Assembly: GCA_017478965.1 (NCBI GenBank) | Contig: JAFVCV010000039.1 | Location: 62,001-126,000, forward strand | Direction: 5' to 3' | DNA: 64,000 nt | DNA from: Ruminococcus sp. | GTDB lineage: Bacteria > Bacillota > Clostridia > Oscillospirales > Ruminococcaceae | Shown: positions 1 to 64,000 of the stretch, one piece after another | Layout of the letters: each line of letters begins with the position of its first letter | Numbering within the stretch: the stretch's first letter is position 1 | The notes under the pieces: model-generated | What the model saw: the letters and a program-made list of their open reading frames with translations, nothing else | Told to the model about the DNA's origin: nothing | Database searches by the model: none | Position numbers and translations under genes: made by a program

Positions 1-5
1 AGCTA

Positions 6-34
6 TTGACGTATACAAGCTATTGTGGTACAAT
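6..34 (+). promoter_or_regulatory. Sigma-A-type promoter
   Basis: TTGACG at 6-11 and TACAAT at 29-34 are separated by exactly 17 bp. It lies directly upstream of a small open frame with a Shine-Dalgarno sequence and about 400 bp upstream of mraZ, so it could drive either a short transcript or a distal start for the dcw cluster. Confidence 0.55.
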
Positions 35-52
35 ATTATCAGGAAAGGTCAT

Positions 53-157
53 ATGACAAGAAAATCGGCATTTCCGGACCATCATCTGAGCAGCCCTGAG
101 CGGGTACGCAGTTTTTTTCGCCGCCCTAAATGTGCCGGCAAAAAAAGGCCTGGATAA
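53..157 (+). CDS. Possible small basic peptide (34 aa)
   Basis: A 34-codon frame starts with ATG at 53 and ends with TAA at 155-157. It is preceded by AGGAAAGG (41-48) four bases before the start, and a well-formed sigma-A promoter lies just upstream. The predicted peptide is rich in Arg and Lys, with no hydrophobic segment and no recognised motif. It could be a leader peptide, a real small protein, or chance; the promoter plus Shine-Dalgarno pair is the only support. From 158 to the mraZ promoter at 319 I see nothing else I can name. Confidence 0.25.
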   Translation: MTRKSAFPDHHLSSPERVRSFFRRPKCAGKKRPG

Positions 158-318
158 CTAAATATAGTATGCGACAAAGTTCATAAAAAATTTACAAAAT
201 TACATGACGGTTACAGATGGTGTCGAAAACCTGTCCTGACTAGCCCCCCGGAGGACGTTGGAAAATCAAGTGTACAATAAATCCCCCTTATATGATGAGA
301 ATTCGGGCAAAATTACGA

Positions 319-347
319 TTGCAATTTCTGATTTTTTATTGTATAAT
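319..347 (+). promoter_or_regulatory. Sigma-A promoter of the mraZ/dcw operon
   Basis: TTGCAA at 319-324 and a perfect TATAAT at 342-347 have a 17-bp spacer. It lies about 90 bp upstream of the chosen mraZ start and is the best candidate for the main dcw cluster promoter. In bacteria studied, MraZ binds repeats just upstream of its own gene; I did not find a clear repeat set here. Confidence 0.75.
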
Positions 348-436
348 GGTCTTGGTGGTAAAAAGTGTGATTTGGTGCCATCAAGTGAAAAGAAATGCCT
401 GCGTTTTGTGCGGCAGTGGGAAAAGGGGTGAGAGTA

Positions 437-937
437 TTGGCACAAAAGCTGTCTGAGACAGATGCTTTGGAAACGGCGGAAGATGAGCTGAGCCTGGAGG
501 CTATGCTGGGTCTTGATGATACTCTCATGGGGACCTTTTACCTTACGATGGACGCAAAGGGAAGAATGAGCTTTCCTTCAAAGCTCAGAGAGGTCATCGG
601 GGACAGGTTCATAGTCACCAAGGGACTGGACGGGTGCCTTTATGTATATTCCTGCACGGAGTTCAGGGAGATGACCCGGAGACTGAAGACCAAGCCTATG
701 GCTGAGGCCAGGCTGTTCTCACGGAGCTTTGTGGGCTATGCCACCGTGGCTGAAACGGATAAGAACGGCCGCATACTTATCCCCCAGGCACTCAGGGAGT
801 GCGCAGGGCTGAGCAAGGACGTGGTCGTGGTGGGCGTTATCGACCGCTGCGAGATATGGTCCAAGGAGAAGTGGGAGCTTTATAACAGCGATAATGAGGA
901 CAGGCTGGCTGCGACCCTGGAGGGTCTGCAGCTCTGA
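437..937 (+). CDS. mraZ: MraZ transcriptional regulator
   Basis: MraZ is a DNA-binding protein with two SpoVT/AbrB-like swapped-hairpin domains; it opens the dcw cluster and regulates it. The hallmark DAKGR motif and a second DKNGRILIP motif mark the two domains. The usual family length is about 143 aa. Here the frame extends upstream of the normal start, giving an acidic N-terminal extension. I chose TTG at 437 (166 aa) because AAAAGGGGTGAGAG (421-434) is an excellent Shine-Dalgarno match six bases before it. Alternatives are ATG at 395, with a weak ribosome site, and ATG at 523, which would give the family-typical N-terminus. rsmH follows closely, as in most dcw clusters. Confidence 0.92.
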   Translation: MAQKLSETDALETAEDELSLEAMLGLDDTLMGTFYLTMDAKGRMSFPSKLREVIGDRFIVTKGLDGCLYVYSCTEFREMTRRLKTKPMAEARLFSRSFVGYATVAETDKNGRILIPQALRECAGLSKDVVVVGVIDRCEIWSKEKWELYNSDNEDRLAATLEGLQL

Positions 938-962
938 GGACGGTCCTGCGGGAATACAGATA

Positions 963-1946
963 ATGGAGATCAATAATAATACTACGGAGTTCAGACATAT
1001 CCCGGTGCTTTTTGACGAGTGCATGGAGGGGCTGGATATCAGGCCCGACGGGGTCTACTGTGACGGTACCGCCGGCGGCGCAGGCCATTCAAGGGGGATC
1101 GCCGGACGGCTCGATCCTGAGAGAGGGCTGCTCATAGCTATCGACCGGGACCCGGAGGCAGCGGCGGTGGCCACGGAAAGGCTGAAAGGGCTGCCCGCAA
1201 GGGTGGTGAAGGGGAACTATTCACAGATAGATGAGATCTTCGCCGGCCTTGGCATAGACCGGGCGGACGGGATACTTATGGACCTTGGTGTGTCATCCTA
1301 TCAGCTGGATAAGGCTGAGAGAGGATTTTCCTATCACAGTGATGCGCCGCTGGATATGAGAATGAGCAGGGACGGACTTTCTGCTAAGGACGTGGTCAAC
1401 GGCTACGATGAGCAGAGACTGGCTAAGATACTCTTTGAGTACGGCGAGGAGAAATTCTCGAGGAATATCGCTAAGAAGATAGTGGAGAGCAGGGCATTGA
1501 AGCCTATAGAGACCACTATGGAACTTTCGGAGATAGTCAGGGCGGCGGTCCCGCAGAGGGCAAGGCGGGAGAAAAATCCCTGCAAGAAGACCTTCCAGGC
1601 TATCAGGATAGAGGTCAACAGTGAGCTTGAACACCTGAGCAGCGCTCTTGATAAGGCCTTTGACCTGCTGAACATGGGGGGGAGGCTCTGCATAATAACC
1701 TTTCACAGCCTGGAGGACAGGCTGGTAAAGCAGAGGTTCAGGGCATTTAGCACAGGCTGCATCTGCCCGCCGGATTTTCCGGTGTGCGTCTGCGGGAAGA
1801 CGCCGGCTGGAAGACTGGTCAACAGAAAGCCTATAGAGCCTTCTGAGGAGGAGCTGAGGACCAATAACCGCAGCAGGAGCGCAAAGCTGAGGATAATTGA
1901 AAAGCTCCATGACAGAGATGATAGAGAGATAAAGATAGAAGTATAA
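963..1946 (+). CDS. rsmH: 16S rRNA m4C1402 methyltransferase RsmH
   Basis: RsmH (MraW) N4-methylates C1402 of 16S rRNA using S-adenosylmethionine. The 327-aa product has the family N-terminus (FRHIPVLFDEC), the SAM-binding DGTAGGAGHS region near residue 40, the LMDLGVSSYQLD motif, and the C-terminal TFHSLEDRLVK signature. ATG at 963 matches the family start; the frame stays open upstream but overlaps mraZ. It sits 25 bp after mraZ in the conserved order mraZ-rsmH-ftsL-ftsI. A short Cys-rich stretch (GCICPPDFPVCVCG) near residue 265 is usual for Clostridia members. Confidence 0.95.
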   Translation: MEINNNTTEFRHIPVLFDECMEGLDIRPDGVYCDGTAGGAGHSRGIAGRLDPERGLLIAIDRDPEAAAVATERLKGLPARVVKGNYSQIDEIFAGLGIDRADGILMDLGVSSYQLDKAERGFSYHSDAPLDMRMSRDGLSAKDVVNGYDEQRLAKILFEYGEEKFSRNIAKKIVESRALKPIETTMELSEIVRAAVPQRARREKNPCKKTFQAIRIEVNSELEHLSSALDKAFDLLNMGGRLCIITFHSLEDRLVKQRFRAFSTGCICPPDFPVCVCGKTPAGRLVNRKPIEPSEEELRTNNRSRSAKLRIIEKLHDRDDREIKIEV

Positions 1947-2019
1947 AGAAAAGTGTAAGATTTTGGTAAATACCGTTTGGCAGGCGTTCATGCCTGAGGG
2001 GTGAAAGAGGTGTTCGGTC

Positions 2020-2508
2020 ATGGCAGAGCTGCATCATGCAGAGGATAATCTTGCTGTAAGACTTCATTATGAGGAAAATGACAAGGAAGATAAGAGGACT
2101 GCGGCAAGGGACAGGAAAAGAAAGGGCATATTCAGGATAAGCCCGCTGGAGCTTATAGCCTGGGTGGTGCTCATCACAGTGGCCTTAGCGCTGATGGGGT
2201 CATATATATTCGGACGGGTAGAGATCTCGAGGCTGTACAGCGAAAGGGCGCAGCTCGAATCGAAGCTGGCGGTCATCGAGAATGAGAATATCAGTATGGA
2301 AAGCGAGATAGCAGCGAAGATGAATGTTACCAAGGTGGAAGATTATGCTAAGAACAACCTTGGTCTTCAAAAGCTGGATAAGTTGCAGATACAGTATATC
2401 GAGGTGGAGACTCCCTCGGTGGCGGAGGTCAAGGAGAACGACAGCGAGGATATCTTTGTGAAGATAAAGCATCGGCTGGACGTTCTGAAGGAATATCTGG
2501 GGCTTTAA
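2020..2508 (+). CDS. ftsL: FtsL-like divisome membrane protein
   Basis: A 162-aa bitopic membrane protein. A charged cytoplasmic N-terminus of about 40 residues is followed by one transmembrane helix (about 43-65) and an extracytoplasmic coiled coil (about 70-115) that ends in a short acidic tail. This architecture and the position between rsmH and the class B PBP identify FtsL, which with FtsB/DivIC and FtsQ/DivIB activates FtsW and the PBP during septation. Primary sequence is poorly conserved in the family, so the call rests on topology and context. GAGGTG at 2006-2011 supports the ATG at 2020. Confidence 0.85.
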   Translation: MAELHHAEDNLAVRLHYEENDKEDKRTAARDRKRKGIFRISPLELIAWVVLITVALALMGSYIFGRVEISRLYSERAQLESKLAVIENENISMESEIAAKMNVTKVEDYAKNNLGLQKLDKLQIQYIEVETPSVAEVKENDSEDIFVKIKHRLDVLKEYLGL

Positions 2509-2527
2509 CGCAATAGAATTTTAAGGG

Positions 2528-2564
2528 AAAGTTAAGCGCTGAAAACGGCGCTTAGCTTTCTTGT
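2528..2564 (+). terminator. Intrinsic terminator or attenuator after ftsL
   Basis: A 12-bp stem (2528-2539 with 2548-2559, one G-U pair) with an 8-nt loop is followed by a T-rich stretch. It would partly separate mraZ-rsmH-ftsL from the PBP gene, which lies 195 bp after ftsL. No convincing sigma-A promoter is seen in the rest of that gap. Confidence 0.55.
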
Positions 2565-2703
2565 CTTATTATAAATATTTCGGGAGCAGTGTAAATCTGA
2601 AAATTATTTTACAGTACCGTGTCGAATTCTTGAATAAACAGCTTATAAATAAAGTATCAGTCAAGTGAACACGGCAGGCAAGTATTCGTAAAGGAGCGGA
2701 AAA

Positions 2704-5046
2704 ATGAGCGACAAGCCAACTGTCAGAATGAAAACAAGGCTGAATATATGGCTTTGCATACCGGTGCTTTTACTCCTTATCTACATGATCTGGGGTATAT
2801 ATAAGGTGTCCATAAAGGAGGGGGCCAAGTGGAAGGCGCTGGCAAATTCACAGCAGCTGAAATCCACGGTGGTGCCGGCCTCCAGGGGGACGATCTATGA
2901 CTCCAACGGGAATGTGCTGGCGCAGAGCGCTACGGTGTATACCATCTATGTTGACCCCATCATGCTCAGAGACCAGCTGAAACTGAGAGACAGCAGGATA
3001 AAGGAGCTGGAGGGAGCCATCAAGGAGGAGGACGATGAGGACAAGATAAAGGAATACAAGGAGGAGCTGAGCCTCAGTCTTGACAGTGAGGAGACCTTCG
3101 AGGCCCTGGTGGACTTCCTTGCGCAGGAGCTGGAGATAGGAAAGCCGGAGCTGAGGATAAAGCTGACGGACTATTCGAGCCAGTATATAGTGCTGAAAAA
3201 GGACATCGACAAGACCATGAGAGACGAGATAGACAGCAAGCTGACGGAGCTCAGGATCGACGGCGTCAGGGGCGAGCCTAACGTCAAGAGGGTCTATCCG
3301 CAGAACTCTTTAGCGGCGAACGTCCTGGGCCATACGGACTATACAGGCGACGGCGTTTACGGGCTGGAGGCATATTATAACGATTATCTCAGCGGCGTTG
3401 ACGGCAGGGTGGTCACCGCCAAGGATAAGGACGGGAACGAGATACCCTACCGCTATAAGCAGAGCTATGACGCACAGGACGGCAACGACCTGATACTCAA
3501 TATCGACATAAATATCCAGTATATGCTGGAAAAGGCTCTGGAGAAATGCTATGAGGAGCATCAGCCTGCCTATAGGATATGCTCCATCATAATGAACCCG
3601 CAGACAGCACAGGTCTATGCTATGGCGACCACCTACAGCTATGACCCCAATAAGCCTGCGATCATAACCGATAAGGAAACAGCCGCAAAGCTTGCTCTGC
3701 TCAATGAGGACAGTGAGGAGTATCAAAAGGCACAGCTGGACGCATGGAGCGTTCAGTGGACCAACAAGGCCGTTTCTGAAATATATATCCCCGGTTCGGT
3801 ATTCAAGATAATAACCGCATCTGCGGCCCTGGAGGAGGACGCAGTCAGTCTGGAGGATACCTTCTACTGCGGCGGTAAGATAACCGTAGAGGGCTGGGAT
3901 AAGCCTATCCACTGCTGGACCGCCGGGGACCACGGCTATCAGACACTGCCAGTGGCTATGGCCAATTCCTGCAACCCGGCTTTCGTGCAGATAGGCCTGA
4001 GACTGGGGAAGGATAATTTCTTCAAATATTACGACGGCTTTGGATACAGGGAACTTACGGGCATAGATCTGCCGGGAGAGGTAAATTCCTACAGTATGAC
4101 CCCGGAGCGCATGGGCGTGGTAGAGCTTGCTTCGTCCTCCTTTGGCCAGACCAATAAGGTCACGCCTATACAGATGATAACCGGCGTTTCTGCTGCGGTC
4201 AACGGCGGCTATGTGCTCACCCCGCAGGTTGTGGACTCTATCGTTGACCCCAACGGGAACGTGGTGAAGAAGAACGAGCCGGTGGTCAAGAGACAGATAA
4301 TCTCTGAGGAGACTTCAGCCACCATGAGAGAGATACTCAAAGGCGTGGTGGATACCAACAAGAGCACCAACGCCTATGTACAGGGCTACAGCATCGGCGG
4401 TAAGTCCGGTACCTCACAGAAGCTGGACCTTATCGGCGGCGAGGAACTTTATGTGGCCTCCTACTGCGGTTTTGCACCGGCAGAGGACCCTCAGGTCATA
4501 ATGCTGGTCATGGTGGATCAGCCTACGGGGGATAATTTCTATGGAAGCCAGGTGGCAGCGCCGGTCTGCGCAGAGGTGCTCAGCGAGGTACTGCCCTATC
4601 TGGGATTTTTCCCGCAGTATACTGAGGAAGAGCTGCAGTATGTCAGCATCAATGTCCCCAATGTCCAGTACTATACTGTTGACGAGGCTGTTTCGACCTT
4701 GCAGGAGCTGGGCTTTGAGGTGAAGATAAAGGGAGAGGGCGATACCGTCATAAGGCAGACGCCTTCGCAGGTCAAGATAGAACACGGCGGCTCGGTGGTG
4801 CTTTACACCGATGATAAGCAGGAGATAGAGAAGGTAACGGTACCCAATCTGGAGGGGCTGACACGACAGCAGGCCAAGGAGGCTCTGGAAGCCTACGGAC
4901 TGAACCTGGTCTCTGAGGGACTGGGTATGGACACCGAGGAGGACGCCTATGCCTTAGGGGACCAGAGCTATGCTCCCGGGACCAGCGTGCCCATCGGCAC
5001 CGCTGTGACCGTGACCTTCAATACCGCCACCGTGGCTTCCTGGTAA
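2704..5046 (+). CDS. ftsI: Class B penicillin-binding protein with two PASTA domains (FtsI/SpoVD type)
   Basis: A septal peptidoglycan DD-transpeptidase of 780 aa. It has a short cytoplasmic N-terminus, one membrane anchor (about 11-33), a PBP dimerisation domain, and a penicillin-binding domain with all three motifs: SVFK at 365-368, SCN at 422-424 and KSGT at 567-570. Two PASTA domains end the protein (about 647-705 and 711-778). The dimerisation region contains an inserted acidic coiled-coil-like segment (about 100-150). AAAGGAGCGG precedes the ATG. PASTA-tailed class B PBPs in this position are either the vegetative FtsI/Pbp2B or the sporulation SpoVD. No second copy is in the window, so the vegetative role is more likely. 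Confidence 0.93.
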   Translation: MSDKPTVRMKTRLNIWLCIPVLLLLIYMIWGIYKVSIKEGAKWKALANSQQLKSTVVPASRGTIYDSNGNVLAQSATVYTIYVDPIMLRDQLKLRDSRIKELEGAIKEEDDEDKIKEYKEELSLSLDSEETFEALVDFLAQELEIGKPELRIKLTDYSSQYIVLKKDIDKTMRDEIDSKLTELRIDGVRGEPNVKRVYPQNSLAANVLGHTDYTGDGVYGLEAYYNDYLSGVDGRVVTAKDKDGNEIPYRYKQSYDAQDGNDLILNIDINIQYMLEKALEKCYEEHQPAYRICSIIMNPQTAQVYAMATTYSYDPNKPAIITDKETAAKLALLNEDSEEYQKAQLDAWSVQWTNKAVSEIYIPGSVFKIITASAALEEDAVSLEDTFYCGGKITVEGWDKPIHCWTAGDHGYQTLPVAMANSCNPAFVQIGLRLGKDNFFKYYDGFGYRELTGIDLPGEVNSYSMTPERMGVVELASSSFGQTNKVTPIQMITGVSAAVNGGYVLTPQVVDSIVDPNGNVVKKNEPVVKRQIISEETSATMREILKGVVDTNKSTNAYVQGYSIGGKSGTSQKLDLIGGEELYVASYCGFAPAEDPQVIMLVMVDQPTGDNFYGSQVAAPVCAEVLSEVLPYLGFFPQYTEEELQYVSINVPNVQYYTVDEAVSTLQELGFEVKIKGEGDTVIRQTPSQVKIEHGGSVVLYTDDKQEIEKVTVPNLEGLTRQQAKEALEAYGLNLVSEGLGMDTEEDAYALGDQSYAPGTSVPIGTAVTVTFNTATVASW

Positions 5047-5081
5047 CAGGGCTGCTAAACTGATAAAAAGGACTGAACAGT

Positions 5082-6533
5082 ATGAGATTATATGAGCTTT
5101 TAAAGGACGTGGCAGTGACAGACCTGCCGGACAGGGAGATAACCGGAGTGATCTCGGACAGCAGGGCAAAGGAATGTGAGGGCAAGGTGTTCGTTTGCAT
5201 CAAGGGAGGTACCTTTGACGGACACGACGCCGCAGCGCAGATGTTGGAAAAGGGCTGCTCGGCTGTGGTCTGCCAGAGGGACTTAGGTCTGAAAGAACAG
5301 GTGATCGTGGAGGACACCAGGGCTGTGTTCCCCCTGCTGTGCTCCGCCTGGTTCGGCCACCCGCAAAGGGAACTGAAACTTATAGGCGTCACAGGCACCA
5401 ACGGCAAGACCACCATCACCACTGTCATAAAAAAGACTCTTACGGCCTTCGGGAAAAAGGTGGGGCTCATCGGCACCTGTCAGAATGAGATAGGAGAAAG
5501 GATCATACCCACTGCCAGGACCACCCCAGAGCCATATGACCTTTTTGAGCTTTTCAGAGAGATGGCCGACGCAGGCTGCGAGTACTGTGTGATGGAAGTG
5601 TCCTCACAGGGCTTAGAGCAGAAAAGGGTGCAGGGCTGCCGGTTCGAGGCAGGCGTATTCACGAACCTGACCCAGGACCATCTGGACGTCCATGGTACCA
5701 TGGAGAATTACTATCAGGCTAAAAAGCTTCTGTTCGGCATCTCGGACAGGGCCATAGTAAATATAGACGACAGCTACGGCCGAAGGTATATAAGCGAGAT
5801 AGCCTGCCCTTACAAGACCTATTCAGCTAAGGGTAAGGCGGATTTTTACGCTGAGGACATAAAGCTTGGGGCTGCGGGGGTAGAGTATACCTTCACGGAC
5901 GGCCGGGTAAGGCAGAGGGTGGATTTCGGTATGCCGGGAATGTTCAATGTCTCCAATTCTCTGGCGGTCATAGCCTGCCTGGAGACCTTGGGCTTTGAGC
6001 CGCAGAAAACGGCGGAGGTGCTCGGCAGCATAGGAGGGGTAAGAGGAAGGGCCGAGTCGGTCCCTACAGGGCTGGACTTTACAGTGATCTGTGATTACGC
6101 CCACACGCCGGACGCTCTGGTGAACGTGCTGTCAGCCATAAGAGAGAGCGCACCTGGAAAAGTAAAGTGCCTGTTCGGCTGCGGGGGCAACAGGGACAGC
6201 ACAAAAAGGCCGCTGATGGCAGCGGCAGCCGCCGACAATGCGGACTTTCTGATAGTGACCTCAGACAACCCGAGAAATGAGGACCCGCAGGCTATCATAG
6301 CGGATATCCTAAAGGGCCTTGAAGGGAAGGATACCCCCTATGTGTGCATACCGGACAGGCGTGAGGCAATATCCTATGCTGTCAAGAACGCTGAAAAGGA
6401 CGATATCATAGTGCTGGCCGGCAAGGGCCATGAGGACTATCAGATCTTAGCCGGGGGCGTTAAGATACACTTTGACGAGAGAGAAGTGGTGGCGCAGGCT
6501 CTTGCTGAGCGGAAGGCTGCCGGACGGAACTAA
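5082..6533 (+). CDS. murE: UDP-MurNAc-tripeptide ligase MurE (meso-DAP type)
   Basis: MurE ligates the third stem amino acid to UDP-MurNAc-L-Ala-D-Glu in the cytoplasm using ATP. The 483-aa protein has the Mur ligase three-domain layout, with the ATP-binding GTNGKTT loop at residues 105-111. The DNPR motif at 395-398 is the family marker for meso-diaminopimelate rather than lysine. The start is ATG at 5082, with AAAAGGA upstream. It lies 35 bp after the PBP gene and 11 bp before murF, clearly in one operon. Confidence 0.96.
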   Translation: MRLYELLKDVAVTDLPDREITGVISDSRAKECEGKVFVCIKGGTFDGHDAAAQMLEKGCSAVVCQRDLGLKEQVIVEDTRAVFPLLCSAWFGHPQRELKLIGVTGTNGKTTITTVIKKTLTAFGKKVGLIGTCQNEIGERIIPTARTTPEPYDLFELFREMADAGCEYCVMEVSSQGLEQKRVQGCRFEAGVFTNLTQDHLDVHGTMENYYQAKKLLFGISDRAIVNIDDSYGRRYISEIACPYKTYSAKGKADFYAEDIKLGAAGVEYTFTDGRVRQRVDFGMPGMFNVSNSLAVIACLETLGFEPQKTAEVLGSIGGVRGRAESVPTGLDFTVICDYAHTPDALVNVLSAIRESAPGKVKCLFGCGGNRDSTKRPLMAAAAADNADFLIVTSDNPRNEDPQAIIADILKGLEGKDTPYVCIPDRREAISYAVKNAEKDDIIVLAGKGHEDYQILAGGVKIHFDEREVVAQALAERKAAGRN

Positions 6534-6544
6534 GAGGTGGGATA

Positions 6545-7909
6545 ATGGAAAAAATAAAACTGTCTGAGATAATAGCTGCGGTCAGAGGGAGCTATGGCTA
6601 CCCCGCAGATATTGAGATAGCGGATATATCAACAGATACCAGGACCATAACTAAAGGCTCGGTGTTCATAGCACTTCGGGGTGCCAATTTCGACGGACAT
6701 GAGTTCGCCGTGAAGGCCATGAAACAGGGTGCTGAGGCGGTGGTCACTGAAAGGCCGGTGGAGGGAGCCAGGTGTATAATAGTCGATTCCACTGCCCAGG
6801 CTCTGCTGGACGTGGCGTCGTATTACAGGAGCAGGTTCCGGATACCGCTGGTGGGCGTTACAGGCAGCGTAGGCATGACAACTACCAAGGAAATGATAGC
6901 CTGCGTCACGGCAAGGAAGTTCAGTACCCTTAAAACTGAAGCCAACCATAATAACGAGGTGGGTATGCCCAAGACCCTTTTGCAGCTTGACAGCAGCCAC
7001 GGCGCCGCCGTCATCGAGATGGGGATGAACCACAAGGGCGAGATATCCAGAATGTCCATGTGCTGCAAGCCTACGGTCTGCGTCATAACCAATATCGGCG
7101 TTTCTCATATAGAGAACTTAGGCAGCCAGAAGGGGATATTGCAGGCCAAGCTGGAGATCCTGGACGGGGCCGCTACAGATGCGCCGCTGATAGTCTGCCG
7201 TGACGACAGACTGCTCTCTAAGGTGGAGCTTTACGGTGAAAGGAAGAAGATATGCTATTCCGCCGCAAAGACCGACTGCGATGTTTTTGCCACAGACATC
7301 GTCACCGATAAGGATAAGGTGAGATTTAAGATAAACTTCGGCGGCAGCAGCTATGATGCCGTCATAAACTGCCTGGGCGAGCATAATGTGAAAAACGCCC
7401 TGGCCGCCTTCTGCGTGGGGACCGTTCTTGGGATAAGCCCGGAGGAGATAGTGGCAGGACTGGGAGATTTCAGGCCCGAGGGCATGAGACAGAACCTGAC
7501 GGAAAAGGACGGCGTGACCTATATACTTGACTGCTATAACGCCGCACCGGACTCCATGAAGGCCAGCCTTTCCATACTGTCACTGGCGAAGGCTGAGGGC
7601 AGGCGCTGGTGCGTACTGGGGGATATGCTGGAGCTTGGGAAGGGCTCGGCAAAGTATCACAGGACCGTGGGTGAGTACGTAAGCGCTTCTAAGGCCGACA
7701 GACTGCTGTGTTTCGGGGAAAATTCGGTGAACTATATCGCCGGGGCCGTAGACAAGGGCTTTGATGCAGAAAACGCCAGGCATTTTGACACCCGTGAGGA
7801 GCTGGCCGAGTATCTGAGAGCCAATATCCGTAAAGGTGACGCTGTTCTTTTCAAGGGAAGCAGAGGAATGAAACTGGAACAGGTCTACGAGCTTGTCACG
7901 GGCAGCTGA
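6545..7909 (+). CDS. murF: UDP-MurNAc-tripeptide D-Ala-D-Ala ligase MurF with altered P-loop
   Basis: MurF adds D-Ala-D-Ala to UDP-MurNAc-tripeptide, the last cytoplasmic step before the lipid stage. The 454-aa protein has the N-terminal MurF domain, the central ATPase domain and the C-terminal Mur ligase domain. The ATP-binding loop reads GSVGMTTTKE at residues 107-116: Met111 occupies the position of the invariant P-loop Lys, encoded by ATG (6875-6877) where AAG is expected. The rest of the protein looks intact, including the NHNNEVG motif near residue 137. AAGAGGTGGG precedes the ATG. Either a neighbouring Lys compensates, the enzyme is impaired, or the base is a sequencing error. Confidence 0.92.
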   Translation: MEKIKLSEIIAAVRGSYGYPADIEIADISTDTRTITKGSVFIALRGANFDGHEFAVKAMKQGAEAVVTERPVEGARCIIVDSTAQALLDVASYYRSRFRIPLVGVTGSVGMTTTKEMIACVTARKFSTLKTEANHNNEVGMPKTLLQLDSSHGAAVIEMGMNHKGEISRMSMCCKPTVCVITNIGVSHIENLGSQKGILQAKLEILDGAATDAPLIVCRDDRLLSKVELYGERKKICYSAAKTDCDVFATDIVTDKDKVRFKINFGGSSYDAVINCLGEHNVKNALAAFCVGTVLGISPEEIVAGLGDFRPEGMRQNLTEKDGVTYILDCYNAAPDSMKASLSILSLAKAEGRRWCVLGDMLELGKGSAKYHRTVGEYVSASKADRLLCFGENSVNYIAGAVDKGFDAENARHFDTREELAEYLRANIRKGDAVLFKGSRGMKLEQVYELVTGS

Positions 7910-7911
7910 GC

Positions 7912-8937
7912 TTGGATATAAAACAGCAGACGGCGGTGCTTTTAACAGGCTTGGCAGCAGGGGCCGTTCTCACCAGGGCCTGTATACCGCCGCTGAGAAA
8001 GATAAGGACAGGCAGATTTGAGGCCTATCTGGGAGACAGGCTGAAAAAGGACGGCTCGGAGCCGAGAATGGGCGGGGCTGTGATATTTGCGGCGATCGTG
8101 CTGGGACTGGCTGTGGGGACCGCTGCCGGGGCTGCGGTAAGGGCCAGAGAAGTCCTCTGTCTTGTGATGTACCTGTTCATGCTGACCGGAGTGGGATTTC
8201 TGGAGGATATCCAGAAGGACACCGGAGGCGGCCCGGGCATGAAGGACGGATACAGGCTTTTTATCAAGCTGGGGGCCAGCGCAGGGTTCTGCGCTGTGAT
8301 GAAGGCTTTCGGACATAGCTGCGGCGTTCTGGTGCTGCCTTTCCGTATGGGGACGGTGGGGCTGGGTGCCGCTGAGATCCCGATAAATGCGGTGCTTATG
8401 ACAGTGCTCATCACCGCCGTGGAGGTCCACGACTGCCAGAGGGGCTATCACGGGACCGGGGTGGACGGACTGTGTCTTACCTCTGTCACGGTGGGTATGC
8501 TGGGGCTGGGTGCCGCAAGCGCCGTGATAAACAGCTCCGATGACAGCGCCCAGCTTTTAGCGCTCAGTACTGCGGCGGCCTGCGGGGCGTTCCTGATATG
8601 GTCCATGGCGCCGTCGAAGATATACCCCGGTCAGTCGGGGAGCCTTTTGCTGGGGGGCGCTCTGGGGGCGGCGATGATACTGTCTTCCATGCACCTGGGG
8701 ACCTTTTTCTGCGCAGCGGCAATGCTTGCAGACGGAGCCTGTGCGGCGGCAGAAAAGCTGGTGTTCATAAAGACGAAAAAGCTGCTTTTAAAGGGAGCCT
8801 CGCTCCATGAGCATCTGAGGGCCTTGGAATGGTCCGAATATAAAATAATAGTCTTGGCAGCCCTTTTGCAGGCGGCCGGGGCCGTAGGGGCCGCAGCGAT
8901 GGCGGTCTATGAGAGCAAACTTTTGATAAACAATTAG
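7912..8937 (+). CDS. Degenerate MraY-like membrane protein in the dcw mraY slot
   Basis: A polytopic protein of 341 aa in the usual place of mraY, between murF and ftsW. Family landmarks are recognisable but eroded. The DGSEPRMGG stretch corresponds to the GTPTMGG motif; LED at 97-99 replaces the LDD pair; HGTGVDGL (180-187) replaces N-x-x-D-G-x-D-G, with Thr182 where the Asp should be; GQSGSLLLGG has Gln241 in place of the metal-binding Asp; and LHEHL (H299, E300, H301) replaces the three-His loop. MraY transfers phospho-MurNAc-pentapeptide to undecaprenyl phosphate; this copy probably cannot. It starts with TTG three bases after the murF stop, so it is translationally coupled. A MraY with intact acidic motifs lies at 62010-63050. 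A structural or regulatory role is an inference. Confidence 0.8.
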   Translation: MDIKQQTAVLLTGLAAGAVLTRACIPPLRKIRTGRFEAYLGDRLKKDGSEPRMGGAVIFAAIVLGLAVGTAAGAAVRAREVLCLVMYLFMLTGVGFLEDIQKDTGGGPGMKDGYRLFIKLGASAGFCAVMKAFGHSCGVLVLPFRMGTVGLGAAEIPINAVLMTVLITAVEVHDCQRGYHGTGVDGLCLTSVTVGMLGLGAASAVINSSDDSAQLLALSTAAACGAFLIWSMAPSKIYPGQSGSLLLGGALGAAMILSSMHLGTFFCAAAMLADGACAAAEKLVFIKTKKLLLKGASLHEHLRALEWSEYKIIVLAALLQAAGAVGAAAMAVYESKLLINN

Positions 8938-8950
8938 GGGGACAGGACTT

Positions 8951-10186
8951 ATGCCCGATACCAAAGGCATTTACCGTGAGCGGGACGGCGGACTGGTCTA
9001 CAACAACCGCATACCGGTCATAAAAAAACAGAACTCAAAGCGCAAAAAGAAAAACTGGAATTTCAGATTTATCACCAGCGGCATCGACAAACCGTTCCTG
9101 ATACTGATACTGGTGCTGCTGGTCTTCGGCATCGTCATGATGTTCTCGGCCTCCTTCGCCTGGGGACTGAGCGACGAGGGCGACGGGTATTTTTATGCCA
9201 GAAAGCAGGTCATCTTTGCCCTGATGGGACTGACGGGTATGCTGCTGGTGTCCTTTCTGGACTATCATTTCTATCAGAACGCATCTATCTGCTACGCATT
9301 CTATATTATCATGTTCATAGTCACGGTCTATGCGGCTCTTTTCGGCTCCTCGACGGCCGATGCGAGCAGATGGATAGACCTGGGCTTTGTTCAGTTCCAG
9401 CCATCGGAGCTGCTGAAGGTCGCCTTTATAATCATTTTTGCTTATATAATGTCGGTGAACTACCGCAAGTTCACTGACTGGCGATACTGCGTGATACCTT
9501 TTATGATAATACTTGGCATCACCGTGGGTGTACTGGTAATGCAGAGACACCTTTCCGCCGTGCTCATAGTGGGCGTCATCGGCGTGAGCATGATGTTTGT
9601 CAGCGGTATGCCGGCAAAGACCTTCTGGAAAGTCATGGCAGTGCTGGCCGTTATGGCTGGCCTGGGACTGCTGGTGCTGAAGGCTATCGGAAAATTCGGC
9701 TATATAGAAGACAGGTTGGTCAGCTGGAGGAACCCGGAATCGGATATCCAGGACACTACCTGGCAGACCTACAACTCTCTGCTGGCTATCGGCTCCGGAG
9801 GATTTTTAGGTCTTGGCTTCGGTGAGTCGAGACAGAAGTTCCTTTATCTGCCCGAAGCACAGAACGACTTCGTTTTCGCCATCATCTGCGAGGAGCTTGG
9901 ATTTGTGGGAGCCGTGGTGGTCATAATACTGTTCGTTATGTTCGTGCTCAGGGGATTTTATATCGCCTCCAATGCCAAGGACAGGTTTGGCATGATGGTG
10001 GCGACGGGCATAACTATCCAGATAGGCATACAGGCATTCCTGAACATAATGGTGGCCTCCAATTCCTTTCCCAACACGGGTATATCCCTGCCATTTTTCA
10101 GCTACGGCGGCACGGCGCTGATAATCCAGCTGGCTGAGATGGGAGTGCTTTTGAATATTTCAAGACAGGGTAATATAAAGAAGTAG
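8951..10186 (+). CDS. ftsW: SEDS peptidoglycan glycosyltransferase FtsW/SpoVE
   Basis: A SEDS-family membrane glycosyltransferase (411 aa, about ten transmembrane helices) that polymerises lipid II together with its class B PBP partner, encoded upstream in this operon. It has a basic cytoplasmic N-terminus of about 45 residues, then MMFSASFAWG at the first helix. The QPSEL motif and the C-terminal NTGISLPFFSYGGTALI signature are typical. FtsW and the sporulation paralogue SpoVE cannot be told apart from sequence alone. ATG at 8951 has a GGGGGACAGG ribosome site and follows the degenerate mraY by 13 bp. Confidence 0.93.
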   Translation: MPDTKGIYRERDGGLVYNNRIPVIKKQNSKRKKKNWNFRFITSGIDKPFLILILVLLVFGIVMMFSASFAWGLSDEGDGYFYARKQVIFALMGLTGMLLVSFLDYHFYQNASICYAFYIIMFIVTVYAALFGSSTADASRWIDLGFVQFQPSELLKVAFIIIFAYIMSVNYRKFTDWRYCVIPFMIILGITVGVLVMQRHLSAVLIVGVIGVSMMFVSGMPAKTFWKVMAVLAVMAGLGLLVLKAIGKFGYIEDRLVSWRNPESDIQDTTWQTYNSLLAIGSGGFLGLGFGESRQKFLYLPEAQNDFVFAIICEELGFVGAVVVIILFVMFVLRGFYIASNAKDRFGMMVATGITIQIGIQAFLNIMVASNSFPNTGISLPFFSYGGTALIIQLAEMGVLLNISRQGNIKK

Positions 10187-10292
10187 TATTTTTAACAAAA
10201 TAAGTGCTATAATAGTATGATAAAAATGGGGCGGAGTGCCCCGTTTGTCAGATCGCAGTCACAAAATGCCAATGATAAGTGAGGTCAAGATC

Positions 10293-11426
10293 ATGCCCAG
10301 AGTTATAATGGCGGGCGGCGGCACCGCAGGACACGTAAATCCTGCCCTGGCCATCGCTGAGATAATCAAGGATAACTATCCCGACAGCGAGTTCTGCTTT
10401 GTGGGGAACCCGGAAAAGCTGGAGGCAAAGCTTGTGCCCAAGGCCGGGTACAGGTTCGAGCCGTTACAGATAGAGGGCTTTCAGAGGAAGATAAACGCAG
10501 AGAATATCAAAAGAAATCTCCATGCCGCCATGTGTCTGGCAAAGTCAGGCAGCAGGTGCAGAAAGATAATAAATGAATTCAGGCCCGACCTGGTCATCGG
10601 CACCGGGGGCTATGTCTCGGGACCTATAGTGCGTGCTGCGGCTAAGATGGGGATAAAGACCGCTGTCCATGAACAGAACGCTTTTGCGGGGGTGACAAAT
10701 AAGCTCCTTTCCAAAAAGGCCGATGTGGTCATGATGACCGTGGGGGAGTCGGAGAAGTATTTCCCGCAGGCTAAGAAGTGCGTGACTACCGGGCTGCCTG
10801 TCAGGGGTATGTTCGGGAGGATCTCGAAGGAAGAGGCCAGGAAGGAACTGGGTATACCTGAGGACGCAACGGTGGTCCTTTCCGCCGGTGGCAGTCTGGG
10901 GGCCAAGGTCCTTAACGAGAACATCGCAAAGCTCTTCAGATGGTATCAGCAGGAAGGAAGACTGGTATACCATATCCATTCCTACGGCACCTATAAGGAC
11001 TATGAGAATTATATAGACGACTGTGAAAAGCAGGGCATAAGGATAAACGGCAACGATCTGCTGAGGGTCAGCAGCTATGTGGATATGCCAAAGGCTATGG
11101 CGGCCTGCGACCTTATCATCACCAGGTGCGGCGCTGCATCTCTGGCGGAGATAGAGGCCATGGGCAGATGCTCCATACTCATCCCCTCGCCCTGGGTAGC
11201 GGAGAACCATCAGTATCATAACGGCATGGTGCTGCAAAACGCCGGTGCGGGCGTGGTCATAGAGGAAAAGGACCTGACCGGTGACAGGTTCATCGAAACG
11301 GTCAGGAGCTTTATAGATGACAAGGAAAAGCTGAGAAAGTGCTCAGAGGCCGCAAGGAGTCTCTATATCACTGATACGCCAAAGAGGATAGCAGAGGCCC
11401 TCAGGCCGCTTATCGGGAACAAGTAA
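10293..11426 (+). CDS. murG: UDP-GlcNAc:lipid I N-acetylglucosaminyltransferase MurG
   Basis: MurG makes lipid II on the inner face of the membrane. The 377-aa GT-B enzyme has the N-terminal GGGTAGHVNPALA loop, the HEQNAFAGVTN motif, the SLGA loop of the second domain and the C-terminal RCGAASLAEIEA donor-binding region. I chose ATG at 10293 because GTGAGGTC lies before it and the product begins exactly at the family start; the frame stays open upstream to 10236. The last dcw gene before it ends at 10186, and a TATAAT at 10208-10213 without a good -35 could add local transcription. Confidence 0.95.
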   Translation: MPRVIMAGGGTAGHVNPALAIAEIIKDNYPDSEFCFVGNPEKLEAKLVPKAGYRFEPLQIEGFQRKINAENIKRNLHAAMCLAKSGSRCRKIINEFRPDLVIGTGGYVSGPIVRAAAKMGIKTAVHEQNAFAGVTNKLLSKKADVVMMTVGESEKYFPQAKKCVTTGLPVRGMFGRISKEEARKELGIPEDATVVLSAGGSLGAKVLNENIAKLFRWYQQEGRLVYHIHSYGTYKDYENYIDDCEKQGIRINGNDLLRVSSYVDMPKAMAACDLIITRCGAASLAEIEAMGRCSILIPSPWVAENHQYHNGMVLQNAGAGVVIEEKDLTGDRFIETVRSFIDDKEKLRKCSEAARSLYITDTPKRIAEALRPLIGNK

Positions 11427-11456
11427 TGACAGTAATAAAGGAGAGAATATCTACCC

Positions 11457-12365
11457 ATGGCAGATAACGATTTCAGGCGCAGGGCATCTATGGATTCCAT
11501 TTCGCTGCCTGATGAGAGCAAGATAAACCAGCTGAACAAGCGCAAGCCCGGGGTGGGCGTCAACGCAATGGCGGACCAGATCTTCGACGGTCATAGGTTC
11601 AATAAGCCGGGGAATTTCGATGCAGTGGGAAGGTTCCACGAAAAGCTGGAGGAGAAAAAGCCCAGGGAAAACCCTGAGGACGCCTTTATCCCCAAGCCGG
11701 ATCCCACGAAAAAGGCCCCTGACCATCTCCACAAGGGCGTAAAGGTAGGCACAGCCTATGTGGAGAGGAAAAGGGTGTTCATCTGGATAGGGTTCTTTAT
11801 CGCTCTGATAATTGCGGCACTGCTGTTTTTGCCTCCGGTCATGAGCAGCAAGGCAGAGGATACCAGGGTCCTTTATGACAGGAACGTTTTCGCAAGCAAG
11901 GGCATGACCGAGTTCAAGTCCTATGCTTTAGCCAACTATTCTGTCTATAACGAGAACGCTTTTCTGTCCGAGAAGAATGAGAACTACAGGGTCATAGAGC
12001 TGAGCGTGCATATGCAGAACTCTTCGCCCTTTGAGACTAAGATACCGCAGTATAAGGTATTCAAATGCCCCGAGAAGTACCGCAGCAGGATATGCTATGT
12101 GACCTCGGCCAATACTGCGGAGGACGCCGACGGGACCACCAGGGTCATCGGGGACACGGTGCCGGGATTCGCCGGGGCGGATATCAAGATAGAGATAATG
12201 GTGAATGTGACAGATATGACGGACGAGGAGCTTGATAAGTGCATAACCGGGCTGGTGCTCTGCACCGACGACGCACAGAAGAAGATAGCTCCTAAGAAGT
12301 ATATACACTGTCTTCCGGGACTGCTGTTCATCTCAAATAATGTCAGCGTTTCCCTTGACCCCTAG
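11457..12365 (+). CDS. Unknown single-pass membrane protein within the dcw cluster
   Basis: I do not recognise this 302-aa protein. It has a charged, Pro- and Lys-rich cytoplasmic N-terminus of about 105 residues, one transmembrane helix (about 107-127), and an extracytoplasmic domain of about 175 residues that looks beta-rich and contains several Cys. The topology, short cytoplasmic region plus one helix plus outside domain, resembles divisome proteins, and it sits between murG and murA. A role in septal wall synthesis is inferred from place only. AAAGGAGAG precedes the ATG. Confidence 0.75.
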   Translation: MADNDFRRRASMDSISLPDESKINQLNKRKPGVGVNAMADQIFDGHRFNKPGNFDAVGRFHEKLEEKKPRENPEDAFIPKPDPTKKAPDHLHKGVKVGTAYVERKRVFIWIGFFIALIIAALLFLPPVMSSKAEDTRVLYDRNVFASKGMTEFKSYALANYSVYNENAFLSEKNENYRVIELSVHMQNSSPFETKIPQYKVFKCPEKYRSRICYVTSANTAEDADGTTRVIGDTVPGFAGADIKIEIMVNVTDMTDEELDKCITGLVLCTDDAQKKIAPKKYIHCLPGLLFISNNVSVSLDP

Positions 12366-12501
12366 GGGAAAGCATACGAACCTAAAAATGAGTCTGTGCA
12401 TAAGATATGTGTAGAAAAGAGCGTTTTTTTCACCGGCCCGGAATGTACGGCCACGGAGAAAGACGGACTTTGATCGTACTTATCCAGAAGGAGAGATACT
12501 T

Positions 12502-13773
12502 ATGCAAAGGCTTATCATAAACGGGGGAAAAAAGCTGTGCGGAGAGATACGGATACAGGGTGCTAAAAACAGCGCCCTGCCCCTGCTGGCAGGGACTCTG
12601 CTGGTCGGTAAGGGCAGCTGCGAGATAAAAAACGTGCCGGGACTGTCGGACGTTTATTCCGCCTGTAGGATACTCAACAGCCTTGGATGCCGGTGCCGGT
12701 GGGAAAAGGGCACCGTCAGGGCCGACGGTACGGAGCTTGGGGGCTTCGAGGTCAGGGAGGAGCTTATGAGGACCATGCGGGGCTCCATAGTTTTTATGGG
12801 TCCCCTGCTGGGGAGACTCAGACGGTGCAGGCTCACCTTTCCCGGAGGTTGTCCCCTGGGTTCAAGGCCGATCGACCTGCATCTTTCGGCGCTGCGAAAA
12901 ATGGGCGTCTCCATCAGAGAGGAGCACGGGGTCCTGGACTGCTCGTGTCCCGGAGGACTGAAAGGGGCCGATATCAGTCTGTCCTTTCCTTCGGTGGGAG
13001 CTACGGAGAACATAATGCTCTCTGCTGTCTTGGCAGAGGGGGAAACGGTCATAAGAAACGCTGCAAGGGAGCCGGAGATAGAGGACCTGGCGGGGTTTTT
13101 GAACCTCTGCGGGGCCGATGTGAGCGGCGCCGGCAGCGGTACCGTTCATATAAAAGGCGTAAAAGAGCTTTGCGGGTGTACCTATGAGGTCATGCCTGAC
13201 AGGATAGCGGCGGCTACCTATATGGCGGCAGCGGCGGTAACGGGGGGAGAGCTGGCCCTGAGACAGATCAGGTGCGGGGACCTCAGAGCCGTGATAAATG
13301 TATTCGAGCAGATGGGCTGCGATATCTACTGCCAGGGCGGCGAGGGAGAGGGCGGGACCCTTTTCATAAGCGGCAAAAAGCCCCTGAAAGCAGTGGAGCC
13401 GGTGAGGACCATGCCCTATCCGGGCTTTCCTACAGACGCACAGGCCATTGTCATGGCGGCGCTGACCTTAGCGGAAGGCAGCAGCATGATAATAGAGAAT
13501 ATTTTTGAGAACCGCTATCTCCATGTGGACGAACTGGTCAGAATGGGCGCAGATATCAGGGCAGAGGGCAAGGTAGCGGTGATAAAGGGAGTAAAGGAGC
13601 TTTACGGTGCTAAGGTAAGGGCGGCGGACCTGAGAGGGGGCGCAGCCCTGGCGGTGGCCGCACTGGCCGCCGAGGGCACCACCGAGATAGAGGGCCTTCA
13701 CCTCATCGACAGAGGTTATGAAGAATTCGAGAAAAAACTCTCAGCAGTGGGCGCAGATATAGTCAGGGAGTGA
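12502..13773 (+). CDS. murA: UDP-GlcNAc 1-carboxyvinyltransferase MurA
   Basis: MurA transfers enolpyruvate from PEP to UDP-GlcNAc, the first committed step of peptidoglycan synthesis. The 423-aa protein has the substrate-binding K22-N23 pair in GAKNSALPLL and the active-site loop GGCPLGSRPIDLH, with Cys117, the residue alkylated by fosfomycin. The full length matches the family. AAGGAGAG precedes the ATG. The 136-bp gap to the preceding gene shows nothing I can name. Many Firmicutes carry two MurA paralogues; only one is in this window. Confidence 0.95.
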   Translation: MQRLIINGGKKLCGEIRIQGAKNSALPLLAGTLLVGKGSCEIKNVPGLSDVYSACRILNSLGCRCRWEKGTVRADGTELGGFEVREELMRTMRGSIVFMGPLLGRLRRCRLTFPGGCPLGSRPIDLHLSALRKMGVSIREEHGVLDCSCPGGLKGADISLSFPSVGATENIMLSAVLAEGETVIRNAAREPEIEDLAGFLNLCGADVSGAGSGTVHIKGVKELCGCTYEVMPDRIAAATYMAAAAVTGGELALRQIRCGDLRAVINVFEQMGCDIYCQGGEGEGGTLFISGKKPLKAVEPVRTMPYPGFPTDAQAIVMAALTLAEGSSMIIENIFENRYLHVDELVRMGADIRAEGKVAVIKGVKELYGAKVRAADLRGGAALAVAALAAEGTTEIEGLHLIDRGYEEFEKKLSAVGADIVRE

Positions 13774-13830
13774 ATGATGGCTCCGGCAGACCCGAAAAGC
13801 ACACTGTAAAAAGTCTTTGAAACGGGACTA

Positions 13831-13879
13831 GGGCGGGAAAAGCCCGCCCAGCCCTTGACCCGATGCGCAGTACCGGGTC
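13831..13879 (+). other. Two GC-rich hairpins between murA and ftsQ
   Basis: A perfect 7-bp GC stem (13831-13837 with 13843-13849) and a second 6-bp stem (13857-13862 with 13874-13879) lie in the murA-ftsQ gap. Neither has a T-tract, so they are not classical terminators. They may protect or process the transcript or slow translation into ftsQ. Confidence 0.35.
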
Positions 13880-13915
13880 TTGCCAGGAACAGAAAAAACA
13901 GGAAGGAAGAAGAAA

Positions 13916-15088
13916 ATGAGCGGGACGACTAAGGGCAGGCCGGGAGCTAAGAAAAGGCCGAATATCAGGGTCTTTTATGCACTGGCAGCTGTGATAGCCG
14001 CTATGATAGTGCTGATACTGTGTATGACAGTGTTTTTCAATATCACAGAGGTAAGGGTCGAGGGAGTCAGCGTGTACAAAAAGGACCAGATCGTCAATAT
14101 CGGCGGCATCGTCAAAGAAATGAATCTGGTAAGGACTGACGTCCATAAGGCGGAGCAGCGGCTGAAAGATAACCTGGTCTATATAGACGACGTGACTGTT
14201 AAGAAGTCTTACCCCTCGTCAGTGGTCATAAGCTGCAAGGAAGCCGTCAAAGCGGCGGATATCAGCTATGATGACGGATACTATGTGCTTTCTGAGAGCG
14301 GAAGGATATTGGAGTCGGCCAACCCGGAGCCTACTGGAGGGATACTTGTAATAGAGGGCTTTTCATTCTATCAGGGGGCCGACATCGAGGAAAAGATGAA
14401 GTACGAGATGACCGAGAAGGAAGCGGAGGAGTTCCGCAAGAGCTTCAGACAGCCGGGGAATGAGCTGCAAAGCGAGGACGGTTACAGCCATAAGATAGTC
14501 ACCGACCTGCTCAGTGAGCTGAGAGAGCAGGGGTATAAGAACGTCGTTGATATCAACATCGGGTCGAGAGCAGACATAAGGATAAATATTGACGACAGGA
14601 TAGAGATAAAGATGGGCAGCTCAGCGGATATCGAGTATAAGCTCAGCTATTTCAGAGCCGTTATGGGGTCCCTGGCGGAGGACTATGAGGGGACACTTAT
14701 CTATAACGGCGCAGAGAGCGGCGTTTCGGCTATCCCTAAGGACAAGAACTATGACAGGCCCAGGCTTTCCAATGACAGCAGGAACAGCTCCGGCGCCGAC
14801 AGCTCCTCAGCGGAAGATCTCATCGGAGAGCAGGGAACTGACAGCCAGGAGAGCCTGCCCGCAAGCACCGAGCCTGATGACGGCGGCGGACAGTACTACT
14901 ACGATCCGGGCTATGATCCGGGCTATACGGACCCAGGCTATTATGACCCCGGTTATTATGAACCGGGATATTATGACCCGAATTACAATGACCCGGGATA
15001 TTACGACGGATATGACCAGGGCGGTCAGTGGGACCAGGGCGGCGGTTATCAGGATTATCAGAGCTGGGACAATAATTATGGATGGTAG
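13916..15088 (+). CDS. ftsQ: FtsQ/DivIB divisome protein with repetitive Tyr-rich tail
   Basis: A bitopic division protein of 390 aa: basic cytoplasmic N-terminus, one transmembrane helix (about 20-42), then a POTRA domain (FFNITEVRVEGV onward) and a beta domain. With FtsL and FtsB it scaffolds the septal synthase. The last 90 or so residues are unusual: a Ser/Asp/Glu-rich linker is followed by DPGYY-type repeats and a Gln/Trp/Tyr-rich end. This segment would lie outside the membrane. ATG at 13916 was chosen for the AGGAAGGAAG before it; the frame stays open upstream. It is followed by the ftsZ promoter. Confidence 0.88.
   Translation: MSGTTKGRPGAKKRPNIRVFYALAAVIAAMIVLILCMTVFFNITEVRVEGVSVYKKDQIVNIGGIVKEMNLVRTDVHKAEQRLKDNLVYIDDVTVKKSYPSSVVISCKEAVKAADISYDDGYYVLSESGRILESANPEPTGGILVIEGFSFYQGADIEEKMKYEMTEKEAEEFRKSFRQPGNELQSEDGYSHKIVTDLLSELREQGYKNVVDINIGSRADIRINIDDRIEIKMGSSADIEYKLSYFRAVMGSLAEDYEGTLIYNGAESGVSAIPKDKNYDRPRLSNDSRNSSGADSSSAEDLIGEQGTDSQESLPASTEPDDGGGQYYYDPGYDPGYTDPGYYDPGYYEPGYYDPNYNDPGYYDGYDQGGQWDQGGGYQDYQSWDNNYGW
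14894..15003 (+). repeat. DPGYY-type repeat in the ftsQ tail
   Basis: In-frame tandem units of four to five codons (DPGY, DPGYY, EPGYY, DPNYN) occur about eight times. Codon choice varies between units, for example GATCCGGGC versus GACCCGGGA. The repeat therefore seems kept at protein level rather than being a recent DNA slippage product. Confidence 0.8.
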
Positions 15089-15139
15089 ACCTATTCACAA
15101 AAAATTAATTGTCAGAATTTAAAAATAATCGCAAAATCC

Positions 15140-15168
15140 TTTACAATTCGAGGAAATTGTGATATCAT
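15140..15168 (+). promoter_or_regulatory. Sigma-A promoter of ftsZ
   Basis: TTTACA at 15140-15145 and TATCAT at 15163-15168 are separated by 17 bp, about 90 bp upstream of ftsZ, in an AT-rich gap. It would allow ftsZ expression independent of the dcw operon. Confidence 0.6.
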
Positions 15169-15257
15169 ATTAATGTATCTAATTATTCTGCGACAGCAGC
15201 GAGATATTGGAGAAAGTAAGGACGCAGGATATGTAAAATTTTCAGGAGGATGTTACT

Positions 15258-16412
15258 ATGAGTTACGAATTTGTTGAAGAGCCTGTCAAAGGCGCACGCA
15301 TCAAGGTGATCGGCGTCGGCGGCGGCGGCGGAAATGCTCTGAACGGCATCACACAGACCGGTATCCAGGGCAATGTTGAATACATAGCAATAAATACAGA
15401 CGCACAGGCGCTGGGCAAATCTCAGGCCGATGTCAAGATACAGATAGGCGCAAAGCTGACCCATGGCCTTGGCGCAGGGGCAAAGCCTGAGGTAGGCGAA
15501 GCCTCCGCAAACGAGAACAGGGACGAGATCGCTGACGCTATCAAGGACTCTGATATGGTGTTTATCACCGCAGGTATGGGCGGCGGGACCGGTACGGGTG
15601 CGGCTCCTATCGTGGCTGAGATCGCTCAGGACCTTGAAAAGCTCACCATAGGCGTAGTTACCAAGCCCTTCAAGTTCGAGGGCGCAAAGAAGATGGCAAG
15701 GGCAGAGGCAGGTATCGCAGAGCTGGTAAAGCACGTTGACGCTCTGATCGTTATACCTAACCAGAACCTTATCACCAGCGATATGAGACTGACCATGAAG
15801 CAGTCCTATCAGATCGCAGATGAGGTGCTGAAGACCGATGTTATCGCAATTGCAGAGATAATCACAAGACATGATGAGATAAATGTTGACTTTGCCGACG
15901 TTACCACTATACTCAAGGGTGCAGGCAGAGCTCATATCGCGATCGGCCACGGCGAGGGCAAGGATAAGGTGCAGGATATCGTCAACCAGGTCATCGCTTC
16001 CAAGATACTGGAGACCTCCATCGAGGGCGCAAGGAGACTTATCGTCAACGTTACCATGTCCGAGGATCTTCTCATCAGCGATATGGACGAGCTTACTGCT
16101 GCTATCGCAGATGCTGCTGACGACGGCGCAGAGATAATCTTTGGCAACGGCACCAATCCTGATGCTAAGGACAGCATGGACGTTACCGTTATTGCTGCGG
16201 ATTATGCAGAGGGCAGCTTCGGTGGATATGACGAGCCTGAGCAGCAGGCACAGGGCGCTAATAATTCTTTTAGTTCAGGCGGCGCTTTCAATTTCCAGAA
16301 GACAGCTGAGGATAAGAAGGCTGATGCAGAGGCTATGTACAAGGCCGGCGTCAAGGCCGCTGACAACAACGGTTTTTACGATGACATCTTCAATGTGCTG
16401 AAGAATAAGTAA
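15258..16412 (+). CDS. ftsZ: Cell division GTPase FtsZ
   Basis: FtsZ polymerises into the cytokinetic ring. The 384-aa protein has the GTP-binding GGGTGTG signature at residues 108-114, the NTDAQAL loop and the NVDFADV T7 loop carrying the catalytic Asp. The start is strongly marked by AGGAGG before the ATG. The body after residue 290 and the C-terminus are less standard: the usual DIPxFLR peptide that binds FtsA, SepF or ZapA is replaced by YDDIFNVLKNK. Neither ftsA nor sepF lies nearby. The gene ends in a terminator. Confidence 0.97.
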   Translation: MSYEFVEEPVKGARIKVIGVGGGGGNALNGITQTGIQGNVEYIAINTDAQALGKSQADVKIQIGAKLTHGLGAGAKPEVGEASANENRDEIADAIKDSDMVFITAGMGGGTGTGAAPIVAEIAQDLEKLTIGVVTKPFKFEGAKKMARAEAGIAELVKHVDALIVIPNQNLITSDMRLTMKQSYQIADEVLKTDVIAIAEIITRHDEINVDFADVTTILKGAGRAHIAIGHGEGKDKVQDIVNQVIASKILETSIEGARRLIVNVTMSEDLLISDMDELTAAIADAADDGAEIIFGNGTNPDAKDSMDVTVIAADYAEGSFGGYDEPEQQAQGANNSFSSGGAFNFQKTAEDKKADAEAMYKAGVKAADNNGFYDDIFNVLKNK

Positions 16413-16436
16413 AAGGCTGAAAATAACGACTTTAAC

Positions 16437-16470
16437 AAAGGCGAAACGAAAAAGCGTTCGCCTTTGTATT
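16437..16470 (+). terminator. Terminator after ftsZ
   Basis: A 9-bp stem AAAGGCGAA with TTCGCCTTT (16437-16445 with 16457-16465), extended by inner CG pairs, is followed by a T-containing tail. Confidence 0.7.
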
Positions 16471-16561
16471 ATAAATACCGGTTCAGAAAATCGCAACAGG
16501 TTCAGTAAAGTGAAATATTATCTGAACTTCACCGAAGTTTTGAGAAATTTTGAAAAAACAC

Positions 16562-16590
16562 TTGCAATTTTTGCAGGTATTTGTTATAAT
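16562..16590 (+). promoter_or_regulatory. Distal sigma-A promoter upstream of divIVA
   Basis: TTGCAA (16562-16567), a 17-bp spacer and a perfect TATAAT (16585-16590). It lies 180 bp upstream of divIVA and 132 bp upstream of a second promoter. The transcript would cover a 16-codon frame. Confidence 0.6.
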
Positions 16591-16611
16591 ATAGTTGTGG
16601 AGTAGGGAGAA

Positions 16612-16662
16612 ATGGCTGCAATCAGCATTTTGCCCAAATTATTATATTATAATTGTACGTAA
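16612..16662 (+). CDS. Possible 16-aa leader peptide
   Basis: ATG at 16612 follows AGGGAGA and is about 20 nt after the distal promoter; the frame ends in TAA at 16660-16662. The peptide is hydrophobic with no recognised motif. Support is only promoter plus ribosome site, so this may be chance. Confidence 0.15.
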   Translation: MAAISILPKLLYYNCT

Positions 16663-16693
16663 TAATGAATTTTTTTAAAAATAACTAAATCAG

Positions 16694-16722
16694 TTGAAAA
16701 ATGCGGCAGGTTATAGTATAAT
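16694..16722 (+). promoter_or_regulatory. Proximal sigma-A promoter of divIVA
   Basis: TTGAAA (16694-16699), a 17-bp spacer and TATAAT (16717-16722), 47 bp before the divIVA ATG. Confidence 0.7.
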
Positions 16723-16769
16723 ATCAGTAGTGCTTATTTTTGAAAATATGACCTCAGGAGGGAATAGAA

Positions 16770-17750
16770 ATGGCTAGTAATGGTTTTTTGAGAACTGTAA
16801 GAGTTGGCGGATTTGACAAGCAGGACGTGCTTTCATATGTTGATGAGCTGACTTCTAAGATCTATCAGCTTGAGAACAAGGTCAAGGATCAGGAAGAGAC
16901 CATCGAGCGTCTGGAAAAGCAGGAGGGCGCCGCTGAACAGGCGGAGTTCGAGGGCAAGAAGGAACTTGAGGATAAGGTAGAGGAGGCCAAGAACAAGATC
17001 GCCGAGCTCATGGCGTCCACCGACACCATGAAGGTAAGGATAGCTGACTATGAGCAGCAGATCGCTGAGAAGGATGCAGAGATCGAGGCCAAGAACACCG
17101 AGATAGAGGAACTCAAGGACAAGGTGGCTGACGCTGAGCAGAAGGCACAGCAGGCACAGCAGTCCGGCGGTTCACAGCAGGCTTTCGATATGACACAGAT
17201 CTTCGTACAGGCACAGCAGACCGCTAATATGGCCATCGAGAAGGCAAGGGCTGATGCTAAGCAGATGACTGACGAGGCTGAGGCACAGGCTAACCAGGTA
17301 ATAGATGACGCAAATGCACAGGCTGAGGCTACGGTAACAAAGGCTAACGAAGAGGCCGAGGCTACTCTGAGCGCCGCAAAGGCCAGCGCAGAGAACACCA
17401 AGGAGGCTGCCCAGAAGGAGGCAGACCAGGTAACAGGCGCCGCTTATGCAGAGGCTGCTAAGCTGAAGAACGAGGCTAACGCTACCGCACAAAGAGTTAC
17501 TACTGACGCTAATGCCACCGCTGCGAGACTGGTTCAGGAGGCTAAGGAAGAGGCTGCGAGCATCAAGAACGATTCCAAGGAGATCAGGGAGGCAGTCAAG
17601 AAGGAGTTCACCAGCCTCAGTGACACTGTTCAGAAACTCGTTACTGCGCTCAACGACCTCTACGGCAGCAGCATAGGCTCTGTTAATACCGCCAGAGATC
17701 TTATCGACGATGGCCTTGAGCTGGTCAGCGATGATAAAGAGGAAGAATAA
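16770..17750 (+). CDS. divIVA: DivIVA-domain protein
   Basis: A 326-aa coiled-coil protein. The N-terminal DivIVA domain begins FLRTVRVGGFDKQDV, with the exposed hydrophobic and basic residues used for membrane curvature binding. A long coiled coil follows; residues about 150-275 are very rich in Ala, Glu, Thr and Lys with heptad character. A second short helical region and an acidic tail end the protein. It is longer than Bacillus DivIVA (about 164 aa) and resembles clostridial polar or septal scaffolds. AGGAGGG precedes the ATG. It is probably cotranscribed with the next gene, 20 bp away. Confidence 0.9.
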   Translation: MASNGFLRTVRVGGFDKQDVLSYVDELTSKIYQLENKVKDQEETIERLEKQEGAAEQAEFEGKKELEDKVEEAKNKIAELMASTDTMKVRIADYEQQIAEKDAEIEAKNTEIEELKDKVADAEQKAQQAQQSGGSQQAFDMTQIFVQAQQTANMAIEKARADAKQMTDEAEAQANQVIDDANAQAEATVTKANEEAEATLSAAKASAENTKEAAQKEADQVTGAAYAEAAKLKNEANATAQRVTTDANATAARLVQEAKEEAASIKNDSKEIREAVKKEFTSLSDTVQKLVTALNDLYGSSIGSVNTARDLIDDGLELVSDDKEEE

Positions 17751-17770
17751 ACAATAAGGAAGATCAGTTT

Positions 17771-18340
17771 ATGTCACAGATCAGGTCTTTCAGGACTGAG
17801 GAGCTGAAGGACAGGAGCGCTGAACTGAGGTGCGGCGATAAGATATTGCTGACGGGTACTGTTTACACCGCCAGGGACGCCGCTCATAAGAGGTTCGCAG
17901 CGCTGCTGGACGAAAGCGGAGGAGATATAGGCGCATTGCCCATTCCTCTTGAGGGTGCTGTCATTTACTATGCCGGACCGACGCCTGCCCCGGAGGGCAA
18001 GGCTATAGGTTCCTGCGGCCCCACGACCTCGGGGCGTATGGATAGGTTCGCACCAAGGCTTCTGGACCTTGGTCTGGGGGCCATGATAGGAAAGGGCGAA
18101 CGCTCTGGGGAGGTCAGGGACGCTATCGTGAGGAACGGTGCGGTCTATCTGTGCGCTGTAGGCGGCGCAGGGGCACTGGCCTGCAACTGCATCAAGTCCT
18201 GTGAGGTCATCGCTTTTGAGGACCTGGGATGTGAGTCGGTGAAAAAGCTTTATGTGGAGGATTTTCCGCTGATAGTGGCCGATGACTGCCGGGGCGGAGA
18301 CATCTTCTCGGCCGGCAGGGCAGAGTATTGTACTTTATGA
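17771..18340 (+). CDS. Fumarate hydratase class I beta-subunit-type protein
   Basis: A 189-aa protein matching the C-terminal (beta) domain of class I fumarases and L-tartrate dehydratases. It has the LTGTVYTARDAAHKR opening, the YYAGPTPAP stretch and the GSCGPTTSGRMD substrate-binding motif, then the GKGE region. The beta subunit normally pairs with an alpha subunit carrying a 4Fe-4S cluster, together interconverting malate and fumarate. No alpha subunit is next to it or elsewhere in the window, so a partner must be encoded at a distance. It follows divIVA by 20 bp and ends in a strong terminator. Confidence 0.85.
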   Translation: MSQIRSFRTEELKDRSAELRCGDKILLTGTVYTARDAAHKRFAALLDESGGDIGALPIPLEGAVIYYAGPTPAPEGKAIGSCGPTTSGRMDRFAPRLLDLGLGAMIGKGERSGEVRDAIVRNGAVYLCAVGGAGALACNCIKSCEVIAFEDLGCESVKKLYVEDFPLIVADDCRGGDIFSAGRAEYCTL

Positions 18341-18347
18341 TAACGGG

Positions 18348-18376
18348 GACGGTGTTTTCGGACACCGTCTTTTTTT
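18348..18376 (+). terminator. Terminator after the fumarase beta gene
   Basis: A perfect 8-bp stem, GACGGTGT with ACACCGTC, is followed by a run of seven T. Confidence 0.9.
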
Positions 18377-18519
18377 GCCTATGGAGCAGAAAAATCAGCC
18401 TGATGTCAAAAAAAGTGAGTGAAAAACCAGTCGCAGTTCGTATATATAAACAGAAACCAAAAGTTTCCGAAAGCGCTTTCACAGAATTTCAGAAGAATGT
18501 AACTACAGGAGGGGCCGCT

Positions 18520-19740
18520 ATGAGAAAAATAACAGAACTATTGCAGGAGATACCCCTTGACGAGCTGACTGGAGATGATGTCATGAGAGCAGACAAAGAT
18601 ACGGAAAATAAGACCATAACTATGGAGGAGAAGGAGAGCAGCAGACCAAGGGCTAAGAGGACCGGCACCGCCGCTGCGGCAGTGGCTGCCTGTGCAGTGG
18701 TGGCTATCGGGGGGACTATGCTGTTTGCCAATAACAGGCAGAGTTTTGACCCACCTGCTTCCCAGGTGTCCACCGATGCCGAGGACAGTATACAGACTGA
18801 GGAACTATATGAGAGAAATCTGACCCTGGCTAAGCTGGCCTATGAGACCTGTGACTGTGACTTCGAGCTTGCCAGCCCCTACAAGACCGTATTCAGCGAA
18901 AGGGTCGGCAGGATAAACAGCGGTTTTGAGGGCCTTGATATCAGGGTGATAAGCGTGACCAGCTGCTATCCCTTTGTGGATATAGAGGTGGCTGTGGAGA
19001 CCCTTGACGGCAGTGACCTGCCCCCGGCGCCGGCTTCTAATGCGGTGGAATTCACCTGCGATGCGGGACTGGGCAACTTTAGCGTCGGTGGGATGGATCA
19101 CTACGGCAATGCTGCCACAGGCACTATCCGCACCTCGCTCATCAGAAACGGGCTGGACGACAACGCTCAGGTAAATATAAACATCTCCCAGGTGAAGTTC
19201 GGGGATACCGTATACAACGGAAATTTCGGAGCGGCAGTTGATATCGGCAAGATAAACTATATGGATAAGACCGTGGGAGGCAGCGAGGAACGGTCCCTTG
19301 GTCACGGGACCTGGGAAGGCAATATCAACGGCGAAAACACTGCCGTTGAGTACGAACTGAAGAAGGTACAGTACTGCAATGTAGGTGTGGCCGTCACCCT
19401 TGATATGGAGCAGAATTATGACGACACGGAGCTTTATGAGCTCTTCAACAACTTCGCAGGACAGCTGGCTTATTACGACCCGGAGGGACTGGAGCAATAT
19501 GCTGCCGATGTCGGTATCGACCCTGATATGGATCCCTATTTTGTCAAGGTATGGCGCTACGGCGTCCCGAGGCCGCTGTTATTCTCAGATATGGAAGTTG
19601 AGAGGAACAGCGACGGTACTATCACCCTTTATTACAAGAAGACTTACCATCCGTTCAGCAGTGAAGACATTCACGGCATACAGGCCGGGAGCATAGTAAT
19701 GGATCTTCTGCCAGTTGCTAATTTAAAGACTGAGGGGTAA
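18520..19740 (+). CDS. Membrane protein paired with an ECF sigma factor (anti-sigma-like)
   Basis: A 406-aa protein: a cytoplasmic N-terminus of about 47 residues with many charged residues, one Ala-rich transmembrane helix (about 50-70), and a large extracytoplasmic domain of about 330 residues without a family I can name. The ECF sigma gene follows after 5 bp. This topology, a short inner segment, one helix and an outer sensor, is typical of clostridial anti-sigma proteins (DUF4179-like class), but I cannot place the domain firmly. ATG at 18520 was chosen because of AGGAGGGG before it; the frame stays open upstream. Here the membrane gene precedes the sigma gene, the reverse of the usual order. 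Confidence 0.7.
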   Translation: MRKITELLQEIPLDELTGDDVMRADKDTENKTITMEEKESSRPRAKRTGTAAAAVAACAVVAIGGTMLFANNRQSFDPPASQVSTDAEDSIQTEELYERNLTLAKLAYETCDCDFELASPYKTVFSERVGRINSGFEGLDIRVISVTSCYPFVDIEVAVETLDGSDLPPAPASNAVEFTCDAGLGNFSVGGMDHYGNAATGTIRTSLIRNGLDDNAQVNINISQVKFGDTVYNGNFGAAVDIGKINYMDKTVGGSEERSLGHGTWEGNINGENTAVEYELKKVQYCNVGVAVTLDMEQNYDDTELYELFNNFAGQLAYYDPEGLEQYAADVGIDPDMDPYFVKVWRYGVPRPLLFSDMEVERNSDGTITLYYKKTYHPFSSEDIHGIQAGSIVMDLLPVANLKTEG

Positions 19741-19745
19741 AAGCT

Positions 19746-20294
19746 TTGACCGACAGGGAGATACTGGAGCTGATGAAAGCTAACGACAGCCGTGGACTGG
19801 ACGAACTGATAAAGGCATATAAAGGCTCCGTGGAAAGGGTAGTCTCCCGGATAGTGGTCAACAGGGCCGACTGCGAGGAGGCGGTGCAGGATACCTTTTA
19901 CAAGGTCTGGAAGAACCGGGAGTCTATTGACCTGGAAAAGCGGAGCCTGAAAGGCTATGTGAATATGGTGGCGGCGGGCTGCGGGGTGGATAAGCTGAGA
20001 AGCTCTTCCTCCACAGACTATGATACCCTCAGCGCCGAGGAGAACGATATAGGCGTCGAGGTGGATTACGCCGACCAGACCGCCAGAGCCATCAATATGA
20101 AAGTCATCGCAGAGTGCATAAGAGATATGAAGTCCCCGGACAGAGAGATATTTATAGACAGATATTATTACCGGCTCTCTGTTAAGGAGATCGCAAAACG
20201 GCATAGGGTAAAGGATAAGAAGGTGGAGAATATACTGAGCAGAAGAAAGGAAAGGCTCAGAAAGGCCCTGTTAAAAAAGGGCGTTATCTTATAG
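19746..20294 (+). CDS. ECF-type RNA polymerase sigma factor
   Basis: A 182-aa sigma-70-family protein with region 2 (about 15-80, including ADCEEAVQDTFYKVW) and region 4 (about 125-178, with the helix-turn-helix SVKEIAKRHRVKDKKVENILSR). No sigma 1.1 or region 3 is present, which defines the ECF class. It starts with TTG at 19746, supported by GAGGGG just before the preceding stop. It is probably translationally coupled to the membrane protein upstream, which likely holds it inactive until an envelope signal arrives. Confidence 0.85.
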   Translation: MTDREILELMKANDSRGLDELIKAYKGSVERVVSRIVVNRADCEEAVQDTFYKVWKNRESIDLEKRSLKGYVNMVAAGCGVDKLRSSSSTDYDTLSAEENDIGVEVDYADQTARAINMKVIAECIRDMKSPDREIFIDRYYYRLSVKEIAKRHRVKDKKVENILSRRKERLRKALLKKGVIL

Positions 20295-20300
20295 AGTTTG

Positions 20301-20334
20301 CCGCCGGCAGAGGTTTTTCTGCCGGCGGTCTTTT
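20301..20334 (+). terminator. Terminator after the ECF sigma gene
   Basis: A perfect 11-bp GC-rich stem (20301-20311 with 20318-20328) is followed by TCTTTT. Confidence 0.9.
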
Positions 20335-20351
20335 GTGTCCGAAAAATAGAC

Positions 20352-20380
20352 TTGATTAAAAGGGGAAAGCGTGTTATAAT
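20352..20380 (+). promoter_or_regulatory. Sigma-A promoter of tsaD-polA
   Basis: TTGATT (20352-20357), a 17-bp spacer and a perfect TATAAT (20375-20380), 35 bp before tsaD. Confidence 0.75.
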
Positions 20381-20415
20381 AGACCTAGACTATTTTTAGC
20401 AAGGAATGATAGCTG

Positions 20416-21453
20416 ATGAAGATACTTGGTATAGAAAGCTCCTGTGACGAGACGGCCTGCGCTGTGGTGGAGGACGGGTGCAGGGTGCTTTCAAATATTG
20501 TTGCCAGCCAGATAGGGGAGCACAGGCTATACGGAGGCGTGGTGCCGGAGATAGCCTCCCGCCGCCATGCGGAAAATATCCTCTGGGTGACTCAGGCTGC
20601 CCTTGAGGAGGCGGGCTGCACCATGGACGATATCGGAGCCATCGGTGTTACCTATGCCCCGGGACTTATCGGGGCGCTGCTGGTGGGGGTGAGCTTTGCC
20701 AAGGGCTTAGCCATGAGCACCGGCAAGCCCCTGGTCCCTGTCCACCATATCGCCGGGCATATTGCCTCAAACTATATCTCCCACCCGGAGCTGGTACCCC
20801 CGTACCTGTGCCTGGTGGCATCGGGAGGACATTCACACATCGTTGAGGTGAAGGACAGGACCACCTACCATGTGGTAGGAAGGACCAGGGACGATGCGGC
20901 AGGAGAGTGCTTTGACAAGGTGGCAAGGACCCTGGGGTATGAGTATCCGGGGGGGAAGTTCATCGACGCCGCCGCTAAGCTTGGGGACCCGGAGGGCTAT
21001 AAGCTGCCGGTGCCGAAGGTCACGGGCAGCAAGTATGACCTGAGCTTTTCGGGACTGAAGACCGCTGTCATAAACCTGGTACACAACGCTGAACAGAAGG
21101 GTGAGAAGATACGCAGGGAGGACCTGGCCGCTTCTTTCCAGCGGACCATAGCGACTAGCCTGGTCTCGAAGACCATGCTGGCCGCCGAGGACCTTGGGTA
21201 TAAGACCGTTGCCCTGGCCGGGGGCGTTTCTGCCAATTCCGGCGTAAGGGAGCTTTTGCAGAGGGAATGTGACAAGAGGGGATATAAGCTCTGTATGCCG
21301 CAGCTTGAATACTGCGGCGACAACGGGGCCATGATAGCGAGCCAGGGCTATTACGACTATCTTGCGGGCAAAAGGGCCGATATGAGCCTTAACGGCGTGG
21401 CGACCCTTTCGCTGGATATGCTCTCAGAGGGCGAATACAGCTTTATGCCATAG
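20416..21453 (+). CDS. tsaD: tRNA N6-threonylcarbamoyladenosine transferase TsaD
   Basis: TsaD, with TsaB and TsaE, transfers threonylcarbamoyl from TC-AMP to A37 of tRNAs that read ANN codons. The 345-aa protein opens with LGIESSCDETACAVVEDG, carries the metal-binding H111-x3-H115 pair in HHIAGH, and shows the ASGGHSHIV and late ALAGGVSANSG nucleotide-binding motifs of the ASKHA fold. Length matches the family. TsaB and TsaE are not nearby. polA follows after 16 bp. Confidence 0.96.
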   Translation: MKILGIESSCDETACAVVEDGCRVLSNIVASQIGEHRLYGGVVPEIASRRHAENILWVTQAALEEAGCTMDDIGAIGVTYAPGLIGALLVGVSFAKGLAMSTGKPLVPVHHIAGHIASNYISHPELVPPYLCLVASGGHSHIVEVKDRTTYHVVGRTRDDAAGECFDKVARTLGYEYPGGKFIDAAAKLGDPEGYKLPVPKVTGSKYDLSFSGLKTAVINLVHNAEQKGEKIRREDLAASFQRTIATSLVSKTMLAAEDLGYKTVALAGGVSANSGVRELLQRECDKRGYKLCMPQLEYCGDNGAMIASQGYYDYLAGKRADMSLNGVATLSLDMLSEGEYSFMP

Positions 21454-21469
21454 GACAGGAGGAACTGAG

Positions 21470-24022
21470 ATGAAACTGCTTTGTATAGACGGCAACAGCA
21501 TAATGAACAGGGCTTTTTACGGCATAAAGGCCCTGTCCAATTCCAAGGGGATATTCACCAACGCCATCACGGGGTTCATGAACATCTATCTTAAAGAGAC
21601 CGCAGAGGTGGAGCCGGACTGTGTTGCGGTGGCTTTTGACCTGAGGGCGCCTACCTTCCGCCATAAGGCCAGCGCCGCCTATAAGGCCAACCGCAAGGGT
21701 ATGCCCGATGAGCTGGCCGAGCAGATGCCGCTGATAAAAAGGCTGCTGGAGACTCTTAACATAAAGATAGTGGAATGCGAGGGCTATGAGGCCGATGATA
21801 TCCTTGGTACACTTTCCCATGCGGCGGACCTTAATGGGGACAGCTGCTTTATACTCACCGGGGACCGGGACAGCTATCAGCTGGTCACTGACAACGTTAC
21901 AGTAAGGCTTGCAGGGAACAAGGAGACCAGGGTCATCACGCCGGAAGTCATAAGGACCGAATTCGGGGTCGAGCCTAGGCAGATGATAGAGGTCAAGGCG
22001 CTGATGGGCGACAGCTCGGACAATATCTCCGGCGTCAAGGGCATAGGCGAAAAGACAGCCCTGAGCCTTATCCAGCAGACCGGCTCGGTGGAAGAGCTTT
22101 ATAAAAGCCTTGACAGCCTGAGCCTAACCCCATCGGTGAGGAAGAAGCTGGAGGCCGGCCATCAGGATGCAATAGACAGCAGGTTCTTGGCGGAGATATG
22201 TCTTACCGCCCCGGTGGATACTGTTATAGAGCATTACAAAAAAGGCGAGCCGGACGCACAGCGGGCCAAGGAGCTGCTGACGGAGCTGGAGATGTTAAGG
22301 CTCATGGAAAGGCTGCGCCTTACGGGAAACGGTGCCGCTCCGGCACAGGCTGCCCCTGAGCAGAAGGCAAAGCTTTCTTCGCTGCCTAAGTACGAGGCAG
22401 GACTGCCCCTGGACGAACAGGCGCTTTCCGCCATGGGTACGGGGACAGCGGCCTTTATTTATGATAACGGGAGCTTGCAGGTGTTTTTCGGGGACAAGGT
22501 CTATGTGAGCGATGATGAAGACAGGATCATGGACTTTTTTGAGAGCGGCTGCGAAAAGCTGACCTTTGAGGGAAAGACCGCCTATAAGGCTGCCTTTGAT
22601 AAGGGCAGAGAGCTGCGTGGACTGAGCTTCTGCTGCGACCTGGCTGGGTATCTGCTCAATTCTATGGCCGGGGATTACACTGCCGAGAGCCTGTGCCTGG
22701 CCTATAAGGTCCTTTACCGCAGCGATATGGGTGAGTATGCTGAGGTCAGCTCGGTGCTGCCCCTGGCGGCTAATCTGAGACTTCAGCTTGAAAAGACCGA
22801 TATGCAAAAGCTGTTTGATGAAGTGGAGATGCCGCTTTGCAGGGTCCTGGCCTCTATGGAGCATTATGGCGTCAGGGCCGATGTAGAGGGGATAAAGGAA
22901 TTCGGCGTGGGGGTCAAGGCCGATATAAGAGCGCTGACCGAGCAGATCTACACCTACGCCGGGGGCGAGTTCAATATAGCTTCCCCTAAACAGCTGGGGG
23001 AGGTGCTTTTTGAAAAGCTGGGCCTGCCGGCAAAGAAAAAGACCAAGTCCGGCTATTCCACTAACGCCGAGGTCCTGGAGGAGCTGTCTGACAAGCACCC
23101 GATCATTCCTCTTATCTTAGAATACCGGACACTTTCAAAGCTGGCCGGGACCTATGTGGACGGGCTGCTGAAGGAGGTCAACCCCGATGGCAGGGTCAGG
23201 AGCGTTTTCAAACAGACCGAGACCCGCACCGGGCGGATCTCTTCCACGGAGCCGAATATGCAGAATATCCCTGTCCGTAAGGAGATAGGCCGGAATATGC
23301 GCAAGTTCTTCATTGCAGACCCGGGCTATACGCTGCTTGACGCCGACTACAGCCAGATAGAGCTGAGAGTGCTGGCTTCGGTGTGCCACGACAGCAATAT
23401 GCAGGAGACCTTCGCCAGCGGCAAGGATATCCACACCATGACGGCGGCTCAGGTATTCGATCTGCCGGAGGATTATGTGCTGCCGGAGATGAGGTCGGCG
23501 GCAAAGGCGGTCAATTTCGGCATAATCTACGGCATAGGGGCCTTCTCGCTCTCAAAGGACATCGGAGTGAGCCAGAAGGAGGCCAAGCAGTATATCCAGA
23601 ATTATCTGGACAACTTCCCAAAGGTCTCAGAGTTCATGAACAAGACCGTAGAGGACGGCATAAAGAACGGCTTTGTGACCACGATATTCGGGCGAAGGCG
23701 CTATATCCCCGAGCTTTCCGCCGGCAACAAGCAGGTCCAGGCCTTCGGCCGCAGGGCGGCGATGAATGCGCCTATCCAGGGGGCTGCGGCGGATATCATC
23801 AAGATAGCCATGGTGAAGGTCTATGACAGGCTGAAAAAAGAGGGCCTTGACGCAAGGCTTATCTTGCAGGTCCACGACGAGCTGATAATCGAGGCCGCTG
23901 AGAAGGACAAGGACCGGGCCGCTCAGCTCCTGAAGGAGGAGATGGAGAATGCCGTTTCCCTGGAGGTCCCGCTGACGGTGTCTGTAGGCTCCGGCCGGAG
24001 CTGGTATGAGGCCAAGGAATAA
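21470..24022 (+). CDS. polA: DNA polymerase I without active proofreading domain
   Basis: An 850-aa family A polymerase for Okazaki fragment maturation and repair. The N-terminal 5'-3' flap nuclease (about 1-285) is intact, with the YEADDILGTL and TGDRDSYQLV motifs. The middle domain (about 310-470) keeps the 3'-5' exonuclease fold region but lacks the DxE catalytic motif, so proofreading should be absent, as in several Firmicutes. The polymerase domain has the DYSQIELRVLA (motif A), RSAAKAVNFGIIYG (motif B) and LQVHDEL (motif C) sequences. AGGAGGAACTGAG precedes the ATG. Confidence 0.97.
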   Translation: MKLLCIDGNSIMNRAFYGIKALSNSKGIFTNAITGFMNIYLKETAEVEPDCVAVAFDLRAPTFRHKASAAYKANRKGMPDELAEQMPLIKRLLETLNIKIVECEGYEADDILGTLSHAADLNGDSCFILTGDRDSYQLVTDNVTVRLAGNKETRVITPEVIRTEFGVEPRQMIEVKALMGDSSDNISGVKGIGEKTALSLIQQTGSVEELYKSLDSLSLTPSVRKKLEAGHQDAIDSRFLAEICLTAPVDTVIEHYKKGEPDAQRAKELLTELEMLRLMERLRLTGNGAAPAQAAPEQKAKLSSLPKYEAGLPLDEQALSAMGTGTAAFIYDNGSLQVFFGDKVYVSDDEDRIMDFFESGCEKLTFEGKTAYKAAFDKGRELRGLSFCCDLAGYLLNSMAGDYTAESLCLAYKVLYRSDMGEYAEVSSVLPLAANLRLQLEKTDMQKLFDEVEMPLCRVLASMEHYGVRADVEGIKEFGVGVKADIRALTEQIYTYAGGEFNIASPKQLGEVLFEKLGLPAKKKTKSGYSTNAEVLEELSDKHPIIPLILEYRTLSKLAGTYVDGLLKEVNPDGRVRSVFKQTETRTGRISSTEPNMQNIPVRKEIGRNMRKFFIADPGYTLLDADYSQIELRVLASVCHDSNMQETFASGKDIHTMTAAQVFDLPEDYVLPEMRSAAKAVNFGIIYGIGAFSLSKDIGVSQKEAKQYIQNYLDNFPKVSEFMNKTVEDGIKNGFVTTIFGRRRYIPELSAGNKQVQAFGRRAAMNAPIQGAAADIIKIAMVKVYDRLKKEGLDARLILQVHDELIIEAAEKDKDRAAQLLKEEMENAVSLEVPLTVSVGSGRSWYEAKE

Positions 24023-24031
24023 GAGCATAAC

Positions 24032-24067
24032 AAAACTGCGGCAGGAGCTTTTCCTGCCGCAGTTTTT
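24032..24067. terminator. Bidirectional terminator between polA and the proA-like gene
   Basis: A perfect 14-bp stem (24032-24045 with 24053-24066) starts with AAAA and ends with TTTT, so it can work in both directions between two convergent genes. The proA-like stop codon overlaps its right edge. Confidence 0.9.
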
Positions 24068-25257
24068 CAGCTTATCACATATTTTATCCTTGTCAGCTCT
24101 TCCAGGCCGATGGGTCCGGTCTGAGCGGCAAAGCCTATGTCTGTGCCTGTGCCGATAGCTCCGGCGGTCATGCTTGCCGGACGGTTTATGTAGACAGCGT
24201 TGCTTCCGGTCCTGGAGCGAAAAGCATCGGCTGCGAATAGGCTGTCGGTCATAACGCACAGCGGTCCGTCAAAATCGTATTTCCTGATGTTCTCCATAGC
24301 CTCCGCCAGGTCCTCAACGACCATAACTGCAAAGCAGTCGTCTCCGGTCCTGCCGGAATAGTCAGTGCTGTTGGCTGGCCTTACTTTGCCTAAGATATGC
24401 TCCGTTATCCCGCAGCCCCTGACCTCAGTGCTGCGCAGCTTCATCTTCTCGCCCACTCTTCTTATAAAGCTCTCTCCCGCATCACGGTGAACAAAGCAAG
24501 TCCTTACCCCCGCATCTACGCTCTGTGCCGCAATGGCTGCCGCAGAGATGGTATCTGCCGCAGAGTCTACGTACATACAGCCGCAGACTGCGGTGTTCAG
24601 CACCGGCACTGAGGAATTCTTTCTCACCGCCTTTACCAGGCTGCTGCTGCCGAAGGGAATGATAAGTCCGATATATCTCTCCGCCCTCATCATATCCATG
24701 GCCAGGGTGGGGTCGGTGTCATCAATGAACTGTATAAGGTCCGGCTCAAGGCCGCTGCGCTTTATGGCGGTCCTCATTATATCAGCCACGTAAAACCCCG
24801 TTTTTACGGACTCCTTTGACCCTCTGAGGATAACTGCATTGCCTGTCTTTATGCAGGCCGCTGCCGCCCTGATCGGTGCGGAACAGTCATTTTCGTACAT
24901 AAAGCCCACTACCCCCACCGGAACTCTCAGCTTTTCCACTCTCAGTCCATCCGGCCTTGTGAAGGCGCCTGCTGTGGTCCCCACCGGCGTGGGAAGGCCG
25001 GTGAGCCTTTCGCACATGACCGCCAGTTCCTCCGTCAGCCTGTCATCAAAGGCAACTATCTCAGCGCTTTGCCCTATCCTGTTGGTGCGGGACTCTCTCT
25101 CGATGTCCCCGGCGCTGACCCTTGCAAGCTCTTCCTTGCTGCTCCTGAGGATATGGGCGATCTCCAGCAGAGCGTCGTTTATTATCTCTGTTTTCGCAAA
25201 TCCGGCCTCTCTCTGTGCGGCAAGAGCCTTTTCTCCTATAGTGTCAAAATAAACCAC
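24067..25257 (-). CDS. ProA-like protein (gamma-glutamyl phosphate reductase family) lacking the canonical catalytic Cys
   Basis: A 396-aa aldehyde-dehydrogenase-fold protein clearly related to ProA, which reduces gamma-glutamyl phosphate to the semialdehyde in proline synthesis. Family landmarks are NAVILRGSKES and the C-terminal GPIGLEEL. However, the catalytic region that normally reads PGVCNALETLLVH is here VDAGVRTCFVH: aligned from the VH pair, the nucleophilic Cys position is Asp248, and the nearest Cys is C254. The RPNVT and HARG motifs are also altered, and the protein is shorter than the usual 415 or so residues. No proB is nearby. It ends a minus-strand unit with SUFU and two PH-like proteins. 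It may be a divergent reductase or a pseudoenzyme. Confidence 0.75.
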   Translation of the reverse strand: MVYFDTIGEKALAAQREAGFAKTEIINDALLEIAHILRSSKEELARVSAGDIERESRTNRIGQSAEIVAFDDRLTEELAVMCERLTGLPTPVGTTAGAFTRPDGLRVEKLRVPVGVVGFMYENDCSAPIRAAAACIKTGNAVILRGSKESVKTGFYVADIMRTAIKRSGLEPDLIQFIDDTDPTLAMDMMRAERYIGLIIPFGSSSLVKAVRKNSSVPVLNTAVCGCMYVDSAADTISAAAIAAQSVDAGVRTCFVHRDAGESFIRRVGEKMKLRSTEVRGCGITEHILGKVRPANSTDYSGRTGDDCFAVMVVEDLAEAMENIRKYDFDGPLCVMTDSLFAADAFRSRTGSNAVYINRPASMTAGAIGTGTDIGFAAQTGPIGLEELTRIKYVIS

Positions 25258-25303
25258 AGTATCCCCCTTTTCTGTAACATGATGACCGGCCGTTTTCAGC
25301 CGG

Positions 25304-25903
25304 CTATGCTGTCCGCTGTTTTTCTATCAGCCCGGCAGCCAGGTCCGGCCTGTAAACGTCCACGGCTTCCTCGCCCTCAGGCGTGGTGATATAAAGCACA
25401 TAGCCCTGTGCCCTGGTGAGTTTTCCTGTCTGCGCCGCATTTGATATCCGGCCGGCATTTTCAGCCCTGTTCTCAGGGCTGACGCTGTCAAGGGACTCTC
25501 TGAGCCGGGCATTGACCTTTTCCAGCTCCATCGAAAGCTGTGACTTCATCGGAAGGACCTCCAGCCTTATGACGTCCCCCAGGGCGATGTCCCTTATCTG
25601 TCCGTCACGTTTTATCAGCAGCCTCCTGTCCGTCAGCAGGAAGGTCCCGGCACCCTTTAAGAGAAACAGGTTCAGCAGCCCCCAGGGAACGAGCAGCATC
25701 ACCGCAATAAGCGCCCCGCCCTTTATCAGTCCGGCGGTCTTCACAAAGCCCTTTCCATAGGCTGTGACCGGCTGTATCATCAGCACCGCCCACATCAGCC
25801 CCGGCACCCAGGCCGGCAGGTGTGAAAACCGTCCGAAGGTGACAGAGCGTCCTTTCCAGAGCACCCTCTCTTCCGGCGGCACCATTTTTTCAAGTTCTCT
25901 CAT
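25304..25903 (-). CDS. Membrane-anchored PH-like protein (copy 1)
   Basis: A 199-aa protein with an N-terminal WKGR motif, two hydrophobic segments (about 29-47 and 60-85), and a cytoplasmic bacterial PH-like domain beginning around FLLTDRRLLIKRDG. The TDRRLLI strand pair is typical of bacterial PH (YdbS/DUF304-type) proteins. Function is unknown; such proteins often sit at the membrane as sensors or scaffolds. It shares layout and motifs with the next gene upstream (25934-26578), so the two are a tandem duplication. It lies 46 bp upstream of the proA-like gene on the same strand. Confidence 0.7.
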   Translation of the reverse strand: MRELEKMVPPEERVLWKGRSVTFGRFSHLPAWVPGLMWAVLMIQPVTAYGKGFVKTAGLIKGGALIAVMLLVPWGLLNLFLLKGAGTFLLTDRRLLIKRDGQIRDIALGDVIRLEVLPMKSQLSMELEKVNARLRESLDSVSPENRAENAGRISNAAQTGKLTRAQGYVLYITTPEGEEAVDVYRPDLAAGLIEKQRTA

Positions 25904-25933
25904 AGCTGTCCCTTTCTGTCTCTTTAAGCGGTC

Positions 25934-26578
25934 CTAACGCCTGCCCTCCATCACGTCGGCAATGAGCCTGCTGAGCTTATCGGGCCTGTTGACCCAAAGC
26001 TCTTCGGTGCCGCCGCTGTGTTCTACAAAAAGCAGATACCCTTTTGTATGGGTGAGCCTTCCGCCCTCCTGCGGCACCTTCACTGTGGGGACATGGCCGA
26101 AATTGATCTTTGCCAGCTCTATCTTCTCATCGTCTTTCAGTTCATCGCTTTGCAGCATCTTGTTTATCTCGCTGTGTAACCTTTCATGGACCTCAGAAAG
26201 CTGCGTGGTGAGCATCGAGAGCCTGGTGCTGACCTTGATGTCACTGACTTCCTCTAAGAAAAGCTCTTTGACGGTCCGGCCCTCCCTTATGAGCAGCCGC
26301 CGGTCTGTAAGGGCATATTCCGTCACCGGCAGTACCATGAGCAGGCATATGAGGATATGCCCCGCCATTACCAGTCCTCCCCACACGGCAAGTCCTGAGA
26401 TAAGATCTTTTAAAGTGAGCATATTCTTCAAATAAAACCTTATGTTGCCTGCATTCAACAGCGCCGTCAAGGCCAGCGGCACTATCAGCGGTATCCTTGA
26501 AAAGCAGAAAAAACGGGCTGGTCTGCCTTTCCAGATAAGCCGTTCATCGGGTGTGAGCAGCTTTTTCCACCTTGTCAT
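25934..26578 (-). CDS. Membrane-anchored PH-like protein (copy 2)
   Basis: A 214-aa paralogue of the neighbouring 25304-25903 product. It has the same opening (L-T-P-D-E-R-L-I-W-K-G-R), two hydrophobic segments (about 27-45 and 62-88), the YALTDRRLLIREG strand pair and a C-terminal half ending in a KGYLLF strand. It differs in a longer charged helical insert (about 125-160). Its ATG lies only a few bases from the SUFU stop codon, so translation is coupled to the SUFU gene upstream. Confidence 0.7.
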   Translation of the reverse strand: MTRWKKLLTPDERLIWKGRPARFFCFSRIPLIVPLALTALLNAGNIRFYLKNMLTLKDLISGLAVWGGLVMAGHILICLLMVLPVTEYALTDRRLLIREGRTVKELFLEEVSDIKVSTRLSMLTTQLSEVHERLHSEINKMLQSDELKDDEKIELAKINFGHVPTVKVPQEGGRLTHTKGYLLFVEHSGGTEELWVNRPDKLSRLIADVMEGRR

Positions 26579-26579
26579 C

Positions 26580-27659
26580 TCAGGTCAGGAACTTCGGCTC
26601 TCCGTTGAAGATGTGGAGACCCTCGTTGTTTTCAAGATACCTGAACAGCTGTTCACTGCCGCTGTCCCTTGCAAGCTCGTACTCGTCCTGTGTCAGCGGC
26701 ACCAGCCACAGAAATTCGATCTCGTCTCCCCGGAACTCCGGATATTCAGGCATCGGCAGGCCCTCCACTCTTCTGGGGCTTACGAACATTATGCCCCCGA
26801 AGCCTTCGATGAAGTCCACTCCGTTGGAATGACCGTGGGCAAAGAATGTGTCCTTATCCCAGGGGTAATCCGAAATTGCTTTCATCAAAGTGCGGATATC
26901 CTCGGTGATGTCGGGGCCGTTCACATCGCAGGCAAAGCCCAGCTCGATACGGCAGCGGTCCCTGTTGTCCTCGAAATAAAGCTCGGTCTTAGGCATCCTG
27001 AAGGTGCTTATGCCGGCGGTCATCTCATATTTTACTCCGTCTCTGGTGCCTTCTATTACGGCCCTGGGGGGGAACTCGCCCTCGTCGATGGCATAGTACT
27101 TCTCATACTCCCCGAAGAGCTTTTGTGCTGCGTCTATGTGCATCTGCTGAACGTCCGGCCAGAAGTCCGACTCTGCCCAGTCCCACTGGGCATTGGCTCT
27201 CTCGGCCCGCCTGGTCATATCTTCCAGTGCCTCGCCGCTCAGCTCATGAGCGAAGGGGCCTTTCCCCACAGCGTACTTAGAATAGCCATAGAACCCGTTT
27301 TTTCTGCTATAGCAGGGGATAGCGGCGATCATCTCGCCGTCGTAGTAAAGTGCGGCGGCGTCCCCCTCCTCGAACCAGACTATGTCAAGCTTATCAGCGT
27401 CAAGGTCCATGCCGTCGGGGTCGTGGCCCACGAACTCTGCGGGCTGCATGGGCGCTATGCCCGCATTCATTCTCTCCTTGTCCACCTCCTGCGGCGCAGG
27501 TATCCTGTTGCATATCCAGCAGGACCTCAGATCGCCCTTCTGCCCTCCGGTCTCGCTGTTCCAGAGGTAGAAATAATAGGTATCGTCCCCTCTGTCCACC
27601 AGGGCAGTCCACATCGTGATGGGGGATTCACTTTCAAAAATAGCGTCAACTTCTCTCAT
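26580..27659 (-). CDS. Suppressor-of-fused (SUFU) domain protein
   Basis: A 359-aa protein whose C-terminal half (about 180-359) fits the bacterial SUFU-like domain, with the closing IEFLWLVPLTQDEYELA stretch typical of that family. The N-terminal part includes a WNSETGG region and a short Cys-containing segment that I cannot assign. Bacterial SUFU proteins often appear in contact-dependent toxin-immunity loci, but their biochemical role is unclear. No toxin is recognisable beside it. AAGGAG supports the ATG at 27659. It heads a four-gene minus-strand unit and lies behind a short RNA with a terminator. Confidence 0.75.
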   Translation of the reverse strand: MREVDAIFESESPITMWTALVDRGDDTYYFYLWNSETGGQKGDLRSCWICNRIPAPQEVDKERMNAGIAPMQPAEFVGHDPDGMDLDADKLDIVWFEEGDAAALYYDGEMIAAIPCYSRKNGFYGYSKYAVGKGPFAHELSGEALEDMTRRAERANAQWDWAESDFWPDVQQMHIDAAQKLFGEYEKYYAIDEGEFPPRAVIEGTRDGVKYEMTAGISTFRMPKTELYFEDNRDRCRIELGFACDVNGPDITEDIRTLMKAISDYPWDKDTFFAHGHSNGVDFIEGFGGIMFVSPRRVEGLPMPEYPEFRGDEIEFLWLVPLTQDEYELARDSGSEQLFRYLENNEGLHIFNGEPKFLT

Positions 27660-27691
27660 ATTAACTCCTTATCTGCCAGACTTTTTCAGGC

Positions 27692-27720
27692 AAAAAAAAG
27701 GCAGGTCAACGGTGACCTGC
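27692..27720 (-). terminator. Intrinsic terminator ahead of the SUFU gene
   Basis: Reading on the minus strand, an 8-bp stem GCAGGTCA with TGACCTGC (27713-27720 with 27701-27708) and a 4-nt loop is followed by C and eight T. It lies only 33 bp before the SUFU start, so it either ends a small RNA or attenuates the operon. Confidence 0.85.
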
Positions 27721-27811
27721 GGAAAATAAAACAAAAAAACTATGTGTAGAACAAAAGAAAGGAGACAACAAAACGGATGTTAAATCGAATATTCAATTCA
27801 TCCTTAACATC
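27692..27811 (-). ncRNA. Candidate small RNA or attenuating leader (about 120 nt)
   Basis: The segment from a consensus minus-strand promoter to a strong terminator encodes no protein. Reading 5' to 3' it has a hairpin at the very start (GATGTTAA pairing with TTAACATC, 27804-27811 with 27777-27784), then about 55 nt of U-rich, largely unpaired sequence containing UCUCCUUUCUUUU (around 27755-27767), then the terminator stem and eight U. The CUCCUUUC core is complementary to Shine-Dalgarno sequences, which is typical of Gram-positive regulatory RNAs. A role as attenuator of the SUFU operon is the alternative. No known RNA family was recognised. Confidence 0.5.
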
Positions 27812-27817
27812 AACTAT

Positions 27818-27846
27818 ATTATACACCCTATTACCACAAAAGTCAA
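27818..27846 (-). promoter_or_regulatory. Sigma-A promoter of the small RNA/SUFU unit
   Basis: On the minus strand TTGACT (27846-27841), a 17-bp spacer and a perfect TATAAT (27823-27818). Upstream, from 27847 to 28089, is an AT-rich stretch in which I see no gene or named element. Confidence 0.8.
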
Positions 27847-28089
27847 GCAATGTTACAATATTTTTTTAGTATACATTCAATTTCGGCGCTTTGCACAAAT
27901 TTCGTAAAAACCGATTTAACAGTTCTTACAGTAATTTAATATATTAACTATTTTTCCTGAGAATTCATTATTTTTCTTAACAAACGTTCAAAAAGAAGAG
28001 CTTAATATTATTATATTTGTGCAAATCTCATAAAAGCTAAAATCTTTGAATTTACGAAAATATTTCAATGAATTTGAAATTTCGCAGGC

Positions 28090-28485
28090 TCAGATCAGCT
28101 TTTCGCCCTTTCCCATAACGGCAATGTCATAGGCCTCGGCCTCGGTCAGGCTGAAAACTGCCAGCCTATTTCCGGTCGTCTCATTGTATATGTCTCTAAG
28201 ACCAGGACTAAGCTCCAGAGCCTTCTCGCTGTACTTTGGGTCAGTCTCAAAAACTGCCTTGCCTGTATAGCGCAGCCAGTGGCCGTCGGGCTTTGCCGCA
28301 GCTATCTCTACCTTTGGTTCTGCCAGCATCTGCTTATAAACGTCCTTCTGGTCTCCCACGCCGAAGAGCACCTTGCCGTCCATCTCAAAATGCAGCCCAA
28401 GGGGCCTCAGCTTAGGCTGGCCGCCGTCCACGGTGGCGAGAAAAAACAGCCCTGCTTCGTTTAAAAATTCATTTATCCTGCTCAT
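28090..28485 (-). CDS. Pyridoxamine 5'-phosphate oxidase-fold protein
   Basis: A 131-aa single-domain protein with the FMN-binding split-barrel fold. The opening FLNEAGLFFLATVDGGQPKLRPLG is typical of small clostridial PNPOx-like proteins, which bind flavin or heme. True pyridoxine oxidase is longer and carries other motifs, so this is a general flavin-binding member of unknown substrate. It is downstream of cheB by 15 bp and may share its transcript. AGGTATTTTAT precedes the ATG. Confidence 0.85.
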   Translation of the reverse strand: MSRINEFLNEAGLFFLATVDGGQPKLRPLGLHFEMDGKVLFGVGDQKDVYKQMLAEPKVEIAAAKPDGHWLRYTGKAVFETDPKYSEKALELSPGLRDIYNETTGNRLAVFSLTEAEAYDIAVMGKGEKLI

Positions 28486-28500
28486 ATAAAATACCTCCGT

Positions 28501-29475
28501 TCAGATACGTTTATTGATCTCCGCTGCGATGTCGTGCAGCGGCTTGATGACATTGACTGCGTCTGCATCTACAGCTGCCTTAGGCATACCGTAGACCACA
28601 GCGGTGCTCTCGCTCTCAGCGATATTGAAAGCGCCCATTTTACGCATATTCAGCATACCCTCGGCCCCGTCGGCGCCCATACCGGTCAATATCACCCCTA
28701 TGCCGCTGCCCCGGGCCGCATAGGCCACCGAGTCGAACAGCACGCTTACCGACGGACAGTGTCCGTTGACCTTCTCGCCGGTCTCGCTGGTGATAAAGTA
28801 CCCCTTGCTGTCTTTAAAGACCCTCAGGTGCTTTGAGCCTTCTGCGATTATGACCTGACCGTTCTTAGGATAGGTGCCGCTGACGGCCTCCTTTACCTCC
28901 AGGGGCAGACTCTGGTTGAGCTGCTGGGCGTAGAGCTTTGTATATCCCATCGGCATATGCAGCACGCACACCACCGGCGGACAGTCGGGACGCAGTCCCC
29001 TCAGCAGTACCGGCAGTGCATTAGTGCTGCCGGTGGAGCCGCCTATGGCGATTATCTTTTTCTCATCACGTTTCACCGAGCTTTGGAGCTCGTTCTTGCC
29101 GCTGACTGACCGGGCGATGTTTCTTATGCTCACCGTCAGCCGCTGCAGGAGCCTTTCGTCCCCGGCCTGTCCCGAGCGCCGGCTGATTATATCGACCGCC
29201 CCGGCTCTGATGAGCGAGGACATATCCCCCGTGGACTTCGTCACCGCAACTATGGGTACATAGTACTTAGGCGCCAAGTTCATGATATAGGACTCCGGGT
29301 CCTTGTCCCCGTCTATATCCACCACCGCCACGGTAGGCTTGTCCGTCAGCAGCTGCGTCCTGCCGTTCATGAGAGCACAGGCCGTCACTAAAGGTCTTGG
29401 GTCGATGCTGTCCGTCAGTCCGATGGAAAGCATACCTCTCAGTCTGGTATTGTCTGATATCAGCAGTATCTTCAT
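28501..29475 (-). CDS. cheB: CheB-type protein-glutamate methylesterase
   Basis: A 324-aa protein. Residues 1-120 have receiver-domain character with VVDIDGD around residue 52, but the domain is divergent. Residues about 140-324 form the methylesterase domain, with Ser147 in IGGSTGS, the LHMPMGYT motif and TGMGADGAEGM, which supply the catalytic Ser, His and Asp. CheB removes methyl groups from, and deamidates, chemoreceptors. Its start overlaps the cheR stop by one base, so the pair is coupled. No receptor, CheA or CheW lies in the window, so the substrate is unknown. Confidence 0.9.
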   Translation of the reverse strand: MKILLISDNTRLRGMLSIGLTDSIDPRPLVTACALMNGRTQLLTDKPTVAVVDIDGDKDPESYIMNLAPKYYVPIVAVTKSTGDMSSLIRAGAVDIISRRSGQAGDERLLQRLTVSIRNIARSVSGKNELQSSVKRDEKKIIAIGGSTGSTNALPVLLRGLRPDCPPVVCVLHMPMGYTKLYAQQLNQSLPLEVKEAVSGTYPKNGQVIIAEGSKHLRVFKDSKGYFITSETGEKVNGHCPSVSVLFDSVAYAARGSGIGVILTGMGADGAEGMLNMRKMGAFNIAESESTAVVYGMPKAAVDADAVNVIKPLHDIAAEINKRI

Positions 29476-30287
29476 CAGAGGCTATCCCCCTTTCTGTAGA
29501 CCGCAGTCTGTACCCTTTTGTAGGGTATATCCATGGGGGGTATCTCAGCGTGTCCTATATACAGATAGCCGCCTTCCTCCGTGGCGCCGTAGAATTTTTT
29601 GCAAAGGGCGGACTTCGTGGCGTCATCGAAATATATCATGACGTTGCGGCATACGATAAGGTCAAAGCCCTTCTTGAAACTCATCTCGTCCATGAGGTTA
29701 TGGTATTTGAAAACGACGTTATTGCGTATCCGGTCGCAGACCTTATAAAGCCCGTGGTTCATAGGCACGAAATACTTCGCCCGCCAGCTCTCCGGGATCT
29801 CTTTCAGGGACTGTTCGCCGTAAACGCCCCGCTGGGCGGCCCTCAGTGCGTTGAAGGAGATATCGGTGGCAAGTATCTTCAGGTCCCATCCCAGCTGCCT
29901 TGGCCCGAAATACTCGTCCATGCACATAGCCAGATTGTAGGCTTCGTTGCCGAAGGAGCACCCCGCCGACCATATGCGAAGGTCGTGGTCCTTTATGCTC
30001 TTCTCGGCCTGCGGCAGGAATACCTGGGTGAAGTGAGAAAAATGCTCGCTTTCCCGCATGAAATAGGTGTGGTTGGTGGTAAGGCGGTTTATGAGGTTGG
30101 CTATCTCCCTGCCGGAATTGTCGCAGAAGATGACGCTCATATACTCAGTGAAGTCTTTGAAACCACAGTCCTGTATATAATTGGAAAGTCTGGATTCCAC
30201 CATGGACTTCTTGCCCCGCAGGTCTATGCCGTAGCCCCGTTTCACAAAGGTCACCAGCATACTGAATTCCCTGTCAGATATGACCAT
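29475..30287 (-). CDS. cheR: CheR-type protein-glutamate methyltransferase
   Basis: A 270-aa SAM-dependent methyltransferase for chemoreceptor glutamates. The N-terminal CheR helical domain leads into the catalytic domain with TNHTYFMRE, the SAM-binding IWSAGCSFGNEAY, the ATDIS motif and the FDLIVCRNVMIYF signature. The usual GCSTGEE motif is here GCSFGNEAY, a substitution at the SAM pocket. I chose ATG at 30287 because AAAGGAGGG lies before it; the frame stays open upstream to 30419. It is the first gene of a cheR-cheB-PNPOx unit. Confidence 0.9.
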   Translation of the reverse strand: MVISDREFSMLVTFVKRGYGIDLRGKKSMVESRLSNYIQDCGFKDFTEYMSVIFCDNSGREIANLINRLTTNHTYFMRESEHFSHFTQVFLPQAEKSIKDHDLRIWSAGCSFGNEAYNLAMCMDEYFGPRQLGWDLKILATDISFNALRAAQRGVYGEQSLKEIPESWRAKYFVPMNHGLYKVCDRIRNNVVFKYHNLMDEMSFKKGFDLIVCRNVMIYFDDATKSALCKKFYGATEEGGYLYIGHAEIPPMDIPYKRVQTAVYRKGDSL

Positions 30288-30356
30288 CGTCCGCACCCTC
30301 CTTTCCATGAAGTCGAAAATAAGCTTATCAGTCTGCCTTGCAGACCCTGCAATGAC

Positions 30357-30385
30357 ATTATAGCACATATTCCTATATTTTTCAA
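30357..30385 (-). promoter_or_regulatory. Sigma-A promoter of cheR-cheB
   Basis: On the minus strand TTGAAA (30385-30380), a 17-bp spacer and a perfect TATAAT (30362-30357), about 70 bp before the chosen cheR start. Confidence 0.75.
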
Positions 30386-30417
30386 GTATCAGCACAAATA
30401 AATCGTATTTTTCCCAC

Positions 30418-30460
30418 AAAAAGCTCCCCGTGAGCCTTTTATGAAGATCTCACGGGGAGC
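30418..30460 (-). terminator. Terminator after the malic enzyme gene
   Basis: A perfect 12-bp stem (30449-30460 with 30423-30434) with a 14-nt loop is followed on the minus strand by five T. Confidence 0.85.
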
Positions 30461-30477
30461 ATAAACGCTGTTATTTT

Positions 30478-31650
30478 TCAGATCCTTGCCACGCCGGATC
30501 TTCTTGCGGCCTCTGCCACAGCCTTTGCCACAGCGGGGGCGATGCTTCTGTCGAATGCGTCGGGAAGTATGAACTCAGTGCTGAGCCTGTCTTCGCTTAC
30601 GCAGTCTGCGATGGCCCTGGCAGCCGCCAGCTTCATCTCTTCGTTGATATCCGAGGCCCTTACAGCCAGAGCGCCCTTGAAGATGCCGGGGAAGGCCACA
30701 ACGTTATTTATCTGGTTGGGGAAGTCGGAGCGGCCTGTGCCGACTATATAGGCCCCGGCGGCCTTTGCCACGTCGGGCATTATCTCAGGCACAGGGTTTG
30801 ACATAGCAAAGATGAAGGGCTTGTCGTTCATGCTCTTCACCATCTCGGCAGTTACCAGATCCGGTTTTGAAACGCCTACGAAAACGTCGGCGCCCTTCAT
30901 AGCATCAGCCAGGCCGCCTCTGAGGTGCTCTCTGTTGGTGAGCTTTGCCATCTCGGCCTGGGCGGGGTTCTTTATGTCATCGCCCTCACAGATGATCCCC
31001 TTTGAGTTGAGCATTATGATATCCTTAACGCCCAGGCTCAGAAGGAATTTCGCTATCGCACAGCCTGCCGCACCTGCGCCGCTCATAACTACTTTAAGGC
31101 TGCCTATGTCCCTGCCGGTGAGCTTGCAGGCGTTGAGCATCGCAGCGCCCACTACGATGGCGGTGCCATGCTGATCGTCGTGGAATACCGGGATATCGAC
31201 CCTCTGCTTCAGCTTTGCCTCTATCTCAAAGCATCTCGGCGCTGCGATATCCTCCAGGTTTATCCCGCCGAAGCTCCCTGAGATGAGCGCAACTGTATTG
31301 ACTATCTCGTCAACGTCGTTGGACTTTATGCAAAGGGGGAAAGCGTCAACGTCGGCGAACTCCTTGAACAGTGCGCACTTGCCCTCCATAACAGGCATAC
31401 CGGCCTCAGGGCCGATGTTGCCAAGGCCAAGGACTGCGGAGCCGTCGGTTATGACAGCCACCAGGTTGGCCCTTCTCGTATACTCGTAGCTCAGGTCGAT
31501 GTTCTTTTCGATCTCCAGGCAGGGCTGGGCCACGCCCGGTGTGTAAGCCAGGGTAAGGTCCCTGGCATTATTGATCTTAGCCCTTGAAATGACCTCGATC
31601 TTGCCCTTCCACTGCTTGTGCATCTGAAGTGATTCTTCCATAACGTTCAT
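30478..31650 (-). CDS. NAD(P)-dependent malic enzyme
   Basis: A 390-aa malic enzyme of the short bacterial type; it decarboxylates malate to pyruvate with NAD or NADP reduction. The AYTPGVAQPC opening, VITDGSAVLGLGNIGPEAGMPVMEGK, the HDDQHGTA metal-binding motif and the SGAGAAGCAIA Rossmann loop are all present. There is no phosphotransacetylase-like extension. AAAGGAA precedes the ATG at 31650; a second ATG three codons later is possible. It follows the ABC-F gene on the same strand by 45 bp. The fumarase beta-type gene at 17.8 kb would act in the same part of metabolism. Confidence 0.93.
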   Translation of the reverse strand: MNVMEESLQMHKQWKGKIEVISRAKINNARDLTLAYTPGVAQPCLEIEKNIDLSYEYTRRANLVAVITDGSAVLGLGNIGPEAGMPVMEGKCALFKEFADVDAFPLCIKSNDVDEIVNTVALISGSFGGINLEDIAAPRCFEIEAKLKQRVDIPVFHDDQHGTAIVVGAAMLNACKLTGRDIGSLKVVMSGAGAAGCAIAKFLLSLGVKDIIMLNSKGIICEGDDIKNPAQAEMAKLTNREHLRGGLADAMKGADVFVGVSKPDLVTAEMVKSMNDKPFIFAMSNPVPEIMPDVAKAAGAYIVGTGRSDFPNQINNVVAFPGIFKGALAVRASDINEEMKLAAARAIADCVSEDRLSTEFILPDAFDRSIAPAVAKAVAEAARRSGVARI

Positions 31651-31695
31651 TTTAAAACATTCCTTTCGTCCCGGCTGGGCCGGATCTTTTTTATC

Positions 31696-33630
31696 TTACT
31701 GGTCGGAAAGCTCCGCCCATTCGTCCATCAATTCGTCAAGGCTGGTCCGGCATTCCTCCAGCCTGTGGCACTTTTCGTTCATGACTTCATAATTGGCAGC
31801 GACCTCAGGGTCGGAGATCTCGTTCTCTAACCTGAATATCTCCACCTCTGTGTCCTCGATAAGCTTTTCCAGCTCCCTTATGCGCTCTCTTCTCTTAGCG
31901 TCCAGAGCCCGCTGTTCCTTTGAGCGGTACTTGACCTCCTTCTGCCGGGTGTATTCCTCCAGTTCGGCGGCCCTTTTCTTTTCGGCCTGAGCAATGGCAA
32001 GGCTGTCCTGTTCCGCCTTGATGGCCTCGCTGTAGCTGTCAAAATTCCCCTCGAAAGACCTGGCCCCCTGGGGACCCAGCTCGATTATCCTGCCGGCCAC
32101 CTTATTAAGAAGATATCTGTCGTGGCTGACCAGGATAATGGTCCCCCCGAACTCAGCCAGCACGTCCTCCAGGACCTCCTTGGTAGTGAAGTCCAGATGG
32201 TTGGTGGGCTCGTCCAGCACCAGGACGTTGCCCCTGGTGCAGGCCATTATGGCAAAGCACAGCTTCGCCCTCTCGCCGCCGCTGAGGACGGATATGGGCT
32301 TGAAAACGTCCTCTCCGCTGATGAGCACCGAACCTAAGACCCTCCTTGCTTCCTCCGGCGTCATTCTTGGGAAACGGTCCATAAGCTCGTCTATGACCGT
32401 GTTGTGCATATTGAGGATATTGTGCTCCTGCTCAAAGTAGGATATCTTCACGTTACCGCCCCAGACCACGCTGCCGGTCCTGTGAGGAATGATGCCCTGT
32501 ATCATTTTCAGCACAGAGGTCTTGCCGATGCCGTTTGGCCCGATGATGGCGGCGTGTTCGCCACGCCTTATGAGCATATCCAGCTTTTTCACCAGCGTCC
32601 TGCCTTCCCCCACGGTCACGTCGCAGTCTGTCACCATCACTATCTCCCTGGTAGGCTCGATGTCGTATCCGAGCTTTATCTTTGGGGGCTTTATGAAGGT
32701 CAGCGGCCTGTCCACCCGTTCTATCCTGTCAAGCATATGCTGCCTTGACTTTGCCATCTTTGCAGTGGAGGCTCTGGTCTTGTTGCGGACTATGTAGTCC
32801 TCCAGCTTATGTATCTCCTCCTGCTGGGCCTGGTACTCCTTCATCTGCCTTTCGGTGTCCATCTTCTTCCTGACCAGGTAGGCCGAATAGCCCCCCTTGT
32901 AGGAGGTCAGCCTTCCCTGCTCTATCTCGCAGATACGGGAGCAGACCTTGTTGAGAAAATATCTGTCGTGGCTCACTGCCAGTACGCTGCCACGGTAGGT
33001 CTTTAAATAGTCCTCCAGCCACATGAGGGTATTAAGGTCAAGGTGGTTGGAGGGCTCGTCCAGTATGAGCAGGTCCGGTTCCTCCAGCAAAAGCTTTATC
33101 ATTGCCAGCCTGGTCTTCTCGCCGCCGGAAAGTGTGGAAACGATCCGGTCCCTGGGAACGTCTGCGAACCCCATGCCGTTGGTGATGCGGTCTATCCTTA
33201 CATCTATCCTGTAGCCGTCGTTGGCCTCAAAGAAGGCTGCCAGCTCCGAATACTCGCCGCTGACGTTCTCCAGATCCGCCCCGGTCAGTCCGGTCATCTG
33301 TCTTTCCAGCTCGTCCATGCGGCGGCGTGTTTTCAGCAGCTTGTCAAAGGCCTTGTGCAGCTCCTCGTCGATGGTGGCGGAGCTTTCCAGCCCGCTGTTC
33401 TGCCTTAGAAAACCCACCGTACAGCCAGGGCTGATCTCCACCGACCCAAGGCCCTCGGGGGTGCGGTCAAACCCGATCTCGCCCAATATGATGCCGAGCA
33501 GTGTGGATTTCCCGCAGCCGTTTACGCCGATCAGCCCCACGGCCTCGTGTTCTTCCACGGTAAAGCTTATGTCCTTCAGCAGCGGTTCGCCGTTGAAGTA
33601 TTTATACAAATGCTCTGTTTTTAGCAGCAT
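31696..33630 (-). CDS. ABC-F family ATPase
   Basis: A soluble protein of 644 aa with two tandem ABC domains and no membrane segment. Domain 1 has GVNGCGKST and LSGGEKTRLA; domain 2 has GPNGIGKTS and LSGGERAKL. The interdomain linker carries a helical P-site tRNA interaction region, and the C-terminus (about 545-644) is a coiled coil, as in Uup/YdiF proteins. ABC-F proteins act on the ribosome as translation factors; some protect against antibiotics. This is a housekeeping-like member, and resistance cannot be judged from sequence. ATG at 33630 was preferred over the one at 33648 because GAGGG lies at a better distance. Confidence 0.9.
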   Translation of the reverse strand: MLLKTEHLYKYFNGEPLLKDISFTVEEHEAVGLIGVNGCGKSTLLGIILGEIGFDRTPEGLGSVEISPGCTVGFLRQNSGLESSATIDEELHKAFDKLLKTRRRMDELERQMTGLTGADLENVSGEYSELAAFFEANDGYRIDVRIDRITNGMGFADVPRDRIVSTLSGGEKTRLAMIKLLLEEPDLLILDEPSNHLDLNTLMWLEDYLKTYRGSVLAVSHDRYFLNKVCSRICEIEQGRLTSYKGGYSAYLVRKKMDTERQMKEYQAQQEEIHKLEDYIVRNKTRASTAKMAKSRQHMLDRIERVDRPLTFIKPPKIKLGYDIEPTREIVMVTDCDVTVGEGRTLVKKLDMLIRRGEHAAIIGPNGIGKTSVLKMIQGIIPHRTGSVVWGGNVKISYFEQEHNILNMHNTVIDELMDRFPRMTPEEARRVLGSVLISGEDVFKPISVLSGGERAKLCFAIMACTRGNVLVLDEPTNHLDFTTKEVLEDVLAEFGGTIILVSHDRYLLNKVAGRIIELGPQGARSFEGNFDSYSEAIKAEQDSLAIAQAEKKRAAELEEYTRQKEVKYRSKEQRALDAKRRERIRELEKLIEDTEVEIFRLENEISDPEVAANYEVMNEKCHRLEECRTSLDELMDEWAELSDQ

Positions 33631-33693
33631 ACCATCACATACCCTCATCCTTCGTTCATTTGTTACCCGGCCCGATAATGCTCATACAAATCA

Positions 33694-33722
33694 ATTATAT
33701 CACATATTTGCTTGATGCGCAA
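33694..33722 (-). promoter_or_regulatory. Sigma-A promoter of the ABC-F gene
   Basis: On the minus strand TTGCGC (33722-33717), a 17-bp spacer and TATAAT (33699-33694). Confidence 0.6.
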
Positions 33723-33795
33723 CTATCATAAACTAAAAAAAGACAGCCCCCTCAGGACCTCCCCCTTGTGCAGATTTTCGGCTTTTTGAAGTGTA

Positions 33796-33824
33796 TTGAC
33801 AATCGGGGGCAAAAATTGTATAAT
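33796..33824 (+). promoter_or_regulatory. Consensus sigma-A promoter of the 33.9-kb gene
   Basis: TTGACA (33796-33801), a 17-bp spacer and TATAAT (33819-33824), about 60 bp before the start. Both hexamers match the consensus exactly. Confidence 0.85.
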
Positions 33825-33883
33825 ATCTATAAATCTTGCCGGGCGGAAAGAGAAAAAGCAAACAAGGAAAGCGGGGAAAAGCG

Positions 33884-36181
33884 ATGTTTGACAAAGTGTA
33901 TTTTGACAGCCTCCAGCGGGGCAGCGAGCGTATGGCTTATCTGAAAAACTGTATCACAGAGGCCGATAACGGGCAGGACCATGCCCTGGGGCTGGAGCTG
34001 AGACACAGCTATATAGCGGAGTCTATTTTCGGGGACGATAATTTTTCAGCCATAATCATGTTCCCGGAATATGCGGCCCTTTATGATAAACACCCCGATC
34101 TTCACGACAGGTATTCATTTATGTTTGCCTATAAGTGGATCCTGGAGGACCTGGCAAATTTCCCGCAGGTGGGCCTTGATAAGGGCGAGGAGCTTTACGG
34201 GGACTTTTTCATGCGCTGTGAAAAGATGGGCTATTCTCCCAGGGTGGGATATATGAAAAAGGCCGAGTATCTTATCCCTATGGGAAAGGATACCGTTATG
34301 CCCCTGATGGAAAAATTCCGGGCTGCCGACAGTGATGAGCTCAGCGACGGGCGCTGTGACGAGATGTGCCTGGAGATAAAGATGCAGCTGGAGTTCGGTT
34401 CTGAGCAGCGGGCCGTTGAGCTCCTCAAAGAGCTTGACGACCAGGGACTTCGCAGCACCGAGGGCCACCAGAGGACCTACGGCGTACTCACTGAGCATTT
34501 CGCCCGCAGCGGCTGTGCTCCGGAGGCCGACCATTATGCCGACCTGATGTGGCCCATGATAAACGGACACAGCAACTATCTTATGGAGGTGGGCTTTTAC
34601 ATACTGACAAAGAGCATCACCGGACTCAGTGCAGGCCTGCGTGCCTTCCGCCGTCATGCGCCGATGTTCTTTGGCTGTAAGAACCCCAGGATGTGCTTTT
34701 ATTTTGCTGACGCCGCTCACAGGCTTTTTGAGAACTTCGCTTCTGTGAGCGAAACGGTGGAGCTGACTTTGCCCTCAGGCTGCGAGATCTATCAGAGGAG
34801 CGGGACCTACAGCACCGCCGAGCTTTCGGAATATTTCAGGAAGATAGCCCTGGGCATCGCCCAGCGGTTTGACGCTAAGTTCGGCACCGGATACTATATG
34901 GAAAAGGCTTTGCAGACCATGGTATCCGCTCCCGACGGAAAAGGGGCGCCGCAGGTGCAGACCGCCCACTTTACCCGTCCTGCCGACCCGGTGGTGCTTG
35001 CCATACCTTTCCCTGATACCGGCGCTTTCCCGGACAACGGCAGGATAGTCTCTCTCATCAGCAGCATAGACGGCTTTGAGTGCCGCTACACCAAGACCGC
35101 CGACGAGCTGGGCACCGTTAATATGGATATCGGCTTTGAGAACGGCGAGGAGCTGGATATGAACATTACCCCCATCTCCTATGACCAGATAAACTTCGGC
35201 TATGCTCCCCGATCTCTGCAATGCAGGCATTTTTTGCCGGAAGAGGTGATAGAGGAGTATGTGGGCGGGGGCGCCGGCCTGCTGATGGTGACGGCGATGC
35301 TCAGCCGTGGGCAGGAGGGCCGGGACCGTATAAGGCTTCTGAAGGCTGTGAATGCCCTTGATACCTGCGGCAGCCGGGTGGTACTCAACCTTGGCACCGC
35401 CCAGGCCTATGATATCGACTGGGTGAAGCTCCAGTCAGGCAGCAGCTCGCCGCTGATGCCTATGTATGATTTTACGGTAATGGTGGACGGTTCCACGGAG
35501 CCGGGGTATCTGGATATGCGGACTACTGGCCTTGGGGCCCTGGGAATGAGAGAGATCTCGGCCCTGAGGGTCAGGGAAGAGAACGCCGACGGAGTCTACC
35601 GCATACTCTGCCATATCGCTGAGTTCATCTCCCTTGGGGGAAGAATGAGGGACGCAGGAGAAAAGCAGGCCAGCGGGATAGTCTACGATAAGCGCAGGAT
35701 GATGGATATGCTCTGGTACCCCGCAGAGGAGCGGGTGGAGGACTGCGGTGAGGACGCCGCCGGGACTGCCCTGATCTGCTTTGACATAAGGGGCCGTGAG
35801 GTGGAGCTCAGCGACCTTGACAGCGACGAGCTGGAAAGGCTGGAGCTTAGAAAAGCCAATGTTTTTTATCAGCTGGACGAGAGAAAGTCCAGGGAGACCG
35901 TGGGCCTGGCCCTGAAAGCTTTCATCGAGGGCAGGCTGGAGGAACTGATAATAGGCTTTGACGTGGTGAAGGACGGACAGACCTACGGGGCTTATCTTTC
36001 GGCTGAGAGCTGTATGGGGGACACTATAGCGGGGACTTTAGTGAACGTCCCGGCAGAGTGCGGTCTTGAACAGGGAGACAGGGCTGAAACAGATATAAGA
36101 CAGGTGTTCTTCTGGCGGGCAGAAATGGAGGGCAGCTATATCATGCAGGACGAGGCCTTCCTGCTCGGACGGGAGAATTAA
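33884..36181 (+). CDS. Large cytoplasmic protein of unknown function
   Basis: I do not recognise this 765-aa protein with certainty. It has no signal peptide and no membrane segment. The N-terminal 300 residues look all-helical, like a TPR-type fold; the middle (about 370-640) and the C-terminal third look alpha/beta. The middle part and the final FFWRAEMEGSYIMQDEAF stretch recall DUF4026-type proteins, but this is weak. ATG at 33884 was chosen for the AAAGCGGGG site before it. It is transcribed alone from a consensus promoter and ends about 120 bp before the alpha-galactosidase gene. Confidence 0.75.
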   Translation: MFDKVYFDSLQRGSERMAYLKNCITEADNGQDHALGLELRHSYIAESIFGDDNFSAIIMFPEYAALYDKHPDLHDRYSFMFAYKWILEDLANFPQVGLDKGEELYGDFFMRCEKMGYSPRVGYMKKAEYLIPMGKDTVMPLMEKFRAADSDELSDGRCDEMCLEIKMQLEFGSEQRAVELLKELDDQGLRSTEGHQRTYGVLTEHFARSGCAPEADHYADLMWPMINGHSNYLMEVGFYILTKSITGLSAGLRAFRRHAPMFFGCKNPRMCFYFADAAHRLFENFASVSETVELTLPSGCEIYQRSGTYSTAELSEYFRKIALGIAQRFDAKFGTGYYMEKALQTMVSAPDGKGAPQVQTAHFTRPADPVVLAIPFPDTGAFPDNGRIVSLISSIDGFECRYTKTADELGTVNMDIGFENGEELDMNITPISYDQINFGYAPRSLQCRHFLPEEVIEEYVGGGAGLLMVTAMLSRGQEGRDRIRLLKAVNALDTCGSRVVLNLGTAQAYDIDWVKLQSGSSSPLMPMYDFTVMVDGSTEPGYLDMRTTGLGALGMREISALRVREENADGVYRILCHIAEFISLGGRMRDAGEKQASGIVYDKRRMMDMLWYPAEERVEDCGEDAAGTALICFDIRGREVELSDLDSDELERLELRKANVFYQLDERKSRETVGLALKAFIEGRLEELIIGFDVVKDGQTYGAYLSAESCMGDTIAGTLVNVPAECGLEQGDRAETDIRQVFFWRAEMEGSYIMQDEAFLLGREN

Positions 36182-36223
36182 CGGAAAATTAACATTAGAA
36201 CGTTTTCATCCTGAACGGGACGG

Positions 36224-36252
36224 TTGAAAAAAAGGCAGTTTTCTGCTAAAAT
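36224..36252 (+). promoter_or_regulatory. Sigma-A promoter of the alpha-galactosidase gene
   Basis: TTGAAA (36224-36229), a 17-bp spacer and TAAAAT (36247-36252), about 50 bp before the start. Confidence 0.6.
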
Positions 36253-36302
36253 AATAGCAAGGGACGGACTGCCCGGAATAACGATCAGAAGGAGTGCGGA
36301 AA

Positions 36303-38513
36303 ATGGGAATAAGCTATAACGAAGAAAGCAGGAGCTTCAAGCTCACAGCAAAGGACACTGTCTATATGCTGGCAGTGATAAACGGGGAGTATCTGGGCCA
36401 CGTCTATTACGGCAAAAAGGTCCCCGATGAACAGCTCAACTATCTTATGAGACTGGAGGAGAGCCCCTTTACCCCCGAAAGGAACAACAGGGACAGGGCG
36501 GTATATCTTGACACCACGCCCTTCGAGTACCCCTGTTTCGGCATAGGGGACTATAGAGAGAGCGCCCTGAAGGTCATGGACAGCGAGGGTATGTCTGCCT
36601 GCGACCTGAGGTATGTTTCTCACAGGATATATGAGGGCAAGCCTGCCCTGGAAGGCCTGCCGGCGACTTTTGCTACGGAGAAAAGCCCCGCAGAGACTCT
36701 GGAGATAACCATGGAGGACGCACACGAAAGGCTCACGGCGGTGCTGGTCTATACAGTCTTTGAGGAGCTTGACGTCATCACCAGGTCCGTAAGGTTCGTA
36801 AACGGCAATGACAAGCCTATCAAGCTCACCAGGGCGCTATCCGCCTGCGTGGAATTCGATACGGACAAGATGGATATGATAACTCTCAACGGCTCCTGGG
36901 CCAGGGAGAGACATATGGAAAGGTGCAGGCTTCATGTGGGCAAGCAGCTGATAGATTCCTGCCGGGGCGAGTCCTCTCACCAGAACAACCCGTTCGTGGC
37001 CCTGTGCGAGCATAACGCTGATGAAGACAGGGGAGAGGTCTATGGGTTCAACTTCGTTTATTCGGGCAATTTCGTGGCCGAGGCCGAGGTCACTCAGCAC
37101 GCCAAGACCAGATTTCTCATGGGCATAAATCCTCTTGACTTTGAATGGCTGTTAGAGCCGGGGGAGAGCTTCACGGCGCCGGAGGTGGTGATGGTCTACT
37201 CCGACAGCGGCCTTGGCAAGATGTCAAGGACCTTCCACGATCTTTACAGAGAAAACCTTATCAGAGGTGAATATAAGGACAGGAGAAGGCCCATACTTAT
37301 AAATAACTGGGAGGCTACCTATTTCGGTTTCACTTCGGAAAAGCTCCTTGATATCGCTAAGGAGGCCTCAAAGCTAGGCATAGAGATGCTGGTCATGGAT
37401 GACGGCTGGTTCGGTCATCGGGACAGCGACAATTCCTCCCTGGGGGACTGGTTCGTCTATGAGAAAAAGCTGGAGGGGGGACTTAGCGCCCTGGTGGAAA
37501 AGGTCAACGCCCTCGGCATGAAGTTCGGCATATGGTTCGAGCCTGAGATGGTGTCACCGGATTCAGAGCTTTATAAGGCTCACCCCGACTGGGCCATTCA
37601 GATAAAGGGCCGTGACCTGACTCTTTGCAGAGAGCAGTATGTGCTGGATTATTCACGCAAAGAAGTCAGGGACTATGTCTACGACATGATGAGGAAGATA
37701 CTGGATAATGCCAATATCGAGTATATCAAGTGGGACATGAACCGTCAGCTCACCGAGGTAGGCTCAAATGCCCTGCCTAAGGAAAGGCAGAGAGAACTGT
37801 GGCACAGGTATGTACTGGGCGTTTATGATCTGATGGGCAGGCTGACTTCTGACTATCCGCATATTCTTTTAGAGAACTGCTCCGGCGGCGGGGCCAGGTT
37901 CGATGCGGGTATGCTCTATTTCTCGCCGCAGATCTGGTGCTCTGATGATACCGACGCCATCGAAAGGCTGAAGATACAGCACGGCACCTCCATGTGCTAC
38001 CCCTGCTCGGCAATGGGCGCTCATGTTTCCGACTGCCCTAACCACACTGTAGGAAGGAACACGCCCTTTAAGACCAGGGGCCATGTGGCAATGGTCGGCA
38101 CTTTCGGCTATGAGCTGGATGTTACCCATATCCCTCAGGAGGACAGGGACGCTATCCCCGGCCAGATAGAGGAATTCAAGAAGTATAACCCCCTGGTAAG
38201 GACCGGCGACCACTACAGGATCGGCAATATGTTCGAGGACAATACCTTTGATGCCTGGATGTTCGTGGCCAAGGACAAGAGCGAGGCTATGTTCGAGTTC
38301 GTGCAGGTCATGGGAAGGCCCAACCAGCGCTCCAGAAGGATACGCCTTAAAGGTCTTGATCCGGACGCTTATTACTATGAGGAGAGCAGGCCTGAGGAAA
38401 CCTTCTCAGGTGCGGCGCTGATGAACGCCGGCATCAATGTGGCCTGGATCTGGAACGGCGACGGCATCTATGGGGACTTCTCATCTAAGATACTTCACTT
38501 TGTGAGAAAGTAA
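36303..38513 (+). CDS. Alpha-galactosidase, glycoside hydrolase family 36
   Basis: A 736-aa cytoplasmic enzyme that removes terminal alpha-1,6-galactose from raffinose-family oligosaccharides or galactomannan fragments. The N-terminal beta-sandwich is followed by a TIM barrel. The nucleophile is Asp478 in KWDMNR and the acid/base is in SDDTD (547-551; D549 is the likely residue), after the ENCSGGGARFD motif. Length matches GH36. There is no signal peptide, so the substrate must be imported; no sugar transporter is adjacent. AAGGAG precedes ATG 36303. The next small gene begins immediately after the stop. Confidence 0.95.
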   Translation: MGISYNEESRSFKLTAKDTVYMLAVINGEYLGHVYYGKKVPDEQLNYLMRLEESPFTPERNNRDRAVYLDTTPFEYPCFGIGDYRESALKVMDSEGMSACDLRYVSHRIYEGKPALEGLPATFATEKSPAETLEITMEDAHERLTAVLVYTVFEELDVITRSVRFVNGNDKPIKLTRALSACVEFDTDKMDMITLNGSWARERHMERCRLHVGKQLIDSCRGESSHQNNPFVALCEHNADEDRGEVYGFNFVYSGNFVAEAEVTQHAKTRFLMGINPLDFEWLLEPGESFTAPEVVMVYSDSGLGKMSRTFHDLYRENLIRGEYKDRRRPILINNWEATYFGFTSEKLLDIAKEASKLGIEMLVMDDGWFGHRDSDNSSLGDWFVYEKKLEGGLSALVEKVNALGMKFGIWFEPEMVSPDSELYKAHPDWAIQIKGRDLTLCREQYVLDYSRKEVRDYVYDMMRKILDNANIEYIKWDMNRQLTEVGSNALPKERQRELWHRYVLGVYDLMGRLTSDYPHILLENCSGGGARFDAGMLYFSPQIWCSDDTDAIERLKIQHGTSMCYPCSAMGAHVSDCPNHTVGRNTPFKTRGHVAMVGTFGYELDVTHIPQEDRDAIPGQIEEFKKYNPLVRTGDHYRIGNMFEDNTFDAWMFVAKDKSEAMFEFVQVMGRPNQRSRRIRLKGLDPDAYYYEESRPEETFSGAALMNAGINVAWIWNGDGIYGDFSSKILHFVRK

Positions 38514-38514
38514 G

Positions 38515-38886
38515 GTGAGTGCCTTGCTGGACGGACTGCTGGTGATCGCTGCCGTGGCTGTCATATGCTTTGGACTGGTGAGGGCAAGGATAGGTGCGGT
38601 GAGGGCATTTTTCCTCAAATACAGCCCCGACGAGGTGGAAAGCTTTCTGAACGGCTATGAGAAAGAGGACTTTTCGGTAAGGGTGAAAAAGGCCTCAGGT
38701 GAGACGCTGCTGGTCTGCACCCTGCCATTGGGACGCCGCAGCGAGGTCATAATGGAACTTTCGCCGGAGAAGGCAGGCACCATAGTCACCGTCAGGCCCA
38801 AGTTCATACTTGATGACGGCAAAGGTACGGGGTCGAAGTGCTTTTCAAAGCTTTGTGCCCTGATGGAGGAGCTGGAGAAGGAATAG
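38515..38886 (+). CDS. Small membrane-anchored protein of unknown function
   Basis: A 123-aa product with one N-terminal hydrophobic segment (about 4-24) and a soluble alpha/beta-looking remainder. It starts with GTG one base after the alpha-galactosidase stop, so it is probably translated by coupling. I do not recognise a family. It ends in the 38947 terminator. Orientation of the soluble part is uncertain. Confidence 0.6.
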   Translation: MSALLDGLLVIAAVAVICFGLVRARIGAVRAFFLKYSPDEVESFLNGYEKEDFSVRVKKASGETLLVCTLPLGRRSEVIMELSPEKAGTIVTVRPKFILDDGKGTGSKCFSKLCALMEELEKE

Positions 38887-38946
38887 CTTTGTTATTCTGC
38901 ACCAGAACGGCGGATCGCTTTTGTGCATACATACGAATATTTGATC

Positions 38947-38983
38947 GCCCGGAAGGCACTTTGCAGCATTCCGGGCTTTTTTT
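38947..38983 (+). terminator. Terminator after the GH36 unit
   Basis: An 8-bp stem GCCCGGAA with TTCCGGGC and a 14-nt loop is followed by seven T. Confidence 0.85.
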
Positions 38984-39038
38984 CACACTTATATTATGAC
39001 GGACGTCAAAACCGGGGAAAGAGAGCGGGGTAGAGAAA

Positions 39039-39584
39039 TTGAACAGGAGGACCAGGGCCGGGCTTGTGGAGAGGGCGGTGAAAGGGGACGCCAAAGCCTT
39101 CGCAGAGCTGTATTCAGGCATATATAAAAAGCTTTATTACTATGCCCTGGCCAACCTGGGCAGCAGCGAGGACGCCGCAGATGCAGTGCAGGACGCTGTA
39201 CTTGACGCATTCGACAGCATAGGCGGGCTGAAAAACGCCGCCGCCTTCGACAGCTGGCTGTTCAGTATACTCAGCGCCCGGATAAAGCGGAAACAGGCGG
39301 AATATGTCCAGGGCAGGAATTTCGGAGCAGAGCTGGGGGAGGGGAAAGAAAATGACCTTCCCGCCGAGGACGGAGCCTTCAGCCAGTGTGAGATAGTAGA
39401 GGGGTTTTCGCAGCTGGAGGAGAAACAGCGGCTTTGTCTGAGCCTTTACACCATAGGGGGATACAGGACCGGGGAGATAGCCGAGATGACCGGCCTCAGG
39501 CCCTCGACCGTAAGGTCCCTGATCTCCAGGGGACGAAAAAAGCTCAGAGAGATACTTGATATCAAAAAGGAGGTGAAAAAATGA
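39039..39584 (+). CDS. ECF-type RNA polymerase sigma factor
   Basis: A 181-aa sigma-70-family protein with region 2 (about 20-85, including SSEDAADAVQDAVLDAF) and region 4 (about 125-175, ending in a helix-turn-helix RTGEIAEMTGLRPSTVRSLI). It starts with TTG at 39039 with GCGGGG before it; no ATG fits. Its last four bases overlap the start of the next gene, a membrane protein that probably acts as its regulator. It is not closely similar to the ECF factor at 19.7 kb, so the two likely answer different signals. Confidence 0.85.
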   Translation: MNRRTRAGLVERAVKGDAKAFAELYSGIYKKLYYYALANLGSSEDAADAVQDAVLDAFDSIGGLKNAAAFDSWLFSILSARIKRKQAEYVQGRNFGAELGEGKENDLPAEDGAFSQCEIVEGFSQLEEKQRLCLSLYTIGGYRTGEIAEMTGLRPSTVRSLISRGRKKLREILDIKKEVKK

Positions 39585-42139
39585 GAAGAAATATCATCAG
39601 CAGGCTGGAGGAGGAGAACAGCATACCCGAGAGGCTCTCTCCCGAAAATATCCGGGCAATGCTGGAGAAAAGACTTCCCGGGCCTATCATAGGCGCAAAG
39701 CTGAACGAGGTCAGACTCAACGGCAGAAAACAGGGACTTCTCAGGGCGGCGGCCGCAGCGGCGGTCATGGTCATAGCCTTCGGAGGTCTGGCCATTTCCG
39801 GTATGGACAGGCAAACAACTCCTGCGCCCAACTCTCCCGCAGCAGAGGAAAGCGTGAGGATAGCTGACACACAGGGGCTTTCAGGACTGAGAGGGGCCAC
39901 GTACAACTCTCTCTACAACTATCTGAAAGGCTCAGTCAGCGAGAGCCATTCCTACCGTGACGGGCCGGACAATGCCTATATCCTCACAGCCGACGATAAG
40001 CTTGACGTTGATGATGAGACTGAGATCGCAAGACAGTTTCGTGACTATTACGACAGGTACACGGTCGATGCGGAGATGAAGTCTGTAAGGGTCGTTACCC
40101 AGAAGGGCTTTGACTCTCCCGAGGTCGATATGAGCCTTCGGCCGGAGCTTGTAAAGAGCGACGGAAAAACTGTTTTTGTGGCAGGACTAAGCGATATCGC
40201 TGCCTATACCGCCGACGGCGACCACACCCGGCGCATAGAAAAGGACTTCTTCGAGGGGACCTATTTCAGAAACACCATGGGTCAGAATGCTGCCTTCCAA
40301 GCAAAAAACCACACCCTCAAGCCATATATAATAGGTATGTACCTCAAGGATGAGGTGCTCACGGTCCTTTTTGATTTCCATAATGTGGAGGAGATGGACA
40401 CAAAGCTGGTGGTGACGGAATACTGCGGTATCTGCGCCTTTGACGTCAGCAATGCTGATGATATTTCTCTCATCTATGAATTTGAGCAGCCTGGCACCCT
40501 CAAAGGATCCGGGCTGACGGAGGACGGCAGCCTTGCTATAGTCTCGGAATATTTTAACGGGAAAAGGCGGCTCTCACATTTCGTGTCCTACAAGGAGGGC
40601 GAAGTTCCCGCCTTCGCACCCTTCCTGTTCGACTGCGGCAGTGTGGAGCCGGTCCCGGAGGACAGTATCTATATAGCCAACAAAAATGAGAACAGCGCCA
40701 TGACCTATATGAGCAGCTTTTCGTTGAGCACCGGCAGAGCGGAAAGGACCGGGACCCTGCTTATGACCTGTTTCTGCGAGAGCCTTGTCACCGCAGGGGA
40801 CAGCTTTTATTTGTGCAACACCTATCTGGGTAAAAAGGAGGATGAAAGGGTCGAGAGCTTTGGGGACGGCTATGCCACCTATTACGCCGACCCCCAGTCG
40901 CATATCATTAGGGCCGACTACGGCGATAAGGACAGAGGCATCGCCATCACAGCTGCCAAATACCCCGACAGCATTTTCGGCACCTTCTTGACTGACTGCA
41001 GCATGGAGGAGGGCAGGCTCTACCTTTGCAGCAGCGACGGCGCCGTGTATGTTTTTGATAAGGACCTTGAAGAGCTGACGGATCTTAACGGCTATGACAG
41101 CGCCTATAACTCCACAGGCTTTAATATGGGGATAATGAAGAAGATCGAAGAAGACCAGATCTATGTCGGTTATACTTCAGGAATACCGGTGCTGGACGGG
41201 TCAGATGTATACTACTTCGACTGCTATGACGACGGCACGCTGGGCCTTTCCGCAGGCGGGGGGTGCGTATGCCGGTGCATGGTAGACCTGAGCGACCCCG
41301 ATAAGCCTGATGTGACCTATTACGACCTTGATGGCAGGTCACAGTCTGATGCCCCGGCACTGGAGGGAGACTTATCCAGTTTCTGGTATGGCAGAACTCT
41401 CTTCACCGACCTGGTAAAGATGAGCAATAAGGAATACCTCTCTGTTTACGTACAGCCTAAAGAGAACTATGAAGATCTGGGTGAGGAAGATAATTTATAT
41501 GAAAGATATCTGGCTCTCAGGTCACTTGACCCTGAGGACAGCTTTACCTATACGGATCATCTCAACTATGGCGACGAGGAACACGGTATGGGGAAGATAA
41601 AGCCCCAGGAGAGCTACACCGCCCGGGCCGCAGGCATCAAGGACAGCATAAAGCTCAGTGACGATATGGCATTTTCTTCCATGACAACTGGCGGCGGAGG
41701 AAGTCTTGGCTTCTCTACCATGAGCCTTTACAGTAAAGATGCCGGTGCGGTCTTCATGCCGCATAAGGAGAAAACAGTATCCCAGCATGAGATAACGCAG
41801 GAGGAATACGAGGCCCTGACCTATGAGGATATGGGAAGGTTCTATGCCGAAACGGAAAACAACGAGGACGGTACCTTCACCACAAGGTACTATTATATAG
41901 ATGAGATAGAGATAAAAAACAGGTTCCGTGGCTACGGTGTCAGCGGCGGCAGGCTCACCGACCTGGGGGACTTCTCCGCAGGCACCTGGGTCATTTTCGA
42001 TGACAGGATCTCAGATGAGGTGAGCTTTGTGGGGACCTATTATAAAGACGGCTATCTCTACGCCTTTACCACAGCCACCATGGCAGTGACGGATATGGAA
42101 ACAGGAGAGACGGTTTTTGAGGACGGAGAAATGATGTAG
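39581..42139 (+). CDS. Membrane protein with large beta-propeller-like outer domain (ECF partner)
   Basis: An 852-aa protein: a cytoplasmic N-terminus of about 50 residues, one transmembrane helix (about 53-75), and an extracytoplasmic region of about 770 residues with repeating beta-strand units. It resembles the secreted beta-propeller family distantly related to WD-40 that accompanies clostridial ECF sigma factors. The short inner segment is where sigma binding would be expected. The ATG overlaps the sigma stop region by four bases, and AAAAGGAGGTG lies upstream, giving tight coupling. An envelope or ligand sensor role is inferred. Confidence 0.75.
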   Translation: MRRNIISRLEEENSIPERLSPENIRAMLEKRLPGPIIGAKLNEVRLNGRKQGLLRAAAAAAVMVIAFGGLAISGMDRQTTPAPNSPAAEESVRIADTQGLSGLRGATYNSLYNYLKGSVSESHSYRDGPDNAYILTADDKLDVDDETEIARQFRDYYDRYTVDAEMKSVRVVTQKGFDSPEVDMSLRPELVKSDGKTVFVAGLSDIAAYTADGDHTRRIEKDFFEGTYFRNTMGQNAAFQAKNHTLKPYIIGMYLKDEVLTVLFDFHNVEEMDTKLVVTEYCGICAFDVSNADDISLIYEFEQPGTLKGSGLTEDGSLAIVSEYFNGKRRLSHFVSYKEGEVPAFAPFLFDCGSVEPVPEDSIYIANKNENSAMTYMSSFSLSTGRAERTGTLLMTCFCESLVTAGDSFYLCNTYLGKKEDERVESFGDGYATYYADPQSHIIRADYGDKDRGIAITAAKYPDSIFGTFLTDCSMEEGRLYLCSSDGAVYVFDKDLEELTDLNGYDSAYNSTGFNMGIMKKIEEDQIYVGYTSGIPVLDGSDVYYFDCYDDGTLGLSAGGGCVCRCMVDLSDPDKPDVTYYDLDGRSQSDAPALEGDLSSFWYGRTLFTDLVKMSNKEYLSVYVQPKENYEDLGEEDNLYERYLALRSLDPEDSFTYTDHLNYGDEEHGMGKIKPQESYTARAAGIKDSIKLSDDMAFSSMTTGGGGSLGFSTMSLYSKDAGAVFMPHKEKTVSQHEITQEEYEALTYEDMGRFYAETENNEDGTFTTRYYYIDEIEIKNRFRGYGVSGGRLTDLGDFSAGTWVIFDDRISDEVSFVGTYYKDGYLYAFTTATMAVTDMETGETVFEDGEMM

Positions 42140-42158
42140 GACAAAGAACGCAATAAAA

Positions 42159-42196
42159 AACAGTCTGCCTTCCCGGATAGGGGAGGGCAGACTGTT
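42159..42196. terminator. Bidirectional terminator between the beta-propeller gene and spoVAC
   Basis: A 16-bp stem (42159-42174 with 42181-42196, one G-U pair) is flanked by A-rich sequence on the left and TTTGTTTT on the right; it serves the two convergent genes. Confidence 0.85.
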
Positions 42197-42200
42197 TGTT

Positions 42201-42662
42201 TTATAGGGTCGAGAGAAAATACACTGCTCCGTAGATAAAGCTGGCCAGAGTCCCGTAGAGTATCACCGGGCCGCAGATGACGAATATCTTCGAGCCAAGG
42301 CCAGTGACAAGGCCCTCGGTCTTGAATTCCAGGGCCGGTGCGGCTACGGAGTTGGCAAAGCCGGTTATGGGCACAAGGGTGCCCGCACCGGCCTGGGTGG
42401 CCAGCTTTTCGTAAAGCCCCAGTCCGGTCAGCAGGACCGATAAGGCGACCAGCGTCACCGATACCGCCAGAGACGCATCGTCTTCGCCAAGCCCCGCAGC
42501 GCTGTAGATACTGCTGATGATCTGACCGATCAGGCAGATGGCTCCGCCGGTGAAAAATGCCTTTGCCACGTTTTTTGCCAGTGGACTGCTCTTGTCAGCG
42601 CTCTTATACATTCTTTCGTACTGCCGGCGGTCAATGCCGGTCTTTTCGACAAATCTATCCAT
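42201..42662 (-). CDS. spoVAC: Stage V sporulation protein AC homologue
   Basis: A 153-aa membrane protein with about four helices. The GLGLYEKLATQAGAGTLVPITGFANS stretch (split across two helices) and the ALEFKTEGLVTGLGSKIF stretch are SpoVAC signatures. In spore formers SpoVAC is part of the spore inner-membrane channel for dipicolinic acid, encoded with spoVAD and spoVAEB. Here it stands alone; neither partner is adjacent. GGAGCAGGAAAT precedes the ATG on the minus strand. Whether the host forms spores cannot be told from this gene. Confidence 0.9.
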   Translation of the reverse strand: MDRFVEKTGIDRRQYERMYKSADKSSPLAKNVAKAFFTGGAICLIGQIISSIYSAAGLGEDDASLAVSVTLVALSVLLTGLGLYEKLATQAGAGTLVPITGFANSVAAPALEFKTEGLVTGLGSKIFVICGPVILYGTLASFIYGAVYFLSTL

Positions 42663-42783
42663 TTCCTGCTCCTTTTTTACGAGAATTTATTAATAATATT
42701 TTACCACGGCTGAATATTTTTATACTTACCGATAATAAAATATTGATTAAATATGTACGAATGTAAAAATATGTAAATAAAAC

Positions 42784-42830
42784 TGTGTGAAAAGTAGATA
42801 AAATATGGAGTTAGAAAACGTTTAGTTTGT
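42784..42830 (+). repeat. 47-bp direct repeat, copy 1
   Basis: The segment from TGTGTGAAAAGTAGATAAAA to AAAACGTTTAGTTTGT matches 43200-43246 at 43 of 47 positions. It contains the palindrome AAACGTTT. It lies in a 742-bp stretch without a convincing gene (42663-43404). Confidence 0.85.
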
Positions 42831-43199
42831 AAGTTATCTACAAAACGCCGTTTATAATTGCTTAATAAACTTTCTGCAATTTCAGATCTTTATATCAAAA
42901 GCAGACTATTTGTAAAGACGATATGAACGAGTCGCATTTTTTTACAATGGAACTGTAGGAAAATGGTTGATATGACAGAAAACTTAACATTGTTTTGTGC
43001 ATATCGGCAATGAGCCTTTGCACGCTCACGCAGCACTGATTTTTCACGGCTCTGAGCAAGAGCATTTGCCGTCGCCGGGACACTGGGGGAAAAAACGTCC
43101 GGCACTGTCAGTATTCTATGTAAAAAGGTCTGTTTTTATGCAGGACAATAACAAATTATTTCCGAAATATATATAGATGGAATATATTTACAGCAAAAA
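42831..43199. other. Spacer between the two 47-bp repeats; no convincing gene
   Basis: This 369-bp spacer is AT-rich at both ends with a GC-richer core near 43005-43120. Short open frames exist on the minus strand (for example 42890-43105), but they lack good ribosome sites and any recognised family. The block flanked by near-identical repeats could be a non-autonomous repeat element or a degenerate insertion. Confidence 0.4.
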
Positions 43200-43246
43200 T
43201 GTGTGAAAAGTAAATAAAATACTGAGTCAGAAAACGTTTAGTTTGT
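43200..43246 (+). repeat. 47-bp direct repeat, copy 2
   Basis: Second copy, with four substitutions against 42784-42830. It ends about 37 bp before the -35 box of the padR promoter, so it could also serve as an upstream regulatory site. Confidence 0.85.
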
Positions 43247-43283
43247 GCAGGCCTACAAAGTCTGAATTTTTTGCAATATTGTA

Positions 43284-43312
43284 TTGACAAACAATATTAT
43301 ATGACGTATAAT
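43284..43312 (+). promoter_or_regulatory. Consensus sigma-A promoter of the padR operon
   Basis: TTGACA (43284-43289), a 17-bp spacer and TATAAT (43307-43312), both exact consensus. Such a strong promoter normally needs repression, and an inverted repeat overlaps it. Confidence 0.85.
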
Positions 43313-43316
43313 ATTG
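43292..43316. promoter_or_regulatory. Perfect inverted repeat, likely PadR operator
   Basis: CAATATTATA and TATAATATTG form a perfect 10-bp inverted repeat around a 5-bp centre. It covers the spacer and the whole -10 box, so a bound repressor would block polymerase. The first gene downstream encodes a PadR regulator, and PadR proteins commonly autoregulate. The assignment to PadR is inferred from position. Confidence 0.65.
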
Positions 43317-43404
43317 TCAGAACGAAGGTATTATACGAACGTTAATATTATGATGAACAAAATATCATATCCCTTAAAGGGAGAACAAAGAAAGGAGAGA
43401 GGAT

Positions 43405-43725
43405 ATGGGTATCCCGATAAATGCAGGACTTTTAGACGCCATGGTGCTGTCCATCGTGGAGCGTGACGATACTTACGGATACGAGATCACACAGTATCTG
43501 CGAAAGGCGGTGGATGTTTCCGAATCGACCCTTTACCCGGTCCTGAGAAGATTACAGAAAAATGAGATGCTGGAGACCTACGACAAGGAGTATATGGGCC
43601 GAAACAGAAGGTACTACAGAGTGACTATGAAAGGCGTAGAGACTTTGCAGGATTACAGAGCTCAGTGGCTGAGCCACAAGAGGAAGGTAGACAGTATATT
43701 GATGAATGAGGAGGCAGCAGAATGA
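43405..43725 (+). CDS. PadR family transcriptional regulator
   Basis: A 106-aa winged-helix repressor of the short PadR type: the opening LLDAMVLSIVERDDTYGYEI, the DNA-recognition ESTLYPVLRRLQ, the wing GRNRRYYRVT and a short C-terminal dimer helix. In Firmicutes this subclass heads operons with DUF1700 and DUF4097 genes, as here, and usually represses its own operon until cell-envelope stress. AAAGGAGAGAGG precedes the ATG. Its stop overlaps the next start by four bases. Confidence 0.93.
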   Translation: MGIPINAGLLDAMVLSIVERDDTYGYEITQYLRKAVDVSESTLYPVLRRLQKNEMLETYDKEYMGRNRRYYRVTMKGVETLQDYRAQWLSHKRKVDSILMNEEAAE

Positions 43726-44405
43726 ACAGGTTGGAATTTTTGACAAGGCTGCGCAGCAGTCTGGAAAAAGGCGGCCTGCCCGCAGGTGACATAGACGACG
43801 CACTGAATTACTACGAAGAGGTCTTTCTTGACGCAGGCTTCGGAAGAGAGAACGAAACTGCCGAGAGCCTTGGCTCTCCGGAGGATATCGCCAGGGAGAT
43901 ACTTCTTGACAGCGGGATACACGCTGACGGGGAACCTGGTTATATGATGGAAGAGGCCGTAAGGCCCGAGGGCTTTGAGGAAAAGGGCAAGGAGAGCGGC
44001 AACGGCTACACTTACGGCTACGGCGAAAGCTACAGAAACAGCAGTGAGGGCAGCAATGACAGCTCCTCAACGCTGATAAAGCTCCTCCTGCTCATCATCA
44101 CCTTCCCCATCTGGGTGCCGGTGGCAGCGGTGCTGTTCGCACTTTCCGTGGCTTCTATCGCAATAATTTTCGCCTTGGTAGTAGCGCTTGGAGCCGCAGG
44201 CGTGGGACTGATAGCCGGGGGCGTAGGGTCGCTCTTCGCAGTTCCTCCCGTGGCAGTGATACTCATTGGCAGCGGCATGATTTGCCTGGGAGTGTTCGGC
44301 CTGCTGGCCAAGCCCGCATTCAGCAAGCTCGCTCCTGCGGCAGTGGACGGCGTGAGAAAGACCGTTAGTAAGATAAGAGAGATACTTAACATAGGGGGAG
44401 AATAA
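43722..44405 (+). CDS. DUF1700 (HAAS-type) membrane protein
   Basis: A 227-aa protein. The N-terminal 70 residues form the helical DUF1700/HAAS domain (FLTRLRSSLEKGGLP, then a LGSPEDIAREIL motif). A Gly/Ser/Tyr-rich linker follows, then a hydrophobic region with about three helices (about 118-205). Such proteins are membrane partners of short PadR regulators; how they signal is not settled. The start overlaps padR by four bases and the stop is one base from the next ATG, so the three genes are translated together. Confidence 0.85.
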   Translation: MNRLEFLTRLRSSLEKGGLPAGDIDDALNYYEEVFLDAGFGRENETAESLGSPEDIAREILLDSGIHADGEPGYMMEEAVRPEGFEEKGKESGNGYTYGYGESYRNSSEGSNDSSSTLIKLLLLIITFPIWVPVAAVLFALSVASIAIIFALVVALGAAGVGLIAGGVGSLFAVPPVAVILIGSGMICLGVFGLLAKPAFSKLAPAAVDGVRKTVSKIREILNIGGE

Positions 44406-44406
44406 A

Positions 44407-45261
44407 ATGAAAGATATAAGACTCAACGAGAAGAAATACGACGATATGAGAAAGTACCGCAACGTCCCGGCCGCCTCGCTGGCCTTCATTATCCTGGGCG
44501 TGATAGTTCTGGTGCTTGGGATCATTTATTACAGGAGTTCTGATATGGGAAAATATTATAAGACTAAAAATATCAGCGAGACCTTTGCCGCAGGTTCGGT
44601 AAGGGATATCAATGTAGACTTCGCCTACGGCAATGTTACCTTCGAGGAAAGCACGGACGGTCAGGTCCACGTGGAGGGACAGGACGTTCCGGAGGAGCTT
44701 GAGGTCGGTCTGAAGGGCAGCCGACTGGAGATAATACAGAAGAAAGACGGCAAGTTCAAACTCACAGACTTTGATTTCAATGCTATGAAAGACGGCAGGA
44801 GCCCAAAGCTGACCGTATCGCTGCCCGGCGGGGAATACGGCGAGCTTATCCTTGACGCAGCTGCCGGCGACGTCAGGATAAACGGCCTGAATATCAAGAA
44901 GCTGGACGTGGATGCAGCAGCCGGCGATGTGGAGATCGGTTCCTGCACCTTCGGCTCGGCAGAAATAGACCTGGCTGCCGGAGACCTGGACTGCACAGGA
45001 CTGACCGCAGACGGCATAGTTGATATTGATAACGGCGCAGGGGATATAGATATCACCGAAAGCACAGTGGGCGGCCTCAACATAGACTCAGGAGCCGGCG
45101 ATGTGGACTATCACGGTACCGTCAACGGCAACGTGGATATCGACTGCGGCACCGGCAGTGTAAAGCTCACTCTTAACAACGCAAAGAGCGATTTTGACGG
45201 AAAGTATGATATGAAAATAAGTATAGGCATAGGCGAGAAAGAGATAGAATATCTTGGCTGA
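44407..45261 (+). CDS. DUF4097 beta-repeat (putative adhesin-type) membrane protein
   Basis: A 284-aa protein: a cytoplasmic N-terminus of about 22 residues, one helix (about 24-42), then an extracytoplasmic right-handed beta-repeat domain. Its GDVxI-type repeats (LDAAAGDVRING, VDAAAGDVEIG, LAAGDLDCTG, GAGDIDITE, GAGDVDYHG, GTGSVKL) fit DUF4097. The family is common in PadR-DUF1700-DUF4097 operons and in bactofilin-like surface structures. Function in the envelope is inferred. Confidence 0.88.
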   Translation: MKDIRLNEKKYDDMRKYRNVPAASLAFIILGVIVLVLGIIYYRSSDMGKYYKTKNISETFAAGSVRDINVDFAYGNVTFEESTDGQVHVEGQDVPEELEVGLKGSRLEIIQKKDGKFKLTDFDFNAMKDGRSPKLTVSLPGGEYGELILDAAAGDVRINGLNIKKLDVDAAAGDVEIGSCTFGSAEIDLAAGDLDCTGLTADGIVDIDNGAGDIDITESTVGGLNIDSGAGDVDYHGTVNGNVDIDCGTGSVKLTLNNAKSDFDGKYDMKISIGIGEKEIEYLG

Positions 45262-45281
45262 ACCGAAAAGGAGAGAACATC

Positions 45282-46118
45282 ATGATAAATGAAAAGCGCT
45301 TTACCCCGGCCTTCGGGGTCATAGCGGCGTCCGCAGTGACGGCAGCCTTTCTGCTGACCGAGTTCATTTTAGTCAGGACCGGCGTAATGGGCACAGGGGC
45401 GAGAATGTATATGGTGGACGGGATATGCAGGCTTTTCTTCGGCACTGTGTCCATGGTCCTGCTTCATAAGCGCTACGGCAAAAGGCTGGAGGAGAAGATG
45501 AAGATAAGATTCAGCGGACCTGTGGCCCTGATGATGATACCCCTGGCCCTTTACCTTGGAGTACACCTTTGCTACTGTTTTGTAAGCACCAGCTATACGC
45601 TGAAAATGCTCACCATATTTCTTATAAACTGTGTCCAGCAGCTGCTGACAGGGTATTTTGAGGAGGCCACCTCCAGGGGGCTGATGCTGTCGGGTATGAT
45701 GCCTAAGTATAAGCTGAGCTATCAGGGCAGGCTCAAAATGGTCCTGACCTCAGGACTGGTATTCGGAGTATTCCATATCCTCAATGTCATTTTCACCGGG
45801 GATATCTTAGGCTCGGTATGGCAGGGCTTCTGCACTGCTATGTGGGGAATGTTCATAGCGGCAGTTTATATGTGTTCAAACAGTCTGCTGCTGGTGATGG
45901 TCATACACGCAGTCTGGGATATCGCAGTGAGAGTGCCGAATGCCTTTATGATGGTCCCTGAGACAGGTCTTGCTCCGGAGGTCATCGAAACGGTGAAGGA
46001 CGTCATCGAGTTTGGGATAATGCCTGTGGCGGCCATACTGATCTGCATTTTCTACGATAAGATCTACATGAAAAAGGCACCGGTGCGTATAAAGGAAAGC
46101 GAGGCGCAGGAGCAGTGA
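45282..46118 (+). CDS. CPBP family intramembrane metalloprotease
   Basis: A 278-aa polytopic membrane protein of the CAAX protease and bacteriocin-processing (Abi) family. The three conserved motifs are present: EExxxR as E127, E128 and R132; FxxxH in VFGVFH; and HxxxD in HAVWD. Members act in bacteriocin maturation, immunity or protein processing at the membrane. Place in a PadR-led unit suggests an envelope-defence role, but the substrate is unknown. It lies 20 bp after the DUF4097 gene with AAAGGAGAG before the ATG. Confidence 0.88.
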   Translation: MINEKRFTPAFGVIAASAVTAAFLLTEFILVRTGVMGTGARMYMVDGICRLFFGTVSMVLLHKRYGKRLEEKMKIRFSGPVALMMIPLALYLGVHLCYCFVSTSYTLKMLTIFLINCVQQLLTGYFEEATSRGLMLSGMMPKYKLSYQGRLKMVLTSGLVFGVFHILNVIFTGDILGSVWQGFCTAMWGMFIAAVYMCSNSLLLVMVIHAVWDIAVRVPNAFMMVPETGLAPEVIETVKDVIEFGIMPVAAILICIFYDKIYMKKAPVRIKESEAQEQ

Positions 46119-46813
46119 GAACGGTGATAATAAACGGTACGGACCATAAAGGTTCCACCTACCGCATAGCCCACGACCTGGGCATCAAGCTGGGGGGAGA
46201 GCTGGAAGAATTCTTTCTGCCCGGGGACTTCGGTGAGTTCTGCGTGGGCTGTACCAGGTGTTTTGTTGACAGCGAGAAGAAATGTCCCCACTATAAAAAG
46301 CTTGCTCCGCTGACCGAGGCCATGGACCGTGCGGACGTTATCATACTTGCCAGCCCGGTATATGTGTATCACGCCACCGGCGCTATGAAGGCCTTCCTGG
46401 ATCACTACGGCTACAGGTGGATGGTACACAGCCCGGAAGAGAAAATGTTCCGCAAGCAGGCGGTCTGCATAACTACCGCCGCCGGTGCGGGCATGGCAAC
46501 GGCAATGAAGGATATGGAGCACAGCCTGTTTTTCTGGGGCGTGGCTAAGATATACAGGTTCGGCCTGGCGGTGGCCGCAGCGAACTGGGACGGGGTCAGT
46601 GAAAAGAAGAAGAAAAAGGCTGACAAGGCCACCTCTGCCATAGCAAGGAAGATACTTCTGAGCCAGGGAAAGGTAAAGCCGGGACTGAAGACCCGGGGCC
46701 TGTTTTTCATCATGCACCTTATGCAGCGCAAGGGATTTAATGAGCGGGACGCCCGCTACTGGCAGGAGAAGGGCTGGACCGGGAAGGTCCGCCCATGGAA
46801 AGCTGGGGGCTGA
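46115..46813 (+). CDS. Flavodoxin-like NAD(P)H-dependent oxidoreductase
   Basis: A 232-aa protein with the flavodoxin-like fold of the NADPH-dependent FMN reductase family: VIINGTDHKGSTYRIA binds the flavin phosphate and ILASPVYVYHATGAMKAFLDH matches the family's second motif. A C-x2-C pair (CVGCTRC) after strand 2 is common in clostridial members. It starts with GTG overlapping the previous stop by four bases, with AGGAG before it. The C-terminal 70 residues are basic and not covered by the fold. The electron acceptor is unknown. Confidence 0.88.
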   Translation: MRTVIINGTDHKGSTYRIAHDLGIKLGGELEEFFLPGDFGEFCVGCTRCFVDSEKKCPHYKKLAPLTEAMDRADVIILASPVYVYHATGAMKAFLDHYGYRWMVHSPEEKMFRKQAVCITTAAGAGMATAMKDMEHSLFFWGVAKIYRFGLAVAAANWDGVSEKKKKKADKATSAIARKILLSQGKVKPGLKTRGLFFIMHLMQRKGFNERDARYWQEKGWTGKVRPWKAGG

Positions 46814-46816
46814 TAA

Positions 46817-47770
46817 ATGAAAAAAGCACTTAAAGTGACCGGTAAGATACTGCTCAGCATAGTGATACTGTTTGCGGCGGCTCTGCTGATCTGCTTTGTG
46901 GTCAACAGGATACTGATGAAGAGCGAGGAGAGTCTCCTTGAAAAGCCCATGGGCCAGCTGGTGGAGGTGGACGGACATAATATGCACGTCTACACCGAAG
47001 GCCAGGGGGACCATACCCTTCTCTTTCTCTCCGGTTCAGGAACGGCGGCGCCGGCGCTTGATTTCAAGAGCCTTTATTCGCAGCTGAGCGGCGAATACAA
47101 GATAGCGGTGGTGGAGAAGTACGGCTACGGTTTCAGCGATGTGGTGGACTGTGACAGGGACTTTGAGGTGATCCTCCGTCAGGACCGGGAGGCTCTGGAA
47201 AAAGCCGGTGTGAGCGGCCCCTACATTCTTTGTCCCCACTCTATGTCAGGCATTGAAGCCATACTCTGGGCGCAGGAGCACCCGGAGGAGGTGGAGGGCA
47301 TAGTGGGGCTGGATATGGCCCTGCCCAGACACTATGATGAGCTGGACCTTAAAAGTTCCCTGCGTTTTGAAAAGTTAGCGGCCTTTGGCAGAGAGGCCGG
47401 GGTGGTAAGGTTCGGCTACCTTGACAGCGCTCTCCCCGAAAAGCTGACTAAAGATGAAAAAAAGCTTTACCGGGCCATCGGCTGCAAGAAAGCCTGCAAT
47501 GTGGACGTAATGAACGAAGGCGTGGCTATACCCGACGCCTGCAGGCTCATAGACAGCCGGCCAAAGCCTGATGTGCCCATGCTGATGTTTACCTCCGACG
47601 GAAAGGAGACAGGCTGCGAAAACTGGATCACCGCTCAGTATGACTATGCCGAAGACCTTACCTCTGCAAAAGTCATCGAGCTGAACTGCGGACACTATGT
47701 ACACAATTTTGAATATCAACGGATAAGCGGAGAAATAAGGACCTTTACAGAAGGCCTTCAAAAAAACTAA
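46817..47770 (+). CDS. Membrane-anchored alpha/beta hydrolase
   Basis: A 317-aa protein with an N-terminal hydrophobic helix (about 9-31) and an alpha/beta hydrolase domain outside the membrane. The nucleophile elbow is PHSMSG with Ser142, and the late CGHYVH supplies the catalytic His. An oxyanion-hole segment FLSGSGTAAP lies near residue 75. Substrate cannot be predicted. It follows the oxidoreductase by 3 bp, so it belongs to the same operon. Confidence 0.87.
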   Translation: MKKALKVTGKILLSIVILFAAALLICFVVNRILMKSEESLLEKPMGQLVEVDGHNMHVYTEGQGDHTLLFLSGSGTAAPALDFKSLYSQLSGEYKIAVVEKYGYGFSDVVDCDRDFEVILRQDREALEKAGVSGPYILCPHSMSGIEAILWAQEHPEEVEGIVGLDMALPRHYDELDLKSSLRFEKLAAFGREAGVVRFGYLDSALPEKLTKDEKKLYRAIGCKKACNVDVMNEGVAIPDACRLIDSRPKPDVPMLMFTSDGKETGCENWITAQYDYAEDLTSAKVIELNCGHYVHNFEYQRISGEIRTFTEGLQKN

Positions 47771-47793
47771 GTGGATAAGAAAGGAAGATACTC

Positions 47794-47985
47794 ATGGAGA
47801 AAAGACTTTATAAGAAGACCAACGGACAGATGATATGCGGAGTCTGCAATGGCGTTGCAGACTATCTGAACGCAGATGTGAGCCTGGTGCGGTTAGCAGC
47901 GGTTATCGCCGCCTGTGTGAGCTTTGGCACGGTGGCCCTGATCTACCTGGCGGCTGCCGTTATCCTGCCTGAGTTCAACGGCTGA
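47794..47985 (+). CDS. PspC-domain protein
   Basis: A 63-aa protein consisting almost only of a PspC domain: KRLYKKTNGQMICGVCNGVADYL then a hydrophobic helix ending in ILPEF. PspC proteins are membrane components of phage-shock or envelope-stress systems; short ones are frequent in Firmicutes next to PadR/DUF4097 operons. It is the last gene before a strong terminator, closing the operon that begins with padR. Confidence 0.9.
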   Translation: MEKRLYKKTNGQMICGVCNGVADYLNADVSLVRLAAVIAACVSFGTVALIYLAAAVILPEFNG

Positions 47986-47992
47986 CAAAAAA

Positions 47993-48032
47993 CCCGGAGA
48001 CTTAAAGAAAAGTCTCCGGGCGGTCTTTTTTT
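47993..48032 (+). terminator. Terminator closing the padR operon
   Basis: A perfect 11-bp stem CCCGGAGACTT with AAGTCTCCGGG is followed, after CGGTC, by seven T. Confidence 0.85.
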
Positions 48033-48043
48033 CTGCGGCCTGT

Positions 48044-48508
48044 TCAGTTTTTGCGGTAGAAAACAAACAACAGTACTGTTATAATGAACATTCCCCATTC
48101 GGCCAGCAACATGGGCAGCCGGCTCTTGCTCTGTCTGAAAACGTTGTTTATGTAGCAGAAGGTCGGGTCTGCCGGATCGTAGAATATCCTTACCTGTTCG
48201 CCGTCACTGTAGGCCTCACGGTCGTCCTGAAAGGCCTGATAGCTCCTGCCGTTCACCTCAAAGTCCGCCGTTGTCTTGTAGTATTTGATATCCACCGTTC
48301 TTGCGTGCCTGCCGGAGCCACGTTTTTCCTTGCGGTAGTATTCCTGACTGTGTTCCACAGTCCCTTCCGCCCAGGCCGTACATCTGTTTATATACTCTTC
48401 CTCCCGATCTCTCATCCTGAAATAACCCACTGTAGTCATGATCGCAAGCACCATGGTTATGACCGCCATAAATGCGTAGCTGATCCTGCTGGTTTTTCTT
48501 CTTGCCAT
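48044..48508 (-). CDS. DUF3592 membrane protein (copy 1)
   Basis: A 154-aa protein with an N-terminal helix (about 10-29), a beta-rich middle domain with the F-Y-D-P-A-D-P motif of DUF3592, and a C-terminal helix (about 132-150). Both ends are probably in the cytoplasm with the middle outside. Function unknown. It is a tandem paralogue of the 48528-49007 product, sharing the MARR opening and the YYDP/FYDP motif. It lies 19 bp downstream of that gene. Confidence 0.75.
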   Translation of the reverse strand: MARRKTSRISYAFMAVITMVLAIMTTVGYFRMRDREEEYINRCTAWAEGTVEHSQEYYRKEKRGSGRHARTVDIKYYKTTADFEVNGRSYQAFQDDREAYSDGEQVRIFYDPADPTFCYINNVFRQSKSRLPMLLAEWGMFIITVLLFVFYRKN

Positions 48509-48527
48509 TTCTCGTCCTTCCTTTTTG

Positions 48528-49007
48528 TCAGATATATTCTCTCCTGTATTTCAGCACCGTGACCACCAGCCCCAGCCCCCCGGAGACGAGCATAGCCATA
48601 CTGCTGGCCTTAATGTTCACGCTGACCTTGTCCAGCTGGTCGATATAACTGAGCTTCGGGTCCCCTGGGTCGTAGTATACTGTACATTCGTCACCCTTTG
48701 CATAGCGATGAGAGCTGGAGCGCCGTGCCTCGTAGACCTTGCCGTCCACCTTGTATTCGGCCTTGACCTTGTATCTGTATCTGCCCGTAGAGCCGTAACT
48801 GCGGGTATTGCTGTTTGAATAAGAGCTCCAGGTCTTCTCCGACTCGGTGATGACCCCGGTGATCTCAGCGGTGCAGTTGGTTTCCTGCCTGTTCTCTCTG
48901 CCGTTGTAAAAAAGATATCTTGCGCCCTGTACAAGTCCCGCCAGTATTATCACCGTGAAAAATACCGTTACTATCATCATATTGGTTTTTGTTGTCCTTC
49001 TTGCCAT
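48528..49007 (-). CDS. DUF3592 membrane protein (copy 2)
   Basis: A 159-aa paralogue of the next gene: an N-terminal helix (about 10-31), a middle beta-rich domain with a Ser/Thr/Tyr-rich insertion and VYYDPGDPKLS, and a C-terminal hydrophobic stretch (about 136-152). GGAAGAACGGAG precedes the ATG on the minus strand. Driven by the promoter at 49058-49086. Confidence 0.75.
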   Translation of the reverse strand: MARRTTKTNMMIVTVFFTVIILAGLVQGARYLFYNGRENRQETNCTAEITGVITESEKTWSSYSNSNTRSYGSTGRYRYKVKAEYKVDGKVYEARRSSSHRYAKGDECTVYYDPGDPKLSYIDQLDKVSVNIKASSMAMLVSGGLGLVVTVLKYRREYI

Positions 49008-49057
49008 TGTTCTCCGTTCTTCCTTTCATATTCTCGCATCGTCTTTAATTTTTCTAT

Positions 49058-49086
49058 ATTATACCACCCTGCGTTCCATTTGTCAA
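49058..49086 (-). promoter_or_regulatory. Sigma-A promoter of the DUF3592 pair
   Basis: On the minus strand a perfect TTGACA (49086-49081), a 17-bp spacer and a perfect TATAAT (49063-49058). Confidence 0.85.
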
Positions 49087-49215
49087 TATTATGAATTGCG
49101 TCAGATATGCTCATTATTGCGGGATCTATCCACAGGAAGTTCACCCCGGGAAAGATATTATCGCTATTTGATAATAAGGTCCTTGTCAGCCCATGAGGAT
49201 TTGTGTAAAAAATCG

Positions 49216-49245
49216 TTGACAAGGGCCGGGATAACGTGGTATAAT
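49216..49245 (+). promoter_or_regulatory. Sigma-A promoter of the SAM riboswitch-metK transcript
   Basis: TTGACA (49216-49221), an 18-bp spacer and TATAAT (49240-49245), about 40 bp before the riboswitch. Confidence 0.85.
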
Positions 49246-49286
49246 ATATATATGATCTGCGGCGGGCCTTTGCCTGCTGAATATTA

Positions 49287-49396
49287 CCTTATCAAGAGCG
49301 GCGGAGGGATCAGGCCCTGTGATGCCCGGCAACCTGTAAAGGCTGTTTGCAGTCTGTCAAGGTGCTAATTCCTGCGGTAATGTCCGGAAGATGAGG
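49287..49396 (+). promoter_or_regulatory. SAM-I (S-box) riboswitch aptamer
   Basis: The core reads CCTTATCAAGAGCGGCGGAG, then GGCCC, TGATGCCCGGCAACC, and later AAGGTGCTAATTCC, all S-box hallmarks. P1 is closed by CCTTATC (49287-49293) with GATGAGG (49390-49396). Bound S-adenosylmethionine stabilises the aptamer and favours the terminator at 49420, switching off metK, a standard product feedback. Confidence 0.95.
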
Positions 49397-49419
49397 AAAG
49401 ACAGAATATAGTTTTCTCG

Positions 49420-49455
49420 GCTCTCATTCATCGGTCAGTGAATGAGGGCTTTTTT
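49420..49455 (+). terminator. Riboswitch-controlled terminator before metK
   Basis: An 11-bp stem (49420-49430 with 49439-49449, one G-U) is followed by six T. It is the expression platform of the S-box. Confidence 0.9.
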
Positions 49456-49541
49456 GCGGAAGATCAATTTTATGAGCCGGGGGACAGCCCCGAAGTTAGC
49501 AGCCGCATTTTTGCGCAAATACAGAAAAGAGGTCAGTTTAA

Positions 49542-50714
49542 ATGAACAGAATGTTGTTTACATCAGAATCGGTCACAGAGGGTCATCCTGATAAGATCTG
49601 CGACCGTATATCAGACGCTATACTTGACGCAATGCTTGAGCAGGACCCGTTCTCCAGAGTAGCCTGTGAGACAGTCACTACCACGGGCATGGTCATGTGC
49701 ATGGGCGAGATAACTACCAAGGCACAGGTGGATATCCCTCAGATAGTCAGGGACACTGTGGTGGAGATAGGTTATGACCGGGCCAAGTACGGCTTTGACG
49801 GAAATACCTGCGCTGTGTTTACCACCATCGACAAACAGAGCCCCGATATCGCCATGGGCGTTGACAATGCTCTGGAGGGCAGAGAGGAGAACGCCTTTGA
49901 CACCGGCGCCGGCGACCAGGGGCTGATGTTCGGTTTCGCCTGCGACGAGACTCCGGAGCTGATGCCGATGCCGATATCGTTGGCACATAAGCTTGCCATG
50001 AAGCTCACCGAGGTCAGAAAGAACGGCACACTGCCCTATCTCAGGCCCGACGGAAAGACCCAGGTAACGGTAGAGTATGAGGACGGCAGGCCGGTGAGAG
50101 TGGATACCGTGGTCGTTTCCTCTCAGCATGACGAAAAGGTGGGCCTTGAACAGATAAGGGCCGACATCATCGAGAAGGTCATAAAGACCGTGATACCCGC
50201 TGAGCTTTTAGACGAGCAGACCATCTATTTCGTCAATCCCACCGGGCGTTTCGTTATAGGCGGCCCTCAGGGCGACAGCGGCCTGACCGGCAGAAAAATA
50301 ATCGTTGACACCTACGGCGGCTATGCCCGCCACGGCGGCGGAGCCTTCTCCGGAAAGGATCCCACGAAGGTGGATCGTTCGGCCGCCTATGCTGCCAGAT
50401 ATGCGGCGAAGAACATCGTTGCCGCTGGCCTGGCCTCAAAGTGCGAGGTGGAGCTGGCTTACGCCATAGGCGTTGCGAACCCCGTATCGGTCATGGTGGA
50501 TACCTTCGGTACCGGCAAGGTAAGCGACGAAAAGCTCTCCGAGGCAGTGACAAAGGTCTTTGACCTGAGGCCCTCGGCGATCATAGACGATCTTGATCTG
50601 AGAAAGCCTCAGTATAAGCAGCTGGCCGCCTACGGTCATATCGGCCGTGAGGACCTTGGGGTGGCCTGGGAAAGGACCGACAGGACCCAGGCATTGCTTG
50701 ATGCGATATCCTGA
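49542..50714 (+). CDS. metK: S-adenosylmethionine synthetase
   Basis: MetK makes S-adenosylmethionine from ATP and methionine. The 390-aa protein has the opening [20 protein letters not shown], the hexapeptide-like [10 protein letters not shown], and the late [18 protein letters not shown] loop with active-site Lys and Asp. Length fits the family. AGAGGTC precedes the ATG. It is under S-box control, and the product supplies the methyl donor for RsmH and CheR encoded in this window. Confidence 0.98.
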
Positions 50715-50739
50715 TATAAACTTGATATAAACTTTTTGC

Positions 50740-50776
50740 AGGACAGCATCCGCACATCAGGGGCGGGTGCTGTCCT
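50740..50776 (+). other. Strong hairpin between metK and the acyltransferase gene
   Basis: A 14-bp stem (50740-50753 with 50763-50776, one G-U) has no T-tract. It may act as a weak terminator or as a transcript-stabilising element. Confidence 0.5.
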
Positions 50777-50797
50777 CAGGTCTGGAGTAAGGAAAAA

Positions 50798-51832
50798 ATG
50801 AAAGAAAAAAACAAGCGGCTGGAGTATATCGACCTGGCCAAGGGACTTGGCATACTGCTGGTCGTCTTAGGCCACATGAACCTTATCATCAGCGATGATG
50901 ACGAAGCAGGCAGGGCCGTGGTCCATATAATATATTCCTTTCATATGCCGCTGTTCTTTGTGCTGACGGGTTTTGTCCAGGGCCACCTGGCAAGACAGCG
51001 GGCCGCAGAGGGAAAGATACACAGGATATCCCCCAAAAGGCTGTTTCTCAGGCTCATGGTGCCTTATTTTATATGGTCGGCCGTCTATATGATCGCCCAG
51101 TATCTCACTGACCGCAGCGATGCAGAAAAATTATGGGACATGGCTAAGGCAGCGGTCTTCATGTGCGGGTCGGCCCCGCTGTGGTTCTTGAACGCTCTGT
51201 TTTTCAGCGAGCTTATCTTCGGGGCACTGAGATATTCCTTAGGGATAAACGAGAGGAAGATAATGGCCGGGGCGGCGGTGCTGTCTGTGATGGCAAGCAG
51301 GCTCTATAATGAAAATATGCCGGAGCTTGAGCAGGTGCCACGCTATCTTACCATAGCGGCCTGCCGGCTGCTCCCCTCAGCGTTCTTTGTAGCTTTTGGC
51401 TGTTATCTGTACGGCCTGCTGGGAAAGCGCAGCCGCCGTGGGGACCTGCGCAGGGGGGCCGGCCTGGCAGCCCTGCTGACAGTCATGGTCACGGTCTATT
51501 CTCCCGGCGTGAATATGCACATATTCCGTTTCGGAGACATACTTTATTTTTTCATGACCGGCGCCATCGGCTCGGCAGCGGTGATACTTATTTGCCGGGG
51601 ACTGCCGGAGGGACTTAAAGGACTGTCGCTGCTGGGCAAAAGCTCCATGGATATCATGGTCCTCCACTACACCCCCATGCCATTTATCCCCCTTAGCGCC
51701 GCTCTGATAGAAAGGCTCATGGGAAAGCCTTATTTCGTTTTCGTCTATGTGGTGACGCTTGTTATGGTCTGTCCTTTAGCAATAGGCCTGAGCTTTTTAA
51801 AGACTGCATGGGTGAAAAGGGGATCTGAGTGA
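50798..51832 (+). CDS. Acyltransferase family 3 membrane protein
   Basis: A 344-aa polytopic protein with about ten helices. The opening RLEYIDLAKGLGILLVVLGH, with its conserved His at the end of helix 1, is typical of acyltransferase family 3 (OafA/WecH-type). Members O-acetylate sugars of the cell envelope or exported glycans. The acceptor is not predictable from sequence. It lies 84 bp after metK beyond a strong hairpin, so it may be partly cotranscribed. GGAGTAAGGA precedes the ATG. Confidence 0.88.
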   Translation: MKEKNKRLEYIDLAKGLGILLVVLGHMNLIISDDDEAGRAVVHIIYSFHMPLFFVLTGFVQGHLARQRAAEGKIHRISPKRLFLRLMVPYFIWSAVYMIAQYLTDRSDAEKLWDMAKAAVFMCGSAPLWFLNALFFSELIFGALRYSLGINERKIMAGAAVLSVMASRLYNENMPELEQVPRYLTIAACRLLPSAFFVAFGCYLYGLLGKRSRRGDLRRGAGLAALLTVMVTVYSPGVNMHIFRFGDILYFFMTGAIGSAAVILICRGLPEGLKGLSLLGKSSMDIMVLHYTPMPFIPLSAALIERLMGKPYFVFVYVVTLVMVCPLAIGLSFLKTAWVKRGSE

Positions 51833-51872
51833 AAAATCTCCCCCGGACCGTAGTCCGGGGGAGATACTTTAG
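51832..51872. terminator. Bidirectional terminator between the acyltransferase gene and ribU
   Basis: A perfect 13-bp stem (51836-51848 with 51853-51865) with a 4-nt loop. On the minus strand it is followed by five T, so it best fits as the ribU terminator; the + side has only a weak T-rich tail. Confidence 0.85.
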
Positions 51873-51893
51873 TCATAACGGTAAGCCCGGCAG

Positions 51894-52526
51894 TTATCTC
51901 CTGCCTTTTATTATAGGCGAAAGGGGTTTATAGATCACCCCGGTGACAGCTGCGCACAAAGCACCCTTTATGAGAGTGAATGGCAGATTGAAAATGAGCA
52001 GAGCCTGTAAAATGCTGCCGGTGGAGGGCAGAATGGCCTGATACATACCCAGGACTCCGGCCTCACCGCCGTACTTGGCGAAAAGCTTGAAGTAGAATGG
52101 GTAAACGATAAAGTAATTCAGCGGCAGGCTGATAACGGTGAAAACCACTGCGCCTACTATTGAACCAATGAGGGCGCCCTTTTTGGTGCGGTTTTTCTGA
52201 TAGATCACCCCGGCGGTGAATGCAAAGGCCGCTGAGGTCACAAAGTCAAAGATATTCCCTACGCCCATGGTAGAGGCATAGCCCTTGATGATAAGGTGGA
52301 TAAGGTTCTTTATCAGGCACACCATCACGCCCTCCACCGGCCCCATCGAAAAGCTTGCCAGCAGTGAGATGACGTTTGAAAGGTCAAGCTTGATAAAGCC
52401 TGGCATGAGCGGCACATTGAAATCAAGCAGATAAATGATGAGTGCCACTGCGCTCATCATAGAGATGAGCACCATTTTTCTGACCGTGAAAAGATCCTTT
52501 TTTTCAATAGCTGCATTGTTTGTCAT
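51894..52526 (-). CDS. ribU: Riboflavin ECF transporter substrate-binding subunit RibU
   Basis: A 210-aa S-component with about six helices, which binds riboflavin and works with a shared EcfA/EcfA'/EcfT energising module. Recognisable features are the LDFNVPLMPGFIKLDLSNV stretch, the GPVEGVMVCLIKNLIH motif and GVGNIFDF. The FMN riboswitch directly upstream confirms the substrate. The ECF energising genes are not in this window. I chose ATG at 52526 because GGAGGAATTTTT lies before it; the frame stays open upstream into the riboswitch terminator. Confidence 0.93.
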   Translation of the reverse strand: MTNNAAIEKKDLFTVRKMVLISMMSAVALIIYLLDFNVPLMPGFIKLDLSNVISLLASFSMGPVEGVMVCLIKNLIHLIIKGYASTMGVGNIFDFVTSAAFAFTAGVIYQKNRTKKGALIGSIVGAVVFTVISLPLNYFIVYPFYFKLFAKYGGEAGVLGMYQAILPSTGSILQALLIFNLPFTLIKGALCAAVTGVIYKPLSPIIKGRR

Positions 52527-52572
52527 AAAAATTCCTCCAAATAAAGTATTATTTGTCAGAAACGCAGGAGAA

Positions 52573-52605
52573 CAAAATCGCCCCCGTAATGCTCTTACGG
52601 GGGCG
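52573..52605 (-). terminator. Riboswitch-controlled terminator before ribU
   Basis: On the minus strand a perfect 11-bp stem CGCCCCCGTAA with TTACGGGGGCG (52605-52595 with 52589-52579) is followed by ATTTTGTT. It is the expression platform of the FMN riboswitch. Confidence 0.9.
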
Positions 52606-52625
52606 TACAATTTTATTGAACTGCC

Positions 52626-52751
52626 GTTTCTTCCATCCGGACTTTTACCGTCGGTATCGGAATTTCACCGATTCAGCGCAGCTCACAACGTTCTGGATCA
52701 CTGCGGTCGAGGACTTTGACCTCCGGTGTGGAATTTCACCACCCCTGAAAC
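52626..52751 (-). promoter_or_regulatory. FMN riboswitch (RFN element)
   Basis: On the minus strand the segment shows GGGGTGGTGAAATTCC, GGAGGTCAAAGTCC, GGTGAAATTCCG, ACGGTAAAAGTCCGGATG and GAAGAA, the conserved blocks of the RFN element. P1 is formed by GTTTC at the start with GAAAC at the end. FMN binding would promote the terminator at 52573-52605 and reduce riboflavin uptake. Confidence 0.95.
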
Positions 52752-52825
52752 ACAATTAGATTTTAAATTGATCTTATATCGGGGCACTGCCCCTGATCTT
52801 ACGGTATCATACCGTTATGACCTTA

Positions 52826-53245
52826 TCAGTTGTCGCTGTCCTCAGACTCTTCCTCTTCGCTGAAAGCATCTTCAACATCGGAATAATCAAACTCCAGCTT
52901 TTCGCCGCAGCCTGGACAGGTTATCTCACCGTCAGCCAGCAGCGCCTCGGTAAGACGTATAGAATCGCCGCAGGTCGGACATATGCACTCATATACCGAC
53001 TCGCCCTCGGCGTCCTCCTCAGAGTCGCCGTAAACGAATTCCTCCAAGTCTGTCAGGTCGCAGTTGATATCGTCCAGCGTATCAACAGTGTCGTTGAAAG
53101 CCACAGTCAGGTCCTCCACCTGCGCCGCCATTTCCTCCAGCAGCTCGCTCATAGCCTTGAGCACCTTGCCCTCGTCCGAGCTTTCCTCCAGTTTCAGTCC
53201 TTCCATCAGGCCTTTGATATAAGCAGCCTTCTTGACCAGCTCCAT
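52826..53245 (-). CDS. Zinc-ribbon protein with CD1247-type N-terminal domain
   Basis: A 139-aa acidic protein. The N-terminal 65 residues form a helical hairpin (AAYIKGLMEGLKL, then ELLEEMAAQVEDL), and the C-terminal half has a zinc ribbon with CPTCGD and CPGCGE. I recall this arrangement from clostridial CD1247-type proteins whose role is unknown; that recall is not checked. The last 20 residues are nearly all Asp, Glu and Ser. It lies 42 bp after efp on the same strand and is probably cotranscribed. Confidence 0.75.
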   Translation of the reverse strand: MELVKKAAYIKGLMEGLKLEESSDEGKVLKAMSELLEEMAAQVEDLTVAFNDTVDTLDDINCDLTDLEEFVYGDSEEDAEGESVYECICPTCGDSIRLTEALLADGEITCPGCGEKLEFDYSDVEDAFSEEEESEDSDN

Positions 53246-53287
53246 TTATTATCGCTCCCTTCAGACCAAGTCCTTTGCAGTAAAAGC

Positions 53288-53845
53288 TTACGCTCTTTCC
53301 ATGTACTCACAGGTACGTGTATCTATCCTTATCTTGTCGCCGGTGTTGATGAACAGAGGAACTCTCAGCTCAGCGCCGGTCTCGACAGTCGCAGGCTTGG
53401 TGGCGTTGGTGGCAGTGTTGCCCTTCTCACCAGGCTCGGTATCGGTAACGACCAGCTCAACGAAATAAGGAGGCTCCACACCAAACACCTTGCCCTTGTA
53501 GGAAAGTACCTTGCAGACATCGTTCTCCTTCACGAACTTGAAGTTGTCCGAAAGCTCGTTCTTGTTCACAGGGATCAGCTCATAGGTCTCCTGGTCCATG
53601 AAATAATAGAGATCGCCGTCGCTGTAGGAATACTCCATATCCTTTCTCTCCACATAAGCGGTGGGGAACTTAGCGGTAGGGTTGTAGGTCTTCTCAACTA
53701 CAGAGCCTGTGATGACATTCTTTACCTTAGCTCTTACGAATGCCGCACCCTTGCCGGGCTTAACGTGCTGGAACTCGACTATCTGCATTACGTTGCCTTC
53801 CTCTTCAAAAGTCATGCCGTTCCTGAAATCACCAGCTGTTACCAT
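53288..53845 (-). CDS. efp: Translation elongation factor P
   Basis: EF-P relieves ribosome stalling at polyproline stretches. The 185-aa protein has the KOW-like N-terminal domain with the tip Lys32 in KPGKGAAF, then two OB domains ending in the [19 protein letters not shown] signature. The opening [17 protein letters not shown] is typical, so ATG at 53845 is right even though the frame extends upstream to 53920; GGAGGTTATAAA lies before it. Confidence 0.97.
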
Positions 53846-53933
53846 AATTTTATAACCTCCATGATAATTGTTTAATGTCCAGCCTATATACCGCAAATAG
53901 CCGCCTATACATCTGCACATATCTATACGAAGT

Positions 53934-53962
53934 ATTATACCATACTTCGCCCTTTATTTCAA
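53934..53962 (-). promoter_or_regulatory. Sigma-A promoter of efp
   Basis: On the minus strand TTGAAA (53962-53957), a 17-bp spacer and a perfect TATAAT (53939-53934), about 90 bp before efp. Confidence 0.75.
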
Positions 53963-54009
53963 GAGCTTTTTAAAACTTTTAATATTTTTTTAAAATTCCC
54001 GCCGGAGCG

Positions 54010-55212
54010 TTACTTATTGACTATCTTGAAGCCCTTGTTGGTCAGTGCGGCCCTGATGTCCCTGATATGGCTGTAATCTCTGGTCTCCAGAACCAGTCTC
54101 AGCAGGCACTCGGTTATGTCGCTGTCCTCGCTGGCCCTCTCGTGGTGGATAGATACTACGTTTCCGCCAAGATCTGCGATGATGGCCGAAACGTCCTTGA
54201 GCTGGCCGGGCTTGTCGGTGAGCTGGATAGTCAGCGTATCGGACCTGCCGGATTTCAGCAGACCTCTCTTGATGACCCTGGAAAGTATAGTAACGTCGAT
54301 GTTCCCGCCGGACACCAGGCAGACCACGTTCTTGCCCTTGATGTCGGGTATCTTGTTGAACATCACAGCCGCTACGGAAACTGCACCGGCGCCCTCGGCG
54401 ATGAGCTTCTGCTTCTCTATAAGGTGAAGGATAGCCGAGCTGACCTCATCGTCGCTGACAGTCACGATGCCGTCCACATACTGCTTGCAGTACTCAAAGG
54501 TATGCTCTCCCGGCTCCTTGACCTGGATACCGTCAGCTATAGTGTGGACGCTGTCAAGACAAAGTATCTTGTCCTCCTTGATAGACTTTACCATGGAAGG
54601 CGCACCCTCGGCCTGAACGCCGTATACCTTCACCCTTGGGTTGAGCTGCTTGATAGCGAAGGCTACGCCGGAGATAAGTCCGCCGCCCCCCACAGGGACC
54701 ACCACTACATTGGCGTTGGTGACCTGGTTGAGTATCTCCAGGCCTATGGTGCCCTGGCCGGCGATAACGTTTTCGTCGTCAAAGGGGTGGATAAATGTAT
54801 AACCGCACTCGTCCCTCTGCCTTATGGCCTCGGCGTAAGCATCGTCATAGACCCCCGGGACCAGGCATATCTCCGCCCCGTAGCTCCTGGTCGCCTCGAC
54901 CTTGGAGATGGGCGCACCGTCCGGCAGGCAGATAACGGATCTGATACCGTTCTTGGCAGCTGCAAGAGCCACGCCCTGGGCATGGTTGCCCGCAGAGCAG
55001 GCGATAACGCCATGGCTCTTCTCCTCGTCGGAAAGCTGGGAGATCTTGTAGTAAGCACCCCTGACCTTGAACGAGCCTGTTATCTGCAAATTCTCGGTCT
55101 TGAGAAAAACATTGCAGTCCGGGTTCACATTAGGAGCGGCTATACAGGCGGTAGGCCTGATGACCTCCTTCAGAACATTCGATGCGTCAAATACTTTGTC
55201 CAAAGTAAGCAT
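54010..55212 (-). CDS. ilvA: Threonine ammonia-lyase with C-terminal ACT domain
   Basis: A PLP enzyme of 400 aa that deaminates threonine to 2-oxobutyrate for isoleucine synthesis. PLP attaches to Lys49 in ITGSFKVRGAYYK; the SAGNHAQGVA and PVGGGGLISG phosphate-binding loops are present. Residues about 325-400 form one ACT domain. This length and single ACT domain fit the shorter TdcB-like class that occurs in Firmicutes as the biosynthetic form. No other branched-chain genes are adjacent. It has its own promoter. Confidence 0.93.
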   Translation of the reverse strand: MLTLDKVFDASNVLKEVIRPTACIAAPNVNPDCNVFLKTENLQITGSFKVRGAYYKISQLSDEEKSHGVIACSAGNHAQGVALAAAKNGIRSVICLPDGAPISKVEATRSYGAEICLVPGVYDDAYAEAIRQRDECGYTFIHPFDDENVIAGQGTIGLEILNQVTNANVVVVPVGGGGLISGVAFAIKQLNPRVKVYGVQAEGAPSMVKSIKEDKILCLDSVHTIADGIQVKEPGEHTFEYCKQYVDGIVTVSDDEVSSAILHLIEKQKLIAEGAGAVSVAAVMFNKIPDIKGKNVVCLVSGGNIDVTILSRVIKRGLLKSGRSDTLTIQLTDKPGQLKDVSAIIADLGGNVVSIHHERASEDSDITECLLRLVLETRDYSHIRDIRAALTNKGFKIVNK

Positions 55213-55303
55213 TTAAAATGACCTCTTTTCAAAGAATTGTTTACACATGACCGGCAGCCGGCCATGGGGTATATTACTTTCAGCAAATGCGTTTTGATAC
55301 CGA

Positions 55304-55331
55304 TCTTTCCGCCGAAGTCTTTCCGCCGAAG
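55304..55331 (+). repeat. Perfect 14-bp tandem duplication
   Basis: TCTTTCCGCCGAAG occurs twice in direct succession (55304-55317 and 55318-55331) in the untranslated leader of ilvA. Likely a slippage event. Confidence 0.8.
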
Positions 55332-55366
55332 ACCGAGAGATCAGTATATATCCGGCACACAAGTCA

Positions 55367-55395
55367 ATTATATCACCCCCGGACCGAAAAGTCAA
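55367..55395 (-). promoter_or_regulatory. Sigma-A promoter of ilvA
   Basis: On the minus strand TTGACT (55395-55390), a 17-bp spacer and a perfect TATAAT (55372-55367), about 155 bp before ilvA. On the + strand of this 335-bp gap (55213-55547), TATAAT at 55492-55497 without a good -35 may serve the antiporter gene. Confidence 0.75.
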
Positions 55396-55547
55396 CCGCT
55401 TTTAACAGCCTGAAAGTGGAATTTTTCCATGGCTTTGACATAATTCACAGTTCGGAAAAGAATGGTTAATCAAAAATGCCAAATGGTGTGCTATAATAAC
55501 AGTTCGTGGGATAAGGAGCAGACAGTTACAGAAAAAGGGGTAATGAC

Positions 55548-56759
55548 ATGGAGAATTATGAAGTCCTTATGCAGCTGGCCATCATAATGATGGCGGCCAA
55601 GCTTTTCGGACTTATCGCAAGAAAACTCAGAGCGCCCATGGTAGTGGGCGAGATAGCGGCAGGGCTGATAATAGGGCCTTGCCTCTTAGGCCTTGTTCAG
55701 CCTGACGAGTTTTTAGACCGCATGGCTGAGATAGGCGTCATACTGATAATGTTCTCGGCGGGCCTGGAGACTAATCTGAAGGAGCTTAAAAAGTCTGGCT
55801 TTATAGCCTTTGTCATAGCCTGTGTGGGGGTATTCGTGCCTCTGATCGGCGGCACGGTGCTTTACCTGTGCTTTCACGGTTTTGACGGCTTTGGGACGGA
55901 TAAGTTCTTCACCGCACTTTTCATTGGCTGCATAATGACTGCGACCTCAGTGGGGATAACCGTGGAGGCCCTCAAGGAGATGGACGTTCTCAAGGGCAGG
56001 GTAGGGCAGACCATACTCAGCGCCGCCATCATCGACGACATCATCGGCATAGTGGTGCTGACCTTCGTTCTGGGCTTTAAAGACCCCAACAACAGACCGG
56101 CGGCGGTGTCCCTAAAAGTTGCCTTGTTCATAGGCTTCTCATTTGTTTTGGGCTATGCTATATACAGAGTATTCAGGATAGTTGACGAGCGCTATCCCCA
56201 CACCAGAAGGATACCAATAATCGCACTGAGCCTTTGCTTCGTGCTGGCCTTCGTGGCGGAGGAGTACTTCGGCATAGCTGACATCACCGGCGCTTACATA
56301 GCCGGCATAATCCTTTGCAGCGTCCGTGACGCCGCTTATATCGACCGCAAGATAAGCGTCAACGGGTATATGTTCTTTGCTCCCATATTCTTCGTGGGGA
56401 TAGGGCTTAAAACCACCTTCAAAGGCCTTGGCGGCAGCATGGTGCTGTTCGCACTGTGCTTTGTGGCGGTGGCGATGCTCACCAAGCTCATAGGCTGCGG
56501 CTTGGCGGCGAAGTGCTTCAGGTTCAGGAACATCGACTGTGTGAAGATAGGCGCAGGCATGATGACCAGGGGCGAGGTGGCCCTTATAATCACCAGCAAG
56601 GGTCTGGCCATGAAGATACTTGACCCTGGCTATTCCACTGCGGTCATAATGCTCATAATAGTCTCCAGCGTGGTAACGCCCATAATGCTGAAAATGCTGT
56701 ATTCAAAGTCTCCGGACACGTCTCCGGAGGAGGCTGCTGAAAAGGCTGCCGAGAGCTGA
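55548..56759 (+). CDS. Cation:proton antiporter (CPA2/KefB-like)
   Basis: A 403-aa integral membrane protein with about 12 helices of the monovalent cation:proton antiporter 2 family. Landmarks are RAPMVVGEIAAGLIIGP, the FSAGLETNL stretch and the AAIIDDIIGIVVL segment with the paired Asp of the ion site. There is no C-terminal TrkA-N or RCK domain, so it is a plain exchanger. The ion (Na or K) cannot be told. A short Ser/Glu-rich tail ends the protein. AAAAAGGGG precedes the ATG. Confidence 0.9.
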   Translation: MENYEVLMQLAIIMMAAKLFGLIARKLRAPMVVGEIAAGLIIGPCLLGLVQPDEFLDRMAEIGVILIMFSAGLETNLKELKKSGFIAFVIACVGVFVPLIGGTVLYLCFHGFDGFGTDKFFTALFIGCIMTATSVGITVEALKEMDVLKGRVGQTILSAAIIDDIIGIVVLTFVLGFKDPNNRPAAVSLKVALFIGFSFVLGYAIYRVFRIVDERYPHTRRIPIIALSLCFVLAFVAEEYFGIADITGAYIAGIILCSVRDAAYIDRKISVNGYMFFAPIFFVGIGLKTTFKGLGGSMVLFALCFVAVAMLTKLIGCGLAAKCFRFRNIDCVKIGAGMMTRGEVALIITSKGLAMKILDPGYSTAVIMLIIVSSVVTPIMLKMLYSKSPDTSPEEAAEKAAES

Positions 56760-56767
56760 TGGTAAAT

Positions 56768-56813
56768 AAAACGGCTGTGTCACGGAAGTCCGGACACAGC
56801 CGTTTGTTATTTT
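56768..56813. terminator. Bidirectional terminator between the antiporter gene and mfd
   Basis: A perfect 11-bp stem ACGGCTGTGTC with GACACAGCCGT (56771-56781 with 56793-56803), flanked by A-rich and T-rich sequence. Confidence 0.85.
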
Positions 56814-59800
56814 GCTGAGCTGAGCAGGCCGATGACCTCCTTCATCAGCTCCGGCGAGCGCTGGCCCTTGCCGGTCTTTATCTCAAAATAAGGCTTTTTG
56901 GCGTCTACGAACCTGAGTCTGTTCTTATAGGTCCTGACCAGGCTGTTTATCTGTTCAGGCTCCAGTGAGCTGACATAGAACTGCATCTTCTCCCCGGCCT
57001 GCTTTATCTCCTTGACCCCCTGCATGGAAGCACGGTTTCGCAGCAGCGCCACGTTTATAAGACCCGTCACGCTCTCCGGCGGGTCGCCGTAGCGGTCGAT
57101 GAGCTCGTCTATGACGTCGGTGCTGTCCTCGTCGGTGGTGATGGATGCGATCTTGCGGTAAGCGTCGATGCGCTGCCCCAGGTTTTCGATATAGCTCTCA
57201 GGTATAAAGGCGTTTATTGAGATATCCACCAGGCAGTCCTCTGGACTTCTTGGCAGAGCCTCGCCATTCTGCTCAGCTATGGCTTCGTTCAGCAGCCTCA
57301 GGTACATATCATACCCCACCGCCTCCATATGGCCGTGCTGCTTTGCGCTGAGTATGGAACCGGCGCCCCTTATCTCCAGGTCTCTGAGTGCGATGTGAAA
57401 GCCGGAGCCAAACTGGGTGAACTCCCTTATGGCCTCCAGCCTTTTCGCCGCCACCTCGGAGAGCACCTTGCCCCGGCGGAAAGTGAAGTAGGCGAAGGCC
57501 CTCCTGCTGGAGCGGCCCACACGCCCTCTTAGCTGGTGGAGCTGCGAGAGCCCCAGACGGTCGGCGTCTTCGATGATGAGGGTGTTGACGTTCGGCACAT
57601 CTATGCCGGTCTCTATAAGGGTGGTGCAGATGAGTATGTCTATCTCATGCTCTACCACCTGCCGCCAGATCTCAGAAAGCTCCGCCTCCCCGAGCTGGCC
57701 GTGGGCTATGCCTATCCTGGCCTCAGGTATCAGCTCCTGGAGCTGTGAGGCCGTGCGGTGGATAGTCTCTATGCGGTTATGGATATAGTATACCTGTCCG
57801 CCACGCCGCAGCTCCTTGTTTATGGCCTGGGCGATAACGCCGGGGCTGTGCTCGATGACGTAGGTCTGTATGGGCTTTCGGTCTGTAGGCGGGTCCTCCA
57901 GCACCGACATATCCCTGATGCCGCTGAGGGCCATATTGAGGGTCCTGGGTATGGGTGTGGCCGATAGGGTAAGTATGTCCACGCCGGGGAAATTCTCCTT
58001 GAACCTCTCCTTGTGCGCAACTCCGAAACGCTGCTCCTCATCTATGATGGCAAGGCCTAGGTCCTTGAACTTCACGTCCTTTGATACGACTCTGTGGGTG
58101 CCGATGACCAGGTCAACGGTACCCCTTTTCAGTTCCCTTACGATGGCAGCCTGCTCCCTGGGCTTTCTGAACCTGGACAAAAGCTCCACCTTGACAGGGA
58201 AATGCTCGAACCTCTTTATGGCGGTCTGGTAATGCTGCCATGCCAGGACCGTGGTAGGGGCCAGGATCGCACACTGCTTGCCGTTGGTTATGCACTTGAA
58301 TGCCGCCCTCAGTGCTACCTCGGTCTTTCCGAAACCTACGTCACCGCAGAGCAGCCGGTCCATGGGGGTGTCCTTCTGCATATCTTCCTTTATCTCGGCT
58401 ATGGACCTTATCTGGTCATCGGTCTCAGTATAGTCGAACCTCTCCTCGAAGTTCAGCTGCCAGTCGTCGTCCTCGGAAAAGGCATAGCCCTTCGCCAGCT
58501 GACGCTGGGCATAGAGCTTTGTCAGCTCCTCCGCCATGTCCTTCACTGCGGCCCTTACCTTGCTGCGGGTCCGGTTCCATTCGGTGGAATTGAGCTTGTT
58601 GAGCTTTACGCCGCTGTCGTCACCGGGGCCTACGTATCTCGACACCAGATCAAGCTGAGTCACCGGAACATACAGCACGTCCGTGCCGGCGTAACTTATG
58701 GTGATATAGTCCTTCTTGACCCCGTTGGTCTCCAGGTTCCTTATGCCTAAAAACCTGCCTATGCCGTACATCGAATGTACCACCAGGTCCCCGCTGTGGA
58801 TATCGGACAGGGCCTTTATCTCTTCCCCGGCCTTGTGCCTGGGCTTTTTGCGCTTGGAGGACATCGAGCGCATCTGTGTTATGAGGGCGCACCTGGCCTC
58901 CGGATAGTCAAATCCGGCGGAAAGGCTTCCGGTCCTGACATAGACCCTGCCAGAGACCAGCTCAGAGCTTTCGGTCATTATCTGAGCCGGTATGCCGCTG
59001 TCCTGAAGGTCCTTGACTATGATGGGAAGGGTCTTTTCCGACCCCGCCAGCACCACCGTGCAGTAGCCGCTGTCGCAAAGGGTCCCCAGCTCGTCCTGGA
59101 GCACCACCGTACTTCCGCCCCAGGCCGAGGTCTGGCGGCAGTCGGTGTTGATGAGCCTTTTGAGCCTTATGTTGTTGTTCGAGCGCATGAAGGTATCGAG
59201 AAAAACGCATCTCATGCTTGTGATAAGGCTCTCGGCCTTCCCGAGGTCGATGAAAAATCCCTCCAGCTTTTTGAAGAGTATCCCGTCGTTATAAAGCAGT
59301 TTCATGTCCTCTGAGAGCTGAGAAAGTGCTGCCTTGCCCTTTTCTATGCAGTTGGAGTACTCGCTCACCAGGCAGGCTCCGCTGCCGAAATAATCGAACA
59401 CCGTGGCGATCTCGCCGTAGGCAAGGGAGTAATACTTGTCAAGGTCTGTCAGCGTCAGTCCGCTTTTAGCAAGGTCTATGTCCTTGTAGATATGCTCCCT
59501 TATCTTGTCGGCCAGCTTACCTCTGGCTGAGGCCGCCAGTTTTTCCAGCCTCGATATCAGATCCTCGGTGCTGTCAAAGATTATCTCCAGGGCGGGGAAT
59601 ACCTTTATGCTGTCGATATTCTCCGTGCGGCGCTGGCTCTCGGTATCGAATCTTGCTATGGTGTCCACCTGGTCCCCCCACAGCTCTATCCTCACCGGCA
59701 ACTTTTCCTGCACGGGAAAGATGTCGATTATGGACCCTCTGACCGAGAACTGCGCCTGGCCCTCCACCTTGTCCGTAGGGGCATAGCCGGCGGCCAGCAG

Positions 59801-60265
59801 CCTGCGTTTAAGGTCCTCTAAGTCCGTGTCCTCCCCGGTCTTTAGCGAGAACGAGCAGCTCCTGAGCTTTGACGGGGGTATGGTCCCCTGCAAACAGGCC
59901 TCCATGCTTGCGCACATTACCCTGCACCTGCCGTCGGAGATGTCCGAAAGGGCCTCCAGCCGCCGGTGCTCGTATTCTCTGGAGATACCCTCCATGTAGG
60001 CGAAATTGTAGTCCTTAGCCGGGTATACACAGGCTGTGTCCTCTCCGGCCATAAGATTTATGTCCGAGGCCATTCTTGTAGCGGAGGCCTCATCGTCGCA
60101 GATGAGCAGAAAGCTGCCCAGGCGGCTCAGCGCTGCCGCCAGATGAGCCTTGTGTATGCCCGAAACTCCCGTCACTGCCGCAGGTGTGTAGCCGTTTATC
60201 AGGCAGTTGCGTATGTCGGGATAAAAGCTCAGTCTGTCGCTTATATCAAAGAAAATATTACTCAT
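56807..60265 (-). CDS. mfd: Transcription-repair coupling factor Mfd
   Basis: A 1152-aa DNA translocase that removes stalled RNA polymerase and recruits UvrA. In order it shows the UvrB-like N-terminal modules (1-350), an RNA-polymerase interacting domain (about 490-560, starting SGDLVVHSMYGIGRF), the superfamily 2 helicase core with Walker A GDVGFGKTE (Lys647), the DEEQRFGV box and SATPIPRTL, and the C-terminal TRCF domain. Length matches the family. It follows pth by 33 bp on the same strand, a common order in Firmicutes. Confidence 0.97.
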   Translation of the reverse strand: MSNIFFDISDRLSFYPDIRNCLINGYTPAAVTGVSGIHKAHLAAALSRLGSFLLICDDEASATRMASDINLMAGEDTACVYPAKDYNFAYMEGISREYEHRRLEALSDISDGRCRVMCASMEACLQGTIPPSKLRSCSFSLKTGEDTDLEDLKRRLLAAGYAPTDKVEGQAQFSVRGSIIDIFPVQEKLPVRIELWGDQVDTIARFDTESQRRTENIDSIKVFPALEIIFDSTEDLISRLEKLAASARGKLADKIREHIYKDIDLAKSGLTLTDLDKYYSLAYGEIATVFDYFGSGACLVSEYSNCIEKGKAALSQLSEDMKLLYNDGILFKKLEGFFIDLGKAESLITSMRCVFLDTFMRSNNNIRLKRLINTDCRQTSAWGGSTVVLQDELGTLCDSGYCTVVLAGSEKTLPIIVKDLQDSGIPAQIMTESSELVSGRVYVRTGSLSAGFDYPEARCALITQMRSMSSKRKKPRHKAGEEIKALSDIHSGDLVVHSMYGIGRFLGIRNLETNGVKKDYITISYAGTDVLYVPVTQLDLVSRYVGPGDDSGVKLNKLNSTEWNRTRSKVRAAVKDMAEELTKLYAQRQLAKGYAFSEDDDWQLNFEERFDYTETDDQIRSIAEIKEDMQKDTPMDRLLCGDVGFGKTEVALRAAFKCITNGKQCAILAPTTVLAWQHYQTAIKRFEHFPVKVELLSRFRKPREQAAIVRELKRGTVDLVIGTHRVVSKDVKFKDLGLAIIDEEQRFGVAHKERFKENFPGVDILTLSATPIPRTLNMALSGIRDMSVLEDPPTDRKPIQTYVIEHSPGVIAQAINKELRRGGQVYYIHNRIETIHRTASQLQELIPEARIGIAHGQLGEAELSEIWRQVVEHEIDILICTTLIETGIDVPNVNTLIIEDADRLGLSQLHQLRGRVGRSSRRAFAYFTFRRGKVLSEVAAKRLEAIREFTQFGSGFHIALRDLEIRGAGSILSAKQHGHMEAVGYDMYLRLLNEAIAEQNGEALPRSPEDCLVDISINAFIPESYIENLGQRIDAYRKIASITTDEDSTDVIDELIDRYGDPPESVTGLINVALLRNRASMQGVKEIKQAGEKMQFYVSSLEPEQINSLVRTYKNRLRFVDAKKPYFEIKTGKGQRSPELMKEVIGLLSSAK

Positions 60266-60298
60266 GTTTATCTGTCTTTCCTTTACTGTCTGCGTGGC

Positions 60299-60925
60299 TC
60301 AGTTGAATTTGTTCATGGCCTGGTCTGTCTTTCCCTGCACCATCAGCTCCAGGGCCTCGCAGGCCTTTGCGGCAGTCTCCTCCACCTTTTCCATATCCTC
60401 GCTGCTGAATTTTGACAGCACCCATGCCGCCAGGTCGTAGTCGGGCCTGGGCTTTTTGCCCACCCCTATCTTTATCCTTGGGAAATCCTCCCCGCCGCAG
60501 CAGGCGATGATGCTCTTTATGCCGTTGTGGCCCCCGGCGGAGCCTTTGCGCCTTATCCTCATCTGTCCAGGCTCTAAAGAGATGTCGTCAAAGATCACGA
60601 TGACCCTTTCCAGGGGTATCTTGTAAAAACCCATGGCCTGCTCCACAGCCTCTCCGCTGAGATTCATAAATGTCTCCGGCATCATTACCAGACAGCTCTT
60701 CCCTCCGATTCGGGCATTGCCTACTCTGGCCCTGAACTTATGTCTGTCCGCCGAAAATCCGTATTTTTTCTCCATTGCTCCCACGGTGATGAACCCGGCG
60801 TTATGGCGTGTTCCCTCATACTGTATCCCCGGATTGCCCAGCCCTGCGATGATGAATTCCGGCTTTGTACCCCCTGCGTCCTCTCTTTCGGCGCTGAGTT
60901 TTCTGAGTTTCTCAAAAATATCCAT
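60299..60925 (-). CDS. pth: Peptidyl-tRNA hydrolase
   Basis: Pth recycles peptidyl-tRNA released from stalled ribosomes. The 208-aa protein has the IIAGLGNPG opening of the family, catalytic His41 in GTRHNAGF, the FMNLSGE loop and the DDISLEPGQMRIR and GSAGGHNGIKSI motifs. It carries an N-terminal extension of about 20 residues (acidic and basic mix) not usual in the family; an internal start is possible but none has a good ribosome site. It leads the pth-mfd operon. Confidence 0.95.
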   Translation of the reverse strand: MDIFEKLRKLSAEREDAGGTKPEFIIAGLGNPGIQYEGTRHNAGFITVGAMEKKYGFSADRHKFRARVGNARIGGKSCLVMMPETFMNLSGEAVEQAMGFYKIPLERVIVIFDDISLEPGQMRIRRKGSAGGHNGIKSIIACCGGEDFPRIKIGVGKKPRPDYDLAAWVLSKFSSEDMEKVEETAAKACEALELMVQGKTDQAMNKFN

Positions 60926-61008
60926 ATCCCTTACCCTCGTTTCAGATAACGCACAATAACCCCGGCTTTCGCAAAAGACGGGGGTGCATTTGTATTTTAC
61001 AACTGGAT

Positions 61009-61037
61009 ATTATACCACGCTGACCGGGTTTTGTCAA
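61009..61037 (-). promoter_or_regulatory. Sigma-A promoter of pth-mfd
   Basis: On the minus strand a perfect TTGACA (61037-61032), a 17-bp spacer and a perfect TATAAT (61014-61009). Confidence 0.85.
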
Positions 61038-61062
61038 TGGCCTTTCAGCCTGTTTTCACCGC

Positions 61063-61090
61063 AAAAAAAGACCCGGTCTGAGTCCGGGCC
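61063..61090 (-). terminator. Terminator after the PH/zinc-ribbon gene
   Basis: On the minus strand a 7-bp GC stem (61090-61084 with 61076-61070, one G-U) is followed by TCTTTTTTT. Confidence 0.75.
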
Positions 61091-61111
61091 TTTTGTATCG
61101 TTTCTCTTATA

Positions 61112-61717
61112 TCACTGCAGGGGCTGTCCGCACTTCTCGCAGAACCTGGAAGAGGGCTTGTTGGCATTGCCGCAGGCTCTGCAAACGTTGCCGCCTACAG
61201 GAGCAGCCGGAGCGTTCATCTGAGGTGCGCCTGCTGCAGCGCCGCCGATCATCTGAGCCTGGAGACCCATCTTGTTGGCCTCCTTCTGGTCTATGCAGTC
61301 CATAACAAGGTTCTTGAATGCCATAGCGTCCTTTACACAGGCAAATCTGAGCCTGGAGGAGGTGGTGCAGATCTGTATGGTCGCATAGCCGAAGATCTTG
61401 CCCGCAAGGCTCTCGTTGATGGAGAAATTGTCTATCTTTTCCAGATAGGTGTCAAGTGAGTTCGCCATTATCACACCGGTCTTACCGATTATCTTCTTGT
61501 CCGTAACGCCAAGCTCCACGCTCATGATGCCCAGCACTCTCAGTCCGACCAGAACAAGGCCTATCAGTATGCCCCAAACAGGATGCTTGGCCACAGCGCC
61601 GATGATAATGATGATAAGTGCATAAACAGCAGTCGGTATGACCGGTATCCAGCTTATCTGTGCCTTTGCGATGAGCCTTTCGTTAGGTCTCAGGTTCTTT
61701 TCAACGTAATTTCCCAT
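61112..61717 (-). CDS. Membrane PH-domain protein with C-terminal zinc ribbon
   Basis: A 201-aa protein with two hydrophobic segments (about 25-42 and 48-68), a bacterial PH-like domain (about 70-135: ELGVTDKKIIGKTGV, then LRFACVKDAMAFKN), an Ala/Pro/Gly linker, and a C-terminal zinc ribbon with CRACGN and CEKCGQ. The arrangement is common in Firmicutes, function unknown. It is a distant relative of the PH-like pair at 25.3-26.6 kb, with only the general layout shared. AAAAGGGGAAAAG precedes the ATG. Confidence 0.8.
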   Translation of the reverse strand: MGNYVEKNLRPNERLIAKAQISWIPVIPTAVYALIIIIIGAVAKHPVWGILIGLVLVGLRVLGIMSVELGVTDKKIIGKTGVIMANSLDTYLEKIDNFSINESLAGKIFGYATIQICTTSSRLRFACVKDAMAFKNLVMDCIDQKEANKMGLQAQMIGGAAAGAPQMNAPAAPVGGNVCRACGNANKPSSRFCEKCGQPLQ

Positions 61718-61768
61718 GATATCTTTTCCCCTTTTTTATTATTTTGCCGCAGCTCCGGCATTGATATT

Positions 61769-61797
61769 ATAATAATACTTATTCATCAAAATGTCAA
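61769..61797 (-). promoter_or_regulatory. Sigma-A promoter of the PH/zinc-ribbon gene
   Basis: On the minus strand a perfect TTGACA (61797-61792), a 17-bp spacer and TATTAT (61774-61769). Confidence 0.7.
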
Positions 61798-61934
61798 TAG
61801 TCTGAGAAGATTTTTTTACACTTTTCTTTCCGTTTTTGTCAATAAGACCGTTTTTTTGTACTTCTGTATTTTTAATTCTGCAAATGGGCTTATTTTGGCG
61901 GCGAAAATTTGTGCAAAATGACGTGAGATTATAT

Positions 61935-61963
61935 TTGCATTTTGTCCGGCAATATAGTATAAT
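61935..61963 (+). promoter_or_regulatory. Sigma-A promoter of the second mraY
   Basis: TTGCAT (61935-61940), a 17-bp spacer and a perfect TATAAT (61958-61963), 46 bp before the start codon. Confidence 0.75.
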
Positions 61964-62009
61964 AATGATATATGACTGTGATAAAATCTCATGTGAAGGA
62001 AAGATAAAA

Positions 62010-63050
62010 ATGATCTACAAATGGCTATGCACCTATGTTATAAACGATATGAACGGCATCGGGGAGGTCACGGACAAGCTGCCGGCCAGATGGTCGCTGT
62101 TCCTGGCCCTTATGCTCGCTTTCAGTTTCGGGGCGTCTTATCTGGCCCTCAGGTATCTGAAAGCCATCCTCCCCAAGGACCAGGGCAGGGAATTTGCGGT
62201 CAACGGCGAACTGTCCCAGGGCAAGGCCAGGGGCTGCGGACTGCTGTTCATCACGACTTTTACCTTTGCGGCGGCCCTGTTCGTGCCGCTGACGGTGGAA
62301 TATATCGTATACCTGGTCTGCATCTACGGCGCTATGCTTACGGGCTATTTTGACGACGCCGCCAAGGTCCCCTGGGGGAACCTTAAAAAGGGCCTTTTCG
62401 ACCTTGCCATCTCAGTGGGCGTCGCTGTGGACTACTGGTACTTTAACGGCTCCGATGTGAAGGTGCCTCTGTTCGGCCTGAAGTTCCACATACCGGCGGT
62501 CATTTTCATCGTGCTTGCCGGGGTGCTGGTCTGGACCTCTATAAACGTGACCAACTGTTCAGATGGCGTTGACGGCCTTTGCTGCACACAGGTCATGGTG
62601 GTGCTGGTCTCTCTGGTCATAACGTCCGGTGTCCTTTCGGGGAATATGAGCAGCTCTTTTTTCAGTCTCATACCTCTGGTGATGCTTGCCACCCTGGCGG
62701 CTTACCTCTGGTTCAACTGCTCCCCCAGCTCCATGCTGATGGGAGATGCCGGCTCAAGGGCCTTAGGCGTTCTGCTGGCGGTGCTGTTTCTTCTGAGCCG
62801 GGCGCCGTTCAGCTTCATACCCCTGTGCCTGGTGCTGATACTTGACGGAGGGCTGAGCCTGCTGAAAGTCTCTTTCATAAGATTTCTCCACATGAAGGAT
62901 TTCATGAAGAATATCCGCACGCCTATCCACGACCATGAGAGAAAGAACAAGGGCTGGTCTGACACTCAGGTGGTGCTAAGGTTCGTCATTATCCAGGCTG
63001 TCATCAGCCTTTGCTATATCGGCGCTGCAAACTGGGCGCTCATATACTGA
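62010..63050 (+). CDS. mraY: Phospho-MurNAc-pentapeptide transferase MraY (intact acidic motifs, outside dcw)
   Basis: MraY transfers phospho-MurNAc-pentapeptide to undecaprenyl phosphate, making lipid I. The 346-aa polytopic protein keeps the acidic set: Asp115-Asp116 in GYFDDAAK, NCSDGVDGL with Asp185 and Asp188, and MGDAGS with Asp246. The loop corresponding to PLHHHFE reads PIHDHE (H307, D308, H309), followed by the GWSDTQVVLRF tail. The FAVNGELSQGKARG opening is family-like. ATG at 62010 has GAAGGAAAG before it. It stands alone with its own promoter, far from the dcw cluster, and is the best candidate for the working enzyme. Confidence 0.9.
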   Translation: MIYKWLCTYVINDMNGIGEVTDKLPARWSLFLALMLAFSFGASYLALRYLKAILPKDQGREFAVNGELSQGKARGCGLLFITTFTFAAALFVPLTVEYIVYLVCIYGAMLTGYFDDAAKVPWGNLKKGLFDLAISVGVAVDYWYFNGSDVKVPLFGLKFHIPAVIFIVLAGVLVWTSINVTNCSDGVDGLCCTQVMVVLVSLVITSGVLSGNMSSSFFSLIPLVMLATLAAYLWFNCSPSSMLMGDAGSRALGVLLAVLFLLSRAPFSFIPLCLVLILDGGLSLLKVSFIRFLHMKDFMKNIRTPIHDHERKNKGWSDTQVVLRFVIIQAVISLCYIGAANWALIY

Positions 63051-63086
63051 GTCTTGAATTGCTCTTTCAGACGGGAGGGGACTGAG

Positions 63087-64000
63087 ATAAAGGGCATTAT
63101 AAAGAAATATTTCAAATATGTGCTTGATGTGGGCTTTATAGTGCTGGTGCTCTTCCTCACTTACCGCCTGCTTTTCAAGGGACAGGAGATCTCAGAGATA
63201 CTTAAAGACATTCGCCATGCGTCACCGGGCTGGATAGTATCCGGCGGTGCGGCAGTGTTCTTTTTCATAGCAGGCGAGTCCTGCATAATCTTCTATATGC
63301 TGAAAGTGTTCAGGCAGAAGATAAGGTTTTTGAGCTGTCTTAAATATTCCTTCATAGGATTTTTTTTCAGCTATATCACCCCTTCCTCCTCGGGAGGGCA
63401 GCCTGCGCAGATGTACTACATGAAAAAAGACGGTGTGAAGATAGGTTTCTCCACCCTGGTCATGCTGGTCATAACCATCGCTTATAAAGCGGTGCTGGTG
63501 CTGCTGGGCCTGGTCCTTTTCGTGGTGAGGAACGATACTGTGGCCGAGTACGGTGACGGGCTGGGGTTCCTGCTGCCCCTGGGGGCGGTGCTGAACGTTG
63601 CCTTCATCGGCATACTGGCCTTCGTGTTTTTCAGGCCTGCCTATGCAAGACGGGCGGGCATAAAGGTCGTAAATGCGCTCACAGGTCTGGTGATAAGGCC
63701 GGAGAACAATGAGAGATACGTGTCCAGAATAACCCGTATCTGCGATACCTATACCATGGGCGCCACCTACGTCAGGGAGAATATGCACACTGTTGCCGTG
63801 GTGTTCCTTATGACCGTGGTGCAGAGACTCTGGCTGTTCTCGGTGACATGGATAGTTTATAAAGCCTATGGCCTTTCGGGAGTGAGCTTTATAGATATCG
63901 TCACCATGCAGGTAATGATAGGCGTGGCGGTGGAGATGCTGCCGCTGCCGGGGGCTGCGGGCATAACCGAGGGGTGTTTTATACTGGCCTTTACTGACAT
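63087..64000 (+). CDS. Flippase-like membrane protein (UPF0104/MprF N-terminal type), 3' end cut
   Basis: An open frame of over 300 codons runs to the window edge. It has at least seven hydrophobic helices, the SSSGGQPAQMYYM motif and the late PLPGAAGITEG motif of the lysylphosphatidylglycerol-synthase transmembrane domain family, which flips or handles lipids in the membrane. No ATG fits the start. GGGAGGGG at 63073-63080 lies six bases before an ATA at 63087; other choices are TTG at 63054 and GTG at 63120. It lies directly after mraY on the same strand, likely in one transcript. The end is missing. Confidence 0.85.
   Translation, partial: MKGIIKKYFKYVLDVGFIVLVLFLTYRLLFKGQEISEILKDIRHASPGWIVSGGAAVFFFIAGESCIIFYMLKVFRQKIRFLSCLKYSFIGFFFSYITPSSSGGQPAQMYYMKKDGVKIGFSTLVMLVITIAYKAVLVLLGLVLFVVRNDTVAEYGDGLGFLLPLGAVLNVAFIGILAFVFFRPAYARRAGIKVVNALTGLVIRPENNERYVSRITRICDTYTMGATYVRENMHTVAVVFLMTVVQRLWLFSVTWIVYKAYGLSGVSFIDIVTMQVMIGVAVEMLPLPGAAGITEGCFILAFTD

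Follow-up and report, generated by a model that had tools for sequence, protein, structure and literature searches.

A selected pseudo-MraY recurs in the dcw cluster of Ruminococcus and related genera, paired with a divergent MraY

Introduction

A pseudo-MraY that is kept under selection in the dcw cluster, and that is paired with a divergent MraY encoded outside it, recurs in Ruminococcus and in further genera of its family. The pattern is real and strong; the role of the retained protein is what we infer from it. The pair is described here for a 64,000-nucleotide stretch of a Ruminococcus sp. contig (JAFVCV010000039.1, assembly GCA_017478965.1), hereafter the window, and was followed through samples of the genus, family, order and class. 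The MraY-like gene in the cluster is referred to as the dcw copy, and "MraY2" is a name coined in this analysis for the divergent MraY clade that includes the second gene of the window. Taken as a whole, an account in which MraY2 took over and the dead dcw MraY was retained for a non-catalytic role is considered probable. No report of a dead MraY in dcw was found among open-access PMC titles and abstract starts, a body of text to which subscription papers and preprints mostly do not belong.

Results and discussion

The gene in the mraY slot

The dcw copy (7912..8937, forward strand, 341 amino acids) opens with a TTG start 2 nt past the stop codon of murF (6545..7909), and is followed by an ftsW-type SEDS gene (8951..10186) and murG (10236..11426), all on the same strand. 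It thus occupies the murF–mraY–ftsW slot, a synteny that marks it as the original MraY of the cluster and not a stray paralogue. The first-pass annotation had read it as an eroded paralogue whose intact counterpart lies elsewhere, a description that has to be turned around: the dcw gene is the original, and the other gene belongs to a distant clade that appears to have taken over. An FtsQ/DivIB-type protein (POTRA_1, FtsQ_DivIB_C) at 13880-15088 has a C-terminal tail in which YYDPGY-like units are repeated.

Against PF00953 (Glycos_transf_4) the dcw copy scores 55.4 bits, above the gathering cut-off of 27, and against NCBIfam TIGR00445 (mraY) 76.7 bits, below the cut-off of 192.05. Its AF2 model (pLDDT 87.5) returned MraY as best match with both Foldseek and VIA-align, and its solved relatives at E ≤ 0.01 are four MraY sequences and none else. 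Residue numbers of A. aeolicus MraY were transferred by alignment and from residues named in published passages. The Mg2+-binding Asp (D265), i.e. the Asp of the FMGD motif, is replaced by Q241 (8632..8634); E98–D99 (8203..8208) stands where the catalytic Asp-Asp pair is expected, with E98 at the position of the base Asp (D117); and the HHH loop reads H299–E300–H301 (8806..8814). The alignment confirms the first-pass annotation in these three residue calls. Its further call, Thr182 for the Asp of the NxxDGxDG motif, is on comparison of the sequences alignment-dependent: it holds in an ungapped reading but not in the family alignment, where the loop (8431..8469) contains an 8-residue insertion, reads D174-C-Q-R-G-Y-H-G-T-G-V-D185-G186, and places D174 opposite the motif Asp. 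D174 is present in 28/28 copies of the genus. In loop A, a GDR..(K/Q)DGSEP..GG signature (residues 41-55, 8032..8076) takes the place of WHKxKxGTPTMGG.

Compared with MraY as defined by TIGR00445 and PF00953, the dcw copies are alike in predicted fold, length and slot and, in the window's genus, in the equivalents of D118 and D193/D196. They differ in lacking the Mg-site Asp, H325 and mostly the base Asp, and the window copy also scores below the TIGR00445 cut-off. Judged by these residues, the dcw copy is very probably catalytically dead.

MraY2, the second gene

MraY2 (62010..63050, forward strand, 346 amino acids) lies ~53 kb from the dcw copy and is presumed to be the working MraY. As first annotated, it keeps all acidic motifs: the Asp pair D115–D116 (62352..62357), N-x-x-D-G-x-D-G, and MGD with the Mg-site Asp D246 in MLMGDAGS (62745..62747). 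The PTMGG of loop A is replaced, and H307–D308–H309 (62928..62936) gives HDH for HHH. MraY2 scores 88.4 bits against PF00953 (cut-off 27) and, albeit with its acidic motifs intact, only 92.2 bits against TIGR00445 (cut-off 192.05), and it is encoded outside dcw; two MraY2 of other families reached 85.3 and 94.8 bits. D117, D118, D193, D196, D265 and H324 are kept in 65/65 MraY2 proteins read (56/56 alignment rows and 9/9 from families f52 and f67), a reading outside which fall the MraY2 of 21/53 family genomes, including all of genera g19, g43, g69, g79, g109 and g118. At the HHH position H-D-H was found in 55/56 rows and H-D-Q in one, and f52 and f67 show H-D-H, H-D-E or H-E-E. A single-sequence structure model of MraY2 (pLDDT 46) was too poor for use.

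In the MraY tree MraY2 forms a separate clade on a long stem. A recent duplication as source of the pair is rejected, given this stem and the 29% identity of the two proteins over 199 aligned columns. Within the MraY2 tree, genus g113 stands apart from g1 (the window's genus), g36 and g71 with low support, which bears on descent versus transfer. Directly 3' of MraY2 lies a gene for a PF03706 membrane protein (63054..64000, forward strand, continuing beyond the window), followed by a CDP-alcohol phosphatidyltransferase and a phosphatidylserine decarboxylase (L072:5054-7702). The PF03706 gene adjoins MraY2 in 25/26 other loci of the genus, with the G014 locus ending before it, and was matched in only 4/29 loci of other genera.

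The pair across the genus

The g1 sample comprised 29 genomes, that of the window included. In the window's assembly (92.8% complete) PF00953 matches the dcw copy and MraY2 and nothing else at E ≤ 0.001; over the sample, exactly two matches were found in 26/29 genomes and one in 3/29. The dcw copy was recovered from 28 genomes, always as an open frame and always between MurF and FtsW, and the 29th (G026, 76% complete) contains MraY2 only. Named carriers of the degenerate copy include Ruminococcus albus 8, KH2T6 and AR67, and R. bicirculans 80/3. The Mg-site Asp is lost in all 28 dcw copies (Q in 16, E in 8, R in 4), as is the middle His; the first Asp of the pair is lost in 26 and the second kept in every copy. 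Positions invariant in the 18 of 28 copies that were aligned include G41-D42-R43, D47, S49-E50, D174-C175, D185-G186, S242-G243 and H299. As the same pair recurs across the genus, the pairing of dcw copy and MraY2 is more than chance.

Distribution in the family and beyond

Among 297 genomes of the family, the MraY2 profile (A2, threshold E ≤ 1e-20) matched 56. Three matches (~1e-21) were set aside for partial profile coverage combined with a single PF00953 match of canonical strength, so that 53 genomes in 17 genera were retained. Inspection of the dcw slot from the locus sequences of these genera gave a copy lacking the Mg-site Asp in 12 (g1 and, with 31 genomes, g29, g31, g36, g50, g71, g79, g81, g109, g113, g118 and g126), a lost copy in two, and a canonical MraY in three (g19, g43 and g69). 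The two losses concern g64 and g74, where MurF is followed directly by FtsW in 8/8 genomes. Among the degenerate copies read, the Mg-site Asp (D265) is absent from 59/59 across the 12 genera, which together with the predicted MraY fold upholds the pseudoenzyme proposed in the first-pass annotation. All 59 are open frames of 307–349 amino acids, and a frameshifted or truncated pseudogene is rejected for them. Several degenerate copies of other genera score below the PF00953 cut-off, and those of g126 were missed by PF00953 and recovered with a profile built in this analysis; slot inspection matters because PF00953 alone can miss such a copy.

The degenerate copy co-occurs with MraY2 in 56/59 genomes. 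In the others (G010, 99% complete; G007, 80%; G194, 85%) MraY2 is missing from the assemblies, a point that speaks against a take-over by MraY2; gaps in assemblies do occur, since 4/221 good-quality family genomes have no PF00953 match at 0.001 whatsoever. One MraY2-bearing genome of g36 (G239) yielded neither dcw copy nor FtsW. In g43, a genus that bears MraY2, the dcw MraY of G070 (locus L141) has FMGN for FMGD and is canonical otherwise, perhaps an early stage of inactivation. In g69, G187 has a canonical copy without MraY2, and G253 a canonical match with no MraY2 match at 1e-20, so that here the balance may tip the other way. A weak MraY2 match in G253 (L144, about 3025-3219; E 0.002, the best among many queries), where the PF00953 match spans stops, is possibly a remnant of a lost MraY2, which is not claimed. 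In G130 (genus g103) PF00953 gave one weak match (E 1.1e-5) and the MraY2 profile none at 1e-20; this genome may hold another degenerate copy or a contig-end fragment.

The order sample (245 genomes) contained MraY2 in one genome outside the family (G516), the other six matching genomes belonging to the family, and the class sample (291 genomes) in nine further genomes. In seven g297 genomes (family f67) a MraY2-type protein is the sole PF00953 match over cut-off and no MraY-like frame was found between MurF and FtsW; two of the seven have an extra match below cut-off. G683 has only MraY2, with MurF at a contig end and the slot outside the contig, and both G745 and G516 have a canonical MraY alongside MraY2. 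When viral_contigs was scanned with patterns from both alignments, no relatives turned up, and a phage origin is rejected on this ground.

MraY2 is thus the sole PF00953 candidate over cut-off in 15 genomes (4/4 of g64, 4/4 of g74 and 7/7 of g297), and the eight genomes of g64 and g74 keep PBP, MurE, MurF, FtsW and MurG. Because these 15 genomes offer no other candidate over cut-off, and because all acidic motifs are kept, MraY2 is by elimination very probably the working MraY. The losses in g64, g74 and g297 mean that the dcw copy is not universally needed.

One inactivation or several

The states canonical, degenerate and absent were mapped on a tree of MurF, FtsW and MurG. The main degenerate or absent clade comprises g1, g36, g71, g113, g50, g64, g74 and g126, and other such genera are scattered: three have a canonical sister genus (g3 for g118, g19 for g81 and g105 for g109), and g79 falls into the g81/g19 group together with canonical g42. 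The positions of g29 and g31 are less certain. On a 38-row tree of the three proteins, the AU test rejected all degenerate or absent rows as one group (p-AU 3e-86), and the starred branches force at least five changes. A single ancient inactivation is therefore rejected on this tree, with regain of the canonical gene by transfer as a possible alternative. As the degenerate and absent states do not form one clade, several inactivations are concluded; both trees were quick and the larger one gave long-branch warnings, hence "several" and no exact number.

Selection on the dcw copy

The dN/dS ratio, estimated by Nei–Gojobori counting, was 0.06–0.23 in ten g1 pairs of the dcw copy and 0.14–0.27 in seven other degenerate pairs with usable dS, some of these values being rough because dS exceeded 1 in several pairs. 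The g29 pair was saturated, and one canonical dcw pair gave 0.04. In the g1 pairs the neighbours ranged from 0.01 to 0.15 and MraY2 from 0.03 to 0.11; the dcw copy is usually less constrained than its neighbours, and in a few pairs its ratio is no higher than that of a neighbour. With dN/dS far below 1, the dcw copy is clearly under constraint. Lost catalytic residues and purifying selection, the two marks of a pseudoenzyme, are found together, and the first-pass view of a frame that is retained and not simply decaying is borne out by the 17 pairs and the 59 open frames.

Slow decay, in which a functionless dcw copy would persist only through the operon's tolerance of, or need for, an open frame at this place (translational coupling, polarity), is nevertheless the reading to be weighed here. 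The dcw copy evolves faster than its neighbours: over 26 g1 genomes its tree length is 8.67, as compared with 2.69–4.55 for five other proteins (~two to three times). The copy has, moreover, been lost in g64, g74 and g297, its cytoplasmic loops are relaxed in five genera (see below), and in 15/28 g1 genomes the murF stop and the nearest start codon share 4 or 1 nt, a count in which the choice of the start nearest murF favours finding coupling. Set against this are the low dN/dS, the intact length of every copy read, and residues newly invariant within g1. The murF–ftsW junctions of all g64 and g74 genomes do without the copy, and therefore the frame is not needed for coupling. Slow decay is considered improbable, and the dcw copy is very likely kept for a protein function.

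Where the constraint lies was addressed by comparing five cytoplasmic loops, taken from the predicted structure of the window copy, with the rest of the protein; loop borders in distant genera depend on the alignment of very divergent sequences, and g50 and g109, with one genome each, stand outside the comparison. The loop/rest rate ratio was 0.20–0.63 for canonical copies (g69, g43, g19) and 0.50–0.56 in g1 (ten pairs) and g71, g113, g36 and g126 (one or two pairs each), so that in the Ruminococcus clade the face that once held the active site continues as a functional surface, now with new residues. In g118, g81, g29, g31 and g79 (one or two pairs each) the ratio was 0.81–1.41 and the loops were not significantly slower. 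In these five genera only the protein body seems to matter, so that a ligand pocket fails to explain the retention in general.

The same data speak to a new enzyme, i.e. a dcw copy whose re-tooled site (GDR..DGSEP, xDCxxG, KGxxLHxHL) would now serve another reaction. In favour, the new signature is conserved in g1 and the loops there are slow. However, the Mg2+-binding Asp is gone from all degenerate copies, the first Asp from nearly all of those in g1 (26/28), and the signature is not common to g29, g31, g79, g81 and g118. We give little credence to this reading.

Proposed role of the retained protein

A retained function without catalysis is our preferred reading. In the scheme proposed, several lineages of the family would have handed the lipid I reaction to a divergent MraY2 encoded outside dcw. 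The original dcw MraY, freed from catalysis, would then have lost the Mg-binding Asp and other catalytic residues, and a second, non-catalytic role of MraY would have kept the full-length membrane protein in place between murF and ftsW. The cytoplasmic face, which in canonical MraY is the site of the nucleotide precursor, is still under constraint in the Ruminococcus clade and carries a new lineage-specific signature. The dcw copy may bind precursor or a partner at this face without turnover, and may help to hold or gate the lipid II and division machinery beside FtsW. Published passages describe inactive MraY mutants still able to bind the nucleotide precursor, E. coli MraY in complexes with MurG and MreB, and Anabaena MraY binding FtsQ and other division and cell-wall proteins in two-hybrid assays. 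With precursor binding by mutants and contacts to MurG, MreB and FtsQ, a dead MraY could keep a structural or sensing role. A scaffold or sensor is accordingly put forward as a tentative assignment, plausible without being favoured, and the scaffold for MraY, FtsW or MurG of the first-pass annotation is possible.

Rate covariation among six proteins in 26 g1 genomes was used to look for a partner. For the dcw copy the highest value, out of 15 pairs in all, was that with FtsW (rho 0.43, p 0.002), a signal carried by the non-loop part of the dcw copy (0.45; loops 0.15); with terminal branches alone, rho fell to 0.28 (p 0.16). Covariation with MurE was weak (0.32). The FtsW signal is suggestive, a lead only, and FtsW as the partner is somewhat unlikely. 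Covariation with MraY2 was absent in the same genomes (rho 0.02).

This last value bears on a regulatory subunit, in which the dead copy would heterodimerise with MraY2 and control its activity in the manner of dead-paralogue activators. MraY is a dimer in structures, and the two genes occur together in nearly all genomes that carry a degenerate copy. Still, MraY2 occurs alone in g64, g74 and g297, its rate does not follow that of the dcw copy, and the two genes are far apart in the window, making a regulatory subunit unlikely. Relevant precedents exist. The degenerate LytM factors EnvC and NlpD are dead relatives that activate a partner. The trypanosome prozyme is likewise reported to be a dead paralogue that activates its partner (PMC5201418). 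The dcw copy resembles both in being a catalytically dead relative kept by selection. It differs from both in being the original gene instead of a duplicate, and its partner is only a candidate.

In a decoy or bypass, MraY2 would have been selected for escape from nucleoside antibiotics or phage lysis proteins directed at MraY, and the dead copy would titrate the attackers. Inhibitor-contact positions of A. aeolicus MraY are indeed altered in 56/56 MraY2 rows (K70 to G/A, F262 to L/M, H325 to D), with the K70 column in a poorly alignable loop, and a complex of phage protein E with E. coli MraY has been solved (8g01). The viral_contigs scans were empty, though, and a decoy would need neither synteny nor a slow cytoplasmic face; we give hardly any credence to it.

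Two further systems may be compared with the proposed non-catalytic retention. MglA, encoded outside dcw, is distantly homologous to MurG and can take its place (PMC8092295); as is presumed for MraY2, the work of a dcw enzyme can thus be done by a divergent isoenzyme from another locus. MglA substitutes for an active MurG, whereas here the dcw enzyme lost catalytic residues in many lineages. In Clostridioides difficile, dcw SEDS/bPBP genes are re-purposed as peptidoglycan synthases assigned to sporulation (PMC10693644). There too the dcw gene stays in place with its role changed, but those proteins are peptidoglycan synthases and not dead enzymes.

Conclusions

Catalysis and the retained body of MraY have apparently been split between two genes, and apparently several times. 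A broader reading is possible and more doubtful than the scaffold or sensor assignment itself: an ancestral structural or sensing role of MraY, separable from catalysis, may have been unmasked independently in several lineages by hand-over to MraY2, after which the dead MraY would serve the lipid II and division machinery as a dedicated part without catalytic function. The hand-over would also have changed sensitivity to MraY-directed antibiotics, through the altered inhibitor-contact residues. MraY is an essential enzyme and an antibiotic target, and a non-catalytic role is hard to test because deletion of MraY kills the cell. Such a role is directly testable in cultured Ruminococcus, since the dead copy is present in both R. 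albus and R. bicirculans. For these gut bacteria, the gene in the mraY slot should be neither annotated nor targeted as a working MraY.
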